Source: an uncultured Erythrobacter sp.
Lineage (GTDB): Bacteria > Pseudomonadota > Alphaproteobacteria > Sphingomonadales > Sphingomonadaceae
Direction of reading: 5' to 3'
DNA length: 64,000 nt
NCBI GenBank assembly: GCA_913055155.1
Contig: CAJXJR010000006.1
Span: 124,001-188,000 of the forward strand
The notes under the pieces were generated by a model, which was given only the letters and a program-made list of their open reading frames with translations, searched no databases and was not told where the DNA came from. How positions within the stretch are numbered: position 1 is the first letter of the stretch; each line of letters starts with the position of its first letter. The position numbers and the translations under genes were made by a program. Below, in pieces: positions 1-64,000 of this stretch.

Positions 1-1782
1 CTGCACGGTGAAGGGGCCGTAATCGACATGGGTGCCGCTGCCCGCGATATGGGTACCGTCGTCCAGCAGCTCTCCATCCACCGTGGCGGACAGCTTGCTG
101 GCCTGCACGTCCAGTGCATTGAAGGTGAGCGGCATGTTGCCGCCCATGGCCAGCGCGCCGTCGAAGGTCACGTCCTCGCCGGCGATGGTGGTGACGGTGG
201 GGTTGGTGACGGTGTCGACCGCCCCTTCCATCTCCACGCGCAGCATCCACGGCGCGCCGCCGCCGATGCGAAAGCGGATCTGCGCCCCGGCATCGATCAG
301 CCCGATGCCGTCGAAATCGAGATCGGCGATTTGCGCAGGGCCGCTTACCTGCGTCAGCCCGCTGTCGAGGTTGGCGTTGAGCCCCCATTGCGCACGCATC
401 CTGGGGAACTGCACGGCAAGGTCGTCCGAAAGGATGGAATTGCCCGCATAGACAAGGGTGCCGCGCAGGATACCATTGACGAGGCGCGGATCGAACAGGT
501 CCGCCCCGCTGACGATGCGCCCGATGGACGCATCGAGCGGCACGGAAACGCGCGTGCCATCGTAAGCCAGCGTGCCCTGCTGCTGCACATCGCGCACCAG
601 GATGCCCCCGGCGTCGATCTCTCGCACGGAAAGGTCATGCGCCATGGTGAAGTCGCGGAATGGCCCCTGCAGCGTGCCCTGCAGGTCCAGCCCGTTCAGT
701 GCCACGTCGGGCGAGAACAGCGTCGCGTCGAGCAGTTGCACCCCGATATCGAACCCGTCGAAGGCATTGTCCGCCAGGTCCAGCGCGCCCTCGCCATTGG
801 CGTTCACACCGCGTGCGCGCAGCGTGAAGTCGCCCTCCAGCACCGAATCGACCAGCGTCCCCGATGCAGAAAGGTCGACCGTTTCGCCCAACGCCCGTTC
901 GGGAATTCCCGAAAGATAGGCCGCCGGGTGCGCCTGTCCCACCACGCGGTATTGCCCGCTCTCGTTGTAGAGATCGAAGTCGAGCAGGTCCTCGCCGCCT
1001 TGCGTCGCCAGCAGTTCGCCTTCCCACGACGTCCAGCTGCCATCGCCGTCGAGGCGGATCGACAGGTCTTCCTCTACCCCCACCATGGTGGCAAGAAAGC
1101 CTCCCGCCGGGGCCTGCCAGGTCAGGTCAATGTCGAACTGGTCGCCATCGGGCTCTGCATGGACAAGTGCGGCAAATTCGTCGCCGCCGCCGAAATCGCC
1201 ATCGGCATCGAGGTAGACCAGCCCGTCGCGTACGTCGGCTTCGGCGGCGAAATTGATCACCCGCTGTTCGCCCAGCAGGCCCTCGGCCACGGTCAGGTCC
1301 TCGATCACGAAGCGGTCCACGCGGATATCGAAATCGGGTAGGATCGGTGCGTCGGGATCGCCCGGAAGCAGATTCGGCGCGGCGTAGAGCGTGCCATCCG
1401 CCAGTACCAGGTGGCGCACGTCCAGCCCGCTGAAGAACCAGCGCCACGGTCGCCAGTTGAGGTCCACCGTCGGCACTTCCAGGAACAGCGTGTCGTCGGC
1501 GTCGTACAGCTTCACGTCGTGGAAGGTGCTGCTCCACAACACCGATCCGTCGATCTCGCCCACTTCCACATGCAGGCCCGATGCAGGAGCGAACTTGCTG
1601 ATCTGGTCGACGATGAACTGCCGCCCTGGCGGGGTGTGGAGGAAGGCGATCACCAGCAGCAGCAGCGCCAGCAGGCCTGCCAGCGCCCACCCCAGCCAGC
1701 GCAAAAGGCGCAGCGGCAGCGGCCGCTTGCGCGCCACGGCTTCGCCTTCGGGCCCTTCGTCGGTAGCGATATCGTCTACCAT
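1..1782 (-). CDS. tamB: TamB, inner-membrane translocation and assembly module (partial, C-terminus outside window)
   Basis: The open frame of 594 codons runs off the window edge without a stop. A short charged N-terminus precedes one hydrophobic segment at about residues 25-49. The rest is a long, low-cysteine, Asp/Gly-rich beta-repeat region typical of TamB/AsmA-like proteins. The family spans the periplasm from an inner-membrane anchor and works with the outer-membrane TamA in envelope protein or phospholipid traffic. TamB proteins are usually well over 1000 residues, so perhaps half is visible. The ATG at 1782 overlaps the tamA stop as TGATG, indicating translational coupling. Identity rests on the tamA partner and overall architecture rather than on the missing C-terminal domain. 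Confidence 0.88.
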   Translation of the reverse strand, partial: MVDDIATDEGPEGEAVARKRPLPLRLLRWLGWALAGLLALLLLVIAFLHTPPGRQFIVDQISKFAPASGLHVEVGEIDGSVLWSSTFHDVKLYDADDTLFLEVPTVDLNWRPWRWFFSGLDVRHLVLADGTLYAAPNLLPGDPDAPILPDFDIRVDRFVIEDLTVAEGLLGEQRVINFAAEADVRDGLVYLDADGDFGGGDEFAALVHAEPDGDQFDIDLTWQAPAGGFLATMVGVEEDLSIRLDGDGSWTSWEGELLATQGGEDLLDFDLYNESGQYRVVGQAHPAAYLSGIPERALGETVDLSASGTLVDSVLEGDFTLRARGVNANGEGALDLADNAFDGFDIGVQLLDATLFSPDVALNGLDLQGTLQGPFRDFTMAHDLSVREIDAGGILVRDVQQQGTLAYDGTRVSVPLDASIGRIVSGADLFDPRLVNGILRGTLVYAGNSILSDDLAVQFPRMRAQWGLNANLDSGLTQVSGPAQIADLDFDGIGLIDAGAQIRFRIGGGAPWMLRVEMEGAVDTVTNPTVTTIAGEDVTFDGALAMGGNMPLTFNALDVQASKLSATVDGELLDDGTHIAGSGTHVDYGPFTVQ

Positions 1783-3911
1783 CAGAACGCCTGCCCCAGC
1801 CCGACATAGACGGCCACCCAGTTGTCGTTCGGCCCCGGATTGAGCGGGAAGGCAACATCGACCCGCAACGGCCCGAAGCCGGTGTCGTACCGCACGCCCA
1901 CCCCGGCGCCAAACTTGATGGTGCTGAAATCAGGCGTCGGGTCGAGGCCAACCGAGCCGGCATCGACAAAGGGCACCACGCTGATCGCGCCGTCCATCAG
2001 TCCGGTTGCGATACGCGCTTCGGCGGAGAGCTCCACCAGGCTGCGCCCGCCCAGCGGGTCGCCGGTATCGTTCAGCGGGCCGATCTCGCGATAGCCATAG
2101 CCGCGCACCGATCCGCCACCGCCGGCATAGAGCCTGCGCGAAGGCGCAATGGCATCGAGCGGCGCGCCGGGAATACTCGCCACGCGCACTCGCCCCGCCA
2201 GCACCGTGTTTTCACCCACCGAACGATAGTACGAGGCATCCACCTGGCTACGGACGTAGAAGCTCTGCACGCCGTTGTTGTCGGAAACTTCGGGCGACAG
2301 GCGCCCGGACAGGCGCCAACCCTTCGTCGGGTCGAGCATGTCGTCGGAACTGTCGAGCTGGGCGAACAGCGGCACGGCGCCGATCAGGTATGTCTCGCGC
2401 GCCAGGTTGCTGCCGTCGGCGGCGCGCTCGTTCTCCTGCGTTGCGACAAGTTCCACACCCACGGACCAGCTGAAGCCCTTTTGGAACAGCAGCGTGCTGA
2501 CCCGTTCGTAGGTGCCGATCAGCGAAGCCGTGCGCGCGTTGTAGGCAGAGTAATCGATGGTAGAGGCAAAGGCATCCAGCGTCAGGATACGGTCGCGGCC
2601 GCGGAAATTGTTCTTGCGGAAAGTGACGCCCGCCAGCTGTTCCTGCGTGCCGGCAATACCGCGCACGCGCAGCATGCCTTCGGGCGGAAACAGGTTGCGG
2701 TGCTCCCAGCTTGCTTCGAGGCGGAAGCCTTCTTCCGTGCCATAGCCGATGCTGCCGGCCAGTGTGCGCAGCGGCGCGGGCGTCATGTCGGCCTGGATGT
2801 CGACCACGCCGGGCTCGGTCTCGGTCGGCTCCTGCACCACCACCGGGGTCAGGTCGACGGAGCCGAGCAGGCCGGTGGCCAGCATGGCGCGGCGCAGGTC
2901 CACCTGGTCGCTGCGGCGATAGATCTCGCCTTCGTCCCAGCGGGCGATGCGGCTGAGGTGGCGGCTGGACAGGAAATCGGGATCGGAACTGACCACCGTG
3001 CCCAGCAGGTAACGCCCGCCAGGCTGCACAGCCATCGTCAGGTCGCCCTCATCGCGGGCATGGTCCACCAGCAGGCTGGGGGCATCGATCTCGGCAAAGG
3101 GAAAGCCGCTTTCGCCCAGCGCAACCGAAAGGTCGCTGCGTTCCGCCACGATCCCGTCGAGCGAGATCGGGTCGCCCGTTTCGATGTCGAAAGAACGGCG
3201 CAGCGCCGAAAACTGGCTGTCGGCAGCTGCCAGGTCGCCAAGGTCGATCGCGCCATAGCGATAGCGTTCACCCGGAACGATATCGAAACGCACGCCCGCC
3301 TCGCCCGGCGCGTTCTCGCCGATGGTGCGGGTCACCTGGCCATCGAAGTAGCCGTAGACGCGCAGCAGGCTGTTCAGCAGGTCCTCGTCCTCGCGCGCCT
3401 GCACGGCAAGCCGGGCGATGTTCCCCTCGTCGTCGTATTCGCCCACGGTCGAGAGCGTTTCGAAGCGCGAGACGAACTCCTTGCGCTGCGGGAACAGGTC
3501 GCGATCGGTGGGGAAGGCCAGCACCAGCTGGTCGGAAATGCGTTCCTCGGTGCCGGTCTCCACGCGCGGGATCTGTTCGTCGAACTGGACGAATTCCACC
3601 GGCTCTTCCGCCGGTTCCAGCGGGGCGAGCTGCGGCAGGTCGATACCCTCGGGCCATGGCACGGTGATCGCGGGCATCTGCGCCATCGGGGCATCGACGC
3701 CCAGCGGTTCCTGCGCCTGGGCATCGCTCCGGTCCTGCGCGGGCACGCCCTCGGCCGCCCAGTCTTCGGGATTTTCGACCGCGGAATCGGGGATCAGGTC
3801 TTCCAGCCGCGGCGGGGGCTCGCGGTCCTGCGCCGCCGAGGGGCTGGCGAGCAGCGGACTGGCCAGCAGCGCCAGCGCTGCGGCCAGCGCAGTGGAAGTC
3901 CGGGCGATCAT
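1782..3911 (-). CDS. tamA: TamA, outer-membrane BamA-family assembly factor
   Basis: A 709-residue protein. A signal peptide (about residues 1-28, ending ASPSAAQ) is followed by an acidic, proline-rich linker and POTRA-like repeats at about 120-390. A C-terminal Omp85 beta-barrel ends in a terminal Phe, as expected for an outer-membrane protein. The frame stays open upstream to 4205, but that part lies inside bpt. The ATG at 3911 directly precedes the signal peptide and lies 10 bases after the bpt stop, so it is the likely start. It overlaps tamB by one base and presumably forms the TAM complex with it. BamA itself is excluded by the linkage to tamB. Confidence 0.93.
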   Translation of the reverse strand: MIARTSTALAAALALLASPLLASPSAAQDREPPPRLEDLIPDSAVENPEDWAAEGVPAQDRSDAQAQEPLGVDAPMAQMPAITVPWPEGIDLPQLAPLEPAEEPVEFVQFDEQIPRVETGTEERISDQLVLAFPTDRDLFPQRKEFVSRFETLSTVGEYDDEGNIARLAVQAREDEDLLNSLLRVYGYFDGQVTRTIGENAPGEAGVRFDIVPGERYRYGAIDLGDLAAADSQFSALRRSFDIETGDPISLDGIVAERSDLSVALGESGFPFAEIDAPSLLVDHARDEGDLTMAVQPGGRYLLGTVVSSDPDFLSSRHLSRIARWDEGEIYRRSDQVDLRRAMLATGLLGSVDLTPVVVQEPTETEPGVVDIQADMTPAPLRTLAGSIGYGTEEGFRLEASWEHRNLFPPEGMLRVRGIAGTQEQLAGVTFRKNNFRGRDRILTLDAFASTIDYSAYNARTASLIGTYERVSTLLFQKGFSWSVGVELVATQENERAADGSNLARETYLIGAVPLFAQLDSSDDMLDPTKGWRLSGRLSPEVSDNNGVQSFYVRSQVDASYYRSVGENTVLAGRVRVASIPGAPLDAIAPSRRLYAGGGGSVRGYGYREIGPLNDTGDPLGGRSLVELSAEARIATGLMDGAISVVPFVDAGSVGLDPTPDFSTIKFGAGVGVRYDTGFGPLRVDVAFPLNPGPNDNWVAVYVGLGQAF

Positions 3912-3921
3912 GTGATCCCGC

Positions 3922-4785
3922 TTAGGTGAGCTTGTATTCCTGCTGCAAGCCCGGCGTGTTGTCTTTCGAGCCGCCGTCGGTTGCACGTGCGCGCCCGCAA
4001 GCACCCTTGGCAACGCCTTCGATAAGGCGGCGCTGCTCGTCTTCGGACATGCGTCGCCAGCCATCGGGGCCAAGCGCTTCGAGCGGCCGGAAGCGGACCT
4101 TGTACTGCATCCGCTCGGACCCCTCGACCCAGTAGCCGAGGTAGACATAGGGCAGGCCCGCCGATGCGGCCCGCTTGATATGTTCGAGGATGACGTAATT
4201 CCCAAGCCCGCTGCGATTTTCCAGTTCCGGGTCGTAGAAGCTGTAGATCATCGACAACCCGTCTGCCTGCCTGTCAGTCAGGCAAGCAGCGACCAATCGC
4301 CCAACGGAACCGTCCTTCGTCGGTTCCCGATATTCGATCACGAAACTGGAAACGCTGGTGTGTTCCACCATGTCGGCATAGTCCACCTCGTCCATGGCAG
4401 CCATGCCGCCGCCGGGGTGGCGATGTTCGAGATAGCGCTGCAGCAGGGCGAACTGTTCCTCGGTCGCCCACGGGCGACATTCGGTCACCACCAGATCTGC
4501 ATTGGCCTTGAGCGCGCGCTTCTGCGAGTTCGAGGGCTTGAAATCGTCAGCAGCCACGCGCACCGAAACGCACGCCTTGCACCCTTCGCAGCTAGGCCGA
4601 TAGGCCACCGTCTGGCTGCGGCGAAAGCCGATCCGGCCCAGCGCGTCGTTCAACTGTTCCGCATGCGGGCCCTTCAGCTCGGTGAACACCTTGCGCTCCG
4701 TCTTGCCCGGCAGGTACGGGCACGGCGCAGGGCTCGTCACGAAAAAGCGGGGGAAGCGAACGGGGGCCGACACGTAGCTAGGCAA
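3922..4785 (-). CDS. bpt: Aspartate/glutamate leucyltransferase (bacterial N-end rule)
   Basis: A 287-residue cytoplasmic enzyme of the Bpt/ATE family. It transfers leucine from Leu-tRNA to proteins with N-terminal Asp or Glu, marking them for ClpAP through ClpS. The N-terminal CxxCxxC cluster (SCEGCKAC, about residues 65-72) and the C-terminal acetyltransferase-like half with the [11 protein letters not shown] and MQYKVRFRP stretches are diagnostic. Its length matches the family. It is the first gene of a tight bpt-tamA-tamB run. The 188-base gap upstream towards ilvA is the probable promoter region, though I could not pick a convincing -35/-10 pair there. Confidence 0.93.
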
Positions 4786-4973
4786 GTCCTCAAGGTGTTT
4801 GTGCAGTAGCGCAGTTCATCCGCGCCACACCCGACCCTTAAGACCACAGGGAATCGCGCAGATGAACCATGTTAACCATAAAACCCGCGTCACGCAGGCT
4901 TAATTTCCACAAATAGCATTCGTGGCTCGGTTAACGGCCCGAAACGGGGCAGTTCGACAGTGCGGGCGCGGCG

Positions 4974-6212
4974 TCAGTTCAGCTCCACCCGGTCGACCGA
5001 GTAGCCCTTCTCCTCCAGGGAGGCGACGAGGTCTTCGAGCTGCTCGCGATCGCGCGCTTCGCACTCGATATCGGTAATCAGGCCCTTCGCCGGCAGGTTG
5101 GTGAAAATGCGCTGGTGGTAGATTTCCAGGATGTTGACATTGTGCTTGTCGAACTCGCGCATCACCTTGAACAGCGCGCCGGGGCGATCCTGCAGGGTGA
5201 TCTGCAAGCGCGCAAGGCGGCCCGAACGGGCCAGGTCGCGCAGCAGTACGTTGGCCAGCAGGCGGGTATCGATGTTGCCGCCGCACAGCACCAGCCCCAC
5301 CTTCTTGCCGGCAAACCGCTGGCGATGGGCCAGCACGGCAGCCAGCCCGGCAGCGCCTGCGCCTTCGACCACGGTCTTCTCGATTTGCAACAGCAGCGAG
5401 ACGGCCTCTTCCAGGTGCCGCTCGTCCACCAGCAGGATGTCGTCGACGACCTTCTCGATCACGGTTTGGGTGAACTTGCCCGGTTCCTTCACCGCGATGC
5501 CCTCGGCCAGCGTATCACCGCCAGAAGGCAGGTCTGCCTTGGCCCAGGCGTTGTAGCTGCTGGGATAAAGCCGCGCCTCGGCGCCGATCACTTCCACCGG
5601 CGGCACCTGCGCCTTGGCCACGGTGCCCATGCCGCTGATCAGGCCGCCGCCGCCGATCGGTACGACAATCGTCTCGATCTCGGGCGCATCGGCCAGCATT
5701 TCCAGCGCCACCGTACCCTGCCCTGCGGCAACATGGGGATCGTCGAACGGGTGGACGAAGGTCAGGCCCAGTTGCTGCTCCAGCTTCAGCGCATGGGCAT
5801 AGGCCTCGTCGAAGGTCTCCCCTTCCAGCACCACGTTGCCGCCGACGCTTTCGGTCTGCATCACCTTCACCGTGGGCGTGGTGCGCGGCATCACGATGGT
5901 GACCGGCACGCCCAGCCGCGTGCCGTGGTACGACAGCCCCTGCGAATGGTTGCCGGCAGAGGCCGCGATCACCCCGCGCCGGCGCTGTTCGTCCGACAGC
6001 AGCAGCAGCGCGTTCAGCGCGCCACGCTCTTTATAAGCCGCGGTGAACTGGTGGTTCTCGAATTTCAGCCACACTTCCGCGCCAAGGATCTTCGACAAGG
6101 TCTGCGAATGCAGCGTGGGCGTGTGCACCACGGCACCCTTGATCCGCTCTGCCGCGGCACGCACTTCATCCAGCGACAGGCTGGGGGCGACACTCTGTTC
6201 TGTTGCGCTCAT
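4974..6212 (-). CDS. ilvA: Threonine ammonia-lyase (threonine dehydratase) with C-terminal ACT domain
   Basis: A 412-residue PLP enzyme that deaminates threonine to 2-oxobutanoate, the entry to isoleucine synthesis. The Schiff-base lysine is Lys61 in QFTAAYKERGA. The glycine-rich phosphate loop PIGGGGLISG lies at about 190, and CGGNID near 315 completes the fold type II site. A single ACT domain occupies about residues 335-412 (RPGALFKVMREFDKHNVNILE). One ACT domain fits the shorter class rather than the E. coli IlvA type with two, so effector behaviour cannot be inferred. The ATG at 6212 opens MSATEQS; an upstream extension would run into the divergent gene. Confidence 0.93.
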   Translation of the reverse strand: MSATEQSVAPSLSLDEVRAAAERIKGAVVHTPTLHSQTLSKILGAEVWLKFENHQFTAAYKERGALNALLLLSDEQRRRGVIAASAGNHSQGLSYHGTRLGVPVTIVMPRTTPTVKVMQTESVGGNVVLEGETFDEAYAHALKLEQQLGLTFVHPFDDPHVAAGQGTVALEMLADAPEIETIVVPIGGGGLISGMGTVAKAQVPPVEVIGAEARLYPSSYNAWAKADLPSGGDTLAEGIAVKEPGKFTQTVIEKVVDDILLVDERHLEEAVSLLLQIEKTVVEGAGAAGLAAVLAHRQRFAGKKVGLVLCGGNIDTRLLANVLLRDLARSGRLARLQITLQDRPGALFKVMREFDKHNVNILEIYHQRIFTNLPAKGLITDIECEARDREQLEDLVASLEEKGYSVDRVELN

Positions 6213-6314
6213 GGCAACGGCGCCTAGCCCAAGGGGGCCTTCGAGGAAATAGCGCGCTGGCTTTTGCGTCACAAAGATTGCCTTGAGCGCACAGATTGGG
6301 CATCGCTGCCGCCC

Positions 6315-7217
6315 ATGAGCACACCTGCATTGAAAGTCGCATTCCTGGGCCTTGGCGTGATGGGCGCGCCCATGGCCGGACACCTCGCCCGCGCCGGCCA
6401 CAGCGTCACCGGATATAACCGCACCGCCGTCAAATCCGCGCAATGGCGCGAGCGGCTGGCCGGCGAAGGGCTGGACGTTGCCAGTGCCGCCACCCCGATC
6501 GAGGCAGTGACCAATTGCGATGTGGTGCTGGCCTGCCTCGGCAACGACGACGACGTGCGCAGCGTGCTGCTGGGAGAGGGCGGCGCCTTGGCGGCGATGA
6601 AGCGGGGCGCGACCTTCGTCGATCACACCACCGTTTCCCCCGCACTGGCGCGGGAACTGGCAGAAGCCGCTGCTTCGCATGGCCTCAACTGCGTCGATGC
6701 CCCCGTCTCCGGCGGGCAGGCAGGAGCGGAAAACGGCAAGCTGGCGATCATGTGCGGCGGCAGCGAGGACGCCATGGCGGCTGCCACCCCGGTGATGCAG
6801 GCCTATGCCGCGCGCATCGTGCACGTGGGCCCGGCGGGCGCGGGGCAGGCGTGCAAGGCGGTGAACCAGGTGTGCATCGCCGGCGTGCTGGCGGGCCTTT
6901 CCGAAGGCGTGCGGCTGGCGCAGGCATCGGGCGTCGATACCGACAAGGTGCTGGAAGCGATCAGCGGTGGCGCCGCGCAAAGCTGGCAGATGGAAAACCG
7001 CTGGCAGACCATGGTGAAAGGCGAATTCGATTTCGGCTTCGCCATCGACTGGATGCGCAAGGACCTGGCCATCGCCATGGGCGAGGCGAAAGACATCGGC
7101 GTATCGCTGCCGGTCACTGCGCTGGTCGACCAGTTCTATGCCCAGGTGCAGGCAGCTGGCGGCGCGCGGCAGGATACCAGCGCCCTGATCCGCCACCTGC
7201 CGGAGGTGAAATCGTGA
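6315..7217 (+). CDS. NAD(P)-dependent beta-hydroxyacid dehydrogenase (3-hydroxyisobutyrate dehydrogenase family)
   Basis: A 300-residue oxidoreductase. The Rossmann motif GLGVMGAPMA (residues 12-21) leads. The substrate signature DAPVSGGQAGAENG starts near 128, and the catalytic Lys181 and Asn184 lie in KAVNQV. The family oxidises 3-hydroxyisobutyrate, tartronate semialdehyde or related acids; sequence alone does not settle the substrate. The ATG at 6315 is chosen because the glycine motif then lies at the usual distance from the N-terminus. The stop overlaps the next gene's GTG as GTGA, so the two are probably translated together. Confidence 0.88.
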   Translation: MSTPALKVAFLGLGVMGAPMAGHLARAGHSVTGYNRTAVKSAQWRERLAGEGLDVASAATPIEAVTNCDVVLACLGNDDDVRSVLLGEGGALAAMKRGATFVDHTTVSPALARELAEAAASHGLNCVDAPVSGGQAGAENGKLAIMCGGSEDAMAAATPVMQAYAARIVHVGPAGAGQACKAVNQVCIAGVLAGLSEGVRLAQASGVDTDKVLEAISGGAAQSWQMENRWQTMVKGEFDFGFAIDWMRKDLAIAMGEAKDIGVSLPVTALVDQFYAQVQAAGGARQDTSALIRHLPEVKS

Positions 7218-8878
7218 TCGCCCGGATCGTCGCGCTCGCAGCTGGCCTGTTGACCGCGAGCCCCGCGCTTGCCGACACCCATATCGACAATATCGACGGT
7301 ATCTCGGTGATGCGCGACGGCTCCATCGACCGGTTCACCGGCATGGTGATCGACGAGGAAGGCCGCATCAGCGAACTGCTCGACTTCGGCGACCGCCCCA
7401 CGCGCGAGGTGGAATACCGGGTCGATGGCGAAGGCCGCGTGGTCGTGCCCGGCTTTGTCGACGGGCACCTGCACCTGATGGGCCTGGGGCTGGGCACGCT
7501 GGTGCTCGACCTGTCGATGACCGAAAGCCTCGACGAAGCGCTTTCGCGCATTGCCGCCTATGCCGCCGCCTACCCCGACCGTCCGTGGATCATCGGACGC
7601 GGCTGGAACCAGGAACGCTGGGGCCTTGGCCGCTTTCCCACCGCCGCCGAACTGGATGCGGTGGTGGCCGACCGCCCGGTGTGGCTCGAACGCGTGGATG
7701 GCCACGCTGGTTGGGCCAACTCGATGGCCCTGCGCGCAGGCGAGGTGACCGCCGACACGCCCGATCCCTCCGGCGGGCGGATCGAACGCCTGCCCGGCAG
7801 CCGCGCACCTGCGGGCGTGTTGGTGGATGCCGCAATGGCCATGGTGAACGAGGCCGTGCCCCCGCCGCTGCCCGAAGATCGCGACCTGGCCCTGCACAAC
7901 GCCCAGCGCCTGCTGCTGCGCCACGGCATCACCGCCGTGGCCGACATGGGCACCAGCGTGGAAGACTGGATGACCTTCCGCCGGGCGGGCGATGCGGGCC
8001 GCCTGCAGCTGCGCGTCATGGCCTATGCCGACAGCGTGGATTCGATGCTGCTGATCGGCGGTCCAGCGCCCACGCAGTGGTTGTATGACGATCGCCTGCG
8101 CCTGAATGGCGTGAAGCTCTACCTCGACGGCGCACTGGGGTCGCGCGGGGCGCTGCTCAATGCCGACTATGCCGACGATCATGGCAACCGCGGCCTGCCA
8201 CTGCTGAGCGGCACGCAGCTGCGCAACCTGATGAGCCGTGCCGCACTCGACCATTTCCAGGTCGCCATCCACGCCATCGGCGATGCCGCCAATGCCGAGG
8301 CACTGAACGCCATCGAGGAACTGTCGCGCGATTACGGCGGCGATCGCCGCTGGCGCATCGAACACGCACAGATTGTCGATCCGGCAGACCTGCCGCGTTT
8401 TGGCGAGCACGGCGTGATCGCCTCTATGCAGCCGGTCCACCAGACCAGCGACATGTGGATGGCCGAAGCGCGACTGGGGCCAGACCGGCTGGGCGGCGCC
8501 TATGCCTGGCGATCGATCCTGCAGGCCGGCGGCAGCCTGGCTTTCGGCACCGATGCGCCGGTCGAACCGGTGGACCCGCTGGCAGGCCTTGCCGTGGCCA
8601 TCAGCCGCACCGATGCCGATGGCGAGCCTGTCGGCGGCTGGCGCCCGGAGGAAACGATCAGCCGCGAACAGGCGCTGGCGGCCTACACCGCAGGGGCGGC
8701 CTATGCCGGCTTTGCCGAGGGACGGTTCGGCCGCCTGGCCGAAGGCGAACGCGCCGATTTCGTGATGCTCAGCGCCGATCCGCTGATGGCCAACCCTGCG
8801 CAATTGCGGAACATCCAGGTGCTTGAAACGTGGATAGCAGGGCAGCGCGTTTACGATTTCGAGTTGGAAAACCGCTAA
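7214..8878 (+). CDS. Exported amidohydrolase family 3 (YtcJ-like) metal-dependent hydrolase
   Basis: A 554-residue protein starting at a GTG that overlaps the previous stop. A signal peptide (residues 1-20, ending PALA) directs it to the periplasm. The amidohydrolase core carries the metal ligands His85 and His87 (DGHLHLMG), later HAIGD and RIEHAQ histidines, and the FGTDAPVEP aspartate. This matches the DUF-type YtcJ branch, whose substrates are mostly unknown. Coupling to a hydroxyacid dehydrogenase hints at a small catabolic unit, but that is inference. Nothing follows it closely, so it probably ends the operon. Confidence 0.87.
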   Translation: MIARIVALAAGLLTASPALADTHIDNIDGISVMRDGSIDRFTGMVIDEEGRISELLDFGDRPTREVEYRVDGEGRVVVPGFVDGHLHLMGLGLGTLVLDLSMTESLDEALSRIAAYAAAYPDRPWIIGRGWNQERWGLGRFPTAAELDAVVADRPVWLERVDGHAGWANSMALRAGEVTADTPDPSGGRIERLPGSRAPAGVLVDAAMAMVNEAVPPPLPEDRDLALHNAQRLLLRHGITAVADMGTSVEDWMTFRRAGDAGRLQLRVMAYADSVDSMLLIGGPAPTQWLYDDRLRLNGVKLYLDGALGSRGALLNADYADDHGNRGLPLLSGTQLRNLMSRAALDHFQVAIHAIGDAANAEALNAIEELSRDYGGDRRWRIEHAQIVDPADLPRFGEHGVIASMQPVHQTSDMWMAEARLGPDRLGGAYAWRSILQAGGSLAFGTDAPVEPVDPLAGLAVAISRTDADGEPVGGWRPEETISREQALAAYTAGAAYAGFAEGRFGRLAEGERADFVMLSADPLMANPAQLRNIQVLETWIAGQRVYDFELENR

Positions 8879-8984
8879 GCCACACGAAACATGGCGGAGA
8901 ATACCAAGTTTTTGTGTCTCGCAATTGCAAAAACTATCGTCTACTGCCATTAACGATACAGATTCGATTTGGGGAACCGATCAG

Positions 8985-9218
8985 ATGAGCAAGAAGCTTT
9001 TCACGACCGTAGCTGCAGGGGTGGCCCTGGTGGCAACGCCTGTGCTCGCACAGACCGACATGGCTCAGCGCGCCGCTGCGCAGATCCGGGATTCCGAACA
9101 GTTCGGTGACGAGAACGATAGCGGCCTGCTGATGGCTCTGCTGGCCGGTGGCCTGATCGTGGCCGGCGTGGTCGTTGCCCTGAGCAGCGACGAAGAAGAC
9201 CTGCCCACCAGCCCCTAA
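8985..9218 (+). CDS. Small exported single-pass membrane peptide, function unknown
   Basis: A 77-residue protein. A clear signal peptide (residues 1-23, ending PVLAQ) is followed by a short polar stretch, one Gly/Ala/Val-rich hydrophobic segment at about 49-69, and an acidic tail (SDEEDLPTSP). I do not recognise a named family. An in-frame ATG exists at 8925, but starting at 8985 puts the signal peptide at the N-terminus and leaves a GGGGA motif upstream. It is monocistronic: 106 bases separate it from the amidohydrolase and a strong terminator follows. It may be an abundant envelope peptide, but no function can be assigned. Confidence 0.75.
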   Translation: MSKKLFTTVAAGVALVATPVLAQTDMAQRAAAQIRDSEQFGDENDSGLLMALLAGGLIVAGVVVALSSDEEDLPTSP

Positions 9219-9245
9219 GCTGGCCGACAGGTTCTGTTAACAAGA

Positions 9246-9268
9246 CGGGGCCTGCGTGGCCCCGTTTT
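9246..9268 (+). terminator. Rho-independent terminator after the small membrane peptide
   Basis: A perfect 7-bp stem (CGGGGCC / GGCCCCG) with a 5-base loop is followed directly by TTTT on the plus strand. It lies 27 bases after the stop at 9218 and before the convergent tatC end, so it may also help tatC termination. Confidence 0.85.
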
Positions 9269-9312
9269 CGTATCTGCGGTTGGTGAATCGGGCCTGTCAG
9301 GCCAGGCCCGCG

Positions 9313-10149
9313 TCAGTCGGCCTTGCTGTCGGTAACGGCCTCGGTGCTTTCGTCACCGTTCTCTTCAGCCGCGTCTTCTTCTTCCTTGCGCCGGGCATCG
9401 CGGCGTTCGGTGATCTTCATCAGCAGCAGCGACCCCTCGAACAGCAACAGCAGCGGCCCGGCCAGCACCAGCTGCGAGATCACGTCGGGCGGGGTGATGA
9501 TCGCCGCCAGCGCCACCACCAGAACGATCACGTACTTGCGCGCAGCCACCAGCTGATCGCGCGAGACCAGCCCCGCACGGTTCAGCAACATCAGCAGCAC
9601 GGGCAGCAGGAAGCTGATCCCGAAGGCGAGGATGAAGCGCATGACAAGGTCGAGGTATTGCCCCATTTCAGGCAGCGCCTGGGCATCGATCCCGCCGACA
9701 TTGCCCTGGAACCCCAGGAACCACGGGAAGGCCAGCGGCATCACTACGAAATAGGCAAGGCACGCACCCATGATGAACAGCACCGGCGTGGCGATGAGGA
9801 AGGGCAGAAAGGCCTTCTTCTCGCGCGCATAGAGGCCGGGGGCGACAAAGGCCCACAACTGGTTGGCGATGATCGGGAAACTGATGCCGAAGGCCGCGAA
9901 CAGCGCCACCTTGATCTCCACGAAAAACGCACCGTAGAGCTGGGTGTAGACCAGTCGACCCTGGCCTTCGGGAAAGGATGCGGTCAGCGGGCGCACCAGG
10001 ATGCCGAAGATATCGTCGGCGAAATACAGGCACATGGCAAAGGCCACGCCCAGCGCCAGCACCGCCTTCACCAGCCGCCCGCGCAGCTCGATCAGGTGCT
10101 CCATCAACGGGGCCTGGGTGTCGTCGAGGTCGGAGATCTTGAACGCCAT
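9313..10149 (-). CDS. tatC: TatC, twin-arginine translocase receptor subunit
   Basis: A 278-residue polytopic inner-membrane protein with six hydrophobic segments. The first cytoplasmic motif, APLMEHLIELRGRL, contains the conserved Glu and Arg that recognise twin-arginine signal peptides. The FxxFGxxFxxP-like region appears as ILAFGISFLLPVLL. The C-terminal tail is charged (DARRKEEEDAAEE). Its ATG overlaps the tatB stop (TGATG), so TatB and TatC, which form the receptor complex, are translationally coupled. It is the last gene of the argS-to-tatC run. Confidence 0.97.
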   Translation of the reverse strand: MAFKISDLDDTQAPLMEHLIELRGRLVKAVLALGVAFAMCLYFADDIFGILVRPLTASFPEGQGRLVYTQLYGAFFVEIKVALFAAFGISFPIIANQLWAFVAPGLYAREKKAFLPFLIATPVLFIMGACLAYFVVMPLAFPWFLGFQGNVGGIDAQALPEMGQYLDLVMRFILAFGISFLLPVLLMLLNRAGLVSRDQLVAARKYVIVLVVALAAIITPPDVISQLVLAGPLLLLFEGSLLLMKITERRDARRKEEEDAAEENGDESTEAVTDSKAD

Positions 10150-10634
10150 CAGGCATTGTCTCCGGCAGGCTTTTCAGCCGATTCTTGGGGCTTCGCGGCG
10201 CTGGCGCCTTCCGCTTCTGGCGCAGATCTGGCCGCGGGAGCGGGCGCAGGTGCGGCATCTTCCGCCGAGGCGCCCTGCTCCTCGGCCTGCGCCGCGGCTT
10301 CCTTGGCGGCGATTATGCGCTCTTTCTCCAGCCGCTTGAGTTCCTCAGCCTTTTCGGGTGGATAGGCGCCTGTGGGCTCCATCTGCGCGGGCGCGCCCTC
10401 GGGATGCTCGCGCATCACCTTCTCGTTCTGCGCCTTCCACTTCTTTTCCATGTCCTCCAGCTCGGCCTCGCGCACCATGGCATCCAGCCCGGTGCGGAAA
10501 TGGCCCGAAAGTCGGCGAATCTTGCCGATCCACCGCCCCGCCGTGCGCATGGCCAACGGCATGTCCTTGGGGCCGATGACGAGAATCGCCACGACCACAA
10601 TGAGCAACAATTCGGTTGCGCCGATATCGAACAT
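10149..10634 (-). CDS. tatB: TatB, twin-arginine translocase subunit
   Basis: A 161-residue protein with the TatB pattern: a short N-terminal transmembrane helix (ATELLLIVVVAILVIGPKDMP) bearing the conserved Glu and the Gly-Pro hinge. An amphipathic helix (LAMRTAGRWIGKIRRLSGHF) and a long Ala/Pro/Glu-rich cytoplasmic tail follow. It is distinguished from TatA by its GPKDMP hinge and length. It lies between tatA and tatC and shares an overlapping stop/start with tatC. Confidence 0.95.
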   Translation of the reverse strand: MFDIGATELLLIVVVAILVIGPKDMPLAMRTAGRWIGKIRRLSGHFRTGLDAMVREAELEDMEKKWKAQNEKVMREHPEGAPAQMEPTGAYPPEKAEELKRLEKERIIAAKEAAAQAEEQGASAEDAAPAPAPAARSAPEAEGASAAKPQESAEKPAGDNA

Positions 10635-10659
10635 GGCTGAGCGGCGCTCGCTTTAAAGG

Positions 10660-10908
10660 TCAGGAGGCGGTCTTGTCGCCGGTGGCTGCAGGGGCGCTTT
10701 CGGTGGTTTCAGCCTCTGCCGCCGGGCCTTCGATCCGGGCCGAAGCCGGGGCTTCGGAGGAAGAATTATCCTCGTCGTTCAAGCCCTTGCGAAAGCTTTT
10801 CACGCCCTTGCCGAAATCGCCCATCATCTCGCTGATACGGCCGCGGCCGAACAGCACCAGGATCACCAGCGCGATGATCAGGATCTGGAATGGTCCAATG
10901 CTACCCAC
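10660..10908 (-). CDS. tatA: TatA, pore-forming twin-arginine translocase subunit
   Basis: An 82-residue protein with one N-terminal membrane helix (GPFQILIIALVILVLFG), the FGRGR hinge and an amphipathic helix (ISEMMGDFGKGVKSFRKGL). A short acidic tail follows. No ATG precedes the helix at a sensible distance. The GTG at 10908 has a GGAGA motif about seven bases upstream on the minus strand, which decides the start. It assembles the translocation pore for folded, often cofactor-bearing proteins. Confidence 0.94.
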   Translation of the reverse strand: MGSIGPFQILIIALVILVLFGRGRISEMMGDFGKGVKSFRKGLNDEDNSSSEAPASARIEGPAAEAETTESAPAATGDKTAS

Positions 10909-10939
10909 GAATATTCTCCGAATTCCTTGAGACTGGAAC

Positions 10940-11656
10940 TTAGGCGCTTTCGTCCCGCTTTTCCAGCATCTCTGTCTCCGGCTCGTCTTCCGTGGGCTCC
11001 GCCTCATCCTGAGAAGGCTCTTCCCCGGCCCCAAGCTGCTGCTCTGCCTCCTGCTCTGCCTGCTTCTGGGCCGCTTCTGCCTGCTTCTGCTCCATCAGGT
11101 CCTCGTAGGCATCGTCCACGGGGTCAAGCAGGCCCGAGGCCTTGAGCTCGGCAAGCCCCGGCAGGTCCTTGCGGCTTTCAAGGCCGAAATGGCTGAGGAA
11201 TTCGGGCGTGGTGGCATAGATCACCGGGCGCCCCGGCACTTCGCGCCGGCCCGCCACACGAACCCAGCCGGCCTCCATCAGCACGTCCAGCGTGCCGCCG
11301 CTGGTCTGCACCCCGCGAATGGCCTCGATCTCGGCGCGGCTGACGGGTTCGTGATAGGCGATGATCGCCAGCACTTCGGTGGCCGCGCGCGACAGGCGGC
11401 GGAGCTGGTCCTTCTCGCGGCGCAGGATATGGGCAAGGTCCGGCGCGGTCTGGAAGGCCCATCGCTTGCCCCGCTCCACGAGGTTGACGCCGCGCCCGGC
11501 ATATTGCTCCTGCAACACGGCCAGCGCCTCCTTCACGTCGGCATCGCCGAGGTGGGCGGAAATCTGCTCGCGCGTCAGCGGTTCCTCGGCAGCGAAGAGG
11601 CAGGCCTCCACCGCGCGCACCAGTTCGTCGGGATTATCCATATCGCTATCAGGCAT
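10940..11656 (-). CDS. scpB: ScpB, segregation and condensation protein B
   Basis: A 238-residue protein. Two winged-helix domains cover about residues 1-180, with the motif ATEVLAIIAYHEPVSRAEIEAIRGV typical of ScpB. A Glu/Gln-rich low-complexity tail (about 195-238) is probably disordered. ScpB dimers bind ScpA and the SMC ATPase to compact and segregate the chromosome. The start overlaps the scpA stop by eight bases, fitting coupled synthesis of the two kleisin-complex subunits. Confidence 0.95.
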   Translation of the reverse strand: MPDSDMDNPDELVRAVEACLFAAEEPLTREQISAHLGDADVKEALAVLQEQYAGRGVNLVERGKRWAFQTAPDLAHILRREKDQLRRLSRAATEVLAIIAYHEPVSRAEIEAIRGVQTSGGTLDVLMEAGWVRVAGRREVPGRPVIYATTPEFLSHFGLESRKDLPGLAELKASGLLDPVDDAYEDLMEQKQAEAAQKQAEQEAEQQLGAGEEPSQDEAEPTEDEPETEMLEKRDESA

Positions 11657-12476
11657 CGTTCTTCACCCGGCGCAGGTGCAGCGGGCCGAAAATCTCTTCC
11701 TGGCGGATTTCCGCCTTGCCCTGCTTGGCCAGTTCCAGCGCCGCCACGAAACTGCTGGCCAGCGCGCTTTTCTTAAGGCGCGGTTCGGCATCGCCGGGCA
11801 GGAAACTGCGCAGTTCCATCCAGTCGAGCGAGACGCCGAGCATGGCGGAAACCCGGTCGATCGCCGATTCCAGCGTCATCACCGGGCGGTTGGCGACCAT
11901 GTGTACCACCGGTTCGGTGCGCAGCTTCACCTGCCCATAGGCGCGGACAAGCTGGTACCAGTTGCACTGCCAGACGTTGTTCTTCAGCGTCTTCAAACCC
12001 TCGGGCGCGCCGCGCGCGAACACGTCGCGCCCCAGCCGGTCGCGCGCCATCAGCCGCGCGCCGGCCTCTCGCATCGCGCCCAGCCGGGCGATGCGCAGTT
12101 GCAGCTTCAGCGCCAGCTCTTCCGGCGAAGGGTCTTCCTGCTCTTCCTTCGGCAGCAGCAGGGCCGACTTGAGGTAGGCCAGCCATGCCGCCATCACCAG
12201 GTAATCGGCGGCAATCTCCAGCTTCAGCGCCTCGGCCCGCTCGATATAGGCGATGTACTGGTCCACCAGCGCGAGGATGGAGATGGACTTGAGGTCCACC
12301 TTCTGCCGCCGGGCAAGGTCCAGCAGCAGGTCGAGCGGGCCTTCCCAGCCTTCCAGCTCGATATACAGCGCACTGGAATCGGTGGTGCCCGGCGCGGCGA
12401 TACCCTGCCATTCCCCGGAGGCTGCATCGGTGGCTTCGGCGGCCTCGATCAGGTTGCCTTCGTCGATGGCGCTCAT
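11649..12476 (-). CDS. scpA: ScpA, kleisin subunit of the SMC-ScpAB complex
   Basis: A 275-residue protein. The N-terminal SMC-binding motif is plainly present (WEGPLDLLLDLARRQKVDL, near residue 45), followed by the family's YLVMAAWLAYLKSALLLP segment. The C-terminal winged helix that contacts the SMC head covers about residues 200-275. The N-terminus is about 40 residues longer than many ScpA proteins. It overlaps nagZ upstream by four bases (ATGA) and scpB downstream by eight. Confidence 0.95.
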   Translation of the reverse strand: MSAIDEGNLIEAAEATDAASGEWQGIAAPGTTDSSALYIELEGWEGPLDLLLDLARRQKVDLKSISILALVDQYIAYIERAEALKLEIAADYLVMAAWLAYLKSALLLPKEEQEDPSPEELALKLQLRIARLGAMREAGARLMARDRLGRDVFARGAPEGLKTLKNNVWQCNWYQLVRAYGQVKLRTEPVVHMVANRPVMTLESAIDRVSAMLGVSLDWMELRSFLPGDAEPRLKKSALASSFVAALELAKQGKAEIRQEEIFGPLHLRRVKNDA

Positions 12477-13492
12477 GCCCGCTCCTCCACCAGCGCGAGG
12501 AAGGCATCGCGCGCAGCCAGCAGCTCTTCGCGCGGGCTTTGGTCGCTCGCCTTGCCGGCGTCCGCCATGGCGCGGTCAAGCCGTTTGCGAGTGGCATCGG
12601 ACATCGCCGGCAGCACTTCGGCGGTGCCGACCATGTCGTCCATCTTGCCCCAGCAGTTGAGCACCAGGTCGCACCCGGCGGCAATCGCGCGCGCAGAGCG
12701 TTCGGGAATCGTGCCTTCCAGCGCCTGCATATCGATATCGTCGGACAGCAGCAGCCCGTCGAAACCGATGCGCTTGCGGATGATTTCCGAGATCACGAAC
12801 GCGCTCTGGGTCGCCGGATTGGCTGCATCCCACGCGGTGTAGCGGATATGCGCGGTCATCGCGATGGGGGCATCGGCCAGCCTGGCGAAAGGAGCCATGT
12901 CGGTTTCCAGCTCCGCCTCGCTCGCATCCACCACGGGCAGGTGCTTGTGGCTGTCCACCATGGCTCGGCCATGGCCCGGCATGTGCTTGATGCACCCCAC
13001 CACGCCGCCGCGGGCAAGGCCATCCAGCGTCGCACGGCCCAGCGCGGCCACCTGCATGGGGTCGTTGCCCAGTGCCCGGTCGCCAATCACGTTGTCCGCG
13101 CCTTCCACGGGGGTATCCAGCACCGGGTGGTAGTCCACCGTAATGCCCACTTCGGCAAGGTCGAAGGCCAGCAGCTGCGCATTGGTGCGGATTGCCTGGA
13201 TCGCGCTGGCGGGCGCCGTGTGGTAAAGTTGCGCGAAGACGCCGGGGGCGGGATAGGCGTCCCATTCGGGCGGTTTCATCCGCGCCACGCGCCCGCCTTC
13301 CTGGTCGATGGACACCAGCAGGTTATCGCGGCCATGCAATTCGCGCAGGGAATCGGTAAGGGCGCGCAGCTGTTCGCGATCTTCGACATTGCGCCCGAAC
13401 AACACGTAGCCGGCCGGCTGCGCATCGGCAAAAAAGGCGCGTTCGTCCGCGGTCAGCTCAAGACCCGAAAGGCTGAAAATGGCAGGCGTCAT
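12473..13492 (-). CDS. nagZ: NagZ, beta-N-acetylhexosaminidase (glycoside hydrolase family 3)
   Basis: A 339-residue single-domain GH3 enzyme of peptidoglycan recycling that removes N-acetylglucosamine from anhydromuropeptides in the cytoplasm. The catalytic loop KHMPGHGRAMVDSH (about residues 170-183) carries the conserved His of the Asp-His dyad. The nucleophile aspartate lies in LLLSDDIDMQALEG (about 250). Its place between a SPOR protein and scpA is conserved in alphaproteobacteria. Some NagZ proteins act in AmpR-dependent beta-lactamase induction, but no ampR or ampC is nearby. Confidence 0.94.
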   Translation of the reverse strand: MTPAIFSLSGLELTADERAFFADAQPAGYVLFGRNVEDREQLRALTDSLRELHGRDNLLVSIDQEGGRVARMKPPEWDAYPAPGVFAQLYHTAPASAIQAIRTNAQLLAFDLAEVGITVDYHPVLDTPVEGADNVIGDRALGNDPMQVAALGRATLDGLARGGVVGCIKHMPGHGRAMVDSHKHLPVVDASEAELETDMAPFARLADAPIAMTAHIRYTAWDAANPATQSAFVISEIIRKRIGFDGLLLSDDIDMQALEGTIPERSARAIAAGCDLVLNCWGKMDDMVGTAEVLPAMSDATRKRLDRAMADAGKASDQSPREELLAARDAFLALVEERA

Positions 13493-13577
13493 CAGGCGGG
13501 ATTAGGCCCAAAACCTTGTGCTTGTGCAAGCGCAGTCGCACCACATGCGGGGGAAAACACGCCCAAACGTGCCTGCA

Positions 13578-14291
13578 TCAGCGGATATAGCAATCCCCGC
13601 CCGCATTACGGATGGCACGGCAGGTGGAATCGCCCGATGCACGGTCACCGGTGATCGCCTGCAGGCGGTAAACGATCGCCCCGTTTACCTCTGCCTCGAC
13701 GATGCGATGGCGCAGGCCCGAAAGCACCGAATAGCGGCTGCGCGCGGTCACCCAGGCCTCATTCGCGTCGGAACGGCTGGTGAAGGCCCCGATCTGGACA
13801 TAGACGGCACCGGGTTCGTCAGCCCCTTCGCCATCACTTGCGTCAGCGCCCTGTGCCACGTCGATGCTGGGTTCGGGGGTTTCGCCTTCGTCGGCCAGGC
13901 GGCCACGCCGCGTCTGCCCCTCTGCCACCTCGAACGCGGTATCGCCCGTGCCCGCGACCTCGCGGCCACCGGGGTCTTCAGGGCGTTCCTTGTAGGGGCC
14001 ATCGGGCGCTTCGATGGTGGAGCCGTCAGCGGCCAGTTCGGGATCGGGCTTATCGCGGGTAAGCCACCAGCCGGCCAGCAGCACGCCCGCAATCACCAGC
14101 AGGCCAAGCAGCGCGACCCAGATCAGCCGCGCGTCGAAACCGCCTTCGTCCTCGTAATCGTCATCGTCTTCCAGCCACGGCAGGGCATCGTCGTCATCGT
14201 CGAGCGCGAGCTGTTCCTCGGCCTCGAAGGCGTCTTCGAATTCGGCATCCTCGATACCGTTGTCGCCTTTTCCCCCCGCTGGAAAAGTCAT
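13578..14291 (-). CDS. SPOR-domain protein, inner-membrane anchored
   Basis: A 237-residue bitopic protein. The N-terminal cytoplasmic part is very acidic (runs of Asp and Glu to about residue 53). One membrane helix follows at about 56-78, then a low-complexity periplasmic linker, then a SPOR domain at about 160-237 (AVYVQIGAFTSRSDANEAW to the C-terminus). SPOR domains bind glycan strands lacking stem peptides, as found at the division site, so a septal role is likely. The ribosome binding site overlaps the end of argS, which stops four bases upstream. Confidence 0.88.
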   Translation of the reverse strand: MTFPAGGKGDNGIEDAEFEDAFEAEEQLALDDDDDALPWLEDDDDYEDEGGFDARLIWVALLGLLVIAGVLLAGWWLTRDKPDPELAADGSTIEAPDGPYKERPEDPGGREVAGTGDTAFEVAEGQTRRGRLADEGETPEPSIDVAQGADASDGEGADEPGAVYVQIGAFTSRSDANEAWVTARSRYSVLSGLRHRIVEAEVNGAIVYRLQAITGDRASGDSTCRAIRNAGGDCYIR

Positions 14292-14294
14292 GTC

Positions 14295-16040
14295 CTAAAG
14301 CTCCTCAACCGCCTCTACCCCAAGGATTTCGAGGCCATTGCGGATTACCTGCCCGATTTGCTGGCTGAGGAAAAGTCTTGCCGCGGAAACATCGGGTGCC
14401 TGTGCCACGATGATGCGCTTTTGCGCGTCGTCGTTACCCAGGTTCCAGAAGGCGTGGAAAGCGGCAGCAAGATCATAGAGATAGAAGGCGATCCGGTGCG
14501 GTTCGCGCGCACGCGCGGCGGCTTCCACCTCGCGCGGGAACTGCGCCGCCTGCTTGATCAGCGACAGTTCGTCATCACCCAGCAGTGCAAGGTTCGCATC
14601 GGACGGGACCAGGCTTTCATCGGTTGCCTTGCGCAGGATCGAGCAGATCCGGGCGTGGGCGTACTGCACGTAGAACACCGGGTTATCCTTCGAGGCTTCC
14701 ACCACCTTGGCGAAGTCGAAATCCATCTGCGCCTCGGGCTTGCGGGTGAGCATGGTGAAGCGCACCACGTCCTTGCCCACTTCCTCCACCATGTCGGCGA
14801 TGGTGACGAAATTGCCCGATCGCTTGGACATCTTAACCGGCTCCCCGCCGCGCAGCAGCTGCACCATCTGCACCAGCTTCACGTCGAAGGGGATGGGCTT
14901 GCCCTGCCCTTCGGAAAGCGCGGCAACGGCGGCCTTGATGCGCTTCACCGTGCCGGCATGGTCCGCACCCCAGATATCGATCAGGGCATCGGCAGTTTCC
15001 GCCTTCTGCATGTGATAGGCAAGGTCGGCGCCGAAGTAGGTCCACTTGCCGTCCGACTTCTTGATCGGGCGATCCTGATCGTCGCCGAACCGGGTGGAAC
15101 GGAACAGCGGCAGCTCTACCGGCTCCCAGTCGTCCACGGTCTTGCCCTTGGGCTTTTCCAGCACGCCGTCGTAGACGAGATCGTGCTCGCGCATCCACTT
15201 CTCGGCGGCTTCCGGCTTTTTCGCAGCCTGCAGCGCGGCTTCGGACGAGAAGACGTCGTGCTCTATGCCCAGCAGCGCGAGATCGGACTTGATGACGTCC
15301 ATCATCCGCTCGACCGCGAAGGCGCGAAACAGCGGCAGCCATTCCGCTTCCGGCTCGGAGGCGAAACGGTCGCCGAATTCGGCGGCGGCGGCCTGCCCCA
15401 CCGGGACCAGGTAGTCGCCGGGATACATCCCCTCGGGGATTTCGCCGATATCCTCGCCCAGTGCCTCGCGATAGCGCAGGTGCGCGCTGCGGGCGAGCGT
15501 ATCGACCTGCCCGCCGGCATCGTTGACGTAGTATTCGCGGATGACCTCATGCCCGGCATGTTCCAGCAGGCTGGCCAGCGCATCGCCCACCACGGCACCG
15601 CGGCAGTGGCCCATGTGCATCGGGCCGGTAGGATTGGCGGAGACGTATTCGACGTTCACGCGCGTGCCTTCGCCCATGGTCGACTTGCCATAATCGGCGC
15701 CGCGGGCGGCAATCGCGGCCAGCTCGTCCAGCCAGCTTTGCGGGGCCAGCCGCAGGTTGATGAAGCCCGGCCCGGCAATCTCGGCACTGGTGATGGCGGG
15801 ATCGCGCTCCAGGTGCTCGACGATCTTTTCCGCCAGCGCGCGCGGGTTGGTCTTCGCCTGCTTGGCCAGCACCATGGCGGCATTGGTGGCCAGGTCGCCA
15901 TGCGCGGGATCGCGTGGCGGCTCAACGCTCACATTGGCGCGGTTGGTCTCCGGCGGCAGCACGGCCTCCGCTTCCAGCGCGGACAGCACGGCATCGATCT
16001 TTTCCGCATAGGCGGCGTAAAGGGTCTTGGTATCGGACAT
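14295..16040 (-). CDS. argS: Arginyl-tRNA synthetase
   Basis: A 581-residue class I aminoacyl-tRNA synthetase. The ATP-binding signature appears as [13 protein letters not shown] (HMGH, about residues 130-142), the KMSK loop as [10 protein letters not shown] (about 405-414), and the C-terminal DALR anticodon-binding domain covers the last 120 residues. The N-terminal ArgRS tRNA-binding domain is present. It is the first gene of the conserved eight-gene minus-strand run to tatC. Confidence 0.97.
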
Positions 16041-16225
16041 GGGCGGGCCGTTAGCCTGTTTGGCGTTTTGGGGAAAGCACCTCTGATTGCGTCGATATCC
16101 GGTTCAGTGCGAGCCGAAAATGGCGGCATCGGGCGACCCGGCGCGCAGCGACCTTCAGGGTCGAGAGCACCAGAAGCGCCCGAGGGTGCCGTTTGCAGGC
16201 CGGCCTGGGCCGGATAGCGATGCAA

Positions 16226-16876
16226 TCAGCGCGTGGCGTTGTAGGCCAGCTGGTCCTCGGTCAGCTGGAAGCCCACCAGCAGCTCGAACGTGGCGCGGGC
16301 AATGGCGGCGCGCACGTCGGGCTCGGTCAGCGGGTCGATTGCGGCGGACTGGTCGCCCGCGCGGCGGCGGCGGGTGATACGCTCGCGGATATCGTCGGGC
16401 AGCGTCGCTTCTGCCCGGTCGACATAGGCGGCGGCGCTGCCGCTGGCCTGCGCGCGCGATTGGCCGGGAGCAAAGGTCAGCTCTACCGTCCCCACGCGCT
16501 TTGCCACCACCGAGGTACCGCCGCGCAGCACCGTGGAATAGTACGGCAGCGAGACGGTGCGCGGGCCGGCGGTATTGGTGCGAGTGGCGATCACGTCGAA
16601 CGAGGCGGTGGAATAGACCTGGTCGCCGGTCTCGTCGCAGGTCGAACGCACGTTGGTGATCGCTGCCGTCACGTCGATGGCATCGGCGGTGCGCGCATCG
16701 GCAGGCGAAAACAGCGTGACGTCGCCGGTATAGTCGGGAACGCCGACCGCCGGGCAGACCGAGCGCAGCGCGGTGATGCCCACGCCCTGCTCCACCACGA
16801 TGTCGCCTTCGGTCTTGCAGCCGCTCAAAACCGTGAGGCCTGCGACAGCGGCAAGTATTGCGATCCGAGCGTTCAT
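16226..16876 (-). CDS. Putative lipoprotein, function unknown
   Basis: A 216-residue protein with a lipoprotein signal (MNARIAILAAVAGLTVLSGC; the lipobox cysteine is Cys20). The mature part has no motif I can name. Two in-frame ATGs lie close together (16882 and 16876). The second is about seven bases after an AAGGA motif and is preferred. The gene is divergent from ispH across 89 bases that must hold both promoters. The 184 bases separating it from argS contain short GC-rich inverted repeats but no U-tract terminator. Confidence 0.72.
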   Translation of the reverse strand: MNARIAILAAVAGLTVLSGCKTEGDIVVEQGVGITALRSVCPAVGVPDYTGDVTLFSPADARTADAIDVTAAITNVRSTCDETGDQVYSTASFDVIATRTNTAGPRTVSLPYYSTVLRGGTSVVAKRVGTVELTFAPGQSRAQASGSAAAYVDRAEATLPDDIRERITRRRRAGDQSAAIDPLTEPDVRAAIARATFELLVGFQLTEDQLAYNATR

Positions 16877-16965
16877 TCCCATTCCTTGTAACATGCGGGC
16901 AGCAAAATTTGTCCGCGAGGCCCTAGCCCTTTCCCGGTTGGGCGACAACAGCTAGAGACACCTGC

Positions 16966-17940
16966 ATGAACGCCCCATTTCAGGAAAACCGCCCATCGGG
17001 CGAGAAATTGCCCCTCAAGGTGCTGATCGCCGCTCCGCGCGGCTTCTGCGCGGGTGTCGATCGCGCGATCGAGATCGTCGAAAAGGCGATCGATAAATAC
17101 GGCGCGCCCGTCTACGTCCGCCATGAAATCGTGCACAACCGCTTCGTCGTCGACAGCCTGAAGGAAAAGGGCGCGATTTTCGTGGAGGAACTGGACGAAG
17201 TACCGGACGACATGCCGGTTGTGTTCAGCGCCCACGGCGTGCCCAAGTCGGTTCCGGCAGAGGCGCAGCGGCGCAAGATGGTCTATGTCGATGCCACCTG
17301 CCCGCTGGTGTCGAAGGTGCACCGCCAGGCGGAGCGGCAGATCGAGAAAGGGCAGCACATCGTCTTCATCGGCCACGAAGGCCACCCGGAAGTGATCGGC
17401 ACCATGGGCCAGGTGCCCGAAGGTCAGATGACGCTGGTGGAAACGGTGGAAGATGTCGCCACCCTGCCGTTCACGACGGACGACAATCTTTCCTTCCTTA
17501 CCCAGACCACGCTTTCGGTGGACGACACGGCGGAAATCGTGCGCGCGCTGCAGGACCGTTACCCGCAGATCGTGGCGCCCAGGGCAGAAGATATCTGCTA
17601 CGCCACCTCGAACCGCCAGGAAGCGGTGAAGGCCATCGCGCCCGATTGCGAGCTGGTGCTGGTGATCGGTGCGCCCAACTCCTCCAACTCGCTGCGCCTT
17701 GTCGAAGTGGCAGAGCGCATGGGCACCCCGTCGCGGCTGATCCAGCGTGCAGCGGAGATCGATCCCGCCTGGCTCGACGACGTGGGCACGGTGGGGGTGA
17801 CAGCCGGGGCCAGCGCGCCCGAGGTGCTGGTGCGCGAAGTGGTGGAAAAGCTGGGCGAATGGCGCGCGGTGGAAGAGCAGAAGGTGCGCACCGCCGAGGA
17901 AAAGATGGTCTTCAAGCTGCCGCGCCAGCTGACAGACTAG
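16966..17940 (+). CDS. ispH: IspH, 4-hydroxy-3-methylbut-2-enyl diphosphate reductase
   Basis: A 324-residue iron-sulfur enzyme performing the last step of the MEP isoprenoid pathway, yielding IPP and DMAPP. All three cluster cysteines are present: Cys28 (GFCAGVDRA), Cys112 ([11 protein letters not shown]) and Cys211 ([10 protein letters not shown]). The catalytic TQTTLSVDD region lies near residue 179. Its length is normal. It heads a plus-strand run with thrB (11 bases further on) and rnhA. Confidence 0.97.
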
Positions 17941-17950
17941 GCACTCACGG

Positions 17951-18925
17951 ATGGCGGTCTACACGCAGCTATCGGCAGAGGTGCTTGCCGACCTCATCGC
18001 GCAGTACGACGTGGGCGAGCTGGTCTCGGCCAAGGGCATTGCCGAGGGGGTTTCCAATTCCAACTGGCTGGTGGAGACCACCGGCAGTGCCGCCAACGGC
18101 AAGCGCTTCATCCTGACCATGTACGAACGCCGGATCGACATTGCCGAGCTGCCGTTCTTCCTCGGCCTGCTCGACCACCTGGCCGCGCAAGGCTGCCCGG
18201 TGCCGCGCACGATCCACGATCGCCGGGGCGCGAGTTCGCGCATGCTGGATGGCAAGGCGGTGGCGCTGATCGAGTTCCTGCCCGGCGTATCGGTAGACCA
18301 GCCGACCCCTGCCCAGGCGCGCAGCGTGGGCAAGGTGCTGGCCGAGATGCACGCCAGCGCGCAGGGCTTTTCCGGCACCCGCGTCAACGACCTTGGCCCC
18401 GATGCCTCGGCCCGCGTGCTGGCCGAATGCGGCGAGGCGGCACTGGCCGAAATCGACCCTGGTCTGCCCGCCATGATCGGCGTGGCGCAGGCGGTGGCGA
18501 GCAACTGGCCCGGTAGCCTGCCATCCTCGATCATCCATTCCGACCTGTTTCCCGACAACGTACTGATGCTGGGTGACAAGGTCAGCGCGCTGATCGATTT
18601 CTATTTCGCCTGCAACGATGCCATGGCCTATGATCTTGCCGTGACGCACGCCGCCTGGAGCTTCAGCAGCGATGGCGCCGACTATCGGCCCGAAGTGGGA
18701 CAGGCACTGGTGCAAGGCTATGAAAGCGTGCGGGAACTGACCGATAGCGAGCGCGAAGCCCTGCCGCTGCTGGCGCAGGGTGCGGCCCTGCGGTTCGTAT
18801 CCAGCCGGGCGCAGGACTGGATCGATACGCCTGCAGATGCGCTGGTGACGAAGAAGGACCCGATGGATTTCGTGCGGCGGCTGCTCTTTTACCGCCGCGA
18901 AGGGAAGGACGCGTTCGGCACATGA
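17951..18925 (+). CDS. thrB: Homoserine kinase (ThrB2, aminoglycoside phosphotransferase fold)
   Basis: A 324-residue kinase of the choline/aminoglycoside kinase superfamily, the type used as homoserine kinase in many alphaproteobacteria. The N-terminal [11 protein letters not shown] phosphate-binding turn, the catalytic loop [12 protein letters not shown] (HxDxxxxN) and the following [11 protein letters not shown] metal-binding aspartate are all visible. It phosphorylates homoserine on the way to threonine, the substrate of IlvA encoded 12 kb away. It overlaps rnhA by four bases (ATGA). Confidence 0.93.
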
Positions 18926-19359
18926 AGCACGTCGAGATCTTTACCGACGGTGCCTGCAAGGGCAATCCCGGCCCCGGCGGCTGGGGCGCGCTGCTGCGCA
19001 TGGGGCGCCACGAAAAGGAACTGTCGGGCTCCGAACCCGAAACCACCAACAACCGCATGGAAATGACCGCCGCGATCCGCGCGCTGAAGGCGCTGATCGA
19101 ACCGTGCGAGGTCACCCTGCACACCGACAGCCGCTATGTCATCGACGGCATGACCAAGTGGATCGACGGGTGGAAAAAGCGCGGCTGGGTAAATGCCAGC
19201 AAGAAGCCGGTGCGCAATGCCGACCTGTGGCACGACCTGATAGAGGCTGCCGCGCCGCATGCGATCACGTGGGAATGGGTCAAAGGCCATAATGGCCACC
19301 CTGAAAACGAGCGAGTCGACCGCCTCGCCAGCGACGCAGCCGAATCCGCGCGCGCATAA
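18922..19359 (+). CDS. rnhA: Ribonuclease HI
   Basis: A 145-residue RNase H1. The catalytic carboxylates Asp9 ([14 protein letters not shown]), Glu47 (NNRMEM), Asp69 (HTDSRYV) and Asp133 (NERVDRLA) are all in place, along with the histidine loop KGHNGHPEN. The basic handle region [14 protein letters not shown] is present. It degrades RNA in RNA-DNA hybrids. The start overlaps the thrB stop, and a bidirectional hairpin follows 13 bases after its own stop. Confidence 0.97.
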
Positions 19360-19372
19360 GCCGCAAACGCGA

Positions 19373-19397
19373 AAGGCCGACCACGCGGGCCGGCCTT
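19373..19397. terminator. Hairpin terminator between convergent rnhA and the YegP-like gene
   Basis: Stem AAGGCCG / CGGCCTT (7 bp) with an 11-base loop, placed between two converging genes. The minus-strand side leads into TTT, while the plus side has only CCT, so it is better formed for the minus-strand gene. Confidence 0.6.
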
Positions 19398-19422
19398 CCT
19401 GAAACTCGTGAATCGAACGCGC

Positions 19423-19599
19423 CTAGCTGTCGTCGACCACGTCGGCACCCGGGCCGTTCTTCTTGATCGATTCGATGGCGTTCTTGGCGCTCGCCTTGGA
19501 GGCATAGCCCTCGGTCGAGAACATGATCTCGTCGTTGTACTTGAAGCGCACGCGGAACTCGCCTGCCTTGTCCTTATAGATCTGGAAATGGTGTGCCAT
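19423..19599 (-). CDS. YegP/DUF1508 family small protein
   Basis: A 58-residue protein matching the DUF1508/YegP repeat: an HHFQIYKDKAGEFRVRFKYNDE strand pair, then SKASAKNAIESIKKN. E. coli YegP carries two such repeats; this has one. Function is unknown. The ATG at 19599 starts the conserved domain at residue 2 and follows a GGGAGACC motif, so the extra upstream codons are rejected. Confidence 0.85.
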   Translation of the reverse strand: MAHHFQIYKDKAGEFRVRFKYNDEIMFSTEGYASKASAKNAIESIKKNGPGADVVDDS

Positions 19600-19656
19600 T
19601 CGTATGGTCTCCCGTTGGTTAGGCGGGCAGCACCATAACAAAGAACAACGCCTTGG

Positions 19657-20769
19657 CTAGGCCGGGTTTTCGGTCGCGAAGCGGACGGGCGAATAAAGGC
19701 ACTCGTCCAGCCGCTCTGTCATCGCATCGCGCGGCTGGCGCAGCAGCAATTGCGCGGCGAAACGCGCGGCGGCAGGCGCAGTCTGGATGCCGTAGCCACC
19801 CTGGCCGGCAAACCAGAAGAACCCGTCGACCTGCGGATCGTAGCCGTACACCGGCAGGCGATCGGGAGAGAAGCTGCGCAGCCCTGCCCACTTGCGTTCC
19901 ACCGCCTGGATCTTCCAGTCGACCACGTGTTCGAAACGGTCGATGGCCAGCGCCACGTCGTATTCTTCGGGCGCGGCGTCGCACGGCTCGCTCGGCGTCT
20001 CGTCGTGCGGGCTCAGCCAGATCCGGCCGTTGTCCGGGCGGAAATAGAAATCCCCGGCGATATCCAGCGTCAGCGGCAGTTCGGCGGGCGGCGCGGGATC
20101 GACTCGCAATTGCGCCACCGTGCGGCGCAGGGGCTGGATACCAAGCGCGTCTGCCCCGCACAGCTGTGCCACCCGGTCTGCCCAGGCGCCCGCCGCATCC
20201 ACCAGCACGGCGGCGCGCACTTCGCCCGCCGCGCCGAAATCAAGGCGCCAGGCCTGGCCGTCGCGGTTTGCCGCCTGCAGGCGATGCCGCGTGCGCAAGT
20301 CCACGCCGCCGGACCGGGCGCGCGCGAGGTAATGCTGGTGCAGGCCCGCCACGTCGATATCGGCACAATTGGGCTGGCTGAGCGCCTGCACCCATTCGCG
20401 GCGCACACCGGGCAGCATGGCCTCCAGTCCCGCACGATCCAGCCGGTTGATGGTCACGCCCGAATCGCAGAACCGTTCGAGGAAAGCCTCGACCTCGTCG
20501 TCCTGCCCCTCTCGCGCAACATACAGGCCGCCGCGCGGGCGCAGGAAGCCGCCATCATGCAGGTATTGGCCCGAAGCCAGCGTCAGCGGCACGATGTCCG
20601 GCCCGCCATAGCATTCCTCGCGAAAGGCGGCTGAGCGGCCCGTGGTGTGATAGCCGGGGAAGTCCTCGGCCTCGCACAGTGCCACACGGGCGTGCGGCGC
20701 CAGTTCGGCGGCAATGCTGGCGCCGGCCATCCCAGCGCCGATCACGGCGATGTCGTAGGTCTCGTTCAT
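19657..20769 (-). CDS. FAD-dependent amine/glycine oxidase family protein (DAO superfamily)
   Basis: A 370-residue flavoprotein. The dinucleotide motif IAVIGAGMAGASIA occupies about residues 6-19, and the second FAD contact, FWFAGQGGYGIQTAPA, lies near 320. The DAO fold oxidises amines of amino acids or hydroxy acids, with D-arginine or glycine oxidases as relatives, but no motif fixes the substrate. The ATG at 20769 gives the FAD motif at the N-terminus, whereas the frame continues upstream inside the hydrolase gene. It follows that hydrolase by eight bases, implying one transcript. Confidence 0.85.
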   Translation of the reverse strand: MNETYDIAVIGAGMAGASIAAELAPHARVALCEAEDFPGYHTTGRSAAFREECYGGPDIVPLTLASGQYLHDGGFLRPRGGLYVAREGQDDEVEAFLERFCDSGVTINRLDRAGLEAMLPGVRREWVQALSQPNCADIDVAGLHQHYLARARSGGVDLRTRHRLQAANRDGQAWRLDFGAAGEVRAAVLVDAAGAWADRVAQLCGADALGIQPLRRTVAQLRVDPAPPAELPLTLDIAGDFYFRPDNGRIWLSPHDETPSEPCDAAPEEYDVALAIDRFEHVVDWKIQAVERKWAGLRSFSPDRLPVYGYDPQVDGFFWFAGQGGYGIQTAPAAARFAAQLLLRQPRDAMTERLDECLYSPVRFATENPA

Positions 20770-20777
20770 GCCTTGGC

Positions 20778-21758
20778 TCAGCTCTTTACGCGGCGTGCCA
20801 GGAAGTCGTCGATGGCCGCCAGCGCCCGGTTTCGCACGCTGTCCTCCTCGCGCAGGATCTCGTGCCGGGCATCCTTGCCGAACACCAGCGCCTCGACATC
20901 GGGAAGCCGTGCAACGGCGCTGCGGATCGCGGACGGGCTGACGAGCCGGTCTGCGTCGGTGGCGACGATGAAAACGGTCACCTGCACGCCTTCCAGCGCG
21001 CCGGACCGGAACATCTCGGTGGAGCTTTCGGCGGCCGCCTTCACCCAGGCCCAGCTGCCGGGGCCCAGCCGCAGTTCGGGCCGCTCCCGGCGCCACCAGG
21101 CCTCGTCCTCGTAGCGCGCATCGTCATGCGTCAGCAGCGTCTGCCGCCGCGCCAGCGTGGTTGCCGGCTTTTCGCTGATCTTCCACGCCGGTCGCCGGGG
21201 ATCGCCCAGCTTCACCATCAGCCCGGCAAAGGCGCGCTTGGCGGGCAGCGGCAGGCTTTCGGGGAACACATCGAGCATCGGCGCCGACAGCACCAGCGCA
21301 TCGGGCGCGGGTTGCAGCGCCTGTTCCATCACCGCGCGCAAGGTCAGGTGGCCGCCCATCGAATGGCCTGCCAGCACCAGTGGGCCCTGGCGACCTTCGG
21401 CCCAGTCGCGCCAGAAGTGCGCAAGATCGGCAATCCACAGTGCGAAGTCGTCGATATGGCCTGTGCTGTCGTCCTTGCCGAGCCGCCCCGAACCGCCCTG
21501 CCCGCGCCAGTCGGCCGCAGTGACGCGCCAGCCCCGCAGGCGCCAGTGCTCGAAGCTTTCCAGGTATTTCTCGTAGGCATCGCCGCGCCCGGCCATGAAC
21601 AGGATGGAACCACGCAGCGCCGTGCCCGCAGGCGGGTCGGGCCACTCGATAGCGCGGATTTCGTGCCCGTCGGGGGCCACCCACATGGTCTCGCGCGCGG
21701 CCTGCGGAATGGCGCGGCGATCGAAATCCGCGGGAACCGGGGTACTTGCTTGGCTAAT
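20778..21758 (-). CDS. Alpha/beta hydrolase, lysophospholipase/monoacylglycerol lipase type, with probable ATT start
   Basis: A serine hydrolase of the Hydrolase_4 (lysophospholipase) group. The nucleophile elbow GHSMGG, the WRGQGGSGR oxyanion region and a C-terminal ARHEIL histidine are clear. The first ATG in frame is at 21686 (302 residues) but has no good ribosome binding site. The frame stays open upstream with protein-like residues (ADFDRRAIPQAARE) and no ATG, GTG or TTG. An exact AGGAGG, five bases before an in-frame ATT at 21758, suggests AUU initiation and 326 residues. The function call is firm; the start is inference. Confidence 0.82.
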   Translation of the reverse strand: MSQASTPVPADFDRRAIPQAARETMWVAPDGHEIRAIEWPDPPAGTALRGSILFMAGRGDAYEKYLESFEHWRLRGWRVTAADWRGQGGSGRLGKDDSTGHIDDFALWIADLAHFWRDWAEGRQGPLVLAGHSMGGHLTLRAVMEQALQPAPDALVLSAPMLDVFPESLPLPAKRAFAGLMVKLGDPRRPAWKISEKPATTLARRQTLLTHDDARYEDEAWWRRERPELRLGPGSWAWVKAAAESSTEMFRSGALEGVQVTVFIVATDADRLVSPSAIRSAVARLPDVEALVFGKDARHEILREEDSVRNRALAAIDDFLARRVKS

Positions 21759-21837
21759 TCCAACCTCCTGCCTGTGGTTACTTTTTGGTAAGCCATGCGC
21801 GCTAGCACAAGGCTCGAAGGACTAACCGGGGGCCTCG

Positions 21838-22329
21838 ATGCTAGACGATCCAATCAAGTACGGACTGCTTGCCGCCTTGGCAATTGCACTGGTGGTGGCA
21901 GCTGTCACCGACCTCAAGAGCCGTCGTATCGCCAACTGGCTGAACGCAGCCATCGCCATCGGCGCACCGTTTTTCTGGATCGCCAGCGGGCTTTCGTTCT
22001 GGCCGGAAATCGCTGCACAGATCGGCATCGCCGTGGCGACCTTCGCGGTGCTTTCCGTGCTGTTCGCGATCAAGGCAATGGGCGGCGGCGACGTGAAGCT
22101 GCTGACCGCGCTGGCCCTGTGGATCTCTCCTGCACTCTACCTCAAGCTCATCATCATGATGGCGCTGCTGGGCGGCGTGCTGACCCTGGTCTTCGGCGGC
22201 TGGAATGTGATGCGCCGCAACAAGAACCGTCTCACCATCCCTTACGGAGTCGCCATTTCGGCGGCCGGCCTGTGGGTGCTCGGCACCTTCTACATGCCCG
22301 CTGCCGCCATGGCGGGCGTGGGGCAGTGA
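21838..22329 (+). CDS. cpaA: CpaA, type IV prepilin peptidase (A24) of the Tad/Cpa pilus
   Basis: A 163-residue polytopic membrane protease. The two catalytic aspartates are Asp25 (AVTDLKSRRI) and Asp85 (GGGDVKLL), the hallmarks of A24 peptidases. It lacks the N-terminal methylase domain, as is normal for the CpaA/TadV branch. It cleaves the leader of Flp-type prepilins, yet no pilin gene is found in the window. It opens the cpa cluster and is separated from cpaB by 75 bases. Confidence 0.93.
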   Translation: MLDDPIKYGLLAALAIALVVAAVTDLKSRRIANWLNAAIAIGAPFFWIASGLSFWPEIAAQIGIAVATFAVLSVLFAIKAMGGGDVKLLTALALWISPALYLKLIIMMALLGGVLTLVFGGWNVMRRNKNRLTIPYGVAISAAGLWVLGTFYMPAAAMAGVGQ

Positions 22330-22404
22330 ACCTGATTTTAACCAATCGTCCCGTATTCGACACGAAGCATAATGCAAGGACCATCTGAGGGGGCTTGACG
22401 CACC

Positions 22405-23511
22405 ATGGACAAGAAGAAACTTATTCTGCTGGTGGGGGCGCTGATCGTTGCGATCGGCACGGCCTTCCTTGCCCGCAGCATGTTCGCCGGTGCCTCGGCA
22501 CCCCAGGCCGAGGCCGCCGCCGAAGTCGAGCCGACCGGCCCGAAGGTGCTGGTTGCCAAGCGCGGCCTGCCCGTCGGCACCATCATCACGGCCGATGCCG
22601 TGGCTTACCAGCTGTGGCCGCAGGAACTGGTGCAGGACGCCTACTTCATCGACGGCGAAGCCGACATGACCGCGCTGCTGGGCACCGTGGTGCGCCATCC
22701 GATTACTGCCGGCGAGCCGGTAACCCAGGGCTCGCTCGTCGCGCCGGGTGACCGTGGCTTCCTGGCCGCAGCGCTTGGTCCGGGCATGCGTGCCGTCACC
22801 GTTCCGGTGTCCGCGCGCACCGGTGTGGCCGGCTTCGTTTTCCCGGGTGACCGCGTGGACATGGTGCTGACGCAGACCGTGACCGGTGACGAGGGCGAGG
22901 CCCTGCGCACTTCGGAAACGATCCTTACCAACCTGCGCGTGCTGGCCACCGACCAGTCGACCGAAACCACCACCACCGAGGACGGTCGCACCGTGGTTCG
23001 CGCCTTCCGCACGGTGACGATGGAAGTAACGCCGCGCATTGCCGAGAAGATTGCCGTGGCGCAGACCATCGGCACGCTCAGCCTGTCGCTGCGCTCGATC
23101 GCCGACAACCAGGCCGAACTCGAACGCGCCATTGCCAACGGCGAAGTCGATCTGCCGGAAGACGCCACGCCCGAAGAGGAAGAGCGTATCCTGCGGGCTG
23201 CCATGTCGCGTCCGGGCGAAGGTGCCACCACCTTCCAGACCGGCGGTGACGTGTCGCGCTTCCAGCGTCGCACCCTGCCCCCGCAGGGCGGCAACGACAA
23301 CGGCGGTGGCCGCAATCAGGCCGCCGTGCAGATGACCCCGGGTATCACGGCCAATGCCGCGCCCACCGGTCCCACGGTCCGCGTGACGCGTGGCAAGTCC
23401 ACCACCGAAACCCCCGTCGGTCGCGGCGCGGGTGCCCTGCTCGACCGCCAGGCCGGGGCCATGGGTGAAGGCGCACGTGTCGGCTCGGTCGGCATGTCGA
23501 CCCTGCGGTGA
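22405..23511 (+). CDS. cpaB: CpaB/RcpC, Flp pilus assembly protein with SAF domain
   Basis: A 368-residue protein with an N-terminal membrane anchor (KKLILLVGALIVAIGTAFLA). A SAF domain starts near residue 48 (KVLVAKRGLPVGTIITADAV), then comes the RcpC/CpaB core with PVSARTGVAGFVFPGDRVDM. The C-terminal 80 residues are Gly/Asn/Arg-rich and look disordered. CpaB is thought to link the secretin with the inner-membrane machinery, possibly through peptidoglycan contacts. The stop overlaps a GTG that begins the junction sequence shared with the cpaC/cpaD boundary. Confidence 0.93.
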   Translation: MDKKKLILLVGALIVAIGTAFLARSMFAGASAPQAEAAAEVEPTGPKVLVAKRGLPVGTIITADAVAYQLWPQELVQDAYFIDGEADMTALLGTVVRHPITAGEPVTQGSLVAPGDRGFLAAALGPGMRAVTVPVSARTGVAGFVFPGDRVDMVLTQTVTGDEGEALRTSETILTNLRVLATDQSTETTTTEDGRTVVRAFRTVTMEVTPRIAEKIAVAQTIGTLSLSLRSIADNQAELERAIANGEVDLPEDATPEEEERILRAAMSRPGEGATTFQTGGDVSRFQRRTLPPQGGNDNGGGRNQAAVQMTPGITANAAPTGPTVRVTRGKSTTETPVGRGAGALLDRQAGAMGEGARVGSVGMSTLR

Positions 23512-23576
23512 TCGCCATGACCATGATTCAAACCAAACCCACGATTTCCTCTGGAAACGCACCGAAAGGCAAGACG

Positions 23577-25151
23577 ATGAAAAGCCGCCTTTTCAAGACC
23601 GTGCTGAGCGCCGCATGCGCCCTTGCACCGCTGGCCGCCGTGCCGGCAGGGACCGCAAACGCCCAGTCCGCCGTCAGCCCGGCACAGGACATCGTCCTGT
23701 CCATCGGCCGCGGCGAACTGATTACGGTTCCCGGCAACATGGCCGACATCTTCGTGTCGAACGACACTGTCGCCGACGTGCAGGTGAAGTCGCAGCGCCA
23801 GCTGTATGTCTTCGGTATCTCCGGTGGCGAGACCACGGTCTATGCCAGCAATGCCGCGGGCGACATCATCTGGTCCGCCAATATCCGCGTGGGCTCGAAC
23901 ATCGACTCGATCGACCAGATGCTCAGCCTCGCCATGCCCGAAGCCGACATCCGCGTCGCCACCATGGGCAGCAATACCGTGCTGCTGACCGGCACCGTGG
24001 CCGCGCCGGAAGACGCCGCCGAAGCGGAACGCCTGGTGCAGGCCTTCATCGGTGACGATGCCAACGTGATCTCGCGCCTGCGCATGGCCACGCCGCTGCA
24101 GGTCAACCTGCGCGTGCGCTTTGCCGAAGTCAGCCGTTCGCTGACGCGTAACATCGGCGCCAACCTGACCACGATCGACGGCACGGGCGGTTTCCTGTTC
24201 GGCCTCAACCGTGGCCGTGCGGCTGCCGAGACATTCGTACCGGGTTCCGGCGCGCTGGGCATGGGCACCGAAACCACCGTGACGCTGCCCGACGGCACCA
24301 CCATCAGCGGCACCAATATCGTGCCCAACAGCCCGCAAACCACGCTGGGCGGTGTGGGTGAGTTCCTCGGCCTCGACATCGCCGGCGCGCTCGACCTGGG
24401 TGAACAGCGCGGCCTCGTTACCACGCTGTCGCAGCCCAACCTCACCGCGCTTTCGGGCGAAACCGCCGAATTCCTCGCCGGTGGCGAATTCCCGATCCCG
24501 CTGTCACAGGGCCTGGGCACGACCACCATCGAGTACAAGAAATTCGGTGTCAGCCTGGCCTATACGCCCACCGTGCTGGCCAACGGTCGTATCGCCCTGC
24601 GCGTGCGTCCGGAAGTTTCCGAACTTTCCAGCCAGGGTGCCGTCACGCTGAACGGCTTCCAGGTCCCTGCCCTCACCATCCGCCGTGCGGAAACCTCGGT
24701 GGAACTGGGTTCCGGCGAAAGCATCATGATCGCCGGCCTGCTGTCGAACAACGCACAGCACACGATCGACCAGGCACCGGGCGTGGGTGATATCCCGATC
24801 CTTGGCAACCTGTTCCGCTCGACCGACTTCCGTCGCGGCGAAACCGAACTGGTTATCGTTATCACGCCTTACCTGGTGGAACCGGTCGACGACCGCGACA
24901 TCCACCTGCCGACCGATGGTTTCCAGGTGCCCACGGCTGCTTCGCAGTTCCTGATGGGCCAGGAAACCAATGGCACCAGTGGTGCGCAGCGCCCGCTGCC
25001 GCGTGCCGCGAACCCGGCACCTGACGGACCGGAGGTCAGCGTGGCCGACCAGGACGGAACGGCGCTGGCCGCTGGCGAAAGCCCCGCCGGCAGCGCCACC
25101 AATACCGCCGCGGCCGCCGCGCCCGGCTTCAGCATCGCAAACGGGGAGTGA
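23577..25151 (+). CDS. cpaC: CpaC/RcpA, outer-membrane secretin of the Flp pilus
   Basis: A 524-residue secretin. A signal peptide (MKSRLFK to about residue 29) is followed by the pilus N-domain (DIVLSIGRGELITVPGNMADI) and a BON-like segment. The secretin core is at about residues 250-430 and ends with the signature VGDIPILGNLFRSTDF and an ITPYLVEPV strand. The tail is Ala/Pro-rich. The frame is open from 23508, with possible starts at 23508 (GTG), 23517 and 23523. The ATG at 23577 is chosen for its AAAGG motif and proper signal peptide, but an upstream start is possible. Confidence 0.9.
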   Translation: MKSRLFKTVLSAACALAPLAAVPAGTANAQSAVSPAQDIVLSIGRGELITVPGNMADIFVSNDTVADVQVKSQRQLYVFGISGGETTVYASNAAGDIIWSANIRVGSNIDSIDQMLSLAMPEADIRVATMGSNTVLLTGTVAAPEDAAEAERLVQAFIGDDANVISRLRMATPLQVNLRVRFAEVSRSLTRNIGANLTTIDGTGGFLFGLNRGRAAAETFVPGSGALGMGTETTVTLPDGTTISGTNIVPNSPQTTLGGVGEFLGLDIAGALDLGEQRGLVTTLSQPNLTALSGETAEFLAGGEFPIPLSQGLGTTTIEYKKFGVSLAYTPTVLANGRIALRVRPEVSELSSQGAVTLNGFQVPALTIRRAETSVELGSGESIMIAGLLSNNAQHTIDQAPGVGDIPILGNLFRSTDFRRGETELVIVITPYLVEPVDDRDIHLPTDGFQVPTAASQFLMGQETNGTSGAQRPLPRAANPAPDGPEVSVADQDGTALAAGESPAGSATNTAAAAAPGFSIANGE

Positions 25152-25156
25152 TCGCC

Positions 25157-25807
25157 ATGACCATCAGCTTCAAACGTGCTGCCAGTTCCGCACTGGCGAT
25201 CTCGCTCGGCCTCGGCCTCGCTGCCTGCGGGGGCGCCATCGAAGGCAACAACTACTCGCTCAACAGCGTGAAACAGCCGGTTGTCGAGCGCAGCAACTTC
25301 GTGCTCGACCTGCGCACCAGCCCTGCCGGCCTCGATGCCATGGAGCAGAGCCGCCTGAACGACTGGTTCGCCACGCTCGACCTTGGTTACGGCGATCGCG
25401 TCGCCATCGATACCGCCGTCACCAATCCCGCCGTGCGCGAGGACGTGGCATCGGTTGCCGGACGCTACGGCATCCTGGTGGCCGACGGTGCGCCGATCAC
25501 CCAGGGTTATGTCGAGCCCGGCAATGTCCGCGTGGTCGTCACCCGCTCCACCGCTTCGGTGCCGGGCTGCCCGGACTGGTCGGAAGGCTACGGCTTCCAG
25601 CGTGACAACTTCACCTCCGACGGCTTCGGCTGCGCGGTCAACGGCAACCTGGCGGCGATGGTCGCCGATCCGGAACACCTGCTCGAAGGAGCAGAGGGCA
25701 CCGGCGACACGGTCGTCATGAGCTCGAACCGCGCCATCGAGACCTTCCGCAACCAGGAGCCGACCGGCGCCGGCGGCCTTCCGCAAATCTCGTCTGAAGG
25801 GAACTGA
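25157..25807 (+). CDS. cpaD: CpaD, Flp pilus assembly lipoprotein
   Basis: A 216-residue lipoprotein with a lipobox cysteine near residue 23 (GLGLAACGG). The CpaD signature GFGCAVNGNLAAMVADPEHLLEG near 155-177 identifies it, helped by position between the secretin and cpaE. It is predicted to support secretin assembly or stability at the outer membrane. The ATG at 25157 lies eight bases after GGGGAG. A GTG at 25148 overlapping the cpaC stop is an alternative. Confidence 0.9.
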   Translation: MTISFKRAASSALAISLGLGLAACGGAIEGNNYSLNSVKQPVVERSNFVLDLRTSPAGLDAMEQSRLNDWFATLDLGYGDRVAIDTAVTNPAVREDVASVAGRYGILVADGAPITQGYVEPGNVRVVVTRSTASVPGCPDWSEGYGFQRDNFTSDGFGCAVNGNLAAMVADPEHLLEGAEGTGDTVVMSSNRAIETFRNQEPTGAGGLPQISSEGN

Positions 25808-25810
25808 TCC

Positions 25811-27109
25811 ATGAACTCGCCATTCAAAACCGGTTCGATGGGCAATCGCGAGCCCTTCTCCGCCTTCATCTGCGACGAAAGCGCGCTCGACGTGCTGCGT
25901 CCGGTGGTCATCGAAATGGGCTGGCAGCCCGAGAAGTGCAACAAGGGTGGCCTGCGTAACGCCATCCAGTCGCTCTCGATCGCCGCAAGCCCGGCCATCC
26001 TGATGGTCGACCTGTCGGAAAGCGGCGACCCGCTGAACGACATCAACGCCCTGGCCGAGGTCTGCGAACCCGGTACGGTGGTGATCGCGGTCGGCCAGGT
26101 GAACGACGTGCGCCTCTATCGCGACCTGCTCGCCAGCGGCATCCACGACTACCTGCTGAAACCGCTTTCGGCCGGCCAGTTGCGCGATGCGCTGACACAG
26201 GCGCAGGCGGTGTTCTCCTCCCCTCGCAATGCCGAGGGCGAAGGCGAGCACGAACATGTCGCCACGGCCGTTGTCGGCACGCGCGGCGGTGTGGGTGCCA
26301 GCACCCTGGCCACCTCGCTTGCCTGGCTGTTCGCCAGCGAACACCAGCGTTCGACGGCGCTGTTCGACCTCGACGTGCACTTCGGCACCGGCGCCCTGGC
26401 GCTGGACCTGGAGCCGGGCCGCGGCCTGACCGACGCCATCGAGAACCCCAGCCGCATCGACGGCCTGTTCATCGAACGCGCCATGATCCGCGCCAACGAC
26501 AACCTGGCGATCATGTCTGCCGAGGCCCCGATCAACTCTCCGCTGATGACGGACGGCACCGCCTTCCTGCAGCTGGAAGAGGAGTTCCGCCAAGCCTTCG
26601 ACATGACCGTGATCGACCTGCCGCGCAACATGCTGATCAACTTCCCGCACCTGCTGACGGACGTGAACGTGGTGACCCTGGTCACCGAGCTCACCCTGGC
26701 ATCGGCGCGCGACACGATCCGCATCCTGTCGTGGCTCAAGCAGAACGCTCCGGCCTGCCACCCGCTGATCGTGTGCAACAAGGTGCAGTCGGGTGCTGCC
26801 GAAATCAGCAAGGCCGATTTCGAGGCTTCGATCGAACGCAAGATCAACTTCCAGATCCCGTTCGACCAGAAGGCCGCGGCCAATGCCGCAAAGCTGGGCC
26901 AGACTTTCGTCGAAGCCAACAAGGCATCGAAGACGGTCGCGCCGATCCGCGAGATCTCGAAGATGATCGTGGGCGTGTCGGAAGACGACGGCGCCAGCAT
27001 CGAAGAAGCCGGCAAGAAGGGCTCCATGCTCGGCGGTTTCGACCTCAAGTCGCTGCTGGGCGGGGCCACCGCCAAGAAGGACAAGGCCGCGGCAGAACCT
27101 GCCGAGTAA
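25811..27109 (+). CDS. cpaE: CpaE/TadZ, pilus localisation ATPase
   Basis: A 432-residue protein with an N-terminal atypical receiver-like domain (about 15-135) and a C-terminal ParA/MinD-like ATPase domain. The deviant Walker A is degenerate: TRGGVGAST at 157-165 lacks both lysines of the usual KGGVGKT, having Arg158 and Ala163. Such changes are common in TadZ proteins, which act mainly as polar localisation factors. The AAGGGAA motif upstream supports the ATG. A strong hairpin, not cpaF, follows. Confidence 0.92.
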   Translation: MNSPFKTGSMGNREPFSAFICDESALDVLRPVVIEMGWQPEKCNKGGLRNAIQSLSIAASPAILMVDLSESGDPLNDINALAEVCEPGTVVIAVGQVNDVRLYRDLLASGIHDYLLKPLSAGQLRDALTQAQAVFSSPRNAEGEGEHEHVATAVVGTRGGVGASTLATSLAWLFASEHQRSTALFDLDVHFGTGALALDLEPGRGLTDAIENPSRIDGLFIERAMIRANDNLAIMSAEAPINSPLMTDGTAFLQLEEEFRQAFDMTVIDLPRNMLINFPHLLTDVNVVTLVTELTLASARDTIRILSWLKQNAPACHPLIVCNKVQSGAAEISKADFEASIERKINFQIPFDQKAAANAAKLGQTFVEANKASKTVAPIREISKMIVGVSEDDGASIEEAGKKGSMLGGFDLKSLLGGATAKKDKAAAEPAE

Positions 27110-27117
27110 GCCTGACG

Positions 27118-27149
27118 ATACGCGGGCCCGGCCACCCCGGCCCGCGTAT
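27118..27149 (+). terminator. Stable hairpin between cpaE and tadB
   Basis: Perfect 11-bp stem ATACGCGGGCC / GGCCCGCGTAT with a 10-base loop, starting 9 bases after the cpaE stop. There is no U-tract, so it may be an mRNA-stability element or a leaky terminator splitting the pilus operon. It occupies the place where cpaF normally lies. Confidence 0.6.
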
Positions 27150-27189
27150 TCGACACTGCAACTGACCGACGTTTGAAAGAAGGGTTTCC

Positions 27190-28161
27190 ATGAGCATTAT
27201 CCAGATTCTGCTGCTGGCCGGTGGCCTCATGACCCTGATGATCCTGGGCTATCTGCTGATGGCGGGCTCGTCCCCGTCGAAGGAGAGCCAGCGTCGTCTG
27301 CAGGCCGTGCGCTTCCGCCACTCGGAAAGCACCACGGACCGGGTCGAAAGCCAGCTGAAAAAGGCGATTGCCGCGCGCAAGCCCAAGCAGTTCAGTCGCG
27401 CCGGCGCCGACTCGCGCCTCGCCGCCCTGCAGCTGCGGCTGGATCGCACCGGCATGGGCTGGACCCTGTCGCAATACATGTATGCCTCGCTGGGCATTGC
27501 CCTGACGGTTACGGCCCTGCTGTACCTGCGCTCGGGCGCGGCACTGCTGTCGCTGGGGATCGGCGTGCTGGCCGGTGCCGGCCTGCCGCACTTCATTGTC
27601 GGCTATTTCATCAAGCGCCGGACCAACAATTTCAATGCCAAGTTCCCCGACGGTATCGAGCTGCTGGTGCGCGGCCTGCGCTCCGGCCTGCCGGTGACCG
27701 AGACGCTGGGCGTTGTCGCCAGCGAAGTTCCCGGCCCCGTCGGCGCGGAATTCCGCGCGGTCACCGAACGCATCAAGATCGGCCGTACGATGGAGGAAGC
27801 GCTCCAGGAAACCGCCGACAAGCTGGGTACGGCGGAATTCCAGTTCTTCGTCATTACCCTCGCCATCCAGCGCGAGACGGGTGGTAACCTGGCAGAGACG
27901 CTGTCGAACCTGGCAGACGTGCTGCGCAAGCGCGCCCAGATGAAGCTGAAGATCAAGGCCATGAGCTCTGAATCCAAGGCATCTGCCTACATCGTGGGTG
28001 CCCTGCCCTTCATCGTGTTCGGCCTGATCTACTGGATCAACCCCAACTACATCGGCGGCTTCTTCACCGATGACCGCCTGATCGTGACCGGCCTTGGCGG
28101 GCTGGTGTGGATGAGCATCGGCGCCTTTATCATGGCCAAGATGGTCAGCTTCGAGATCTGA
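27190..28161 (+). CDS. tadB: TadB, inner-membrane platform protein of the Flp pilus
   Basis: A 323-residue type II secretion F-domain protein with N-terminal membrane segments, a central cytoplasmic helical domain (FPDGIELLVRGLRSGLPVTETL, ERETGGNLAETL-like motif at about 235-246), and two C-terminal membrane helices. TadB and TadC form the platform that couples the motor ATPase to pilin polymerisation. An AAGGG motif precedes the ATG at 27190. tadC follows 20 bases later. Confidence 0.93.
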   Translation: MSIIQILLLAGGLMTLMILGYLLMAGSSPSKESQRRLQAVRFRHSESTTDRVESQLKKAIAARKPKQFSRAGADSRLAALQLRLDRTGMGWTLSQYMYASLGIALTVTALLYLRSGAALLSLGIGVLAGAGLPHFIVGYFIKRRTNNFNAKFPDGIELLVRGLRSGLPVTETLGVVASEVPGPVGAEFRAVTERIKIGRTMEEALQETADKLGTAEFQFFVITLAIQRETGGNLAETLSNLADVLRKRAQMKLKIKAMSSESKASAYIVGALPFIVFGLIYWINPNYIGGFFTDDRLIVTGLGGLVWMSIGAFIMAKMVSFEI

Positions 28162-28181
28162 GCGCGGAGGACACAGGAACC

Positions 28182-29183
28182 ATGTTGATGATCGCTCCCG
28201 CATCCGGCCCCACGCTGCTTGGCGTCGATGTTATCCTCGTCGGCTCGATCCTGGCCGGCATCGCTGCCCTCGCCATGATCATGGCGGTCTATGCCGCGGT
28301 GACGGTGAAGGACCCGATGGCCAAGCGCGTGAAGGCGCTGAACGACCGCCGTGCCGAATTGAAATCGGGCATGCTCACCCAGTCGTCGAAAAAGCGCCAG
28401 AGCCTGACCCGGCGCACCGACACGACCGACAAGATGAAGGACACCCTGCAGGGCATGAAGGTGCTGCAGGAAAGCCAGGTCAAGATGATCCAGCAGAAGC
28501 TGGCTCAGGCGGGCTACCGCAACAAGGAACTGGCCATCTTCATCATCTTCGCCCGCATGGTGCTGCCGGTGGTGCTGGGCCTGATCGGCGTGGTGATCTT
28601 CTACTGGACCGACATGTTCCCCGATTGGGGCAGCATGAAGCGCTTCATGGGCTTCGCCGGCCTGGTCGTGCTGGGCTACAAGGGGCCGGAACTGTACCTC
28701 GCCAACGTCTCGGCCAAACGTACCGCCGCTATCCAGAAGGGCCTGCCCGACGCGCTCGACCTGCTGGTGATCTGCGCCGAAGCCGGCCTGACCGTGGACG
28801 CCAGCTTCAACCGCGTCGCCCGCGAACTGGGCCGCGCCTATCCCGAACTGGGTGACGAATTCGCCCTGACCGCGATCGAGCTGTCGTTCCTCACCGAACG
28901 TCGCCAGGCTTTCGAGAACCTTGCCTACCGTGTGAACCTGGAAGCCGTGCGCGGCGTGGTGACCACGATGGTGCAGACCGAACGCTATGGTACGCCGCTG
29001 GCCTCCGCCCTGCGCGTGCTCTCCGCCGAATTCCGCAACGAGCGCATGATGCGCGCCGAGGAAAAGGCCGCGCGCCTGCCCGCGATCATGACCGTGCCGC
29101 TGATCCTGTTCATCCTGCCGGTGCTGTTCATCGTGATCCTTGGCCCGGCGGCCTGTTCGATCTCCGACGCTTTCGCCGACTAG
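28182..29183 (+). CDS. tadC: TadC, second inner-membrane platform protein of the Flp pilus
   Basis: A 333-residue F-domain protein. An N-terminal helix (VILVGSILAGIAALAMIMAVYA) and two central membrane segments precede the cytoplasmic motif GLPDALDLLVICAEAGLTVDASFNRVA, with C-terminal helices PAIMTVPLILFILPVLFIVIL. GGAGG and AGGAA motifs precede the ATG at 28182. Open codons further upstream overlap tadB and are rejected. It is the last pilus gene and is closed by a long terminator. No TadD, TadE/F/G or CpaF homolog follows. Confidence 0.93.
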   Translation: MLMIAPASGPTLLGVDVILVGSILAGIAALAMIMAVYAAVTVKDPMAKRVKALNDRRAELKSGMLTQSSKKRQSLTRRTDTTDKMKDTLQGMKVLQESQVKMIQQKLAQAGYRNKELAIFIIFARMVLPVVLGLIGVVIFYWTDMFPDWGSMKRFMGFAGLVVLGYKGPELYLANVSAKRTAAIQKGLPDALDLLVICAEAGLTVDASFNRVARELGRAYPELGDEFALTAIELSFLTERRQAFENLAYRVNLEAVRGVVTTMVQTERYGTPLASALRVLSAEFRNERMMRAEEKAARLPAIMTVPLILFILPVLFIVILGPAACSISDAFAD

Positions 29184-29203
29184 GGCCGGGAAAGCCGGAC
29201 ACC

Positions 29204-29248
29204 AACAAGAAGGCCCCGTCGGGATCGTCCCGGCGGGGCCTTCTTGTT
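29204..29248. terminator. Long bidirectional terminator between tadC and the MarR gene
   Basis: Inverted repeat AACAAGAAGGCCCCG / CGGGGCCTTCTTGTT (15 bp, perfect), continued inward by CGGGA/TCCCG across one T-G wobble, leaving a 3-base loop. The near-continuous 21-bp stem ends with T-rich flanks on both strands and separates two converging genes. Confidence 0.9.
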
Positions 29249-29283
29249 GCTTCTTGCCTAACCGACTTGCGCCGGGCGTGAAC

Positions 29284-29760
29284 TCAGCCCATGCCGAAAG
29301 CGCCGACCAGTTCCTCCGCGTCCAGGTCTTCCGCCTGCTTCCTCGCGCGATCCAGCAGGGTGCGGAAAAGCGCCAGTTCCTCTTCGGAGAAACCGGAGAA
29401 CAGGCGCTGTTCCATCTGCCGGGCCAGTGGCATGATTTCCGAATACATTTCACGCCCGCCATCGGACAGGTCGAGCAGGTGCGAACGGCCGTCCGCTTCG
29501 TTGGGCGTACGCTCTGCCAGGGCGCGCTCTTCCAGTCCCTTGCAGGCACGGTTCACGGCCACCTTGTCCATCAGCGTGCGCCGCGTCAGGTCGCGCTGGG
29601 TCAGCGGCCCAACATCGCCCAGCACCGCCATCACGCGCCACTCGGGAATGCTCAACCCCCAGCGCTGGCGATATTCGACCGCGATGCGCCCACTGACCGC
29701 GTTGGAGGCCAGCGAAAGCTGGTAGGGGAGAAACTGCGAAAGAGATGTCGTCGGTTGCAT
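29284..29760 (-). CDS. MarR-family transcriptional regulator
   Basis: A 158-residue winged-helix regulator. The DNA-binding part is typical: LSIPEWRVMAVLGDVGPLTQRDLTRRTLMDKVAVNRACKGLEERAL, followed by the wing ERTPNEADGRSHLLDLSDGG. MarR dimers usually repress nearby genes in response to small aromatic or lipophilic ligands. The ATG at 29760 follows AAGG at a suitable distance; a TTG two codons upstream is the alternative. Convergent with tadC, and in the same direction as mtaP upstream, so the target is not obvious. Confidence 0.9.
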   Translation of the reverse strand: MQPTTSLSQFLPYQLSLASNAVSGRIAVEYRQRWGLSIPEWRVMAVLGDVGPLTQRDLTRRTLMDKVAVNRACKGLEERALAERTPNEADGRSHLLDLSDGGREMYSEIMPLARQMEQRLFSGFSEEELALFRTLLDRARKQAEDLDAEELVGAFGMG

Positions 29761-29807
29761 AAGCAACTACCTTGTTGGACTTTGCGCGGGTTTGCAAGTT
29801 TCACGCA

Positions 29808-30707
29808 TCATTTGCCCGCTTTCGGAAAGAATTTTACCAGGCGTCCCGCCACGGCATCCAGCCTGGCGGCTGCTGAAAGGTCCCAGCTTTCGCGCGGCGT
29901 GACTACGGCGGTGTCCAGCACGGTGTCGATCGGGCTGGCACTGCGGGTCTTGGGCAGGACCCCTGCCAGCTCTGCCAGCAAGGCGCGGGCCTTTTCGGCA
30001 TTGGCGCGCATGACCTTGAGGATATCGGCCACGTCGACATCGCCCTGGGGATCGCGCCAGCAATCGTAATCGGTGACCATGCCCAGCAGCGCGTAGGGCA
30101 GCTCCGCTTCCCGTGCCAGGCGCGCTTCGGGCATGGCGGTCATGCCGATCACGTCGGCGCCCCAGCTGCGGTAGAGATGGCTTTCGGCACGGGTGGAGAA
30201 CTGCGGGCCCTCGATCGCCACGTAGGTGCCGCCCTTGTGGATCGTGGCGCCGGCTTTCTTCGCCGCCTTCGCAGCAAGCTCCGTCAGGCGCGGGCACACC
30301 GGGTCGGCCAGCGGCACGTGCGCCACGATGCCGTCGCCGAAGAAGCTTCGCTCGCGACCGCCTGCACCACTCAGGGTGCGGTCGATCAGCTGGTCGACGG
30401 CCACGAATTCGCCGGGCGCCAGCTCTTCCTTCAGGCTGCCGATGGCGGAAATGGCCAGCACGTCGGTCACGCCCGCACGCTTCAGCACATCGATATTGGC
30501 GCGGTAGTTCACGTGGGCGGGCGAGTGGACGTGCCCTGCCCCGTGGCGGGCGATGAAGGTAAAGCGCACCCCGCCGATCTCGCCGGTGGTGATCGGACCG
30601 GACGGCTCGCCAAAGGCGCTGGCCACGGCAATTTCCTGCGCGTTCTCCAGCGCGCCGGGCTCGTACAGGCCAGAGCCGCCGATAACGCCGATATGCCAGG
30701 CAGTCAT
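29808..30707 (-). CDS. mtaP: S-methyl-5'-thioadenosine phosphorylase
   Basis: A 299-residue purine nucleoside phosphorylase family enzyme splitting methylthioadenosine into adenine and methylthioribose-1-phosphate, recycling polyamine and SAM by-products. The IGVIGGSGLYEPG start, the phosphate-binding RHGAGHVHSPAHVNYRAN, and the substrate motif IEGPQFSTRAES with VIGMTAMPEARLAREAELPYALLGMVTDYD are diagnostic. It lies 25 bases after the SDR gene on the same strand and is probably co-transcribed. No other methionine salvage gene is seen here. Confidence 0.94.
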   Translation of the reverse strand: MTAWHIGVIGGSGLYEPGALENAQEIAVASAFGEPSGPITTGEIGGVRFTFIARHGAGHVHSPAHVNYRANIDVLKRAGVTDVLAISAIGSLKEELAPGEFVAVDQLIDRTLSGAGGRERSFFGDGIVAHVPLADPVCPRLTELAAKAAKKAGATIHKGGTYVAIEGPQFSTRAESHLYRSWGADVIGMTAMPEARLAREAELPYALLGMVTDYDCWRDPQGDVDVADILKVMRANAEKARALLAELAGVLPKTRSASPIDTVLDTAVVTPRESWDLSAAARLDAVAGRLVKFFPKAGK

Positions 30708-30732
30708 GTGCGTTCCCCCTCCGCCACCAGGC

Positions 30733-31518
30733 CTACTTCGGCGGCATGCGGATGGCGCCGTCCAGCCGCACGCATTCCGCGTTCATGTATTCGGCTTCGA
30801 CCATGAAGCACACCAGGTCGGCATATTCCTCCGGGCGGCCAAGGCGCTTGGGGAACGGCACCGACGCGGCGAGCGATTCCTGCGCCTTTTCCGGCAGGCC
30901 CGCCATCATCGGGGTCATGAAGATGCCCGGCAGGATGGTGTTCACGCGGATGCCCTCGTTCATCAGGTCGCGCGCCACCGGCAGGGTCATGCCCTTCACC
31001 CCGGCCTTCGATGCGGCATAGGCGACCTGGCCTATCTGGCCGTCTTCGGCGGCCACCGATGCGGTGGAGATCATCACCCCGCGCTCGCCGTGTTCGTTCA
31101 CCGGATCCAGCGTCATCATGCCGGTGGCGGCCTTGGCCATGCAGCCGAAGGTGCCCATCAGGTTAACCTTGATGGTCTTCTCGAACAGGTCGAACGGCAG
31201 GTGGCTGATTTCGCCGGTCTCGCGGTCGCGCCGGGTCAGCTTGCCGATGGTGCCGATGCCGGCGCAGTTCACCAGCACGCGTTCCTGACCGTGCGCTTCG
31301 CGCGCCTTGGCGAAACCGGCTACGATCGACTCTTCGCTGGAGACATCCACCCTGCAGAACACGCCGCCGATTTCGGCGGCGACCGCTTCGCCGCGTTCCT
31401 CGTTGAGGTCGAACAGCGCAACCTTTGCCCCTTTCGCCGCAAGCGCGCGCGCGGTCGCTTCACCCAGTCCGGATGCCCCGCCGGTGACGACTGCCGCAAT
31501 AGTGTTGTCGATCTGCAT
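30733..31518 (-). CDS. Short-chain dehydrogenase, 3-hydroxyacyl-CoA (HSD17B10-like) type
   Basis: A 261-residue SDR. The cofactor motif TGGASGLG occupies residues 12-19, and the catalytic Ser154, Tyr167 and Lys171 (YAASK) are in place. The insertion LTRRDRETGEISHLPFDLFEKTIKVNLMGTF and the C-terminal VRLDGAIRMPPK match the 3-hydroxy-2-methylbutyryl-CoA dehydrogenase group of fatty and branched-chain acid breakdown. The assignment to that substrate class is by resemblance. Divergent from the TonB receptor gene across a 301-base region. Confidence 0.87.
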   Translation of the reverse strand: MQIDNTIAAVVTGGASGLGEATARALAAKGAKVALFDLNEERGEAVAAEIGGVFCRVDVSSEESIVAGFAKAREAHGQERVLVNCAGIGTIGKLTRRDRETGEISHLPFDLFEKTIKVNLMGTFGCMAKAATGMMTLDPVNEHGERGVMISTASVAAEDGQIGQVAYAASKAGVKGMTLPVARDLMNEGIRVNTILPGIFMTPMMAGLPEKAQESLAASVPFPKRLGRPEEYADLVCFMVEAEYMNAECVRLDGAIRMPPK

Positions 31519-31819
31519 TATTGTTCCTCTCTGCTCCCGCCGTTCGGGATCGAATGTTGCTTGTCCGTCCTAACCGCCCACCGAGGCGCGTCAAGCGATG
31601 TCACCACCGCACTGCAACAGCGTTGTTGTGCATCTGCAACACGAGTGAAACAATCTGTGGAACAAGGGCGTTTACAATTGCAACTGGTTGTACCTTCAAG
31701 CAGGTCAGTAGCAGGCAAGAACTGCCTTTTCGGTCGCCCGGGGACACTTAAGCGACCGAGTCAGGACATTTCCGATTCACCAGGCCGATGGGACTCGGTC
31801 ACAACGTGGGGATATATCT
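31519..31819. promoter_or_regulatory. Divergent regulatory region between the SDR gene and the TonB-dependent receptor gene
   Basis: 301 bases without a gene. It holds two direct CTGCAACA repeats (31612-31619 and 31634-31641, 22 bases apart). The first forms a CAACA-GCGT-TGTTG dyad with its flank. A weak hairpin, AGGCA/TGCCT then TTT, lies at 31713-31730, and a 7-bp inverted repeat, CGGTCGC/GCGACCG, at 31731-31758. The repeats look like operator sites and the hairpins like leader structure. I could not place a convincing core promoter. Confidence 0.5.
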
Positions 31820-34800
31820 GTGAAGCTTAGAACAGCACTAAAGGGCGCATGTGCTCCTGTAGCCTTGTCCGTTGCGATGGTCGCCAGCCCGGCCTTCGCG
31901 CAGGACACGGGTGACGAAACCGACACCCAGACCGCTGAGGAAGAAGAGGCGCCGGTCAGCGCCACCGGCCAGGCTACTGGCGGCACAATCTTCGTTACCG
32001 GTTCGCGCATCCGTCGCGACGAATTCTCCTCGGCCTCGCCGATCACCCTCGTCGATCCCGAGATCGCCGTCCGTCAGGGCCTGATGGACACCGGCTCGAT
32101 GATCCAGGGTTCTCCGATCGCAGCCGGTTCGTCGCAGGTGACGGCAGCAATCTCCAGTCAGTTCCTGGTCGACGGTGGCCAGGGCGTACAGACTATCTCG
32201 CTGCGTGGCCTTGGTGCCAACCGCACGCTGGTGCTGCTCAACGGTCGTCGTGCCGGTCCCGCCGGTACCCGTGGTGCCGTGTCGGCCTTCGACCTCAACG
32301 TCCTTCCGCAGTCGATCGTGGAACGCGTCGACATCCTGAAGGACGGTGCATCCTCGATCTACGGTTCCGACGCCGTGGCCGGCGTGGTCAACCTGATCAC
32401 CAAGACCGATACCGACGGCATCGAGTTCGACTTCTTCGGCTCTGTTCCAGAGCAGTCGGGCGGCGAAACCTGGGCGGCTTCGGCCACCTGGGGTACCACT
32501 TTCGACCGCGGCCACATCATGGTCTCGGGCAACTACTACCGCCAGAACGAACTGGCTCGTGGCGACCGCGACTATCTCGGCTGCCCGACGGCCAACTTCT
32601 ACACCGATCTCACTTTCGAGACCCGGGCCGACCTGATCGACCCGCGCACCGGCGAATACGCCTGTCAGGGTGACTCCACCACCACCTGGGGTCACGTGTG
32701 GACCTACGACTACAGCTACTACTACTCGCCCAACGGCACGAACGTGCCGGGCAGCCTTGGTGTCGGCGACGTGTCGCTGCTGCAATTCAGCTATCCGGGC
32801 GACAACCTGGGCCAGTACATCCCCGGCGTCTCGACCCCGCTCGATGCGGGTCAGCTGACGGTTCCGCCGGGCTGGTACCCGGTTGGCTACGATGCGGCTT
32901 CGGAAGCGGTGCAGAACAATTACCACCCGCTGATGGACCAGGATTCGCTGATCCCGACCACCGACCGCTACACCCTGTACGTCGATGCGGCCTACGAATT
33001 CTCGCCCGCGGCAGAGGTCTACACCGAACTGCTGTACAACAAGCGCGAGACCTATTTCGACAGCTCGGGCCAGGTCTGGCAGTTCGGCTTCGGTTCAACC
33101 ACCGGCGGCCTGTTCGGCATTCCCGACAGTTTCGGCGATCCGCTGGCGGTGGGCTTCGGTGGCCCGGCGCTCTACTCGCCGACCGCGTTCATCGACTGGT
33201 ACGACAGCGAACAGTCGATCGACTACTATCGTGGCGTGCTGGGCCTGCGCGGCGACATCTCGTCGTCGTGGAGCTATGACCTGTACGGCCAGTACTCGCG
33301 TTCGGACGGCGACTATTCCAACCAGCGCGTACTTGCGGACTCGATCGCCACGCAGGACTTCCGCGGTTCGTTCAGCGATGCTCCGGTGCCTTGCTCGGGT
33401 TCCGGCTATGTCACGCCGATCGGCGGCAAGCAGTGCGTCGACGTCGACTGGTATTCCGGCCGCGTCATGTACGGCGATTTCACCCCGGAAGAGCTGGAGT
33501 TCCTGACCGACACCGAAACCGGCAACACCGTCTACACCCAGTGGTACGTCGAAGGTATCGTCACCGGCGACCTGTTCGAACTGTGGGGTGACGGGCCGGT
33601 CGGCGTCGCCTTCGGCGCCAACTTCCGGACCGACGAAATCAACGACGTTCCCGGCGCCATCACGCTGGCCAACAACGCCTGGCAGTCCGGCGGCGCTGGC
33701 ATCACTGCCGGTAAGGCGGAATACCTGGAAGCCTTCGGCGAGGTGAACATCCCGCTGCTGGCCGACCTGCCGCTGATCCAGAGCCTGAACCTGACCGCCG
33801 CAGCGCGTGTCACCAACGTGAAGGCAACGCGTGCCTCCGACGGTGCAACCGACGAACGCAACGGCAACTGGACCTACAAGCTGGGCGCCGACTGGGAAGT
33901 GACCGACTGGCTGCGTTTCCGCGGCACCTACGGCACCTCCTACCGTGCCCCGGCGCTGTTCGAACAGTTCCTGGCCGACCAGACCGGTGGGCTGTCGCAG
34001 CGCAACCTCGACCCCTGTATCCAATGGGGCCTGGCGCTGCAGCGCGGTGACATCACGCAGTCTTTTGCCGACAACTGTGCGGCTGACGGCGTGGCGGCAA
34101 ACCACACCGGCGCCGGCATCAGCGGCTCGGTGATCACCGGTGGTGGCCTGGGCGTTCTCGACGCCGAGGAATCCACCGCGTGGACGGCTTCGGTCATCCT
34201 GACGCCGGAGTTCGACTTCCTGCCGAACACACGCATGAGCCTGGCTGTCGACTACTTCGACATCGAAGTGACCGGCGAAATCGCTCGTTTCGGTGCCTTC
34301 AACGTGGTGGCCGGCTGCTACGGTTCGGACTTCTATCCGAACGATCCGCTGTGTACGCTGTTCGCCCGTGTCGACGACCTCGACCGCAGCGATCCGTTCT
34401 GGAACTCGGGTAACCCGTCGAACATCGCCTTCGTGCGTGACTCCTTCGTCAACATCGCCAGCCAGCAGCAGACCGGTGTCGACGTGACCGCGCGCATGAT
34501 CCACGATTTCGCCGGCGACGTCACTCTGACCCTGCAGGGCCAGATGACCTGGCAGTTCGACGACATCACCTCGGTCTTCCAGGGCTTCCCGGAAAACCAG
34601 AGCGAGGAAGTGGGTGAACCGACCTTCGTCGGCGACTTCTACGCCCAGCTCGATGTGGGTGACTTCTCGTTCTACTACGGCCTGGACGTGATCGGCGATG
34701 CCGGTGAAGACACCATTCGCGACTATGTGGAGCGTCAGCTCTCCCCGGTCGATGCGAACGGTGACGGCAATGCGTCGGTTGGCGAAGCCTTCGACCAGCT

Positions 34801-35092
34801 GTCGCAGGATGAAATCGATGGCTTCCTGTGCCGCCAGTTCACGACCTACCCGAACGAGGTCTGCTTCGACCTCACCACCCCGGCGACGTTCTATCACAGC
34901 GCGTCGGTCACCTATGACTTCAGCGAGCGCTTCCGTATGACGGTTGGTGCGTCGAACATCTTCGACACCCGTCCGCCGCTGACGTCGCAGGTCGGTGGTG
35001 ACGGCATCCAGCAGTTCGGTACCGGCGTGCTGTACTCGCAGTACGACCTGCTGGGCCGCCGTTTCTTCGTGAACGTCAACGTCCGCTACTGA
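31820..35092 (+). CDS. TonB-dependent outer-membrane receptor
   Basis: A 1090-residue receptor with a signal peptide (about residues 1-27, ending SPAFAQ), an acidic spacer, a TonB-box-like IFVTGSRI near 55, and a plug domain (about 65-190) with SLRGLGANRTLVLLNGRR and DGASSIYGSDAVAGVVNLIT. A 22-strand type barrel ends in NVNVRY with the terminal aromatic. Family members import siderophores, vitamins, glycans or peptides; the ligand here is unknown. The start is GTG at 31820, seven bases after GGGGA. A strong terminator follows, so it is probably transcribed alone. Confidence 0.94.
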   Translation: MKLRTALKGACAPVALSVAMVASPAFAQDTGDETDTQTAEEEEAPVSATGQATGGTIFVTGSRIRRDEFSSASPITLVDPEIAVRQGLMDTGSMIQGSPIAAGSSQVTAAISSQFLVDGGQGVQTISLRGLGANRTLVLLNGRRAGPAGTRGAVSAFDLNVLPQSIVERVDILKDGASSIYGSDAVAGVVNLITKTDTDGIEFDFFGSVPEQSGGETWAASATWGTTFDRGHIMVSGNYYRQNELARGDRDYLGCPTANFYTDLTFETRADLIDPRTGEYACQGDSTTTWGHVWTYDYSYYYSPNGTNVPGSLGVGDVSLLQFSYPGDNLGQYIPGVSTPLDAGQLTVPPGWYPVGYDAASEAVQNNYHPLMDQDSLIPTTDRYTLYVDAAYEFSPAAEVYTELLYNKRETYFDSSGQVWQFGFGSTTGGLFGIPDSFGDPLAVGFGGPALYSPTAFIDWYDSEQSIDYYRGVLGLRGDISSSWSYDLYGQYSRSDGDYSNQRVLADSIATQDFRGSFSDAPVPCSGSGYVTPIGGKQCVDVDWYSGRVMYGDFTPEELEFLTDTETGNTVYTQWYVEGIVTGDLFELWGDGPVGVAFGANFRTDEINDVPGAITLANNAWQSGGAGITAGKAEYLEAFGEVNIPLLADLPLIQSLNLTAAARVTNVKATRASDGATDERNGNWTYKLGADWEVTDWLRFRGTYGTSYRAPALFEQFLADQTGGLSQRNLDPCIQWGLALQRGDITQSFADNCAADGVAANHTGAGISGSVITGGGLGVLDAEESTAWTASVILTPEFDFLPNTRMSLAVDYFDIEVTGEIARFGAFNVVAGCYGSDFYPNDPLCTLFARVDDLDRSDPFWNSGNPSNIAFVRDSFVNIASQQQTGVDVTARMIHDFAGDVTLTLQGQMTWQFDDITSVFQGFPENQSEEVGEPTFVGDFYAQLDVGDFSFYYGLDVIGDAGEDTIRDYVERQLSPVDANGDGNASVGEAFDQLSQDEIDGFLCRQFTTYPNEVCFDLTTPATFYHSASVTYDFSERFRMTVGASNIFDTRPPLTSQVGGDGIQQFGTGVLYSQYDLLGRRFFVNVNVRY

Positions 35093-35119
35093 TCAGCCAA
35101 CTGATCGTTAGCCAAAGAG

Positions 35120-35150
35120 GGGCGGCGGGTGACAAACCCGCCGCCCTTCG
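35120..35150 (+). terminator. Rho-independent terminator after the TonB-dependent receptor
   Basis: Perfect 11-bp stem GGGCGGCGGGT / ACCCGCCGCCC with a 5-base loop (GACAA), then TTCGTTT. It starts 28 bases after the stop at 35092. Confidence 0.9.
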
Positions 35151-35194
35151 TTTATCCGCTGTCCGCAAGCCCAACCCACGCAGGAAATCCACGC

Positions 35195-35986
35195 ATGGTC
35201 CATATCCGCCTGAAGCCCGACACACTGGACGAGGAGAACCGCAAGTTCAGCCATGAACGGCTGGAACGCCCGCTGTTCCTCAACTCTGTGCCCAAGTCGG
35301 GCAGCCACCTGCTGAAGAACATCATGCGCATGTTCGTGCCGGTGGAAGACCACTTCAAGGAACAGTTCATCCAGTGGGGGAACCTGCAACAGTACAAGCA
35401 TGCCTTTCGCGCCGAGGGCAAAATGCTCAGCTGGGGCCACCTGCTGTTTTCCGATGCCTCGGCCGTCGAGGCGGCGCCCGCGCGCAAGATCATCCTCGTG
35501 CGCGATCCCTACAGCTGGGTACTGGCCCGCGCGCGGTTCTTCCTGTCGGACGAGTTCGGCGACAATTCCGTGCTGGTGAAGAACGGTGAGCTGACCGTGG
35601 ATTCGCTCATCAACCTGATGATCTTCGGCATCCACGGAAAGGCCATGTCGATGCGCGAGCTGTTCACCTACAACGCCGTCGCCTGGCAGGGCAGCGACTG
35701 CACGACGCTGCGCTACGAAGACCTGGTGCAGGCGGTGAAGACGCTCGGCTCGCCAGAGAGCGATGCCTATTTCACGACAGTGTTCGAAGCGGCGGGCCTG
35801 CCCAAGGTGCCCGACGACTGGCGCGAACGCGTGCGTATCGGGTCTGACCGCAAACAAAGCGGCACCGCGCGCGAGAACCTGTCGTCCGAAATCGGTATCG
35901 AGATCCCGAAGGAACTGACCGAGGCGCAAAAGGCGCTGGTGGAATTTTCCGCCCCCGGCCTCAGGAGCTTGCTCGGCTACACCTGA
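35195..35986 (+). CDS. Sulfotransferase-like protein
   Basis: A 263-residue protein with the two PAPS-binding landmarks of P-loop sulfotransferases: an N-terminal loop FLNSVPKSGSHLLKNIM (PKSGSH at residues 33-38) and a central IILVRDPYSWVLARARFF segment. No signal peptide is seen. The acceptor is unknown; relatives modify lipids, glycans or small molecules. The ATG at 35195 has an AGGAA site. An upstream ATG at 35129 would begin inside the preceding terminator stem and is rejected. It is transcriptionally separate from the receptor gene, though adjacent. Confidence 0.72.
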   Translation: MVHIRLKPDTLDEENRKFSHERLERPLFLNSVPKSGSHLLKNIMRMFVPVEDHFKEQFIQWGNLQQYKHAFRAEGKMLSWGHLLFSDASAVEAAPARKIILVRDPYSWVLARARFFLSDEFGDNSVLVKNGELTVDSLINLMIFGIHGKAMSMRELFTYNAVAWQGSDCTTLRYEDLVQAVKTLGSPESDAYFTTVFEAAGLPKVPDDWRERVRIGSDRKQSGTARENLSSEIGIEIPKELTEAQKALVEFSAPGLRSLLGYT

Positions 35987-36004
35987 GCGTAGCCGAGCTT
36001 TGCC

Positions 36005-38584
36005 TTAGCTGACGGTCATCTGCAGGGCGCCGTCGCCTTCCTCGATGTGCACGGAGCTGCCATCGGGCACCTCGCCTGCCAGCAGTTTCTCGGCCAGCGG
36101 ATCCTGCAGGTAACGCTGCACCGCGCGCTTCAGCGGACGTGCGCCGTAGACCGGATCGTATCCCACCCGGCCAAGCCAGTTTCGCGCACCCTCGGTCAGG
36201 TCGAGCGTGATCTTGCGATCCTTCAGCAGCTTCTGCACGCGGGCCACCTGGATATCAACGATCGGTGCCATGTGTTCCTGGCCAAGGCGGTGGAACAGCA
36301 CGATCTCGTCCAGCCGGTTGAGGAATTCAGGGCGGAAATGGCCGCGCACCACGTCCATCACCTGGTCCTCCACGTCCTCCACCTTCTGGTCGTCCGTCAG
36401 GTTCGACAGGAACTGGCTGCCAAGGTTGCTGGTCAGGATGATGAGGGTGTTGGAGAAGTCCACCACCCGGCCCTGCCCGTCAGTCAGGCGACCGTCGTCG
36501 AGCACCTGCAGCAGTACGTTGAACACGTCCTGGTGCGCCTTTTCGACCTCGTCGAACAGCACCACCTGGTACGGACGGCGCCGCACGGCCTCGGTCAGCA
36601 CACCGCCTTCGTCGTAGCCGACATAGCCCGGAGGAGCGCCGATCAGCCGGGCAACGGCGTGTTTCTCCATGAATTCGCTCATATCGATGCGCACCATCGC
36701 CTGGTCGTCGTCGAACAGGAAGGCAGCCAGCGCCTTGGTCAGCTCGGTCTTGCCGACGCCGGTGGGGCCAAGGAACAGAAAGCTGCCAAGCGGACGGTTC
36801 GGGTCCTGCAGGCCGGCGCGCGCACGGCGCACTGCCTTGGACACCGCTTCCACGGCCTTTTGCTGGCCGATCACGCGCTTGCCCAGCACATCTTCCATCT
36901 TCAGCAGCTTTTCGCGCTCGCCTTCCATCATCTTCTCGATGGCGACACCGGTCCAGCGGCTGACGACAGAGGCGATGTCGTCTTCGGTAACCTCTTCCTT
37001 CAGCAGCGCGTTGTCGGTCTGCCCTTCGGCTTCGGCCAGCGCCTTCTCCAGCTGCGGGATCCGGCCGTAGGAAAGCTCGCCCGCCTTGGCGAGGTCGCCC
37101 GCGCGCTGGGCCTGTTCCAGCTCGATGCGCGCGGCATCCAGCTCTTCCTTGATCCGCGCCTCTGCATGGATCTTGTCACGCTCGTTCTGCCAGCGCGTGG
37201 TCAGCTCGGTCGACTGCTGTTCAAGGTTGGCCAGTTCCTCGCGCAGGGCGGCAAGGCGGTCCTTCGAGGCCTCGTCGCTTTCCTTGGCGAGCGCCGATTC
37301 CTCGATCTTGAGCTGGATGATACGGCGATCGAGGCTCTCGATCTCTTCCGGCTTGCTCTCCACCTCCATGCGGATGCGGCTGGCGGCCTCGTCCATCAGG
37401 TCGATCGCCTTGTCGGGCAGGAACCGGTCGGAGATGTAGCGTTCGGAAAGCTGCGCGGCAGCCACGATCGCGGCGTCGGTAATGCGCACGCCATGGTGCA
37501 GTTCGTACTTTTCCTTGATCCCGCGCAGGATCGAAATGGTATCCTCCACGCTCGGCTCGTCCACGAACACGGGCTGGAACCGGCGTTGCAGGGCAGCGTC
37601 CTTTTCCACGTACTTCTGGTATTCATCCAACGTGGTGGCACCGATGCAGTGCAGTTCGCCGCGAGCCAGAGCGGGCTTCAGCAGGTTGCTGGCATCCATG
37701 CTGCCTTCGCTGGCGCCGGCACCGATCAGCGTGTGCATCTCGTCGATGAACAGGATGATGTCGCCCTCGGCGCCTTTCACCTCGTCGAGCACGGCCTTCA
37801 GCCGTTCCTCGAATTCGCCGCGATACTTCGCGCCTGCGATCAGGCTGCCCATATCGAGCGCCATCAGCTGGCGATCCTTCAGACTGTCGGGCACGTCGCC
37901 ATTGGCGATGCGCAGCGCCAGGCCTTCGGCAATCGCGGTCTTGCCGGTGCCGGGTTCGCCGATCAGCACGGGGTTGTTCTTGGTGCGGCGCGCCAGGATC
38001 TGCACGGTGCGGCGAATTTCCTCGTCGCGCCCGATCACCGGGTCCAGCTTGCCATCCCTGGCCTTCTGCGTCAGGTCCTGCGCGTACTTCTTCATCGCAT
38101 CGTAGGCGGCTTCGGCGTTGGCGGTGTCGGCGGTCTTGCCCTTGCGCAGTTCGTTGATCGCGGCGTTCAGCGCTTCGGGCGTGAGGCCGGCGTCGGCCAG
38201 TGCCTCGCTCGCCTTGGTCTGCCGCGACAGCGCCAAAGCCAGCAGCAGCCGTTCGACGGTGACATAGCTGTCGCCCGCCTTCTCGGCGACCTGCTCGGCC
38301 TGGTCGAGCACGCGCACGGCATCGTTATCCAGCCCCGGCGTCTGCTGCGCCCCGCCCCCGCTGACCGCGGGAATCTTGGCCAGCAGCGCATCCACCTGCT
38401 GCACGGCACGCAGGGGATCGCCCCCGGCGCGCTGGATCAGGCCCGAGGCCATGCCTTCGTCGTCCTCCAGCAGGGCCTTCAGGATATGTTCCGGGCTGAT
38501 GCGCTGGTGGTTGTTGCGAATGGCGACGGTCTGCGCGCTCTGGAGGAAACCCTTTGCGCGGTCGGTAAATTTCTCAAGGTTCAT
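36005..38584 (-). CDS. clpB: ClpB, disaggregating AAA+ chaperone
   Basis: An 859-residue Hsp104/ClpB chaperone. The N-terminal Clp repeats cover about 1-145. The first AAA+ module has Walker A GEPGTGKT near 205, and a coiled-coil middle domain spans about 400-530. The second AAA+ module has Walker A GPTGVGKT near 605 and the Gly-Tyr-Val-Gly pore loop [11 protein letters not shown]. The insertion of the middle domain separates it from ClpA and ClpC. It resolves protein aggregates with DnaK. A heat-shock type promoter lies just upstream. Confidence 0.97.
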
Positions 38585-38611
38585 GGCTGTCCCTCACATC
38601 CTTTCCACCGT

Positions 38612-38640
38612 CAGATAGTGTTGTATTTTCGCAACACAAG
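38612..38640 (-). promoter_or_regulatory. Putative sigma-32 promoter of clpB with overlapping dyad
   Basis: On the minus strand CTTG (38640-38637) is followed after 17-18 bases by ACTATCT (38619-38613). This is close to the alphaproteobacterial heat-shock pattern CTTG-N17-18-CYTATNT. The ATG lies about 28 bases further. A perfect inverted repeat GTGTTG-N8-CAACAC (38618-38637) fills the spacer and could be a repressor site. Confidence 0.6.
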
Positions 38641-38857
38641 GGCTGTTGGGCGGCAAAATTCGTGCCGTCGTCGAAAACTTTGCACCGGCAAGAGATGCTC
38701 GCGCGGGTGCAAGGTTTCAACTGCGTCTAGCAGCGGCCAGGCAGAGGAACATTGACCTGCAACAAGTCATCAGCCGCGCGCACGGGCCAACCGATCACAT
38801 AGCGGACACACAACGGTCGCATGGTCGCAATCCGGCGCAGGCATCGCAAGATGCGCA

Positions 38858-39547
38858 ATGGCTACACGAATGACGACATCCGATCTCGAGAACGACGGCG
38901 TGATCCGCGCCTACGATCGCTGGGCCCCGATCTACGACCTGGTGTTCGGCGGCGTCTTTCGTGAAGGTCGGCGCGACGCCATCGGCGCTGCCGAAGCCGC
39001 CCTGCCCGACGGCGGACGCGTGCTGGAAGTGGGTGCCGGAACGGGCCTGAACCTGCCGCTGTACAAGCCTACCACGCGGCTGGTGGCGGTCGACCTGTCA
39101 CCCGGCATGATCGCGCAGATCGCCAAGCGCAAGGCGCAGCTTGGCCTCGCCAACCTGGAAGAGGTGGAGGTGATGAACGCGCAGGCGATGACCTTCACCG
39201 ACGATGCATTCGAAGTGCTGGTGGCGAATTACGTCGTCACCTCCTGCCCCGATCCGGAGGCCGCGCTGGACGAATTCGTGCGCGTCACCAAGCCCGGCGG
39301 GCACATCGTCATCACCACCCGCATCGGCGCCAACACCGGCCTGCGCGGCAGGATAGAGAAGGCGCTGATGCCGATCACCCGGCGTTTGGGGTTCCGCACC
39401 GACTTCCCCTATTCGCGCTACGAAAACTGGGCGAAGGCCAACGGCCAGGTCGAACTGCTGGAGAACCGCCCGCTGCCACCGCTCGGTCATTTCTCCATCC
39501 TGACCTACCGGAAGACCGCAAACTGCAACAATTCTGGGGTCAAATGA
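38858..39547 (+). CDS. Class I SAM-dependent methyltransferase, PmtA-like (phosphatidylethanolamine N-methyltransferase type)
   Basis: A 229-residue methyltransferase. The N-terminal YDRWAPIYDLVFGGVFREGR is characteristic of the Rhodobacter-type PmtA/UbiE-like group. SAM-binding motif I is VLEVGAGTGLNLPLY (residues 55-69), and the post-motifs LVAVDLSPGMI and FVRVTKPGGHIVITTRI follow. The family converts phosphatidylethanolamine to phosphatidylcholine; this substrate is inferred from resemblance and from psd 4 kb away. A UbiE or other small-molecule methyltransferase is the alternative. The next gene begins 45 bases later. Confidence 0.75.
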   Translation: MATRMTTSDLENDGVIRAYDRWAPIYDLVFGGVFREGRRDAIGAAEAALPDGGRVLEVGAGTGLNLPLYKPTTRLVAVDLSPGMIAQIAKRKAQLGLANLEEVEVMNAQAMTFTDDAFEVLVANYVVTSCPDPEAALDEFVRVTKPGGHIVITTRIGANTGLRGRIEKALMPITRRLGFRTDFPYSRYENWAKANGQVELLENRPLPPLGHFSILTYRKTANCNNSGVK

Positions 39548-39592
39548 TCCGAACGGGGCTTGCCCCACCTCTTCACCTGGACGGAGCACATC

Positions 39593-40195
39593 ATGGGTCG
39601 CTTTCGCGAGCAACTGCGGGAACAACGGTGGGACGATCATCGCTATTACCACCAGAGCATCATCAACCAGGCACTGCACTTCTTCAGCGCGTGCACCTTC
39701 CTGCTGAGCTACGTGCTCTTGTGGAACTACCCGTGGCTGGCCGCCCTGCTGGCGTGGGGCTTTGCCATGACGAGCCGCCAGGCGGGCCATTTCTTCTTCG
39801 AGCCCAAGGGCTATGACCACGTGAACGAGGCCACGCACGAGTACAAGGAAGAGATCAAGGTCGGCTACAACCTTGCGCGCAAGGTGGTGCTGATGAGCCT
39901 GTGGGCGATCCTGCCGCTGGTGCTGTGGCTGGAGCCGAGCCTGTTCGGCCTCTTTGCAGAGCCGCACACCACGGTACGCGGCTACCTGGAAAACCTCGGC
40001 ATCGCCTGGTTGATCCTTGGGGTGGGCGCGATCGTGTTCCGCATGGTGCAGTTGTTCATCATCCGCGACGTGGAAACGGGCGTGGTCTGGGCGACCAAGA
40101 TCATCACCGATCCGTTCACCGACTTCATGCTCTATCGCAAGGCGCCCGCCGAATGCGCCAGGGCCGCTGTCGCCTGGCGCCCCTCGCGCGGCTGA
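39593..40195 (+). CDS. Conserved-looking integral membrane protein, family not recognised
   Basis: A 200-residue protein I cannot name. The N-terminus is polar with clustered His and Tyr (DDHRYYHQSIINQALHFFSA). Hydrophobic segments lie at about residues 31-65 (probably two short helices) and 105-160. Between them is a charged cytoplasmic-like stretch, HFFFEPKGYDHVNEATHEYKEEIKVGYN. The spaced histidines recall metal or lipid enzymes of the membrane, but no known histidine-box pattern is complete. The ATG at 39593 follows GGAG; a TTG at 39560 is the alternative. It probably shares a transcript with the methyltransferase. Confidence 0.7.
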   Translation: MGRFREQLREQRWDDHRYYHQSIINQALHFFSACTFLLSYVLLWNYPWLAALLAWGFAMTSRQAGHFFFEPKGYDHVNEATHEYKEEIKVGYNLARKVVLMSLWAILPLVLWLEPSLFGLFAEPHTTVRGYLENLGIAWLILGVGAIVFRMVQLFIIRDVETGVVWATKIITDPFTDFMLYRKAPAECARAAVAWRPSRG

Positions 40196-40257
40196 CGAAA
40201 GACGCCATTCAAGGGAAATGGGCGAAGTGGCTGAACGCAGGCGGCTTGCGTTCGGGC

Positions 40258-40287
40258 GACGCTCCAGGGGTTTGGCACCCCGGCGTC
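40258..40287. terminator. Hairpin between convergent genes (membrane protein and mtfA-like gene)
   Basis: Nested stems GACGC/GCGTC and GGGGT/ACCCC with a 5-base loop sit in the 126-base convergent gap. No U-tract follows, so this is a weak terminator candidate. Confidence 0.35.
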
Positions 40288-40321
40288 TCGCCAGTCCAGC
40301 TCCGCCTTGCGCAACGACGCT

Positions 40322-41137
40322 TCAGGTCCACTCCGCCGGATCGAGCGCGAACAGCTCTGCCAGCTGCGCGTAAAGCGCAGGCTCATCACGCCTGAGCGCA
40401 GCAGGCTTCTCGAAAAAGGCTACGGTCGCTTCGGCGAAGAACTCCTGGTGGTTGACCGCGCCGTAGGGGTCGATCACGGGATGGTGTCCGCTTTCCACCC
40501 GCTCCACCTGATCGTGATAGGCGTCCAGCATGGCCTTTTCCCAACCGGCGTAAGCCTGTCCCTTGCTCAGGATGGGGATGCCATTGGTGTGCCCCGTCAG
40601 GCTGTCCAGTTGGTGTGCGAACTCGTGGATCACGACGTTGTGGCCATCTTCCGCGTCGAGGCCGCCCTGCAGCGCGTGGTCCCATGACAGGACGACCGGC
40701 CCCCGCTGCCAGCTTTCCCCGGCCAGGTGCGAATTCTGTTCGTGGACCACAAAACCGTCGTGCATGTTGCGAGGCGCATGAATGGTCGACGGATAGATCA
40801 CCACGGTCCTGATCGTCTCGTACCAGACCGGACTGTTGACGATCAGCAGGCAAGCCTGCGCGGCAATCGAAAGCCGCATTTCATCGCGAAGTTCCAGCCC
40901 CTGGTATGCATGAAAGGTGACCTGGTCGAGGAACAGGTTGATCTTGCCTTCCAGTCTTGGCCGCAGCGAAGGCGGCAACCGGCGGACGATCGGAACAAGC
41001 CGCTCCAGCACATCGCGCTGCTCCGGGGTGAGCGGTGTCGCCAGCAATCGTTCGCGCCGCAGCCGTCGCGAAATGCTGCGATAGGCAAGACCGCCGACAA
41101 CCAGCAGGGCGACGAGGAGGAACGACGCGAGAGTCAT
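40322..41137 (-). CDS. MtfA-like zinc peptidase (M90 family)
   Basis: A 271-residue protein with an N-terminal membrane helix (SFLLVALLVVGGLAY) and an MtfA domain. The zinc motif HEFAH is at residues 171-175 (NVVIHEFAHQLDSL), with a downstream glutamate in NHQEFFAEATVAFFEKP. E. coli MtfA is a soluble aminopeptidase that binds the Mlc repressor; no Mlc-like gene is here, and this version carries an anchor. The ATG at 41137 is chosen over the TTG at 41158. Confidence 0.88.
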   Translation of the reverse strand: MTLASFLLVALLVVGGLAYRSISRRLRRERLLATPLTPEQRDVLERLVPIVRRLPPSLRPRLEGKINLFLDQVTFHAYQGLELRDEMRLSIAAQACLLIVNSPVWYETIRTVVIYPSTIHAPRNMHDGFVVHEQNSHLAGESWQRGPVVLSWDHALQGGLDAEDGHNVVIHEFAHQLDSLTGHTNGIPILSKGQAYAGWEKAMLDAYHDQVERVESGHHPVIDPYGAVNHQEFFAEATVAFFEKPAALRRDEPALYAQLAELFALDPAEWT

Positions 41138-41205
41138 GCAAGACACATTGGGTCGCAACGGTCATCGCGCAATATGTCAGCAGACCGGGAACTGCGGCTT
41201 GCCGA

Positions 41206-42858
41206 TCACCCCCGCCCGATCTTTGCTCGCAAACTCTCTTTCAGGATCGATCGCTTGATGCCCGTGTCGGTCACGCCGTCCTTGCTCCAGGTCCAGCCAT
41301 CGGCCTCGAACTTGCGCGCCGCTGCGACAAAGCGGTCGGCGACTTCGGCGAACTCCGCTTCGCCATAGGCGAAGGAGAAGATGAACCGTCCGGTGCCGGT
41401 CCAGCCCAGTGCCAGCCCTTCGGCGCGCAGGTAGTACTGGAACATCCAGTTATAGCGGCAGGGCCTGGTGTAGAAGCAGGTCCACACGGTGGAAAGGTTC
41501 GCTACCCGCGGCGACAGGCCTTCCGCCTCCAGCCGCGCATTCAGTGCTGCGGCGCGCGCGTTCCAGCGCTCGTCCAGCCCGCCATAGGCCGCGCGCGCAT
41601 CGTCGCTGGCATGCCACTGCAGGAACTGGTCCATCGCGCCCATCACGTAAGGGTGCGAATTGAACGTGCCGCGAGCAAAGCAGATGTCGGCGGGCTTGTC
41701 GTCCTTGTAGCGCTTCATCAGGTCGCCCCGGCCGCACAGCACGCCCACCGGCAGGCCGCCACCCAGCGTCTTGCCATAGGCGACCATGTCGGGCGTGATG
41801 CCGAAATATTCGCAGGCCCCGCGCCGGGCGAGGCGGAAGCCGGTAAAGACCTCGTCCACGATCAGCACCACGCCCGCCCGTGTGCACACCTCGCGCAGCC
41901 GCGCCAGCCATGCCGAATAGGCCTCGCGGTCCACATGCGCCCGGCGGCTGGAATCCACCAGCGCACTGTCGCCTGGCGCATTGGCATTGGGATGCATCGC
42001 CTGCAGCGGGTTCACCAGGACGCAGGCGATGTTCCTGCGCGTGCGCAGCACCTCCAGCGTCGCCTCGCTCATGTCCGCCAGCGTATAGGTGCGGTCCGCC
42101 GGCACCGGGTTGCCGATGCCCGGCTGCACCTCTCCCCACCAGCCGTGATAGGCGCCGGCAAAGCGCACCAGCCTGTCCTTGCCGGTGTGATAGCGCGCCA
42201 GCCGCACCGCCTGCATCACGGCCTCGGTGCCGGACATGTGAAAGCTGACACCGTCAAGCCCGCTGATTGCCTTCAGCCGCTTCACGTTTTCGGCCACCAC
42301 CGGATGCAGTCCGCCCAGCACCGGGCCAAGGTCCGCCACGATGGCCGCACCGCGTTCGATCATGCCCTTGTAGGCATCGGTGCCCAGCAGGTTCACGCCA
42401 TAAGAGCCGGTGAGATCGTAGAGCCGGTTGCCGTCGAGGTCGGTCAGCATCACGCCGTCGCTGGACTGGTAGAAGCTGCCCGAAGGCAAGTTCTCGCGCA
42501 CCACGCGGCTGAACTGGAACGGCACCCGGTACGTGCCGGTGAAGGCGATATCGGGGATCGAATCCTGCATCTCTGCGCTGGCCGCAGCGGTTTTCGCAAA
42601 CCGCTGCCGGTAGGTTTCGGACAGGGCGAAGAAACCCGCCTCGCGCCGGGCGACCACCTCTTCGGGCACTCCGTCGGCGCGGAAGAAAGCATCTCGGTCG
42701 AATTCGTAGAACGGCAGCAGGCCCGCCACCCGTTTCGCCATGCGCACGTGACCCACCAGCCCCTTGTGCTTGGCGCGGCTCAGCTTCAGCCGGTTCCAGC
42801 CCCAGCTGGCACCATAGGCAAGCCCGGCAGCCCCGGCGAGAACACGTGCGGCTTTCAT
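41206..42858 (-). CDS. Class III PLP-dependent aminotransferase, glutamate-1-semialdehyde aminomutase-like, with N-terminal extension
   Basis: A 550-residue protein. The PLP core runs from about residue 120, with SGTEAVMQAVRLAR (209-222), AYHGWW (237-241), DEVFTGFR with the pyridine-contacting Asp335, and the Schiff-base Lys363 in YGKTLGGG. The first about 110 residues are an extension with a possible membrane-associated segment (VLAGAAGLAYGASWGW). True HemL enzymes are about 430 residues, so this is probably not heme synthesis. The substrate is unknown. The ATG at 42858 has an AAGGA site. Divergent from psd by only 34 bases. Confidence 0.82.
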   Translation of the reverse strand: MKAARVLAGAAGLAYGASWGWNRLKLSRAKHKGLVGHVRMAKRVAGLLPFYEFDRDAFFRADGVPEEVVARREAGFFALSETYRQRFAKTAAASAEMQDSIPDIAFTGTYRVPFQFSRVVRENLPSGSFYQSSDGVMLTDLDGNRLYDLTGSYGVNLLGTDAYKGMIERGAAIVADLGPVLGGLHPVVAENVKRLKAISGLDGVSFHMSGTEAVMQAVRLARYHTGKDRLVRFAGAYHGWWGEVQPGIGNPVPADRTYTLADMSEATLEVLRTRRNIACVLVNPLQAMHPNANAPGDSALVDSSRRAHVDREAYSAWLARLREVCTRAGVVLIVDEVFTGFRLARRGACEYFGITPDMVAYGKTLGGGLPVGVLCGRGDLMKRYKDDKPADICFARGTFNSHPYVMGAMDQFLQWHASDDARAAYGGLDERWNARAAALNARLEAEGLSPRVANLSTVWTCFYTRPCRYNWMFQYYLRAEGLALGWTGTGRFIFSFAYGEAEFAEVADRFVAAARKFEADGWTWSKDGVTDTGIKRSILKESLRAKIGRG

Positions 42859-42892
42859 ACGAATGTCCTTTTTCACCCGTTAAGGGCGGCAA

Positions 42893-43762
42893 ATGTCGTT
42901 CGGACGCACCTTTCGGACATTCTTAAGTCAGGAAAATGTCAATTTCCTGCTGACCAACCGAATTCCGCGCCACGCGCTGACGCGCTTCATGGGCTGGTTC
43001 GCGCGGGTGGAGTTCGCCCCGGTGCGTGCGGCCAGCATCGCCACCTGGAAATTCTTTTGCGACGTGGACATGCGCGATGCGGAAGACACGCGCTTCCGGT
43101 CGCTGCGCGAGGCCTTCATCCGCCCCTTGCGCGAAGGGGCCCGCCCGCTCGACAGCGATCCGGACATCATCGCCAGCCCGTGCGACGGCATCGTCGGCGC
43201 CTTCGGCCGGATCGAAGCCGGCACTGCCTTGCAGGTGAAGGGCATGCCCTATCCCGTGGCGGACCTGCTCGGCTCAGCAGCGGAGGCGTCGGCGCTGGAG
43301 GGCGGCTGGTATGTCACCCTGCGGCTGACGGCGGGCATGTACCACCGATTTCACGCCCCGCACGACATCACGGTGAAGCAGTTGCGCTATATCTCCGGCG
43401 ATACCTGGAACGTGAACCCGATTGCACTGAAGCGGGTGGAGCGCCTGTTCTGCAAGAACGAGCGCGCGCCGATCACCGTGCGGCTGGACCGATCGGGCAG
43501 GCAGCTGGTGCTGGTGCCGGTTGCCGCCGTGCTGGTCGCCAGCATTCGCCTGCCCTGGTACGACGAGGCACACGGCGTGCGAGGCACGGGCGAGCGGGTA
43601 GAGAACCTCGATGCGCATTTCTCCAAGGGGCAGGAAATGGGCTGGTTCGAACACGGTTCCACGATCGTGGTGCTGGCCCCGCCCGACTGCCCGCCGGTCG
43701 CCACTCTGGAAACCGGGCAGACGATCCGCATGGGCGAAAGGCTGATGGTGATCGACCAATAG
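42893..43762 (+). CDS. psd: Phosphatidylserine decarboxylase proenzyme
   Basis: A 289-residue proenzyme making phosphatidylethanolamine. The self-cleavage site is at Gly255-Ser256 in EHGSTIVVL, where Ser256 becomes the pyruvoyl group; the more usual Leu before GST is His here. The conserved Asp98 (SPCDG) and His154 (YHRFHAP) complete the autoprocessing and catalytic set. The FLLTNRIPRHALTRFMGWF N-terminus is membrane-associating. The 34-base divergent gap means its promoter must overlap the aminotransferase coding region, or the two genes share control. Confidence 0.93.
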   Translation: MSFGRTFRTFLSQENVNFLLTNRIPRHALTRFMGWFARVEFAPVRAASIATWKFFCDVDMRDAEDTRFRSLREAFIRPLREGARPLDSDPDIIASPCDGIVGAFGRIEAGTALQVKGMPYPVADLLGSAAEASALEGGWYVTLRLTAGMYHRFHAPHDITVKQLRYISGDTWNVNPIALKRVERLFCKNERAPITVRLDRSGRQLVLVPVAAVLVASIRLPWYDEAHGVRGTGERVENLDAHFSKGQEMGWFEHGSTIVVLAPPDCPPVATLETGQTIRMGERLMVIDQ

Positions 43763-43819
43763 CATGGCCAGCCGAGGAAACGGGTTTCGCTCTGGCGACA
43801 GCGTGCTATCCCGTTTCAC

Positions 43820-46705
43820 ATGAAAAGGTCTTTCGCGCTTCGCACGCTCGCTCCACTCGCCGCCGCCTTTGCGCTGCTGGGCTGTTCCACCACCCCCACC
43901 GCACCGGCACAGACGACCGCCGCACCCGCAGTCGAAGCCGAACCGCAGATCGCCTCGCTCGACGATATTATCGCCGCAGTCGATATTCCGTACGAGACTT
44001 TCACGCTCGACAACGGCCTCACCACCATTGTCCACACCGACCGCAAGTCGCCGCTGGTGGGGGTGACGGTGTACTACCGCGTCGGCTCCAAGTCCGAACC
44101 ACGCGGGCGCACGGGCTTTGCCCACCTGTTCGAACACATCATGTTCACCGGCAGCGAGAACGTGCCCAATTTCGACATTCCGCTGGAGGCCGCCGGTTCC
44201 ACCGGCACCAACGGCTCCACCAGCTACGACCGCACCAACTACGTGGAAACGGTGCCCACCGGCGCACTGGACCTGGCGCTGATGATGGAAGCCGATCGCC
44301 AGGGCTACCTGCTGGGCGCGGTGACGCAGGAGCGACTCGATAACCAGCGCAGCGTGGTGCAGAACGAAAAGCGGCAGGGCGACAACCAGCCCTATGGCCT
44401 GGTGGAATACCAGCTTTCCGAAGGGCTGCTGCCCGTGGGCCACCCCTATCGCCACTCGGTGATCGGCTCGATGGCGGACCTGTCTGCTGCTTCGCTGGAA
44501 GACGTGCGCCAGTGGTTCATCGACAATTACGGCCCCAATAACGTGGTGCTCTCCCTCACCGGCGATATCGACGCCGAAACCGCCCGCCCGATGGTGGAAC
44601 GCTGGTTCGGTGCCATCTCGCGCGGGCCCGAAGTGCAGCAGTTCGAAGGCGGCCCCGTTACGCTGGCAGAGCCGCGCTATGACACCATGACCGACCAGGT
44701 GCCGCAGGTGCTGCTGATCCGCGCCTGGACCGGGCCGGACATGCAACATCCCGATGCCGTGCCGCTGCAGGTGGGCATGCATATCCTCGGCGGGCTCAAC
44801 TCCTCGCGCCTGGACAATGCCATGGTGCGCGGGGCCGAACTCGCCACCAGCGTATCGGGCTATTACCAGGCTTACGAACAACTGGGCATGGCGCAGGCCA
44901 TGGTGCAGGTGCGCCCCGACGCGACGCAGGAAGAGGCGCAGGCCCTGCTGGAGGCCGAGATCGCCCGGCTGATCGCGGAAGGCCCGACGCAGGACGAACT
45001 GGACCGGGCCACCACCCAGATCGCCTCTGGCCTCGTCGGTTCGCTGGAACGGATCGGGGGCTTCGGCGGCAAGGGCGCCATCCTTGCCGAAGGGCTGCTC
45101 TATACCGGCAATGCCGATTTCTACCGCACCGAACTGGAACGCATGGACGCGCTTTCGCCCGAAGACGTGCGCGCGGCGATGGACCGCTGGCTTTCGCGCC
45201 CGGCCTACAACCTGGCCGTGGTGCCGGGGGAACGCACGCTGGACGGCGGCGATATGGGCGGCTGGGGTGACGAACACCTGAACCCGCCGCCGGAACCCGA
45301 CAGCGGCAGCGAAGTGGAAGTCACCCGCACGGGGCCCGAAATCGAGCTGCCTACGCCCGCTCCGGTCGGCGAACTGACCTTCGCGCAAGTGGAGCGCGCG
45401 ACACTGTCCAACGGGATCGAAGTCGTGCTGGCGCGCCGCGCCTCGGTGCCCAAGGTCTCGCTCGCGCTCACTTTCGATGCCGGTTCCGTGGTCGATCCGC
45501 AGGGTCAGTACGGCGTGCACGAAACGATGGTCGACCTGCTTCCCGAAGGCACCACGACCCGCAGCGCGCTGGACATTGCCGTGGCGCAGGAAACGCTGGG
45601 CGCCTCGCTCAGCATCAATGCAGGCGCGGAAAGCACCCCCGCCTACCTCACCGCGCTAAGCCCCAACCTTGTGCCTTCGCTCGACCTGCTGGCCGACGTG
45701 GTGCGTAACCCCGCCTTCGAAGCCGACGCGCTGGAGCGCGTGCGCAGCCAGCGCATGGCCGCTGTCGCGCAGGAACTGTCCTCTCCTTCGGGCCTGGCCA
45801 ACCGCGCCTTCATGCCGCTGGTCTATGGCCAGACGCACCCCTACGCCCACGCTTCAAGCTCTGGCGATACCGAGGTGATCGCCGCGATCACCCGCGAGGA
45901 CATGGTGGCAGAACACGCCGAATGGCTTCGCCCGGCCACCGCCACGATTACCGCCGTGGGCGATGTGACCATGGACGAGCTGGTCGCCGCGCTGGAAGCC
46001 ACGCTGGGTGACTGGCAGGATCCGGGCACCCCGGTGCCGGCCAAGCAGGTCGACCAGCCGCCCATGCTCGCCAACGCGCCGCGCGTGGTGGTGGTGGACC
46101 GGCCCAATTCACCATCCAGCTACCTCGTGCTCGGTCGCCCGGCTGGCCTTGTCGGCTGGCAGCCGGGGATGGAGGCGCTGGAGCTGGCCAACGAAGTGCT
46201 CGGCAACGGCTTCCTCTCGCGCCTCAACAGCGATCTGCGCGAGACGAAGGGCTGGACTTACGGCATCCGTTCCAGCCTGCCCGATGCGCAGGGGCCGCGT
46301 GTGCTGCGGATCGCCACCCAGGTACAGGCAGACCGCACGGCGGATTCGATCGAGGTGATCCTCGGCCATCTCGAAGCTTTCCCCGCCACCCGCCCGGTCG
46401 ACGATGTCGAACTGCAGCGCGTGACCGACGGCAACGTGCGCAACCTGCCCAACCGCTTCGAAACCAACGGCCAGGTGCTGGGCGCCCTGCTGTCGAACGA
46501 GCGCGCCGGGCGCGACCTGCGCTACCACGTCCAACTGCCGCAGCTTTACGGCGCGGTGGATGCAGATGCCATCAATGGCGCCGCTGCCGAATACCTGCAG
46601 CCGGGCAACATCACCATCGTGGTGGTGGGCGACCGCGAAACGGTAGAGCCGCAACTGGCGGACTTGCCGATCATGGTCGAATATGTCGACGCCGAAAGCC
46701 TGTAA
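43820..46705 (+). CDS. M16-family zinc metallopeptidase (insulinase-like) lipoprotein
   Basis: A 961-residue protein with a lipobox (ALLGCSTT, Cys22) predicting attachment to an envelope membrane. The N-terminal half carries the inverse zinc motif HLFEH (His102, Glu105, His106) and the downstream glutamate region. The second half is the usual inactive M16 domain, including an R-x-Y-like substrate region (LRETKGWTYGIRSSL). Paired active/inactive halves in one chain are typical of this size class. It likely degrades peptides in the periplasm. A 102-residue unknown gene follows 24 bases later. Confidence 0.93.
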   Translation: MKRSFALRTLAPLAAAFALLGCSTTPTAPAQTTAAPAVEAEPQIASLDDIIAAVDIPYETFTLDNGLTTIVHTDRKSPLVGVTVYYRVGSKSEPRGRTGFAHLFEHIMFTGSENVPNFDIPLEAAGSTGTNGSTSYDRTNYVETVPTGALDLALMMEADRQGYLLGAVTQERLDNQRSVVQNEKRQGDNQPYGLVEYQLSEGLLPVGHPYRHSVIGSMADLSAASLEDVRQWFIDNYGPNNVVLSLTGDIDAETARPMVERWFGAISRGPEVQQFEGGPVTLAEPRYDTMTDQVPQVLLIRAWTGPDMQHPDAVPLQVGMHILGGLNSSRLDNAMVRGAELATSVSGYYQAYEQLGMAQAMVQVRPDATQEEAQALLEAEIARLIAEGPTQDELDRATTQIASGLVGSLERIGGFGGKGAILAEGLLYTGNADFYRTELERMDALSPEDVRAAMDRWLSRPAYNLAVVPGERTLDGGDMGGWGDEHLNPPPEPDSGSEVEVTRTGPEIELPTPAPVGELTFAQVERATLSNGIEVVLARRASVPKVSLALTFDAGSVVDPQGQYGVHETMVDLLPEGTTTRSALDIAVAQETLGASLSINAGAESTPAYLTALSPNLVPSLDLLADVVRNPAFEADALERVRSQRMAAVAQELSSPSGLANRAFMPLVYGQTHPYAHASSSGDTEVIAAITREDMVAEHAEWLRPATATITAVGDVTMDELVAALEATLGDWQDPGTPVPAKQVDQPPMLANAPRVVVVDRPNSPSSYLVLGRPAGLVGWQPGMEALELANEVLGNGFLSRLNSDLRETKGWTYGIRSSLPDAQGPRVLRIATQVQADRTADSIEVILGHLEAFPATRPVDDVELQRVTDGNVRNLPNRFETNGQVLGALLSNERAGRDLRYHVQLPQLYGAVDADAINGAAAEYLQPGNITIVVVGDRETVEPQLADLPIMVEYVDAESL

Positions 46706-46729
46706 GGCGACCCGAGAAGGAGAATTTCC

Positions 46730-47038
46730 ATGTCCGATGTAGGCGGTACCTACGATTTCGTGGCCCAGACCCCGATGGGCGAACAGACCGGCACCTTCAC
46801 CGTGGTGCCCAGCGACGGTGGCACCAGCTTCACCGGCCAGCTTTCGGGCGGCATGGGATCGATGGATGTCGACGACGGCAAGATCGACGGCAACGTGCTG
46901 ACCTGGTCGATGAAGATGTCCATGCCCATGCCGATGACGCTGGAAGGCGAAGCCACCGTGGATGGCGACGCGGTGACCGGCACGATCTCGGCAATGATGT
47001 TCGGCAAGATGCAGTTCACCGCCCAGCGCCAAGGCTGA
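46730..47038 (+). CDS. Small protein of unknown function, lipocalin-like beta composition
   Basis: A 102-residue protein without signal peptide or cysteine. It is rich in Gly, Thr and Met, with alternating strands (GTYDFVAQTPMGEQTGTFTVV, DGNVLTWSMKMSMPMPMTLEG, GTISAMMFGKMQF). The pattern resembles short beta-barrel ligand-binding or hydrolase-accessory domains often annotated as hypothetical; I cannot name the family. AAGGAG precedes the ATG. It sits 24 bases after the M16 peptidase and is probably co-transcribed with it. Confidence 0.72.
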   Translation: MSDVGGTYDFVAQTPMGEQTGTFTVVPSDGGTSFTGQLSGGMGSMDVDDGKIDGNVLTWSMKMSMPMPMTLEGEATVDGDAVTGTISAMMFGKMQFTAQRQG

Positions 47039-47048
47039 GCGGAAAGCC

Positions 47049-47513
47049 TCAGAACTTCCCGCGCAGCGCCTGGTAGGCGGCTGCCGTTACGGTATTCGCG
47101 AGGTTGAGTGAGCGGATGTGCGCAGAGCGCATCGGCAGGCTCACCTCGCATTCCCGGTACGCATCACGGATGGCCGGCGGCAGGCCCCTGGTCTCGCTGC
47201 CGAAGACGAGGATGGCGTCCTCGGGATAGTCCGGCTCGTAGAACGAACGCGGCGCGTCTTCCTCGAACAGGAACATCTGGCTGGAGCGCGGGTCCCGGTC
47301 GGCAAGGAAGGCTTGCCAGTCGGCATATTCGCTCAGCCGCACATGTTGCCAGTAATCCAGCCCCGCACGCTTCAGCTGCCGGTCGCTGAGCGTAAATCCG
47401 TAAGGCCGGATCAGCACCAGCTCCATATCCAGCGCCACGCAGGTGCGCCCCACTGCCCCGGTGTTGTGCGGGATCTCCGGGTGGACGAGGACGATGGTGG
47501 GGCGGGCCGTCAT
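47049..47513 (-). CDS. trmL: TrmL, tRNA (cytidine/uridine(34)-2'-O)-methyltransferase
   Basis: A 154-residue SPOUT methyltransferase. The three SPOUT motifs are clear: VHPEIPHNTGAVGRTC near residue 8, ILVFGSETRGLP near 102, and SLNLANTVTAAAYQAL near the end. These form the knotted SAM site. The minimal length without extra domains fits TrmL (YibK), which methylates the wobble base of tRNA-Leu. The ATG at 47513 is preferred because MTARPTIVLVHPE then opens directly into motif 1. Confidence 0.92.
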   Translation of the reverse strand: MTARPTIVLVHPEIPHNTGAVGRTCVALDMELVLIRPYGFTLSDRQLKRAGLDYWQHVRLSEYADWQAFLADRDPRSSQMFLFEEDAPRSFYEPDYPEDAILVFGSETRGLPPAIRDAYRECEVSLPMRSAHIRSLNLANTVTAAAYQALRGKF

Positions 47514-47542
47514 GCGGCCTGCACTACCCCGTTCGCCGGGCT

Positions 47543-48487
47543 TCAACCAGCCGGCGTTTCGTCTGCCGAGGCTTCGCCCTCAGCCGCCATCGCCGCTTCC
47601 GCTTCGGCTGCAGCCCGGGCTGCGGCTTCCTCCGCCTGCAAATCGATCACACGGTCGCGGTCGTAATCGATCACGCCGGGGATTGGCAGCACGCGGTTGA
47701 CGGTGCCGCCAAACCAGTTTGACAGGCTTCGCACCGGTGCGAATTCCGCAGCCACGATCCTTTCCCGCGGAATGCGCGGGTCGAACACCGCCTGGCTGGG
47801 CTCACCGATCATGATGGCCGTGCGGGTGGCGAGATCGGTCGAATCCGCATCCTCCGGCCGCATGGCGATCACATTGCCCTGTGCATCGAGCAATTCATAA
47901 CCGACTCGCACCGCAGTAACGCTGCCCGCCGCAACATCGAACCGCACCGAACCCATGCAGGCGCAATCGTTGAAGCCGATCATGCCCAGGCCATAGAACA
48001 GGTATTCACCGGCAGGTACTTCAAGCAGCCACAACGATGCCTCGTCCGACTTCGCGAAGCGATTGAGGTGACCCACGGTAACGACCTTGCGCGATTCGAG
48101 CTCGGGCCAGGAGAAGGTTTCCTCGGTCGGTTCGACCGGCGGCGACGGCCTGTCGTTGCGACGCCGGCGCGTGGCTTCCCAGAATTCCAGGTCGCGCTCG
48201 TACCGGCGCAGGTCGCGCGGGTAGTCTTCTATCGCTTCGGCCAGTTCTTCCTGCCGCTGGCGCTCCCAGTCGGCGCGCTCCGCATCGCCCGGCACCAGCA
48301 CGAAGCTGGAGACGATGGGCGCCGAGGCTTCCACCAGTAGGTAGGTCTTGGCGGGATCGAGAGACACGTCGTCGCGGTCGCGGACCAGTTCGACATTCAC
48401 GGGCTCGGAATCCTGCGCCACGGCAGGCGATGCGACAAGCGATGCTGCCAGCAAGGCGGCGGCGGTCATTCTGGCGAGATGTGTCAC
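47543..48487 (-). CDS. Exported protein of unknown function with helical Arg/Glu-rich segment
   Basis: A 314-residue protein. It begins at a GTG overlapping the previous gene's stop (GTGA) and has a signal peptide (MTAAALLAASLVASPAVAQ, cleavage near residue 25). A charged helix, DAERADWERQRQEELAEAIEDYPRDLRRYERDLEF in two parts, is probably coiled coil. The middle has LLEVPAGEYLFYGLGMIGFNDCACMG, resembling lipoprotein-like stress proteins of unknown role. The tail is Ala/Glu-rich. It is coupled to the glycine-zipper gene upstream, so the two products probably act together. Confidence 0.78.
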   Translation of the reverse strand: MTHLARMTAAALLAASLVASPAVAQDSEPVNVELVRDRDDVSLDPAKTYLLVEASAPIVSSFVLVPGDAERADWERQRQEELAEAIEDYPRDLRRYERDLEFWEATRRRRNDRPSPPVEPTEETFSWPELESRKVVTVGHLNRFAKSDEASLWLLEVPAGEYLFYGLGMIGFNDCACMGSVRFDVAAGSVTAVRVGYELLDAQGNVIAMRPEDADSTDLATRTAIMIGEPSQAVFDPRIPRERIVAAEFAPVRSLSNWFGGTVNRVLPIPGVIDYDRDRVIDLQAEEAAARAAAEAEAAMAAEGEASADETPAG

Positions 48488-49074
48488 AGGCCCAACTCCT
48501 GTGCCGTGGGTTGCGGGCCGGAAGCCACCAGGGCCTGCTGCGCCAGCATGCGCTGCCGATCCTCCTCCGGCACCGAGGAGTTGCCTTCCTCGAAGTTGAA
48601 TTCTTCCCACAGGTCCTCGTCGAGGCCGTAGCGGGCATAGCCCTTGAAGAACATGCACCGGCGCATGTTGATGCGGCGCTTGCGGCGGATTTCCGCCGAG
48701 CCATAGATGGCATCGCCGATGGCCGCACCCAGCAGGCCGCCCACGGCCCCGCCCAGCATGCCGTACTGGATCATCGCCGGCCCCATATCCACGTTCTGGT
48801 TGCCGCGAAACAGGCCGCGCGCATGGGCATCGCATTCGCGGATGTCGGCAAACGCAGTCTCGAAATCGGTCTCGGGACGGTGGAAGTAGTAGTACTTCTC
48901 GTAGTTATCGATGTTTTCCTGCGTTTCTTCGTAAGCCAGCTCGGGCATGCTCACGCTGTCGGCAGACGGCACCCATGCCATCCACTCGGCATCGGTCTGC
49001 GGTGCGTCCGCTTCCTGCGCAAGTGCAGGCACGCTGCCGCAAGCCAGCGCCGCGGCCAATAGATATCGTTTCAA
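48484..49074 (-). CDS. Exported glycine-zipper protein of unknown function, probable TTG start
   Basis: A 196-residue protein with a signal peptide (about residues 1-20, ending PALAQ), an acidic Tyr-rich region, and a glycine-zipper segment at about 106-125 (MLGGAVGGLLGAAIGDAIYG) such as mediates membrane insertion or oligomerisation. After it come basic residues and two of the few cysteines. No ATG precedes the signal peptide. The TTG at 49074 lies six bases after GGGGAG, which decides the start. The stop overlaps the next gene's GTG. Confidence 0.76.
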   Translation of the reverse strand: MKRYLLAAALACGSVPALAQEADAPQTDAEWMAWVPSADSVSMPELAYEETQENIDNYEKYYYFHRPETDFETAFADIRECDAHARGLFRGNQNVDMGPAMIQYGMLGGAVGGLLGAAIGDAIYGSAEIRRKRRINMRRCMFFKGYARYGLDEDLWEEFNFEEGNSSVPEEDRQRMLAQQALVASGPQPTAQELGL

Positions 49075-49148
49075 GAAAAGCTCCCCTCGATCCTCTCGAA
49101 ACAAGGGGTAATTGCAGCCTTTCGATCAGGCAAGCGGAAAGCGGAAAG

Positions 49149-50648
49149 TTACCCCAGCTTGTCCTTCAGGATCTGGTTCACCACCGCCGGGTTGGCCTTG
49201 CCCTGCATCGCCTTCATCGTCTGGCCGACGAAGAACCCGAACAGCTTGTCCTTGCCGCCCTTGTACTGCTCCACCTTGTCCTGGTTGTTGGCCAGGATTT
49301 CATCGATCGCAGCTTCGATCGCGCCGGTGTCGCTGACCTGCTTCAGGCCTTCGGTCTCGGCGATTTCGGCAGGCTCGCGGCCCTCTTTCAGGACGATCTC
49401 GAAGATCTCCTTCGCCTGGCCGCCGGAAATCTCCCCCTTAGCCTGCATGTCGAGGATCGCGGCCTGGCGTTCGGCGGTGGCGTTAGCGGGATCGCCCTCG
49501 TCGCCCAGCGCCTTTATCACGCCTGGCGCGACCGAAAGCGACCAGTTGGCGACCTGTGTTGCCACGTCCTTCTCCGGCTTGCCGATGCCCTTGGCCGTGG
49601 CGGCCAGCAGCGTTTCGAAGCGGGCGAAGGTTTCCACTTCGGCGGTCAGTTCGCGCGCGTTGTAGGGCGTCAGGCCCAGTTCGTTCTCGTACCGGGCGCG
49701 CTTGGCGTCGGGCAGTTCGGGCAGCGAAGCGCGGCATTCCTCAAGGAAATCCTCGTGCAGCACCACCGGCAGCAAGTCGGGATCGGGGAAATAGCGATAG
49801 TCGTGCGCGTCTTCCTTGCTGCGCATGGAGCGGGTGGTGCCCGTGTTGGGGTCGAACAGGCGGGTTTCCTGCACCACCGTGCCGCCGTCCTCGATCACGT
49901 CGATCTGGCGCTGCACCTCGTGCTCGATCGCCTGCATCACGAAGCGCACCGAGTTGACGTTCTTCGTCTCGGTCCGGGTGCCCAGCTCGGTATCGCCCAC
50001 GCGCCGCACCGACACGTTCACGTCGGCGCGCATGGAGCCTTCTTCCATGTTGCCGTCGCACGATCCGACATAGCGCAGGATCGAGCGCAGCTTGCGGATA
50101 TAGGCCCCGGCTTCGGCGGGCGAAGTCATGTCCGGGCGGCTGACGATTTCCATCAGCGCCACGCCGGTGCGGTTGAGGTCGACATAGGACATGGTCGGAT
50201 GCTGGTCGTGCATCAGCTTGCCTGCGTCCTGCTCCACGTGGATACGCTCGATGCGGATCACCTTGTCTTCCGGAATGCCGGCCTTCTCGTCGGCTTCGAT
50301 CACCAGTTGCCCCTCGCCCACCAGCGGGTGGTAGAGCTGGCTGATCTGGTAGCCCTGCGGCAAGTCGGCGTAGAAGTAGTTCTTGCGGTCGAAGCGGCTC
50401 CACGTGTTGATCTGCGCCTCGATCGCCATGCCGGTGCGCACGGCCTGGCGGATGCACTCGCGGTTGGGCACGGGCAGCATGCCGGGCATGGCCGCGTCGA
50501 CCAGCGAGACCTGGCTGTTGGGCTCTGCCCCGAAAGCGGTGGAGGCGCCGCTGAACAGCTTCGCCTTGCTGGTGACCTGCGCATGGACTTCAAGGCCGAT
50601 CACGACCTCCCATTCGCCCGTTGCGCCGTGTACTCGATAATTGCTCAT
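49149..50648 (-). CDS. gatB: GatB, Asp-tRNA(Asn)/Glu-tRNA(Gln) amidotransferase subunit B
   Basis: A 499-residue kinase/tRNA-binding subunit. The cradle domain begins [22 protein letters not shown] and carries the family runs LPQGYQISQ and [19 protein letters not shown]. The C-terminal helical and YqeY-like tail (about 350-499) binds tRNA. It activates misacylated Glu or Asp on tRNA before amide transfer by GatA. In this genome it is separated from gatA by an inserted DUF1877 gene. Confidence 0.97.
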
Positions 50649-50649
50649 C

Positions 50650-51227
50650 TTAATAGCTCACTGTGAAAATCACATTCTTGCCGTTTGAAGCCGCCTTGCG
50701 GAAAAAATCGACCAGACCGGAATACCAACTCTGCCAATATTCTACGGCATTGTCTGCACTTCCTGACGCGCCGAATTTCACGAGTGCGGCGCGCAATCCC
50801 CTCTCAAGGTCATTCGGAGATATGCGCTCCAAGTCTTCAGCCACCAATGCTACCGTTGAACTCGTCATCAATCCAACGGTGCCATTTTCGTCATTTCGAA
50901 GTTGCTCTTCGCCGAGGAATGCCATTTGTGCGGGCCGACGCTCAAATTCCTGCGGCTTCTTTCCAAGAAGGCGATCAAGAAAGCCCGGTTGTTCCGCAAC
51001 CCTAAAAATCAGCGGTCCATCGGGATCAGTCAGGTTCAGAGCGGAGTGAATGTAGGCCCACGCACGATCAGTCTCGCAACAATCATCTGTTCCGAATTTC
51101 GATTGCTCAAGCTCTTCTGCGATATGGTCAAACAGCCCTGCTTTGGAGACCGTTCGCAACTGCTGCAATTCACTAACTGCTGCAATTCACTCTCGTCAAG
51201 AGCGATGTGTAGCCCTAGCATCCCCAT
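50650..51227 (-). pseudogene. DUF1877 (YfbM-like) gene broken by a 17-bp tandem duplication
   Basis: From the ATG at 51227 the frame reads MGMLGLHIALDESELQQL, then shifts and stops after 63 residues at 51036. Removing one copy of a perfect 17-bp tandem repeat (51158-51191) restores one 186-residue frame continuing RTVSKAGLFDHIAEELEQ to the stop at 50650. The restored start and AWAYIHSALN region match DUF1877/YfbM, a family of unknown function. The ATG lies two bases after the gatA stop and the gene ends one base before gatB. GC is visibly lower (27 and 33 of 60 in two lines, against 41 of 60 in nearby gatB). A TTG at 51168 could still yield a 172-residue product. Confidence 0.85.
51158..51191 (+). 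repeat. Perfect 17-bp tandem duplication causing the DUF1877 frameshift
   Basis: AACTGCTGCAATTCACT occurs twice with no gap (51158-51174 and 51175-51191). Seventeen is not a multiple of three, so the second copy changes frame. It looks like a replication-slippage event, potentially reversible. Confidence 0.97.
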
Positions 51228-51229
51228 CG

Positions 51230-52711
51230 CTACCACCACTTCTCCGGCTGCGCGGTGAACCCGGCGCGCTGTTCGATGGCGAGGCCGGCGTTCAGCACGC
51301 CTTGCTCGTCCATCGGCTTGCCCACCAGGTGCAGGCCCAGCGGCAGGCCGTCCTGGGTCAGCGTGGCGGGCACGCTCATGGCGGGCAGGCCTGCCAGCGA
51401 TGCCGGAACCGAGAACACGTCGTTCAGGTACATCGACAGCGGATCGTCGGTCTTCTCGCCCAGCGCGAAGGCTGCCGTCGGCGTGGTCGGCGTCAGGATC
51501 ACGTCCACCTGTTCGAAGACGTCCATGAAGTCCTTCTGCACCAGTGTGCGCACCTTCTGTGCCTGTGTGTAATAGGCATCGTAGAAGCCTGCCGAGAGCA
51601 CATAGGTGCCGATCAGGATGCGGCGCTTCACCTCGTCGCCGAACCCGTCGGAACGGGTGGCGGCATACATGTCCTGCAAGCCAGCGCCCTCGGGCAGGTC
51701 GCGCAGGCCGTAGCGCACGCCGTCATAACGGGCGAGGTTGGAGGACGCTTCGGCAGGGGCGATGATGTAATAGGCGGGCAGCGCATATTTGGTGTGCGGC
51801 AGCGAAATGTCGACCACCTTGGCCCCTGCATCGCGCAGCCACTGCTTGCCCTGTTCCCAGCTTGCCTCGATCTCCGGGTCCATGCCGTCCACGTGGTATT
51901 CGCGCGGGATGCCCACGGTCTTGCCTTCGAGGTTGGAATCCAGCGCGCCTGCCCAATCAGGCACCGGGGCATCGATGCTGGTCGAATCCTTGGGATCGAA
52001 ACCCGCCATCGCGCCCAGCATGATCGCGCAGTCTTCCACGCTGCGCGCCATCGGGCCAGCCTGGTCGAGCGAGCTGGCAAAGGCGACGATGCCCCAGCGG
52101 CTGCACCGGCCATAGGTCGGCTTGATCCCGGTAATGCCGGTGATCGCGGCGGGCTGGCGGATCGAACCGCCGGTGTCGGTACCGGTCGCCGCCGGGCACA
52201 GCCGCGCGGCCACGGCAGCTGACGAACCGCCCGAGGAACCGCCCGGCGTCAGCGTGGCATTGCTGCCCAGCTTCTTCCACGGGCTGGCGACATTGCCGAA
52301 ATAGCTGGTCTCGTTGGACGAGCCCATGGCGAACTGGTCCATGTTCAGCTTGCCCAGCATGCCCGCGCCGGCATCCCACAGCTTCTGGCTGACGGTGCTT
52401 TCGTAAGGCGGCTTGAACCCTTCCAGGATGTGGCTGGCAGCAGCGGTCTGCACGCCCTTGGTGGCAAACAGGTCCTTCATGCCGATCGGCACACCGGCCA
52501 TCGGGCCCAGTTCTTCCCCGGCAGCGCGCGCGGCGTCAACCTTGTCGGCAGCGGCCAGCGCGTGGTCGGGTGTGGCCACGATGAAGGCGTTGAGTTCGCT
52601 CGCGGCGGCAACGGCATCGTTATGCGCTTCGGCCACTTCGCGCGCAGTGAAGTCGCCGGCGGCCACGCCGTCGCGGATGGCCTTCAGGCCCATTTGCGTG
52701 AAATCGGTCAT
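51230..52711 (-). CDS. gatA: GatA, Asp-tRNA(Asn)/Glu-tRNA(Gln) amidotransferase subunit A
   Basis: A 493-residue amidase-signature enzyme that hydrolyses glutamine and passes ammonia to GatB. The triad is visible as Lys79 ([11 protein letters not shown]), Ser159 ([10 protein letters not shown]) and Ser183 ([10 protein letters not shown]), with the canonical 24-residue spacing between the serines. Its length is normal. The 115 bases between it and gatC contain a palindromic repeat element. Presence of GatCAB means this organism probably makes Gln-tRNA or Asn-tRNA by the indirect route. Confidence 0.97.
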
Positions 52712-52721
52712 CTCGTCTTTC

Positions 52722-52806
52722 CGTGCGCTCCGGCGAAAGCAGGAGCCCAGAGCAATTCGTTGCTGGATCCCCGATCGGTCGCGGCTACGCCGCTGTCGGG
52801 GATGTT
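52722..52806. repeat. REP-like palindromic element between gatC and gatA
   Basis: Three successive hairpins: GCTCC/GGAGC around GGCGAAAGCA (52726-52745), an imperfect CCAGAGCAA/TTGCTGG with TTCG loop, and ATCCCCGA/TCGGGGAT enclosing GCGGC/GCCGC. The CGAAAGCAGGAG core resembles dispersed intergenic repeats common in alphaproteobacteria. Only one copy was noticed in this window. It may stabilise or attenuate the gat transcript. Confidence 0.6.
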
Positions 52807-52826
52807 CGAGTTCTTCGCCACGCTCA

Positions 52827-53129
52827 TCACTCGATCACCTTGGGCACGCCGAAAAAGCCGTGTTCGGCCACAGGCGCATTGGCCAGCACGTCGTCGCGGC
52901 GGCCGCCGCCGGTCAGCGGGTCGGCATCCACCACGTCGTCGCGCAGGCGCTGTTCCTGCGGGATCACCGCCGTCATCGGCTCCACCGCGCTGGTATCGAC
53001 CTCGCCCAGTTGCTCGACGAAGGCGAGGATATTGTTGAGTTCGGGCACCATGTGGTCGAGCGCAGCCTCGTCCATGCTGATGCGCGCCAGACTGGCAATC
53101 TTGGCGACTTCTTCTCGGGTTACAGACAT
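52827..53129 (-). CDS. gatC: GatC, amidotransferase subunit C
   Basis: A 100-residue belt-like subunit that holds GatA and GatB together. The N-terminal [23 protein letters not shown] and the [24 protein letters not shown] segment are diagnostic, and the C-terminal half is largely loop. The ATG at 53129 gives the conserved MSVTREEV start; codons upstream are rejected. First gene of the gatC-gatA-(DUF1877)-gatB series. Confidence 0.95.
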
Positions 53130-53189
53130 GGCCCTCGCGTTAGCCGCGCGGCGGCTGCGCTTCAAGCGGGTCTGTGCAGCGAAAAGCGC

Positions 53190-53756
53190 TTATTGCGGCG
53201 CGGGTCCGGCCTCGCCAGCGCCCTGCTCTTCCATCTGCTGCTGCATCATCATCTGCTGGAAGGCGGCAACCCGGTCCTGGAAGTCCTGGCGCGACATGAA
53301 ATCGATCACTTCGATGTCGAAATAGAGGTCGGCATTGGGCGGGATCGGGCCGCCTTCGGGCACGTCTTCGCCATAGGCCTGATCGGACGGGATGAAGATC
53401 TCGTACTGGCCGCCCTTCTGCGTCTGCATCAGCGCGTCGCGGAAGCCGGGGATCATGTCGCCCAGCGGCAGCGGGGTGCCATCGGGGAAGATGCCTTCGA
53501 TCGGCAGCGGCATGGTTTGCGACTGGTCGAACACGGTGCCGTCGGCCAGCTTGCCGGTGTAGTTGACGAAGACCACGTCTTCCGCCGTGGGATTGGGCCC
53601 TTCGCCCGCGCGTACGGTATCCACCGACAGTCCCTTGGGCATGGCGGCCCAGGCAATCGCCACGGCCAGCACCACGGCCACCAGTACGCCCAGCCAGAGC
53701 TTGGTGAGCGATCCCTTGGCAATCGGCTGCAGCGGTACGCGGGTGACTTCGGCCAT
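53190..53756 (-). CDS. FKBP-type peptidyl-prolyl isomerase, membrane anchored
   Basis: A 188-residue protein. An N-terminal hydrophobic helix (about residues 19-37, LWLGVLVAVVLAVAIAWAA) acts as an uncleaved anchor placing the domain in the periplasm. The FKBP domain (about 55-168) shows VFVNYTGKLADGTVFDQS, GDMIPGFRDALMQTQKGG and the SDQAYGE loop. The C-terminal tail is Gln/Met-rich (FQQMMMQQQMEEQ). It catalyses proline isomerisation during envelope protein folding. A perfect 16-bp palindrome lies 21 bases upstream of the ATG. Confidence 0.93.
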   Translation of the reverse strand: MAEVTRVPLQPIAKGSLTKLWLGVLVAVVLAVAIAWAAMPKGLSVDTVRAGEGPNPTAEDVVFVNYTGKLADGTVFDQSQTMPLPIEGIFPDGTPLPLGDMIPGFRDALMQTQKGGQYEIFIPSDQAYGEDVPEGGPIPPNADLYFDIEVIDFMSRQDFQDRVAAFQQMMMQQQMEEQGAGEAGPAPQ

Positions 53757-53793
53757 GGTGATATGATCCTGTCAAAGTTTGGCGCGCCAAACG

Positions 53794-53826
53794 AAAAGGG
53801 CGCGGAAAATGTTTCCACGCCCCTTT
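53794..53826 (-). terminator. Terminator after rpsU
   Basis: On the minus strand AAGGGGCGTGGAA pairs with TTCCGCGCCCTT (one bulged G, one G-U), and the run TTTT follows immediately. It begins about 64 bases after the rpsU stop and precedes the FKBP gene, which must therefore have its own promoter. Confidence 0.75.
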
Positions 53827-53889
53827 GGCTTAGCTGCGATGTGCTTTCAAGCTTCGTGAGCCTGAAATCCGGCGCTATTGCCGCCCGTC

Positions 53890-54096
53890 TTACCGGACGC
53901 CGTCACGCTCTGCGCGCTTGCGCTCCAGCTTGCGGGCGCGGCGAACGGCGGCAGCCTTTTCACGCGCACGCTTTTCTGACGGCTTTTCATAGTGGCGGCG
54001 CAGCTTCATCTCGCGATACACCCCCTCACGCTGCAGCTTCTTCTTGAGCGCGCGCAGGGCCTGCTCCACATTGTTATCGCGAACGATGATCTGCAT
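53890..54096 (-). CDS. rpsU: 30S ribosomal protein S21
   Basis: A 68-residue basic protein with the S21 start [43 protein letters not shown] split over the N-terminal half, and an Arg/Lys-rich tail. It joins the small subunit late and affects initiation at Shine-Dalgarno sites. It is monocistronic, with its own terminator. A dyad at 54186-54208 lies in the upstream region shared with crcB. Confidence 0.96.
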
Positions 54097-54185
54097 AAAT
54101 CTAAGCCACCTTTTCCAATCTCGACAATGGCGAGAGCCCGCTGCGATCAGGCGCGGGATGCACCACTTAATTAAACGAAAAACGC

Positions 54186-54208
54186 GTCGAATCCTGCACA
54201 GGATCGAC
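54186..54208. promoter_or_regulatory. Dyad symmetry element between divergent rpsU and crcB
   Basis: GTCGAATCCTG and CAGGATCGAC form a 10-bp inverted repeat with a single bulged A and a 2-base spacer. It lies about 90 bases before the rpsU start and 98 before crcB. An operator or transcript leader hairpin are both possible. Confidence 0.4.
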
Positions 54209-54305
54209 TGAACGAGTGCGCAGATAGGCGAATCGCTGGCAAAAAGCAAGGCGAGGCTTAGCTTTTGGGTTCCGCATGCCCGCCAGCACGGCTAAGGCAG
54301 CGCCC

Positions 54306-54716
54306 ATGTCGAATGCTACTCCGCAATTATATGCCTCCGCCTTCGTTGCCCTTGGCGGAGGGGCCGGTGCGCTGCTGCGCTACCAGCTTGGGCGCCTGCT
54401 GACGCACTGGATGGGCGTGCAGGCCGTTACCACCTTTCCCTGGGCCACGCTGGCGGTGAACGCGATCGGCAGCCTTCTGATGGGCGTGCTGGCCGGCTGG
54501 CTTGCCCGCTATGGCCAGGGCGGCGACCACTTGCGCCTGCTTCTGGGCGTGGGCCTGCTGGGCGGCTTCACCACCTTCAGCGCCTTCAGCCTGGAACTGG
54601 CCATGCTGATCCAGCGCGGGCAGCTGCTGTTCGCGGCGCTCTATATCATGCTGTCGATCGGGCTGGGCGTTACGGGCCTGGTCTTCGGCCTTACCGTTAC
54701 ACGGCTGTTCTCATGA
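54306..54716 (+). CDS. crcB: CrcB/Fluc fluoride channel
   Basis: A 136-residue protein with four membrane helices. The diagnostic runs are GGGAGALLRYQLGR near the start, NAIGSLLMGVL, and GGFTTFSAFSLE with the pore-lining Thr-Thr-Phe-Ser. It acts as a dimeric fluoride exporter. The ATG at 54306 gives the usual length; one at 54276 would add 10 residues. I did not find a fluoride riboswitch pattern upstream. Its stop overlaps the pseudouridine synthase start (ATGA). Confidence 0.93.
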   Translation: MSNATPQLYASAFVALGGGAGALLRYQLGRLLTHWMGVQAVTTFPWATLAVNAIGSLLMGVLAGWLARYGQGGDHLRLLLGVGLLGGFTTFSAFSLELAMLIQRGQLLFAALYIMLSIGLGVTGLVFGLTVTRLFS

Positions 54717-55858
54717 GCAAGCCTGCCGATGAAGTCCGCCAGTTTACCGTCGGCGAAGACGATGACGGCGTGCGGCTGGACCGCTGGTTCAAGCGCCACC
54801 TGCCGCAAGTCGGCTTCGGCACGGTCAGCCGCTGGGCGCGCACCGGGCAGCTGCGCGTGGATGGCAAGCGCGCCAAGGTGGACGACAGACTGAGCACCGG
54901 CCAGGTGCTGCGCGTGCCGCCGGGCGGAGAGGATACCGCCCGCACCCAGCGCAAGCGCCGCGAACTGACGCCCGAAGACGAGGCGCTGGCCGAAGCCATG
55001 CTCATCACCCGCACCAAGGCGGCGCTGGTGCTCAACAAGCCGCCGGGCCTTGCCACGCAGGGCGGCACCAAGACCACGCGCCACGTCGATGCCCTGCTGG
55101 ATGCCTATGCCGGCGAGGACGAGCCACGCCCGCGGCTGGTCCACCGGCTGGACAAGGATACCAGCGGCATCCTGCTGGTCGCCCGCACGCCGGGCAGCGC
55201 GGCCTTTTTCTCCAAACGGTTTTCCGGGCGCAGCGCCAAGAAGATCTACTGGGCGCTGGTGGTGGGCGTGCCCGACATCCACGAAGGCACGATCGAGGCA
55301 CCGCTGGCCAAGCAGCCGGGCAGCGGCGGCGAGAAGATGCATGTGGACATGGATAACGGCCAGCCCGCCAAGACGGTCTACCGCGTGGTGGAACGCGCCG
55401 GGAACGCCGCCGCCTGGGTGGAACTGCAGCCCTTTACCGGGCGCACCCACCAGCTGCGCGTGCACATGGCGGCGATCGGCCACCCCATCGTGGGCGATGG
55501 CAAGTACGGCGGCCAGGATGCCTTCCTGACTGGCAGCATCAGCCGCAAGATGCACCTGCACGCCCGCCGCCTGATCATCGATGCCCCCGGCGGTCAGACG
55601 CTGGACGTGACTGCCGATCTGCCCGAACACTTCGCCCAGAGCATGGAGCAGCTGGGCTTCGATCCCGCGATGAGCGATGCCGGCCCTGTCGCCACCCCGC
55701 CGCCAGAGCGCAGCCAGGAAGAAAAGAAGCAGGCCGCGCGCCAACATGCCAAGCAATACCGCAAGGCCCGGCGCGGCGAGCGAAAGGCCCGCGGCGCGCC
55801 CGATGGCAAGAAGCGCGGCAAGCCGAGAGGCACCAAGCCAAAGGGCCGCCGCAAGTGA
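54713..55858 (+). CDS. RluC/RluD-family pseudouridine synthase
   Basis: A 381-residue enzyme with an N-terminal S4 RNA-binding domain (about 15-75), a catalytic domain with HRLDKDTSGILLVAR (Asp147 as nucleophile), and the LxPxTGRTHQLRVHM-like motif LQPFTGRTHQLRVHMA. A basic, probably disordered Lys/Arg tail (about 325-381) adds RNA affinity. It isomerises uridines in 23S rRNA, most like RluC, but the site cannot be read from sequence. It overlaps both crcB and the HAD gene by four bases. Confidence 0.92.
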   Translation: MSKPADEVRQFTVGEDDDGVRLDRWFKRHLPQVGFGTVSRWARTGQLRVDGKRAKVDDRLSTGQVLRVPPGGEDTARTQRKRRELTPEDEALAEAMLITRTKAALVLNKPPGLATQGGTKTTRHVDALLDAYAGEDEPRPRLVHRLDKDTSGILLVARTPGSAAFFSKRFSGRSAKKIYWALVVGVPDIHEGTIEAPLAKQPGSGGEKMHVDMDNGQPAKTVYRVVERAGNAAAWVELQPFTGRTHQLRVHMAAIGHPIVGDGKYGGQDAFLTGSISRKMHLHARRLIIDAPGGQTLDVTADLPEHFAQSMEQLGFDPAMSDAGPVATPPPERSQEEKKQAARQHAKQYRKARRGERKARGAPDGKKRGKPRGTKPKGRRK

Positions 55859-56511
55859 CTATCCGGCTCGCCGTCTTCGATTGCGACGGCACGCTCAGCG
55901 ACGGGCAGGCCGGCGTAGTGAACGCGATGGAAGCCGCCTTTGCCGAAGTGGGCGAGCCCCTGCCCCACCGGGTGCAGGTGCGCCGCATCGTCGGCCTCAG
56001 CCTGCCGCAGGCGATCCGCCAGCTTGCGCCCGACCTGCCCGAAGAGAGCCAGATGGCCGTTGTGCAGGCCTACAAGCACGCCTTTCGCCAGTCGCGCGAG
56101 AACGGATCGCTGCGCGAACCCCTGTTCGAGGGCATGAAAGACCTGCTGCACCGCCTGCACGCTGGCGGCTGGACGCTGGGCGTAGCGACCGGCAAGTCCG
56201 ACCGCGGGCTGACGAGCACGCTGGCGACGCACGGGCTTAGCGACCTGTTCGCCACCACCCACACGGCAGATCGCCACCCGTCGAAGCCCCATCCATCCAT
56301 GCTGGAAGCGGCCATGGCAGACGTGCTGGCAGAGCCCAATACGACCTGCATGATCGGCGACACGGTGTTCGACGTGCAGATGGCGCATGCGGCAGGCGTG
56401 CGCGCCATCGGCGTATCGTGGGGCTATCACGAGCCGGACGAACTGCTGGCGGCAGGGGCCGTCGCCGTGGCAAACGATATGGCCGAACTGGAGAGACTGA
56501 TCGATGGATGA
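55855..56511 (+). CDS. HAD-family phosphatase, phosphoglycolate phosphatase-like
   Basis: A 218-residue HAD hydrolase. Motif I is VFDCDGTLSD (nucleophile Asp9, acid Asp11), motif II is GVATGKSDRG, and motif IV is MIGDTVFDVQMAHAAG. The helical cap between motifs I and II places it in subfamily IA, with phosphoglycolate or pyrophosphate phosphatases nearest. It overlaps the preceding synthase gene (ATGA) and the following gene by eight bases, so it is part of a tight five-gene run to the ATP12 factor. Confidence 0.9.
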   Translation: MTIRLAVFDCDGTLSDGQAGVVNAMEAAFAEVGEPLPHRVQVRRIVGLSLPQAIRQLAPDLPEESQMAVVQAYKHAFRQSRENGSLREPLFEGMKDLLHRLHAGGWTLGVATGKSDRGLTSTLATHGLSDLFATTHTADRHPSKPHPSMLEAAMADVLAEPNTTCMIGDTVFDVQMAHAAGVRAIGVSWGYHEPDELLAAGAVAVANDMAELERLIDG

Positions 56512-56743
56512 TCGCGAAGCCGCCGAAGCCCGCGCCAGGGGGCGCTTCATGCTGATCAACGCCATGCGCATTGCCGGCGTGGTGATGATCCTGGCCGGGA
56601 TCGCGGTGTTCAACGGGGCGCTGCCGCTGCCCGACTGGGCGGGCTACGTGCTGCTGGTGCTGGGCATGATCGAGACCTTCCTTACCCCCACCCTGCTGGC
56701 CCGCCTGTGGAGCACCAACGACAAGCACGATCGGCGCCGATGA
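56504..56743 (+). CDS. Small two-helix membrane protein, unknown
   Basis: A 79-residue protein with a polar start (DDREAAEARARGRFM), hydrophobic helices at about 16-35 (NAMRIAGVVMILAGIAVFNG) and 42-66, and a basic tail (STNDKHDRRR). No family is recognised. It overlaps the HAD gene by eight bases at its start and the ATP12 gene by four at its end, so it is clearly translated within this operon. A link to ATP synthase assembly through its neighbour is only a guess. Confidence 0.78.
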   Translation: MDDREAAEARARGRFMLINAMRIAGVVMILAGIAVFNGALPLPDWAGYVLLVLGMIETFLTPTLLARLWSTNDKHDRRR

Positions 56744-57435
56744 AGCGGTTCTGGAAAGAGGTTTCGGTCGAGCAGCGCGACGGCGGCTGGCAAGTGCTGC
56801 TGGATGGCCGCGCGATTCGCACACAAGGGCGCGCCGCGCAATTGCTGCCCACGCGCGCAGCGGCAGAACTGGTGGCCGCCGAATTCGCCGCGCAGGGCGA
56901 AGAGATCGAGCCGAAAAGCTTTGTCCACCGCGACATCGCCGATTTCGCTATCGACATGGTCCGCCCCGACCGCACCGGCCACGTGGCCAAGCTGCTATCT
57001 TACGCAGAGACCGATACCCTGTGCTATCGCGCCGATCCGGACGAGCCGCTGTGGAAGCGCCAGCAGGACGTTTGGGAACCCCTCGTCAGCGCCTGCGAGG
57101 CGGCCCACGGCATCACCCTGGAACGCGCCAGCGGCATAATCCACCGCCCGCAATCGGCTGAGAGCCTTTCCGCCTTGCGCCAGCGGCTGGAGGAAGAGGA
57201 CGACTTCACCCTCGCCGCGCTGGTGACGCTGGCCTCCATCGCAGCATCGCTGGTGGTGCCGCTGGCCGTGCTGGAACAGGGCGCCGACGTGGACGCGCTG
57301 TTCGCTGCCGCGAACCTGGAGGAAGACTGGCAGGCCGAGCTGTGGGGCTGGGATTACGAGGCCGAGGACGCGCGCAAGGCCAGGCTGGAAGCCTTCAGGC
57401 AGGCCGCCCGGTTTGCCGAGGCAGCGCGGGGCTAG
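56740..57435 (+). CDS. ATP12-family F1-ATPase assembly chaperone
   Basis: A 231-residue protein of the ATP12 family, which helps the F1 alpha subunit assemble and is found in alphaproteobacteria and mitochondria. The start MKRFWKEVSVEQRDGGWQVLLDGR, the TDTLCYRAD segment and the acidic VWEPLVSACEAAHGI region are typical. The C-terminus has the AALVTLASIAASLVVPLAVLEQ helix. Overlap with the previous gene (ATGA) fixes the start at 56740. It converges with the next gene with one base between the stops and no terminator. Confidence 0.92.
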   Translation: MKRFWKEVSVEQRDGGWQVLLDGRAIRTQGRAAQLLPTRAAAELVAAEFAAQGEEIEPKSFVHRDIADFAIDMVRPDRTGHVAKLLSYAETDTLCYRADPDEPLWKRQQDVWEPLVSACEAAHGITLERASGIIHRPQSAESLSALRQRLEEEDDFTLAALVTLASIAASLVVPLAVLEQGADVDALFAAANLEEDWQAELWGWDYEAEDARKARLEAFRQAARFAEAARG

Positions 57436-57436
57436 C

Positions 57437-58018
57437 TCAGCCTACCCACTCCGCGACTTCGTCTGCCACCACGTTCGCCGCTTCGTTCAGCGCGGCGCCC
57501 ACGTCGTTTGCTTCGGGCAAGGCGGGTACGGCGTGTTCGAACCGGCGGGTACGGATCGTGCCGTCGGGCATTTCCAGTACCGCGTCATATCGCACCACGG
57601 CATTGCCGCTGGCGGCATCGTAGCCCATGTCGACCAGCTGGCCGGTCAGCTGTGTGCGCGCGACATATTCCAGCTCACCACCGCCCACGACCAGGCGGTT
57701 GCCCTTGGCGCGGATGGTTTCGGCCAGCACGTTGCGGAACAGCTGGGCCGGCTTTTCCACCCAGAAGGCATCGGCAAGGTAAGCCAGCGAGCTGTCGCTG
57801 GTGGTTACCGGCACGCGGGTGACATTCAGGCGCTGCGTTACCGAGGGCACCTGCACCGCCAGCGCGGCGGCGGCTTCGCCTTCGGCGGCCGCCCCCGCGG
57901 GAATGTTTGCGGCCGGCGTCAGCGTGAGCAATTGCTCGGGCGGTTCGGAGCCCAGGCTGATGCAGCCCGACAGCAGGCCGAGCGTAGCCGCGGCGGCGAG
58001 GATCTTGGTCTTGGTCAT
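57437..58018 (-). CDS. ABC-transport auxiliary lipoprotein of the Mla-type system
   Basis: A 193-residue lipoprotein (lipobox LLSGCISLGS) with an ABC_trans_aux/PqiC-like domain. It has the familiar VTTSDSSLAYLADAFWVEKPAQLFRNVLAETIRA segment in its middle. Three ATGs occur in a row; the last, at 58018, is seven bases after GGGGGAG and is chosen. It ends the mlaE-mlaF-mlaD transcript and probably sits at the outer membrane as the acceptor-side component, in place of a soluble MlaC. Confidence 0.85.
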   Translation of the reverse strand: MTKTKILAAAATLGLLSGCISLGSEPPEQLLTLTPAANIPAGAAAEGEAAAALAVQVPSVTQRLNVTRVPVTTSDSSLAYLADAFWVEKPAQLFRNVLAETIRAKGNRLVVGGGELEYVARTQLTGQLVDMGYDAASGNAVVRYDAVLEMPDGTIRTRRFEHAVPALPEANDVGAALNEAANVVADEVAEWVG

Positions 58019-58035
58019 CATCATGCTCCCCCGCC

Positions 58036-58983
58036 TCAAGGCTCGTAATCCGGCAGTGCCGGGCCGCTGATCAGCGAGCCTGCACCTTCCGATTCCAGCC
58101 GTTCCGTCATCATCCGCAGGTTCTGGCTGGTCTGCCGCAAGTCACGCAAGGTGGCCGTGGCCGCAGGCAGCGTGTCCTGGTTCAACTGCTGGGTAATCGG
58201 TTCGACATTGGCCAGCGTGGTTTCCAGCGAATCCGCTGCCACGCGGGCAGAGGCGAGTGTCTCGCGCAGTTCGGTGGCGATGGCGGGCCCTTGCGTTTCC
58301 AGCAGCGCGTCGGTGGTTTCCAGCGTGTCTTCGAAAGCGGCCAGCGTTTCCGTCGATTGCGCCAGGGTTAGCTGCAGTTCCTGCATGGTGCGCTGCACTT
58401 CGGGCGAGCTGCGCGCCAGTTCGGCACTGATGGTGTCGGTGTTGCGCAGGATGCCGGCGATCGAATTCTGGTTGTCGTCGTCCAGCACCCGGGTGAGGCG
58501 ATCGGTCAGCGTGGCCAGCCGTTCCAGCAGCAGTGGCGCAGAGGCGAGGATTTCGCCCACCGCACTGTCGGACGGCGGGATCACCGGCACGCCTTCGGGG
58601 CAATCGGTGGTTTCGCAGGTGATCGGCGGCTGGCTGGAGCGGCCACCGGCCAGGCTGATGTTGGCAACGCCGGTAAAGCTGGCGGAAATGCTGGCGGTGG
58701 TGCCAACCAGGATCGGCGTATCGCCATCCACCGTGATCCGCACCTTCACGAATTCCGGGTCGCGTTCCCAGATGGAGATATCCGCCACCTGCCCCACGGG
58801 CACGCCCGAATAGGTGACGACGGAGCCTTCCGCGACGCCACCCACGGACTGTTCGTAGAAGATGTCGTATTCCTTGTTGTCACGGTCTCCCAACCGCGCC
58901 AGCCAGATGAAGAAGCCCGCCGCCGCTGCCAGCAGCAGCAGGGTGACGGCCCCTACCCAGATATGGTTTGCCCGTGTTTCCAT
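58036..58983 (-). CDS. mlaD: MlaD, MCE-domain substrate-binding protein of phospholipid ABC transporter
   Basis: A 315-residue protein with one N-terminal anchor (WVGAVTLLLLAAAAGFFIWLA) and an MCE domain (about 37-120, DIFYEQSVGGVAEGSVVTYSGVPVGQV). A long helical C-terminal part (about 160-300, Thr/Leu/Glu-rich) probably forms a coiled-coil needle, longer than in E. coli MlaD. It forms the periplasmic hexamer through which lipid passes. It lies 9 bases after the ATPase gene. Confidence 0.92.
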   Translation of the reverse strand: METRANHIWVGAVTLLLLAAAAGFFIWLARLGDRDNKEYDIFYEQSVGGVAEGSVVTYSGVPVGQVADISIWERDPEFVKVRITVDGDTPILVGTTASISASFTGVANISLAGGRSSQPPITCETTDCPEGVPVIPPSDSAVGEILASAPLLLERLATLTDRLTRVLDDDNQNSIAGILRNTDTISAELARSSPEVQRTMQELQLTLAQSTETLAAFEDTLETTDALLETQGPAIATELRETLASARVAADSLETTLANVEPITQQLNQDTLPAATATLRDLRQTSQNLRMMTERLESEGAGSLISGPALPDYEP

Positions 58984-58992
58984 CTGTCTGGA

Positions 58993-59811
58993 CTATGCCT
59001 CCCCGCCGGTGTTCTTGTCCAACGCTTTCCCCCGCTCGTGCGTTGCAGTGGCCGCACGCGCACGCGGGCCGTTGAAATATTCCTGGATCCACGGGTGGTC
59101 GATTTCGAGCAGTTCCGGGATCGTGCCCACGGCGATCACCTTCTTGTCCGCCAGCACTGCCACGCGGTCGCAAATGGCGTAGAGCGTGTCGAGATCGTGG
59201 GTGATGAGGAACACCGTCAGGCCCAGTGTGTCGGTCAGCTCACGGGTCAGTTCGTCGAACTTTGCCCCGCCGATGGGGTCGAGGCCCGCCGTCGGTTCGT
59301 CAAGGAACAGCAGCTCCGGGTCCAGCGCCAGCGCGCGGGCCAGGCCGGCGCGCTTCCTCATCCCGCCCGACAGTTCCGACGGATACTTGCTCGTCGCGTC
59401 TTCCGGCAGTCCGGTCAGCACCACCTTGTAGCGGGCGATCTCGTCCAGCAGCTGCTGGCTGAGCTCCGGGTAGTACTGCTTCAGCGGCACTTCGACGTTT
59501 TCCGCCACGGTAAGCGTGGAGAACAGCGCCCCGCCCTGGAACAGCACGCCCCAGCGGTTGCGCACGCCCAGTTCCTCGTCAGGCTCGGCGTCGGTCATGT
59601 TCTGTCCGAACACCTCGATGTCGCCCGCCTGCGGGTGCTGCAGCCCGATGATGGAGCGCATCAGCACGCTCTTGCCCGTGCCCGAACCGCCCACGACACC
59701 CAGGATCTCTCCGCGCCGCACGTCAAGGTCCAGGTCTTCGTGCACCACGAAGTCGCCGAAGGCATTGGTCAGCCCGCGGATACGGATGGGGAAGTCGTTT
59801 TCCTCGCTCAT
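58993..59811 (-). CDS. mlaF: MlaF, ATP-binding subunit of phospholipid ABC transporter
   Basis: A 272-residue ABC ATPase. Walker A is GGSGTGKSV, the signature LSGGMRKRAGLARALA and Walker B LLFLDEPT are intact, with ITHDLDT as the switch histidine. The MRKR form of the signature is characteristic of Mla/Ttg2/Mkl ATPases. It overlaps the permease gene by four bases (ATGA) and powers MlaE. Confidence 0.95.
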   Translation of the reverse strand: MSEENDFPIRIRGLTNAFGDFVVHEDLDLDVRRGEILGVVGGSGTGKSVLMRSIIGLQHPQAGDIEVFGQNMTDAEPDEELGVRNRWGVLFQGGALFSTLTVAENVEVPLKQYYPELSQQLLDEIARYKVVLTGLPEDATSKYPSELSGGMRKRAGLARALALDPELLFLDEPTAGLDPIGGAKFDELTRELTDTLGLTVFLITHDLDTLYAICDRVAVLADKKVIAVGTIPELLEIDHPWIQEYFNGPRARAATATHERGKALDKNTGGEA

Positions 59812-60917
59812 ATCCAGCCGATCCGTTCGAAGAACACGGCGAAGAAGGCATCGAGCACGATCACCATGAAGATCGCCTGCACCACCGCCGCAGTGGTGCG
59901 CAGGCCCACTTCCTCGGCGTTACCCTTCACCTGCATGCCCTGGTAGCAGCCGGCCATCGCCACGATCAGGCCGAACACCGGGGCCTTTACCATGCCCACC
60001 CAGAAATCGTGGATCGGCACCACTTCCTGGATGCGGGCGAGGAAGGTCCAGAACGGGATGCCCAGCATGACATCGCCGATCACCGCGCCGCCGATAATGG
60101 CCACGCAGGAGGAGAAGAAGCCCAGCAGCGGCATCATCAGGATCGCGGCCATGATGCGCGGGATCACCAGCGCTTCCATCGGTGAAACGCCGATGGTGCG
60201 CATGGCGTCGATTTCCTCGGTCAGCTTCATCGTGCCCAGCTGCGCGGCGAAGGCAGAGCCGGATCGGCCCGCGACCATGATCGCCGTCATCAGCACGCCA
60301 AGTTCGCGCAGGGTAATGCGCCCGACCAGGTTTACCGTCAGCGTTTCCGCGCCGAACTGCTGCAACTGCACCGCGCCCTGCTGGGCGATGACGATACCGA
60401 TCAGAAAGCTCATCAGGCCGATGATCGGCAGGCTGGTGACGCCTACCAGCTCCATCTGCCGCACCAGCGCCTTCAGGCGGAAGCGGCGCGGATGAATCAG
60501 CAGGCTGGCAAAGGCGACCAGCACGCTGCCAAGGAATCCGATCGAGGCGACCACGCCTTTCAGGAATTCGATCACCTTGATGCCGACAAGTTCGGAAATC
60601 TGCCCGAAGCTGCGCGCCGGTGGCGGAGCGATCTCGGCATCGCTCTCGCAGCCCTCCACCGCATCCAGCAACACTTCGGCCTGTTCGCTGGCACCGATGA
60701 TGTCGGCCCCGGTACGCTTGGCAAAACGAAACACGATCCACGCACCGACGGTGTCGATCGGAGTGGCGTTCGAGATGTCGATGGCCTGTACCGATTCGTC
60801 GATGGCGCGCAATTCGGGGTCGAGCTTGCCGATGCTCGACACCAGCAGGGGCCCGGTGACGACCACGGTGGCCCGCCCCCCGGACTCCTCGATGGTGAAT
60901 TCGGCCCATTCGCGCAT
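59808..60917 (-). CDS. mlaE: STAS-MlaE fusion, permease subunit of phospholipid ABC transporter
   Basis: A 369-residue protein. The first about 100 residues form a STAS-like domain ([38 protein letters not shown] in two stretches). This corresponds to the separate MlaB of enterobacteria. The remainder is the MlaE permease with the family region [35 protein letters not shown]. The fusion removes the need for a free MlaB. First gene of the operon. Its start abuts the divergent valS region, where promoters for both must lie. Confidence 0.93.
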
Positions 60918-61003
60918 TGTGTGCAGCTATGCGGACAAAAGGCGCGCGCAGCAAGGCTCTAGCGTGTTGCCCTTGGGGTAAAGCGGTGGCAGTGGCCTCT
61001 GCC

Positions 61004-63715
61004 ATGACCAGCGAACTGTCAAAGACCTTCGATCCCGCCGCCATCGAGGCGAAATGGTATTCCCACTGGGAAGGGACCGGCGCGTTCCGCCCGGATCGCC
61101 CCAATGCCGAACCCTTCACCATCGTCAATCCGCCGCCCAACGTGACGGGCAGCCTGCACATCGGCCACGCGCTGGACAACACGCTGCAGGATATCGTGAT
61201 CCGTTACGAACGCCTGCGCGGCAAGGATGCGTTGTGGGTGGTGGGCACCGACCATGCCGGCATCGCCACGCAGATGGTGGTGGAGCGCCAGCTGGAAGAG
61301 CGGCAGGACAAGCGCACCAACTACGCCCGCGAGGAATTCATCGACAAGGTGTGGGAGTGGAAAGAGGAAAGCGGCGGCACGATCACGCGCCAGCTGCGCC
61401 GCCTGGGCTGTTCGATGGACTGGAGCCGCGAGCAGTTCACCATGGACGAGCATTTCACGCGCGCCGTGCTCAAGGTGTTCGTGGACCTCTACAACGACGG
61501 GCTGATCTACCGCGACAAGCGGCTGGTGAACTGGGACCCGAAGCTGAAAACGGCGATTTCCGACCTAGAGGTGGAAACGCGCGACGTGCAGGGTTCGTTC
61601 TGGACCTTCATCTACCCGCTGGCCGACGGCAGCGGCGAAATCCGCGTCTCTACCACCCGGCCCGAAACCATGCTGGCCGACATGGCCGTGGCGGTGCACC
61701 CCGATGACGAGCGTTACAAGGACCTGGTGGCGCGCGGCGCCAAGGTGAGACTGCCGATCACGGGCCGCGAGATTCCCATCGTGGCGGACGAACACGCCGA
61801 CCCCGAACTGGGTTCGGGTGCGGTGAAGATCACGCCGGGGCACGATTTCAACGACTTCGAAGTGGGCAAGCGCGCCGGCATCGCTCCGGCTGACATGCTC
61901 AACATGCTCGATGCCGATGCCGCCGTGTGCCAGACCGCAGACGGGCTGGTGCCGGACGAGCTGGTCGGCCTCGACCGCTTCGATGCGCGCAAGCGCGTGG
62001 TGGAGATGCTGAAGGACAGCGGCCACCTTGTGCTGCACAAGTCCAAGACCAAGAAGGGCGAGGAAATCGAACTCGACGCCGAACCGCGCACCATCGCCAC
62101 ACCTTTCGGTGACCGCGGCGGCGTGGTGATCGAGCCGTGGCTGACCGACCAGTGGTATGTCGATGCTGAAAAACTGGCGAAGAAGCCCATCGAGGCGGTG
62201 AAATCGGGCGAGATCGAGATCGTCCCCGCGACGTGGGAAAAGACCTTCTTCAACTGGATGGAAAACATCCAGCCGTGGTGCGTGAGCCGCCAGCTGTGGT
62301 GGGGGCACCGGATTCCGGCGTGGTACGATGCCGATGGCAACGTCTACGTCGCGGAGAGCGAGGAGGAGGCGCAGGAGAAGGCTGGCGCAGGCGTCACCCT
62401 CACCCGCGACGAGGACGTGCTCGACACCTGGTTCTCTTCCGCGCTGTGGCCCTTCGCCACGCTCGGCTGGCCTCAGGACAACGCGCTTGTCGCCAAGCAC
62501 TATCCCAACAGCCTGCTTATCAGCGGCTTCGACATCCTGTTCTTCTGGGACGCCCGCATGATGATGATGGGCTATTACAACATGGGCGAGCGCCCGTGGG
62601 AGAAGCTGTACCTGCACGGCCTCGTTCGCGCGGCGGACGGCTCCAAGATGAGCAAGTCCAAGGGCAACGTGGTCGATCCGCTGGGCCTGATCGACCTCTA
62701 CGGTGCCGATGCCTTGCGCTTCTTCATGGCGGCGATGGAAAGCCAGGGCCGCGACATCAAGATGGATGAAAAGCGCGTCGAGGGTTATCGCAACTTCGCG
62801 ACGAAGCTGTGGAACGCCACGCGGTTCTGCCAGTCCTACGGCATCGGCGCGAGCGACACGATCACTGCGCCCCCTGCCCGCCTTGCCGCCAACCAGTGGA
62901 TCATCGGCGAAGTGCAGCAGACCGTGGAGGCGCTGGACAAGGCGATGGCAGAACTGCGCTTCGATGCCGCGGCCAACACCGTCTACCACTTCGTGTGGGA
63001 CCGCTTCTGCGACTGGTACCTGGAACTTATCAAGCCTGTGCTCCAGTCGGACGAGGACGGTCCGGTTCAGGCCGAGACGAAGGCCGTGGCCGGCTGGGCG
63101 CTCGACCAGATCCTGGTGATGCTGCACCCCTTCATGCCCTTCGTGACCGAGGAACTGTGGCACGCTCAATCTGACCCCGCCCACCCGCGCAGCTACGACC
63201 TGATCCTGGCCAAGTGGCCGAACCCGCGCGCCGAGGTGAGCAAGGATGCCACCGACGCCATCGACTGGGTGATCGCGCTCACCACCGCCACGCGCGGCGC
63301 ACGCAACGAACTGGGCATTTCGCCGGGCGAGAAGCTGGCCGCCTATATCGAAAACCCCTCAGCCCTGGCGCAGGGCCTGATCGACCGCAGCAGCGCCGCC
63401 ATCGAACGCCTCGCCCGACTGGCCCCGATCACCGTGGGCGAAGCGCCTGCCGGGGCCGCGATGCAGGTCAGTTCGGGCAGCGACGTGTTCGTGGTGCCGC
63501 TGGAAGGCGTGATCGATATCGACGCCGAACGCACCCGCCTGGAAAAGGCGCTGGCCGCCTCGCAGAAGGAGGCAAAGTCGCTCGAAGGGCGGCTCTCCAA
63601 TGCGAACTTCGTCGAACGTGCCAAGCCCGAAGCGGTGGAGAAGGCCAAGGCCGACCACAGCTTCCACCTCGACGAGATCGCGCGTCTGGAAGCGGCGTTG
63701 GAGCGGCTTGGATAG
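61004..63715 (+). CDS. valS: Valyl-tRNA synthetase
   Basis: A 903-residue class I synthetase. The HIGH box is [15 protein letters not shown] near residue 42, a CP1 editing domain is inserted at about 190-340, and the KMSKS loop is [15 protein letters not shown] near 548. The C-terminal coiled coil (about 845-903, [22 protein letters not shown]) that grips the tRNA elbow is present. The frame is open from 60917, but the ATG at 61004 gives the usual [11 protein letters not shown] start. Confidence 0.97.
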
Positions 63716-63867
63716 CGGCTGCGATTTCCTACTCCGGCAAGAATGTGCCAGAGCAGCCGAATGACCCGCAGCCGCATCCTTCCCGCCTCGCAATTGCGCC
63801 CGTTTTCGGGAGGGCAGGATTCTTGCCTCAGGACCGTGCTCCATGTGCTCCACATTAGGGTGACACG

Positions 63868-64000
63868 ATGACGCTGGTCCTCGCCACACAGGCTCCCGGA
63901 GAGCCGGAGATCTTCGCCTCCGTGCAAGGCGAAGGCCCGTCGGCAGGCATGCCCGTCGCTTTCCTGCGGCTGTCGCGCTGCAACCTTGCCTGCGTGTGGT
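63868..64000 (+). CDS. queE: QueE, 7-carboxy-7-deazaguanine synthase (partial, C-terminus outside window)
   Basis: The first 44 codons are visible: MTLVLATQAPGEPEIFASVQ leads into GEGPSAGMPVAFLRLSRCNLACVW. This is the QueE start, where the cysteines belong to the radical-SAM cluster motif; Cys38 and Cys42 are seen and the third lies beyond the edge. The enzyme forms the deazapurine ring of queuosine precursors. The 152 bases separating it from valS contain a wide inverted repeat. Confidence 0.88.
   Translation, partial: MTLVLATQAPGEPEIFASVQGEGPSAGMPVAFLRLSRCNLACVW

Follow-up and report, generated by a model that had tools for sequence, protein, structure and literature searches.

The 64-kb stretch of DNA analysed here (the window) carries gatA and gatB on one strand, and the slot between them holds a DUF1877 gene that is split in two by a perfect tandem duplication (Table 1). 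The spacing is tight on both sides. The head frame opens two bases past the gatA stop, and the downstream frame runs for 172 codons without a further stop and ends 1 nt before the gatB ATG. No promoter-like site was found at 50500-51400 in a scan that covers one promoter type, and the single terminator-like site within the DUF1877 gene equals the chance expectation of 1.0.

Table 1. Coordinates of the features at the gatA/gatB junction, as positions within the window
Feature	Position	Strand	Description
gatA	51230..52711	-	Amidase PF01425, 487 bits; last 20 nt strongly Shine-Dalgarno-like (-7.9)
gatA/gatB slot	50649..51229	.	581 bp, GC 0.51; length and content differ among most relatives
Head frame of the broken gene	51036..51227	-	ATG 51227, 63 codons, stop 51036-51038; the DUF1877 frame is kept for the first 17-18 residues only
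First 17-bp copy in the reading direction of the gene	51175..51191	-	Stop 51187-51189 within it bounds the downstream frame on the upstream side; read off the sequence
Second, identical 17-bp copy	51158..51174	-	Contains the in-frame TTG 51166-51168
Downstream DUF1877 frame	50650..51168	-	172 aa from TTG; PF08974 profile positions 17-163, 58 bits
gatB	49149..50648	-	GatB_N, GatB_Yqey; start 1 nt past the DUF1877 stop

We compared both frames with the DUF1877 profile PF08974. The downstream frame, at 58 bits versus a gathering cut-off of 22, belongs to the family. Its match covers positions 17-163 of 163, with profile position 17 at residue 3, and no single open frame covers the profile from its first position. 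The same profile search with the 63-codon head frame gave no DUF1877 match. In this frame, 17 codons precede the end of the first copy and codon 18 straddles the copy junction. The initial annotation had described a DUF1877 gene broken in this way, and our analysis agrees: the lesion splits the gene into a 63-codon head and a 172-codon PF08974 frame. Its lengths of 186 codons for the gene and 172 residues for the shortened product both agree arithmetically with the frame coordinates.

The repeated 17-mer is AACTGCTGCAATTCACT. Its two copies are 100% identical and abut with zero bases between them, as had been noted initially. The period-17 match extends by 0 bases on either flank, which gives exactly 2.0 copies. 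Genome-wide (3,098,390 bases) the 17-mer occurs twice, both times at 51158-51191, and the window has no other exact tandem repeat of period 12-200. The loci of relatives (L048-L084; 298,069 bases) contain one exact tandem repeat, of 12 bp. Twenty order-3 Markov simulations of the window (periods 10-30) yielded only three repeats, each 10-11 bp long. Since the duplication is unique in the window and the simulations gave nothing above 11 bp, we do not attribute it to chance. Simple slippage often leaves homology at the ends of the repeated unit, and its absence here is a mild point against simple slippage as the mechanism of duplication.

A counterpart of the broken gene is present in G420, a genome of another genus in the same family. 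It occupies the same gatA/gatB slot as an uninterrupted frame of 175 aa that starts one base past gatA, and it covers PF08974 positions 1-163 with position 1 at residue 1. The two proteins share 43% identity over 166 positions. When the G420 protein was used as the query, only the gene in the window was matched in a 397-genome sample of the family, a sample that evidently does not include G420. Because profile position 17 falls at residue 3 in the window and position 1 at residue 1 in G420, a native head of ~16 residues fits the length expected with a single copy. The ancestral head length was taken here from the Pfam register, in place of an alignment of the DUF1877 proteins of the order. Such an alignment was tried and rejected: phmmer kept 2 of 12 other loci (L016 and L017 were left out), and these proved too diverged.

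Given the uninterrupted positional counterpart and a profile spacing that fits one copy, the two-copy state appears to be derived, a reading that rests on one counterpart of 43% identity and on the family profile. The duplication is probably recent as well, as the copies are perfectly identical and the downstream frame contains no other stop. The event had been called recent from the outset. The G420 gene and the profile spacing bear on its derived state, and the recency itself is drawn from the identity of the copies and the open downstream frame. The locus thus has the features of a recent-frameshift pseudogene, with a frame broken relative to the intact G420 gene, the one positional relative found, and with no further decay.

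The DUF1877 gene is rare in this group. Its protein has no match at E ≤ 0.001 in 60 related genomes, 36 of them of the same genus. PF08974 is present in 15 of 396 genomes of the order, with the genome under study counted, and adjoins gatA in two of these 15, our genome and G420 (flanks of ~1.5 kb were examined). In a search with both proteins, the same two loci were the only ones with DUF1877 among 73 gatA/gatB gaps longer than 50 bp. On these counts, we consider the gene dispensable in the group. A peptide-pattern search of genome contigs, which detects close relatives only and possibly left out the genome under study, matched 69 stretches, none of which encodes a relative. The same holds for the eight stretches matched in viral contigs. 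Plasmids contained no DNA similar to the gene, and a search of solved structures with the protein came up empty at E up to 1. DUF1877 is named in PMC5118866 and PMC5738691, and the available text of PMC5118866 gives no function. The composition of the gene is foreign-looking (GC 0.51 versus 0.65 for the window; GC3 0.52 versus 0.84 in gatA). The presence of DUF1877 in the slot of two genera would reflect either an old gene with many later losses or repeated gains at a single site.

We then consider the slot itself. Of 40 genomes of the genus searched, 36 could be measured; the others lack a full gatA (G034), have gatA in pieces (G005 and G023) or have no gatB on the stretch (G003). The gap between gatA and gatB ranges from 1 to 5205 bp, with 30 sizes in the 36 genomes (our own included), while the order and direction of the two genes are constant. 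Three of the 36 have a gap of 1 bp. Among the best 80 loci of a scan with gatB, 75 were measured, and 37 gaps of at most 56 nt stand beside 38 gaps of 96 to 5205, in a set that partly overlaps with the same-genus genomes. The closest named record by gatB among these best 80 loci is Aurantiacibacter odishensis (94%), which probably places the window in or close to Aurantiacibacter. Judged by open frames, slot contents include a 48-aa membrane-like protein and a 122-aa family. A Pfam scan of ten slot frames matched seven (a flavodoxin-like protein, three methyltransferases, an acyltransferase, a glycosyltransferase and a sulfotransferase) and left three without a match. In G420 (L013 / L084), DUF1877 is followed by a 53-aa membrane-like frame that resembles, by eye, the 48-aa slot frame of the window's genus.

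With conserved flanks and contents that vary in size (30 sizes in 36 genomes) and Pfam class, the junction behaves as an accessory-gene hotspot. Our control for this is regional, namely neighbouring gene pairs in 20 of the 35 other genomes of the genus. In these 20 genomes the gatA/gatB gap takes 17 values between 129 and 3089 bp. Among control pairs found in at least 17 genomes, gatC/gatA spans -1 to 130, and most others vary by no more than ~125 bases. Several other junctions vary too: the pair 46109/47049 reaches 2006 bp, the pair 54713/55855 measures 580-736 bp in 5 of 20 genomes, and the pair 53890/54276 measures 1297 bp in one genome. The gatC/FKBP junction (52827-53190 in the window; L086-L105) is 1701-1867 bp long in 14 of 20 genomes and 5-84 bp in six, versus 24 bp in the window. 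The two genes that follow gatB were recovered in only 5 of the 20 control genomes. Hence, gatA/gatB is the most varied junction of this stretch, though not the only one that varies.

Variable genes between gatA and gatB have already been described for the Caulobacteraceae, where Caulobacter, Brevundimonas and Phenylobacterium carry varied genes at this position (PMC4221894). The likeness to our case extends from the junction and its variable accessory genes to the occurrence of an uninterrupted operon in relatives. The available text of that study covers few genomes and makes no mention of DUF1877, whereas the present set comprises 36 genomes of another genus with 30 gap sizes. Among the matches listed in our search of titles and abstracts, none concerned the gatA/gatB slot in the present genus. 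Hotspots of horizontal transfer flanked by core genes are well known, and many of them lack mobile elements (PMC5635113). High turnover between two conserved core genes is common to those hotspots and to this slot, but the flanks here are two genes of a single translation operon. A junction inside a probably essential operon has a repeated turnover of unrelated genes, with gatA and gatB remaining neighbours throughout. This makes it testable whether the junction tolerates landing genes because of the strong ribosome-binding-like sequence at the 3' end of gatA, and whether inserts affect the level of GatB.

No glutaminyl-tRNA synthetase (best match 74.8 bits versus a family cut-off of 425.8) and no asparaginyl-tRNA synthetase (84.7 versus 342.6) was found in the genome above the family cut-offs, and the sub-threshold matches are probably related synthetases. 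GatCAB is therefore presumably required. The last 20 nt of gatA score -8.8 on average versus the anti-Shine-Dalgarno sequence (37 loci; random 20-mers -3.63). The 20 nt preceding gatB average -4.22 (34 loci with gaps above 50 bp) and reach -2.8 in the window. Judging from this strong site at the end of gatA and the weak one before gatB, translation of gatB in the window may well depend on ribosomes that pass through the inserted gene. As a result of the lesion, 387 nt separate the head-frame stop from gatB.

Overall, we suggest, with a probability of about 0.73, that a rare accessory DUF1877 gene in the gatA/gatB junction had 17 bp duplicated by a single error, lost its protein product or most of it, and is now a young pseudogene. 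We infer a course of events in which a rare gene of the DUF1877 family would have arrived in the junction from outside. Ribosomes leaving gatA would have translated it and then proceeded to gatB, until, in the recent past, one error of replication or repair duplicated 17 bp near its 5' end. As 17 bp is not a multiple of three, the frame is lost. Ribosomes starting at ATG 51227 would now halt after 63 codons, and the DUF1877 protein would be lost or greatly reduced. The gene is very probably knocked out by the duplication, while the fully open downstream frame of 172 aa counts against a complete loss of product.

Tandem duplications are known to arise as plain mutations in Xenorhabdus lrp, where three of 26-116 bp occurred among 25 distinct mutations (PMC6786866). 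As here, a tandem duplication within a coding sequence alters the protein, and in lrp the duplications stand among mixed mutation types. The window differs from those cases in that the unit is 17 bp long and the affected gene is an accessory one in an alphaproteobacterium. The duplication looks like an ordinary mutation and shows a rare, foreign-looking gene probably soon after its break. The more useful outcome of our analysis is the breadth of turnover at the slot.

It is unlikely, in our judgement, that the gene still works. Translation would then start at TTG 51168 or 51159 and give a shortened DUF1877 protein, the duplication would be nearly neutral, and the open frame would carry ribosomes to gatB. 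The open 172-aa frame, with profile positions 17-163 and an end 1 nt short of gatB, is in line with this, and the expected need for GatCAB in the absence of GlnRS and AsnRS matches above the cut-offs would favour ribosome flow toward gatB. A 172-residue product from TTG 51168 had been put forward in the initial annotation. The frame for it is indeed open, but the preceding 22 nt are no more Shine-Dalgarno-like than random (-2.3 kcal/mol versus the anti-Shine-Dalgarno sequence; mean of random window sequence -3.94), and the first 16 profile positions would stay uncovered.

We find it rather improbable that the repeat is an on/off slippage switch, a possibility raised in the initial annotation, in which gain and loss of a copy would toggle DUF1877, and possibly also gatA-gatB coupling, within a population. 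Genes that are phase-variable through a repeat tract usually carry several units in the tract. Recombination or slippage between perfect direct repeats is possible in principle, and with a unit of 17 bp, not a multiple of three, a copy change shifts the frame. Phase variation by repeat copy number has been reviewed (PMC11868660). Promoter tandem repeats of ~54-57 bp in Mycobacterium tuberculosis, present in few copies, vary in isogenic populations at 10^-2 to 10^-3 per chromosome (PMC12817950), so a low copy number alone is no disproof. There, as would be the case here, a change in copy number alters expression. Those repeats lie in promoters and their variation was observed, whereas the unit in the window is 17 bp long, lies in a coding frame and is known from one sequence. 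What speaks against a switch is the zero homology beyond the 17-bp unit, the lack of a second such repeat in the window, the single frame without a repeat in the G420 positional counterpart, and the rarity of the DUF1877 gene. Phase variation was also rejected for Xenorhabdus lrp, but this says little about the reversal of duplications; the eight isolates of that reversal test are listed as point, nonsense, frameshift and transposon mutants (PMC6786866). Highly improbable is the further idea of a reversible device, in which two copies would cause early ribosome drop-off and less translation of gatB than of gatA, and one copy would bring the coupling back. If it were true, the GatA:GatB balance, and hence the accuracy of Gln/Asn decoding, would differ from cell to cell.

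An artefact of assembly or sequencing, with one copy in the actual genome, is very unlikely. The assembly is a draft of 21 contigs, but the repeat lies inside a contig of 208 kb, the genome scored 100% complete with 0.12 contamination, and the 34-bp array is far shorter than a usual sequencing read. We give hardly any credence to a transposon excision footprint, a 17-bp target duplication left behind as two abutting copies: such perfect copies without end homology are the expected remnant, but target duplications of bacterial insertion sequences are usually shorter than 17 bp, and nothing lies between the copies.

Several smaller observations concern the inserts of other genomes. In L053 (G033), positions 1280-1333 of the gap past gatA hold a 54-bp copy (98%) of the gatA 3' end, stop included. 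It follows an acyltransferase insert, which gives the impression that the inserted DNA carried in or copied a gatA tail of its own. A duplicated gatA tail was rejected as a general signature of insertion, being seen in G033 only and absent from the other 36 of 37 measured loci, which gives no sign of a common integration mechanism. At positions 496-1506 of the gap in L054 (G029), an acyltransferase-like frame gains, by eye, an unrelated-looking tail roughly halfway, and is possibly another broken insert.

We also rejected inserts that start right after gatA as strong evidence of coupling, since their excess over random is moderate. An open frame of at least 40 codons directly follows gatA in 29 of 34 gaps above 100 bp versus 599 of 1020 random opposite-strand positions, and for an open frame of 110 codons the counts are 20 of 34 versus 330 of 1020. 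Likewise, many frames overlap the gatB ATG with their end owing to the frequent ATGA or ATGAGTAA at the start of gatB. In six loci with long inserts (L060, L061, L065, L072, L073 and L077), the last 45 nt before gatB look alike by eye: a CTTGCG- or CTTTTC-like box, a spacer, a TTATCG- or CTATCG-like box, ~10 nt and the ATG, as if gatB had its own promoter near its start.
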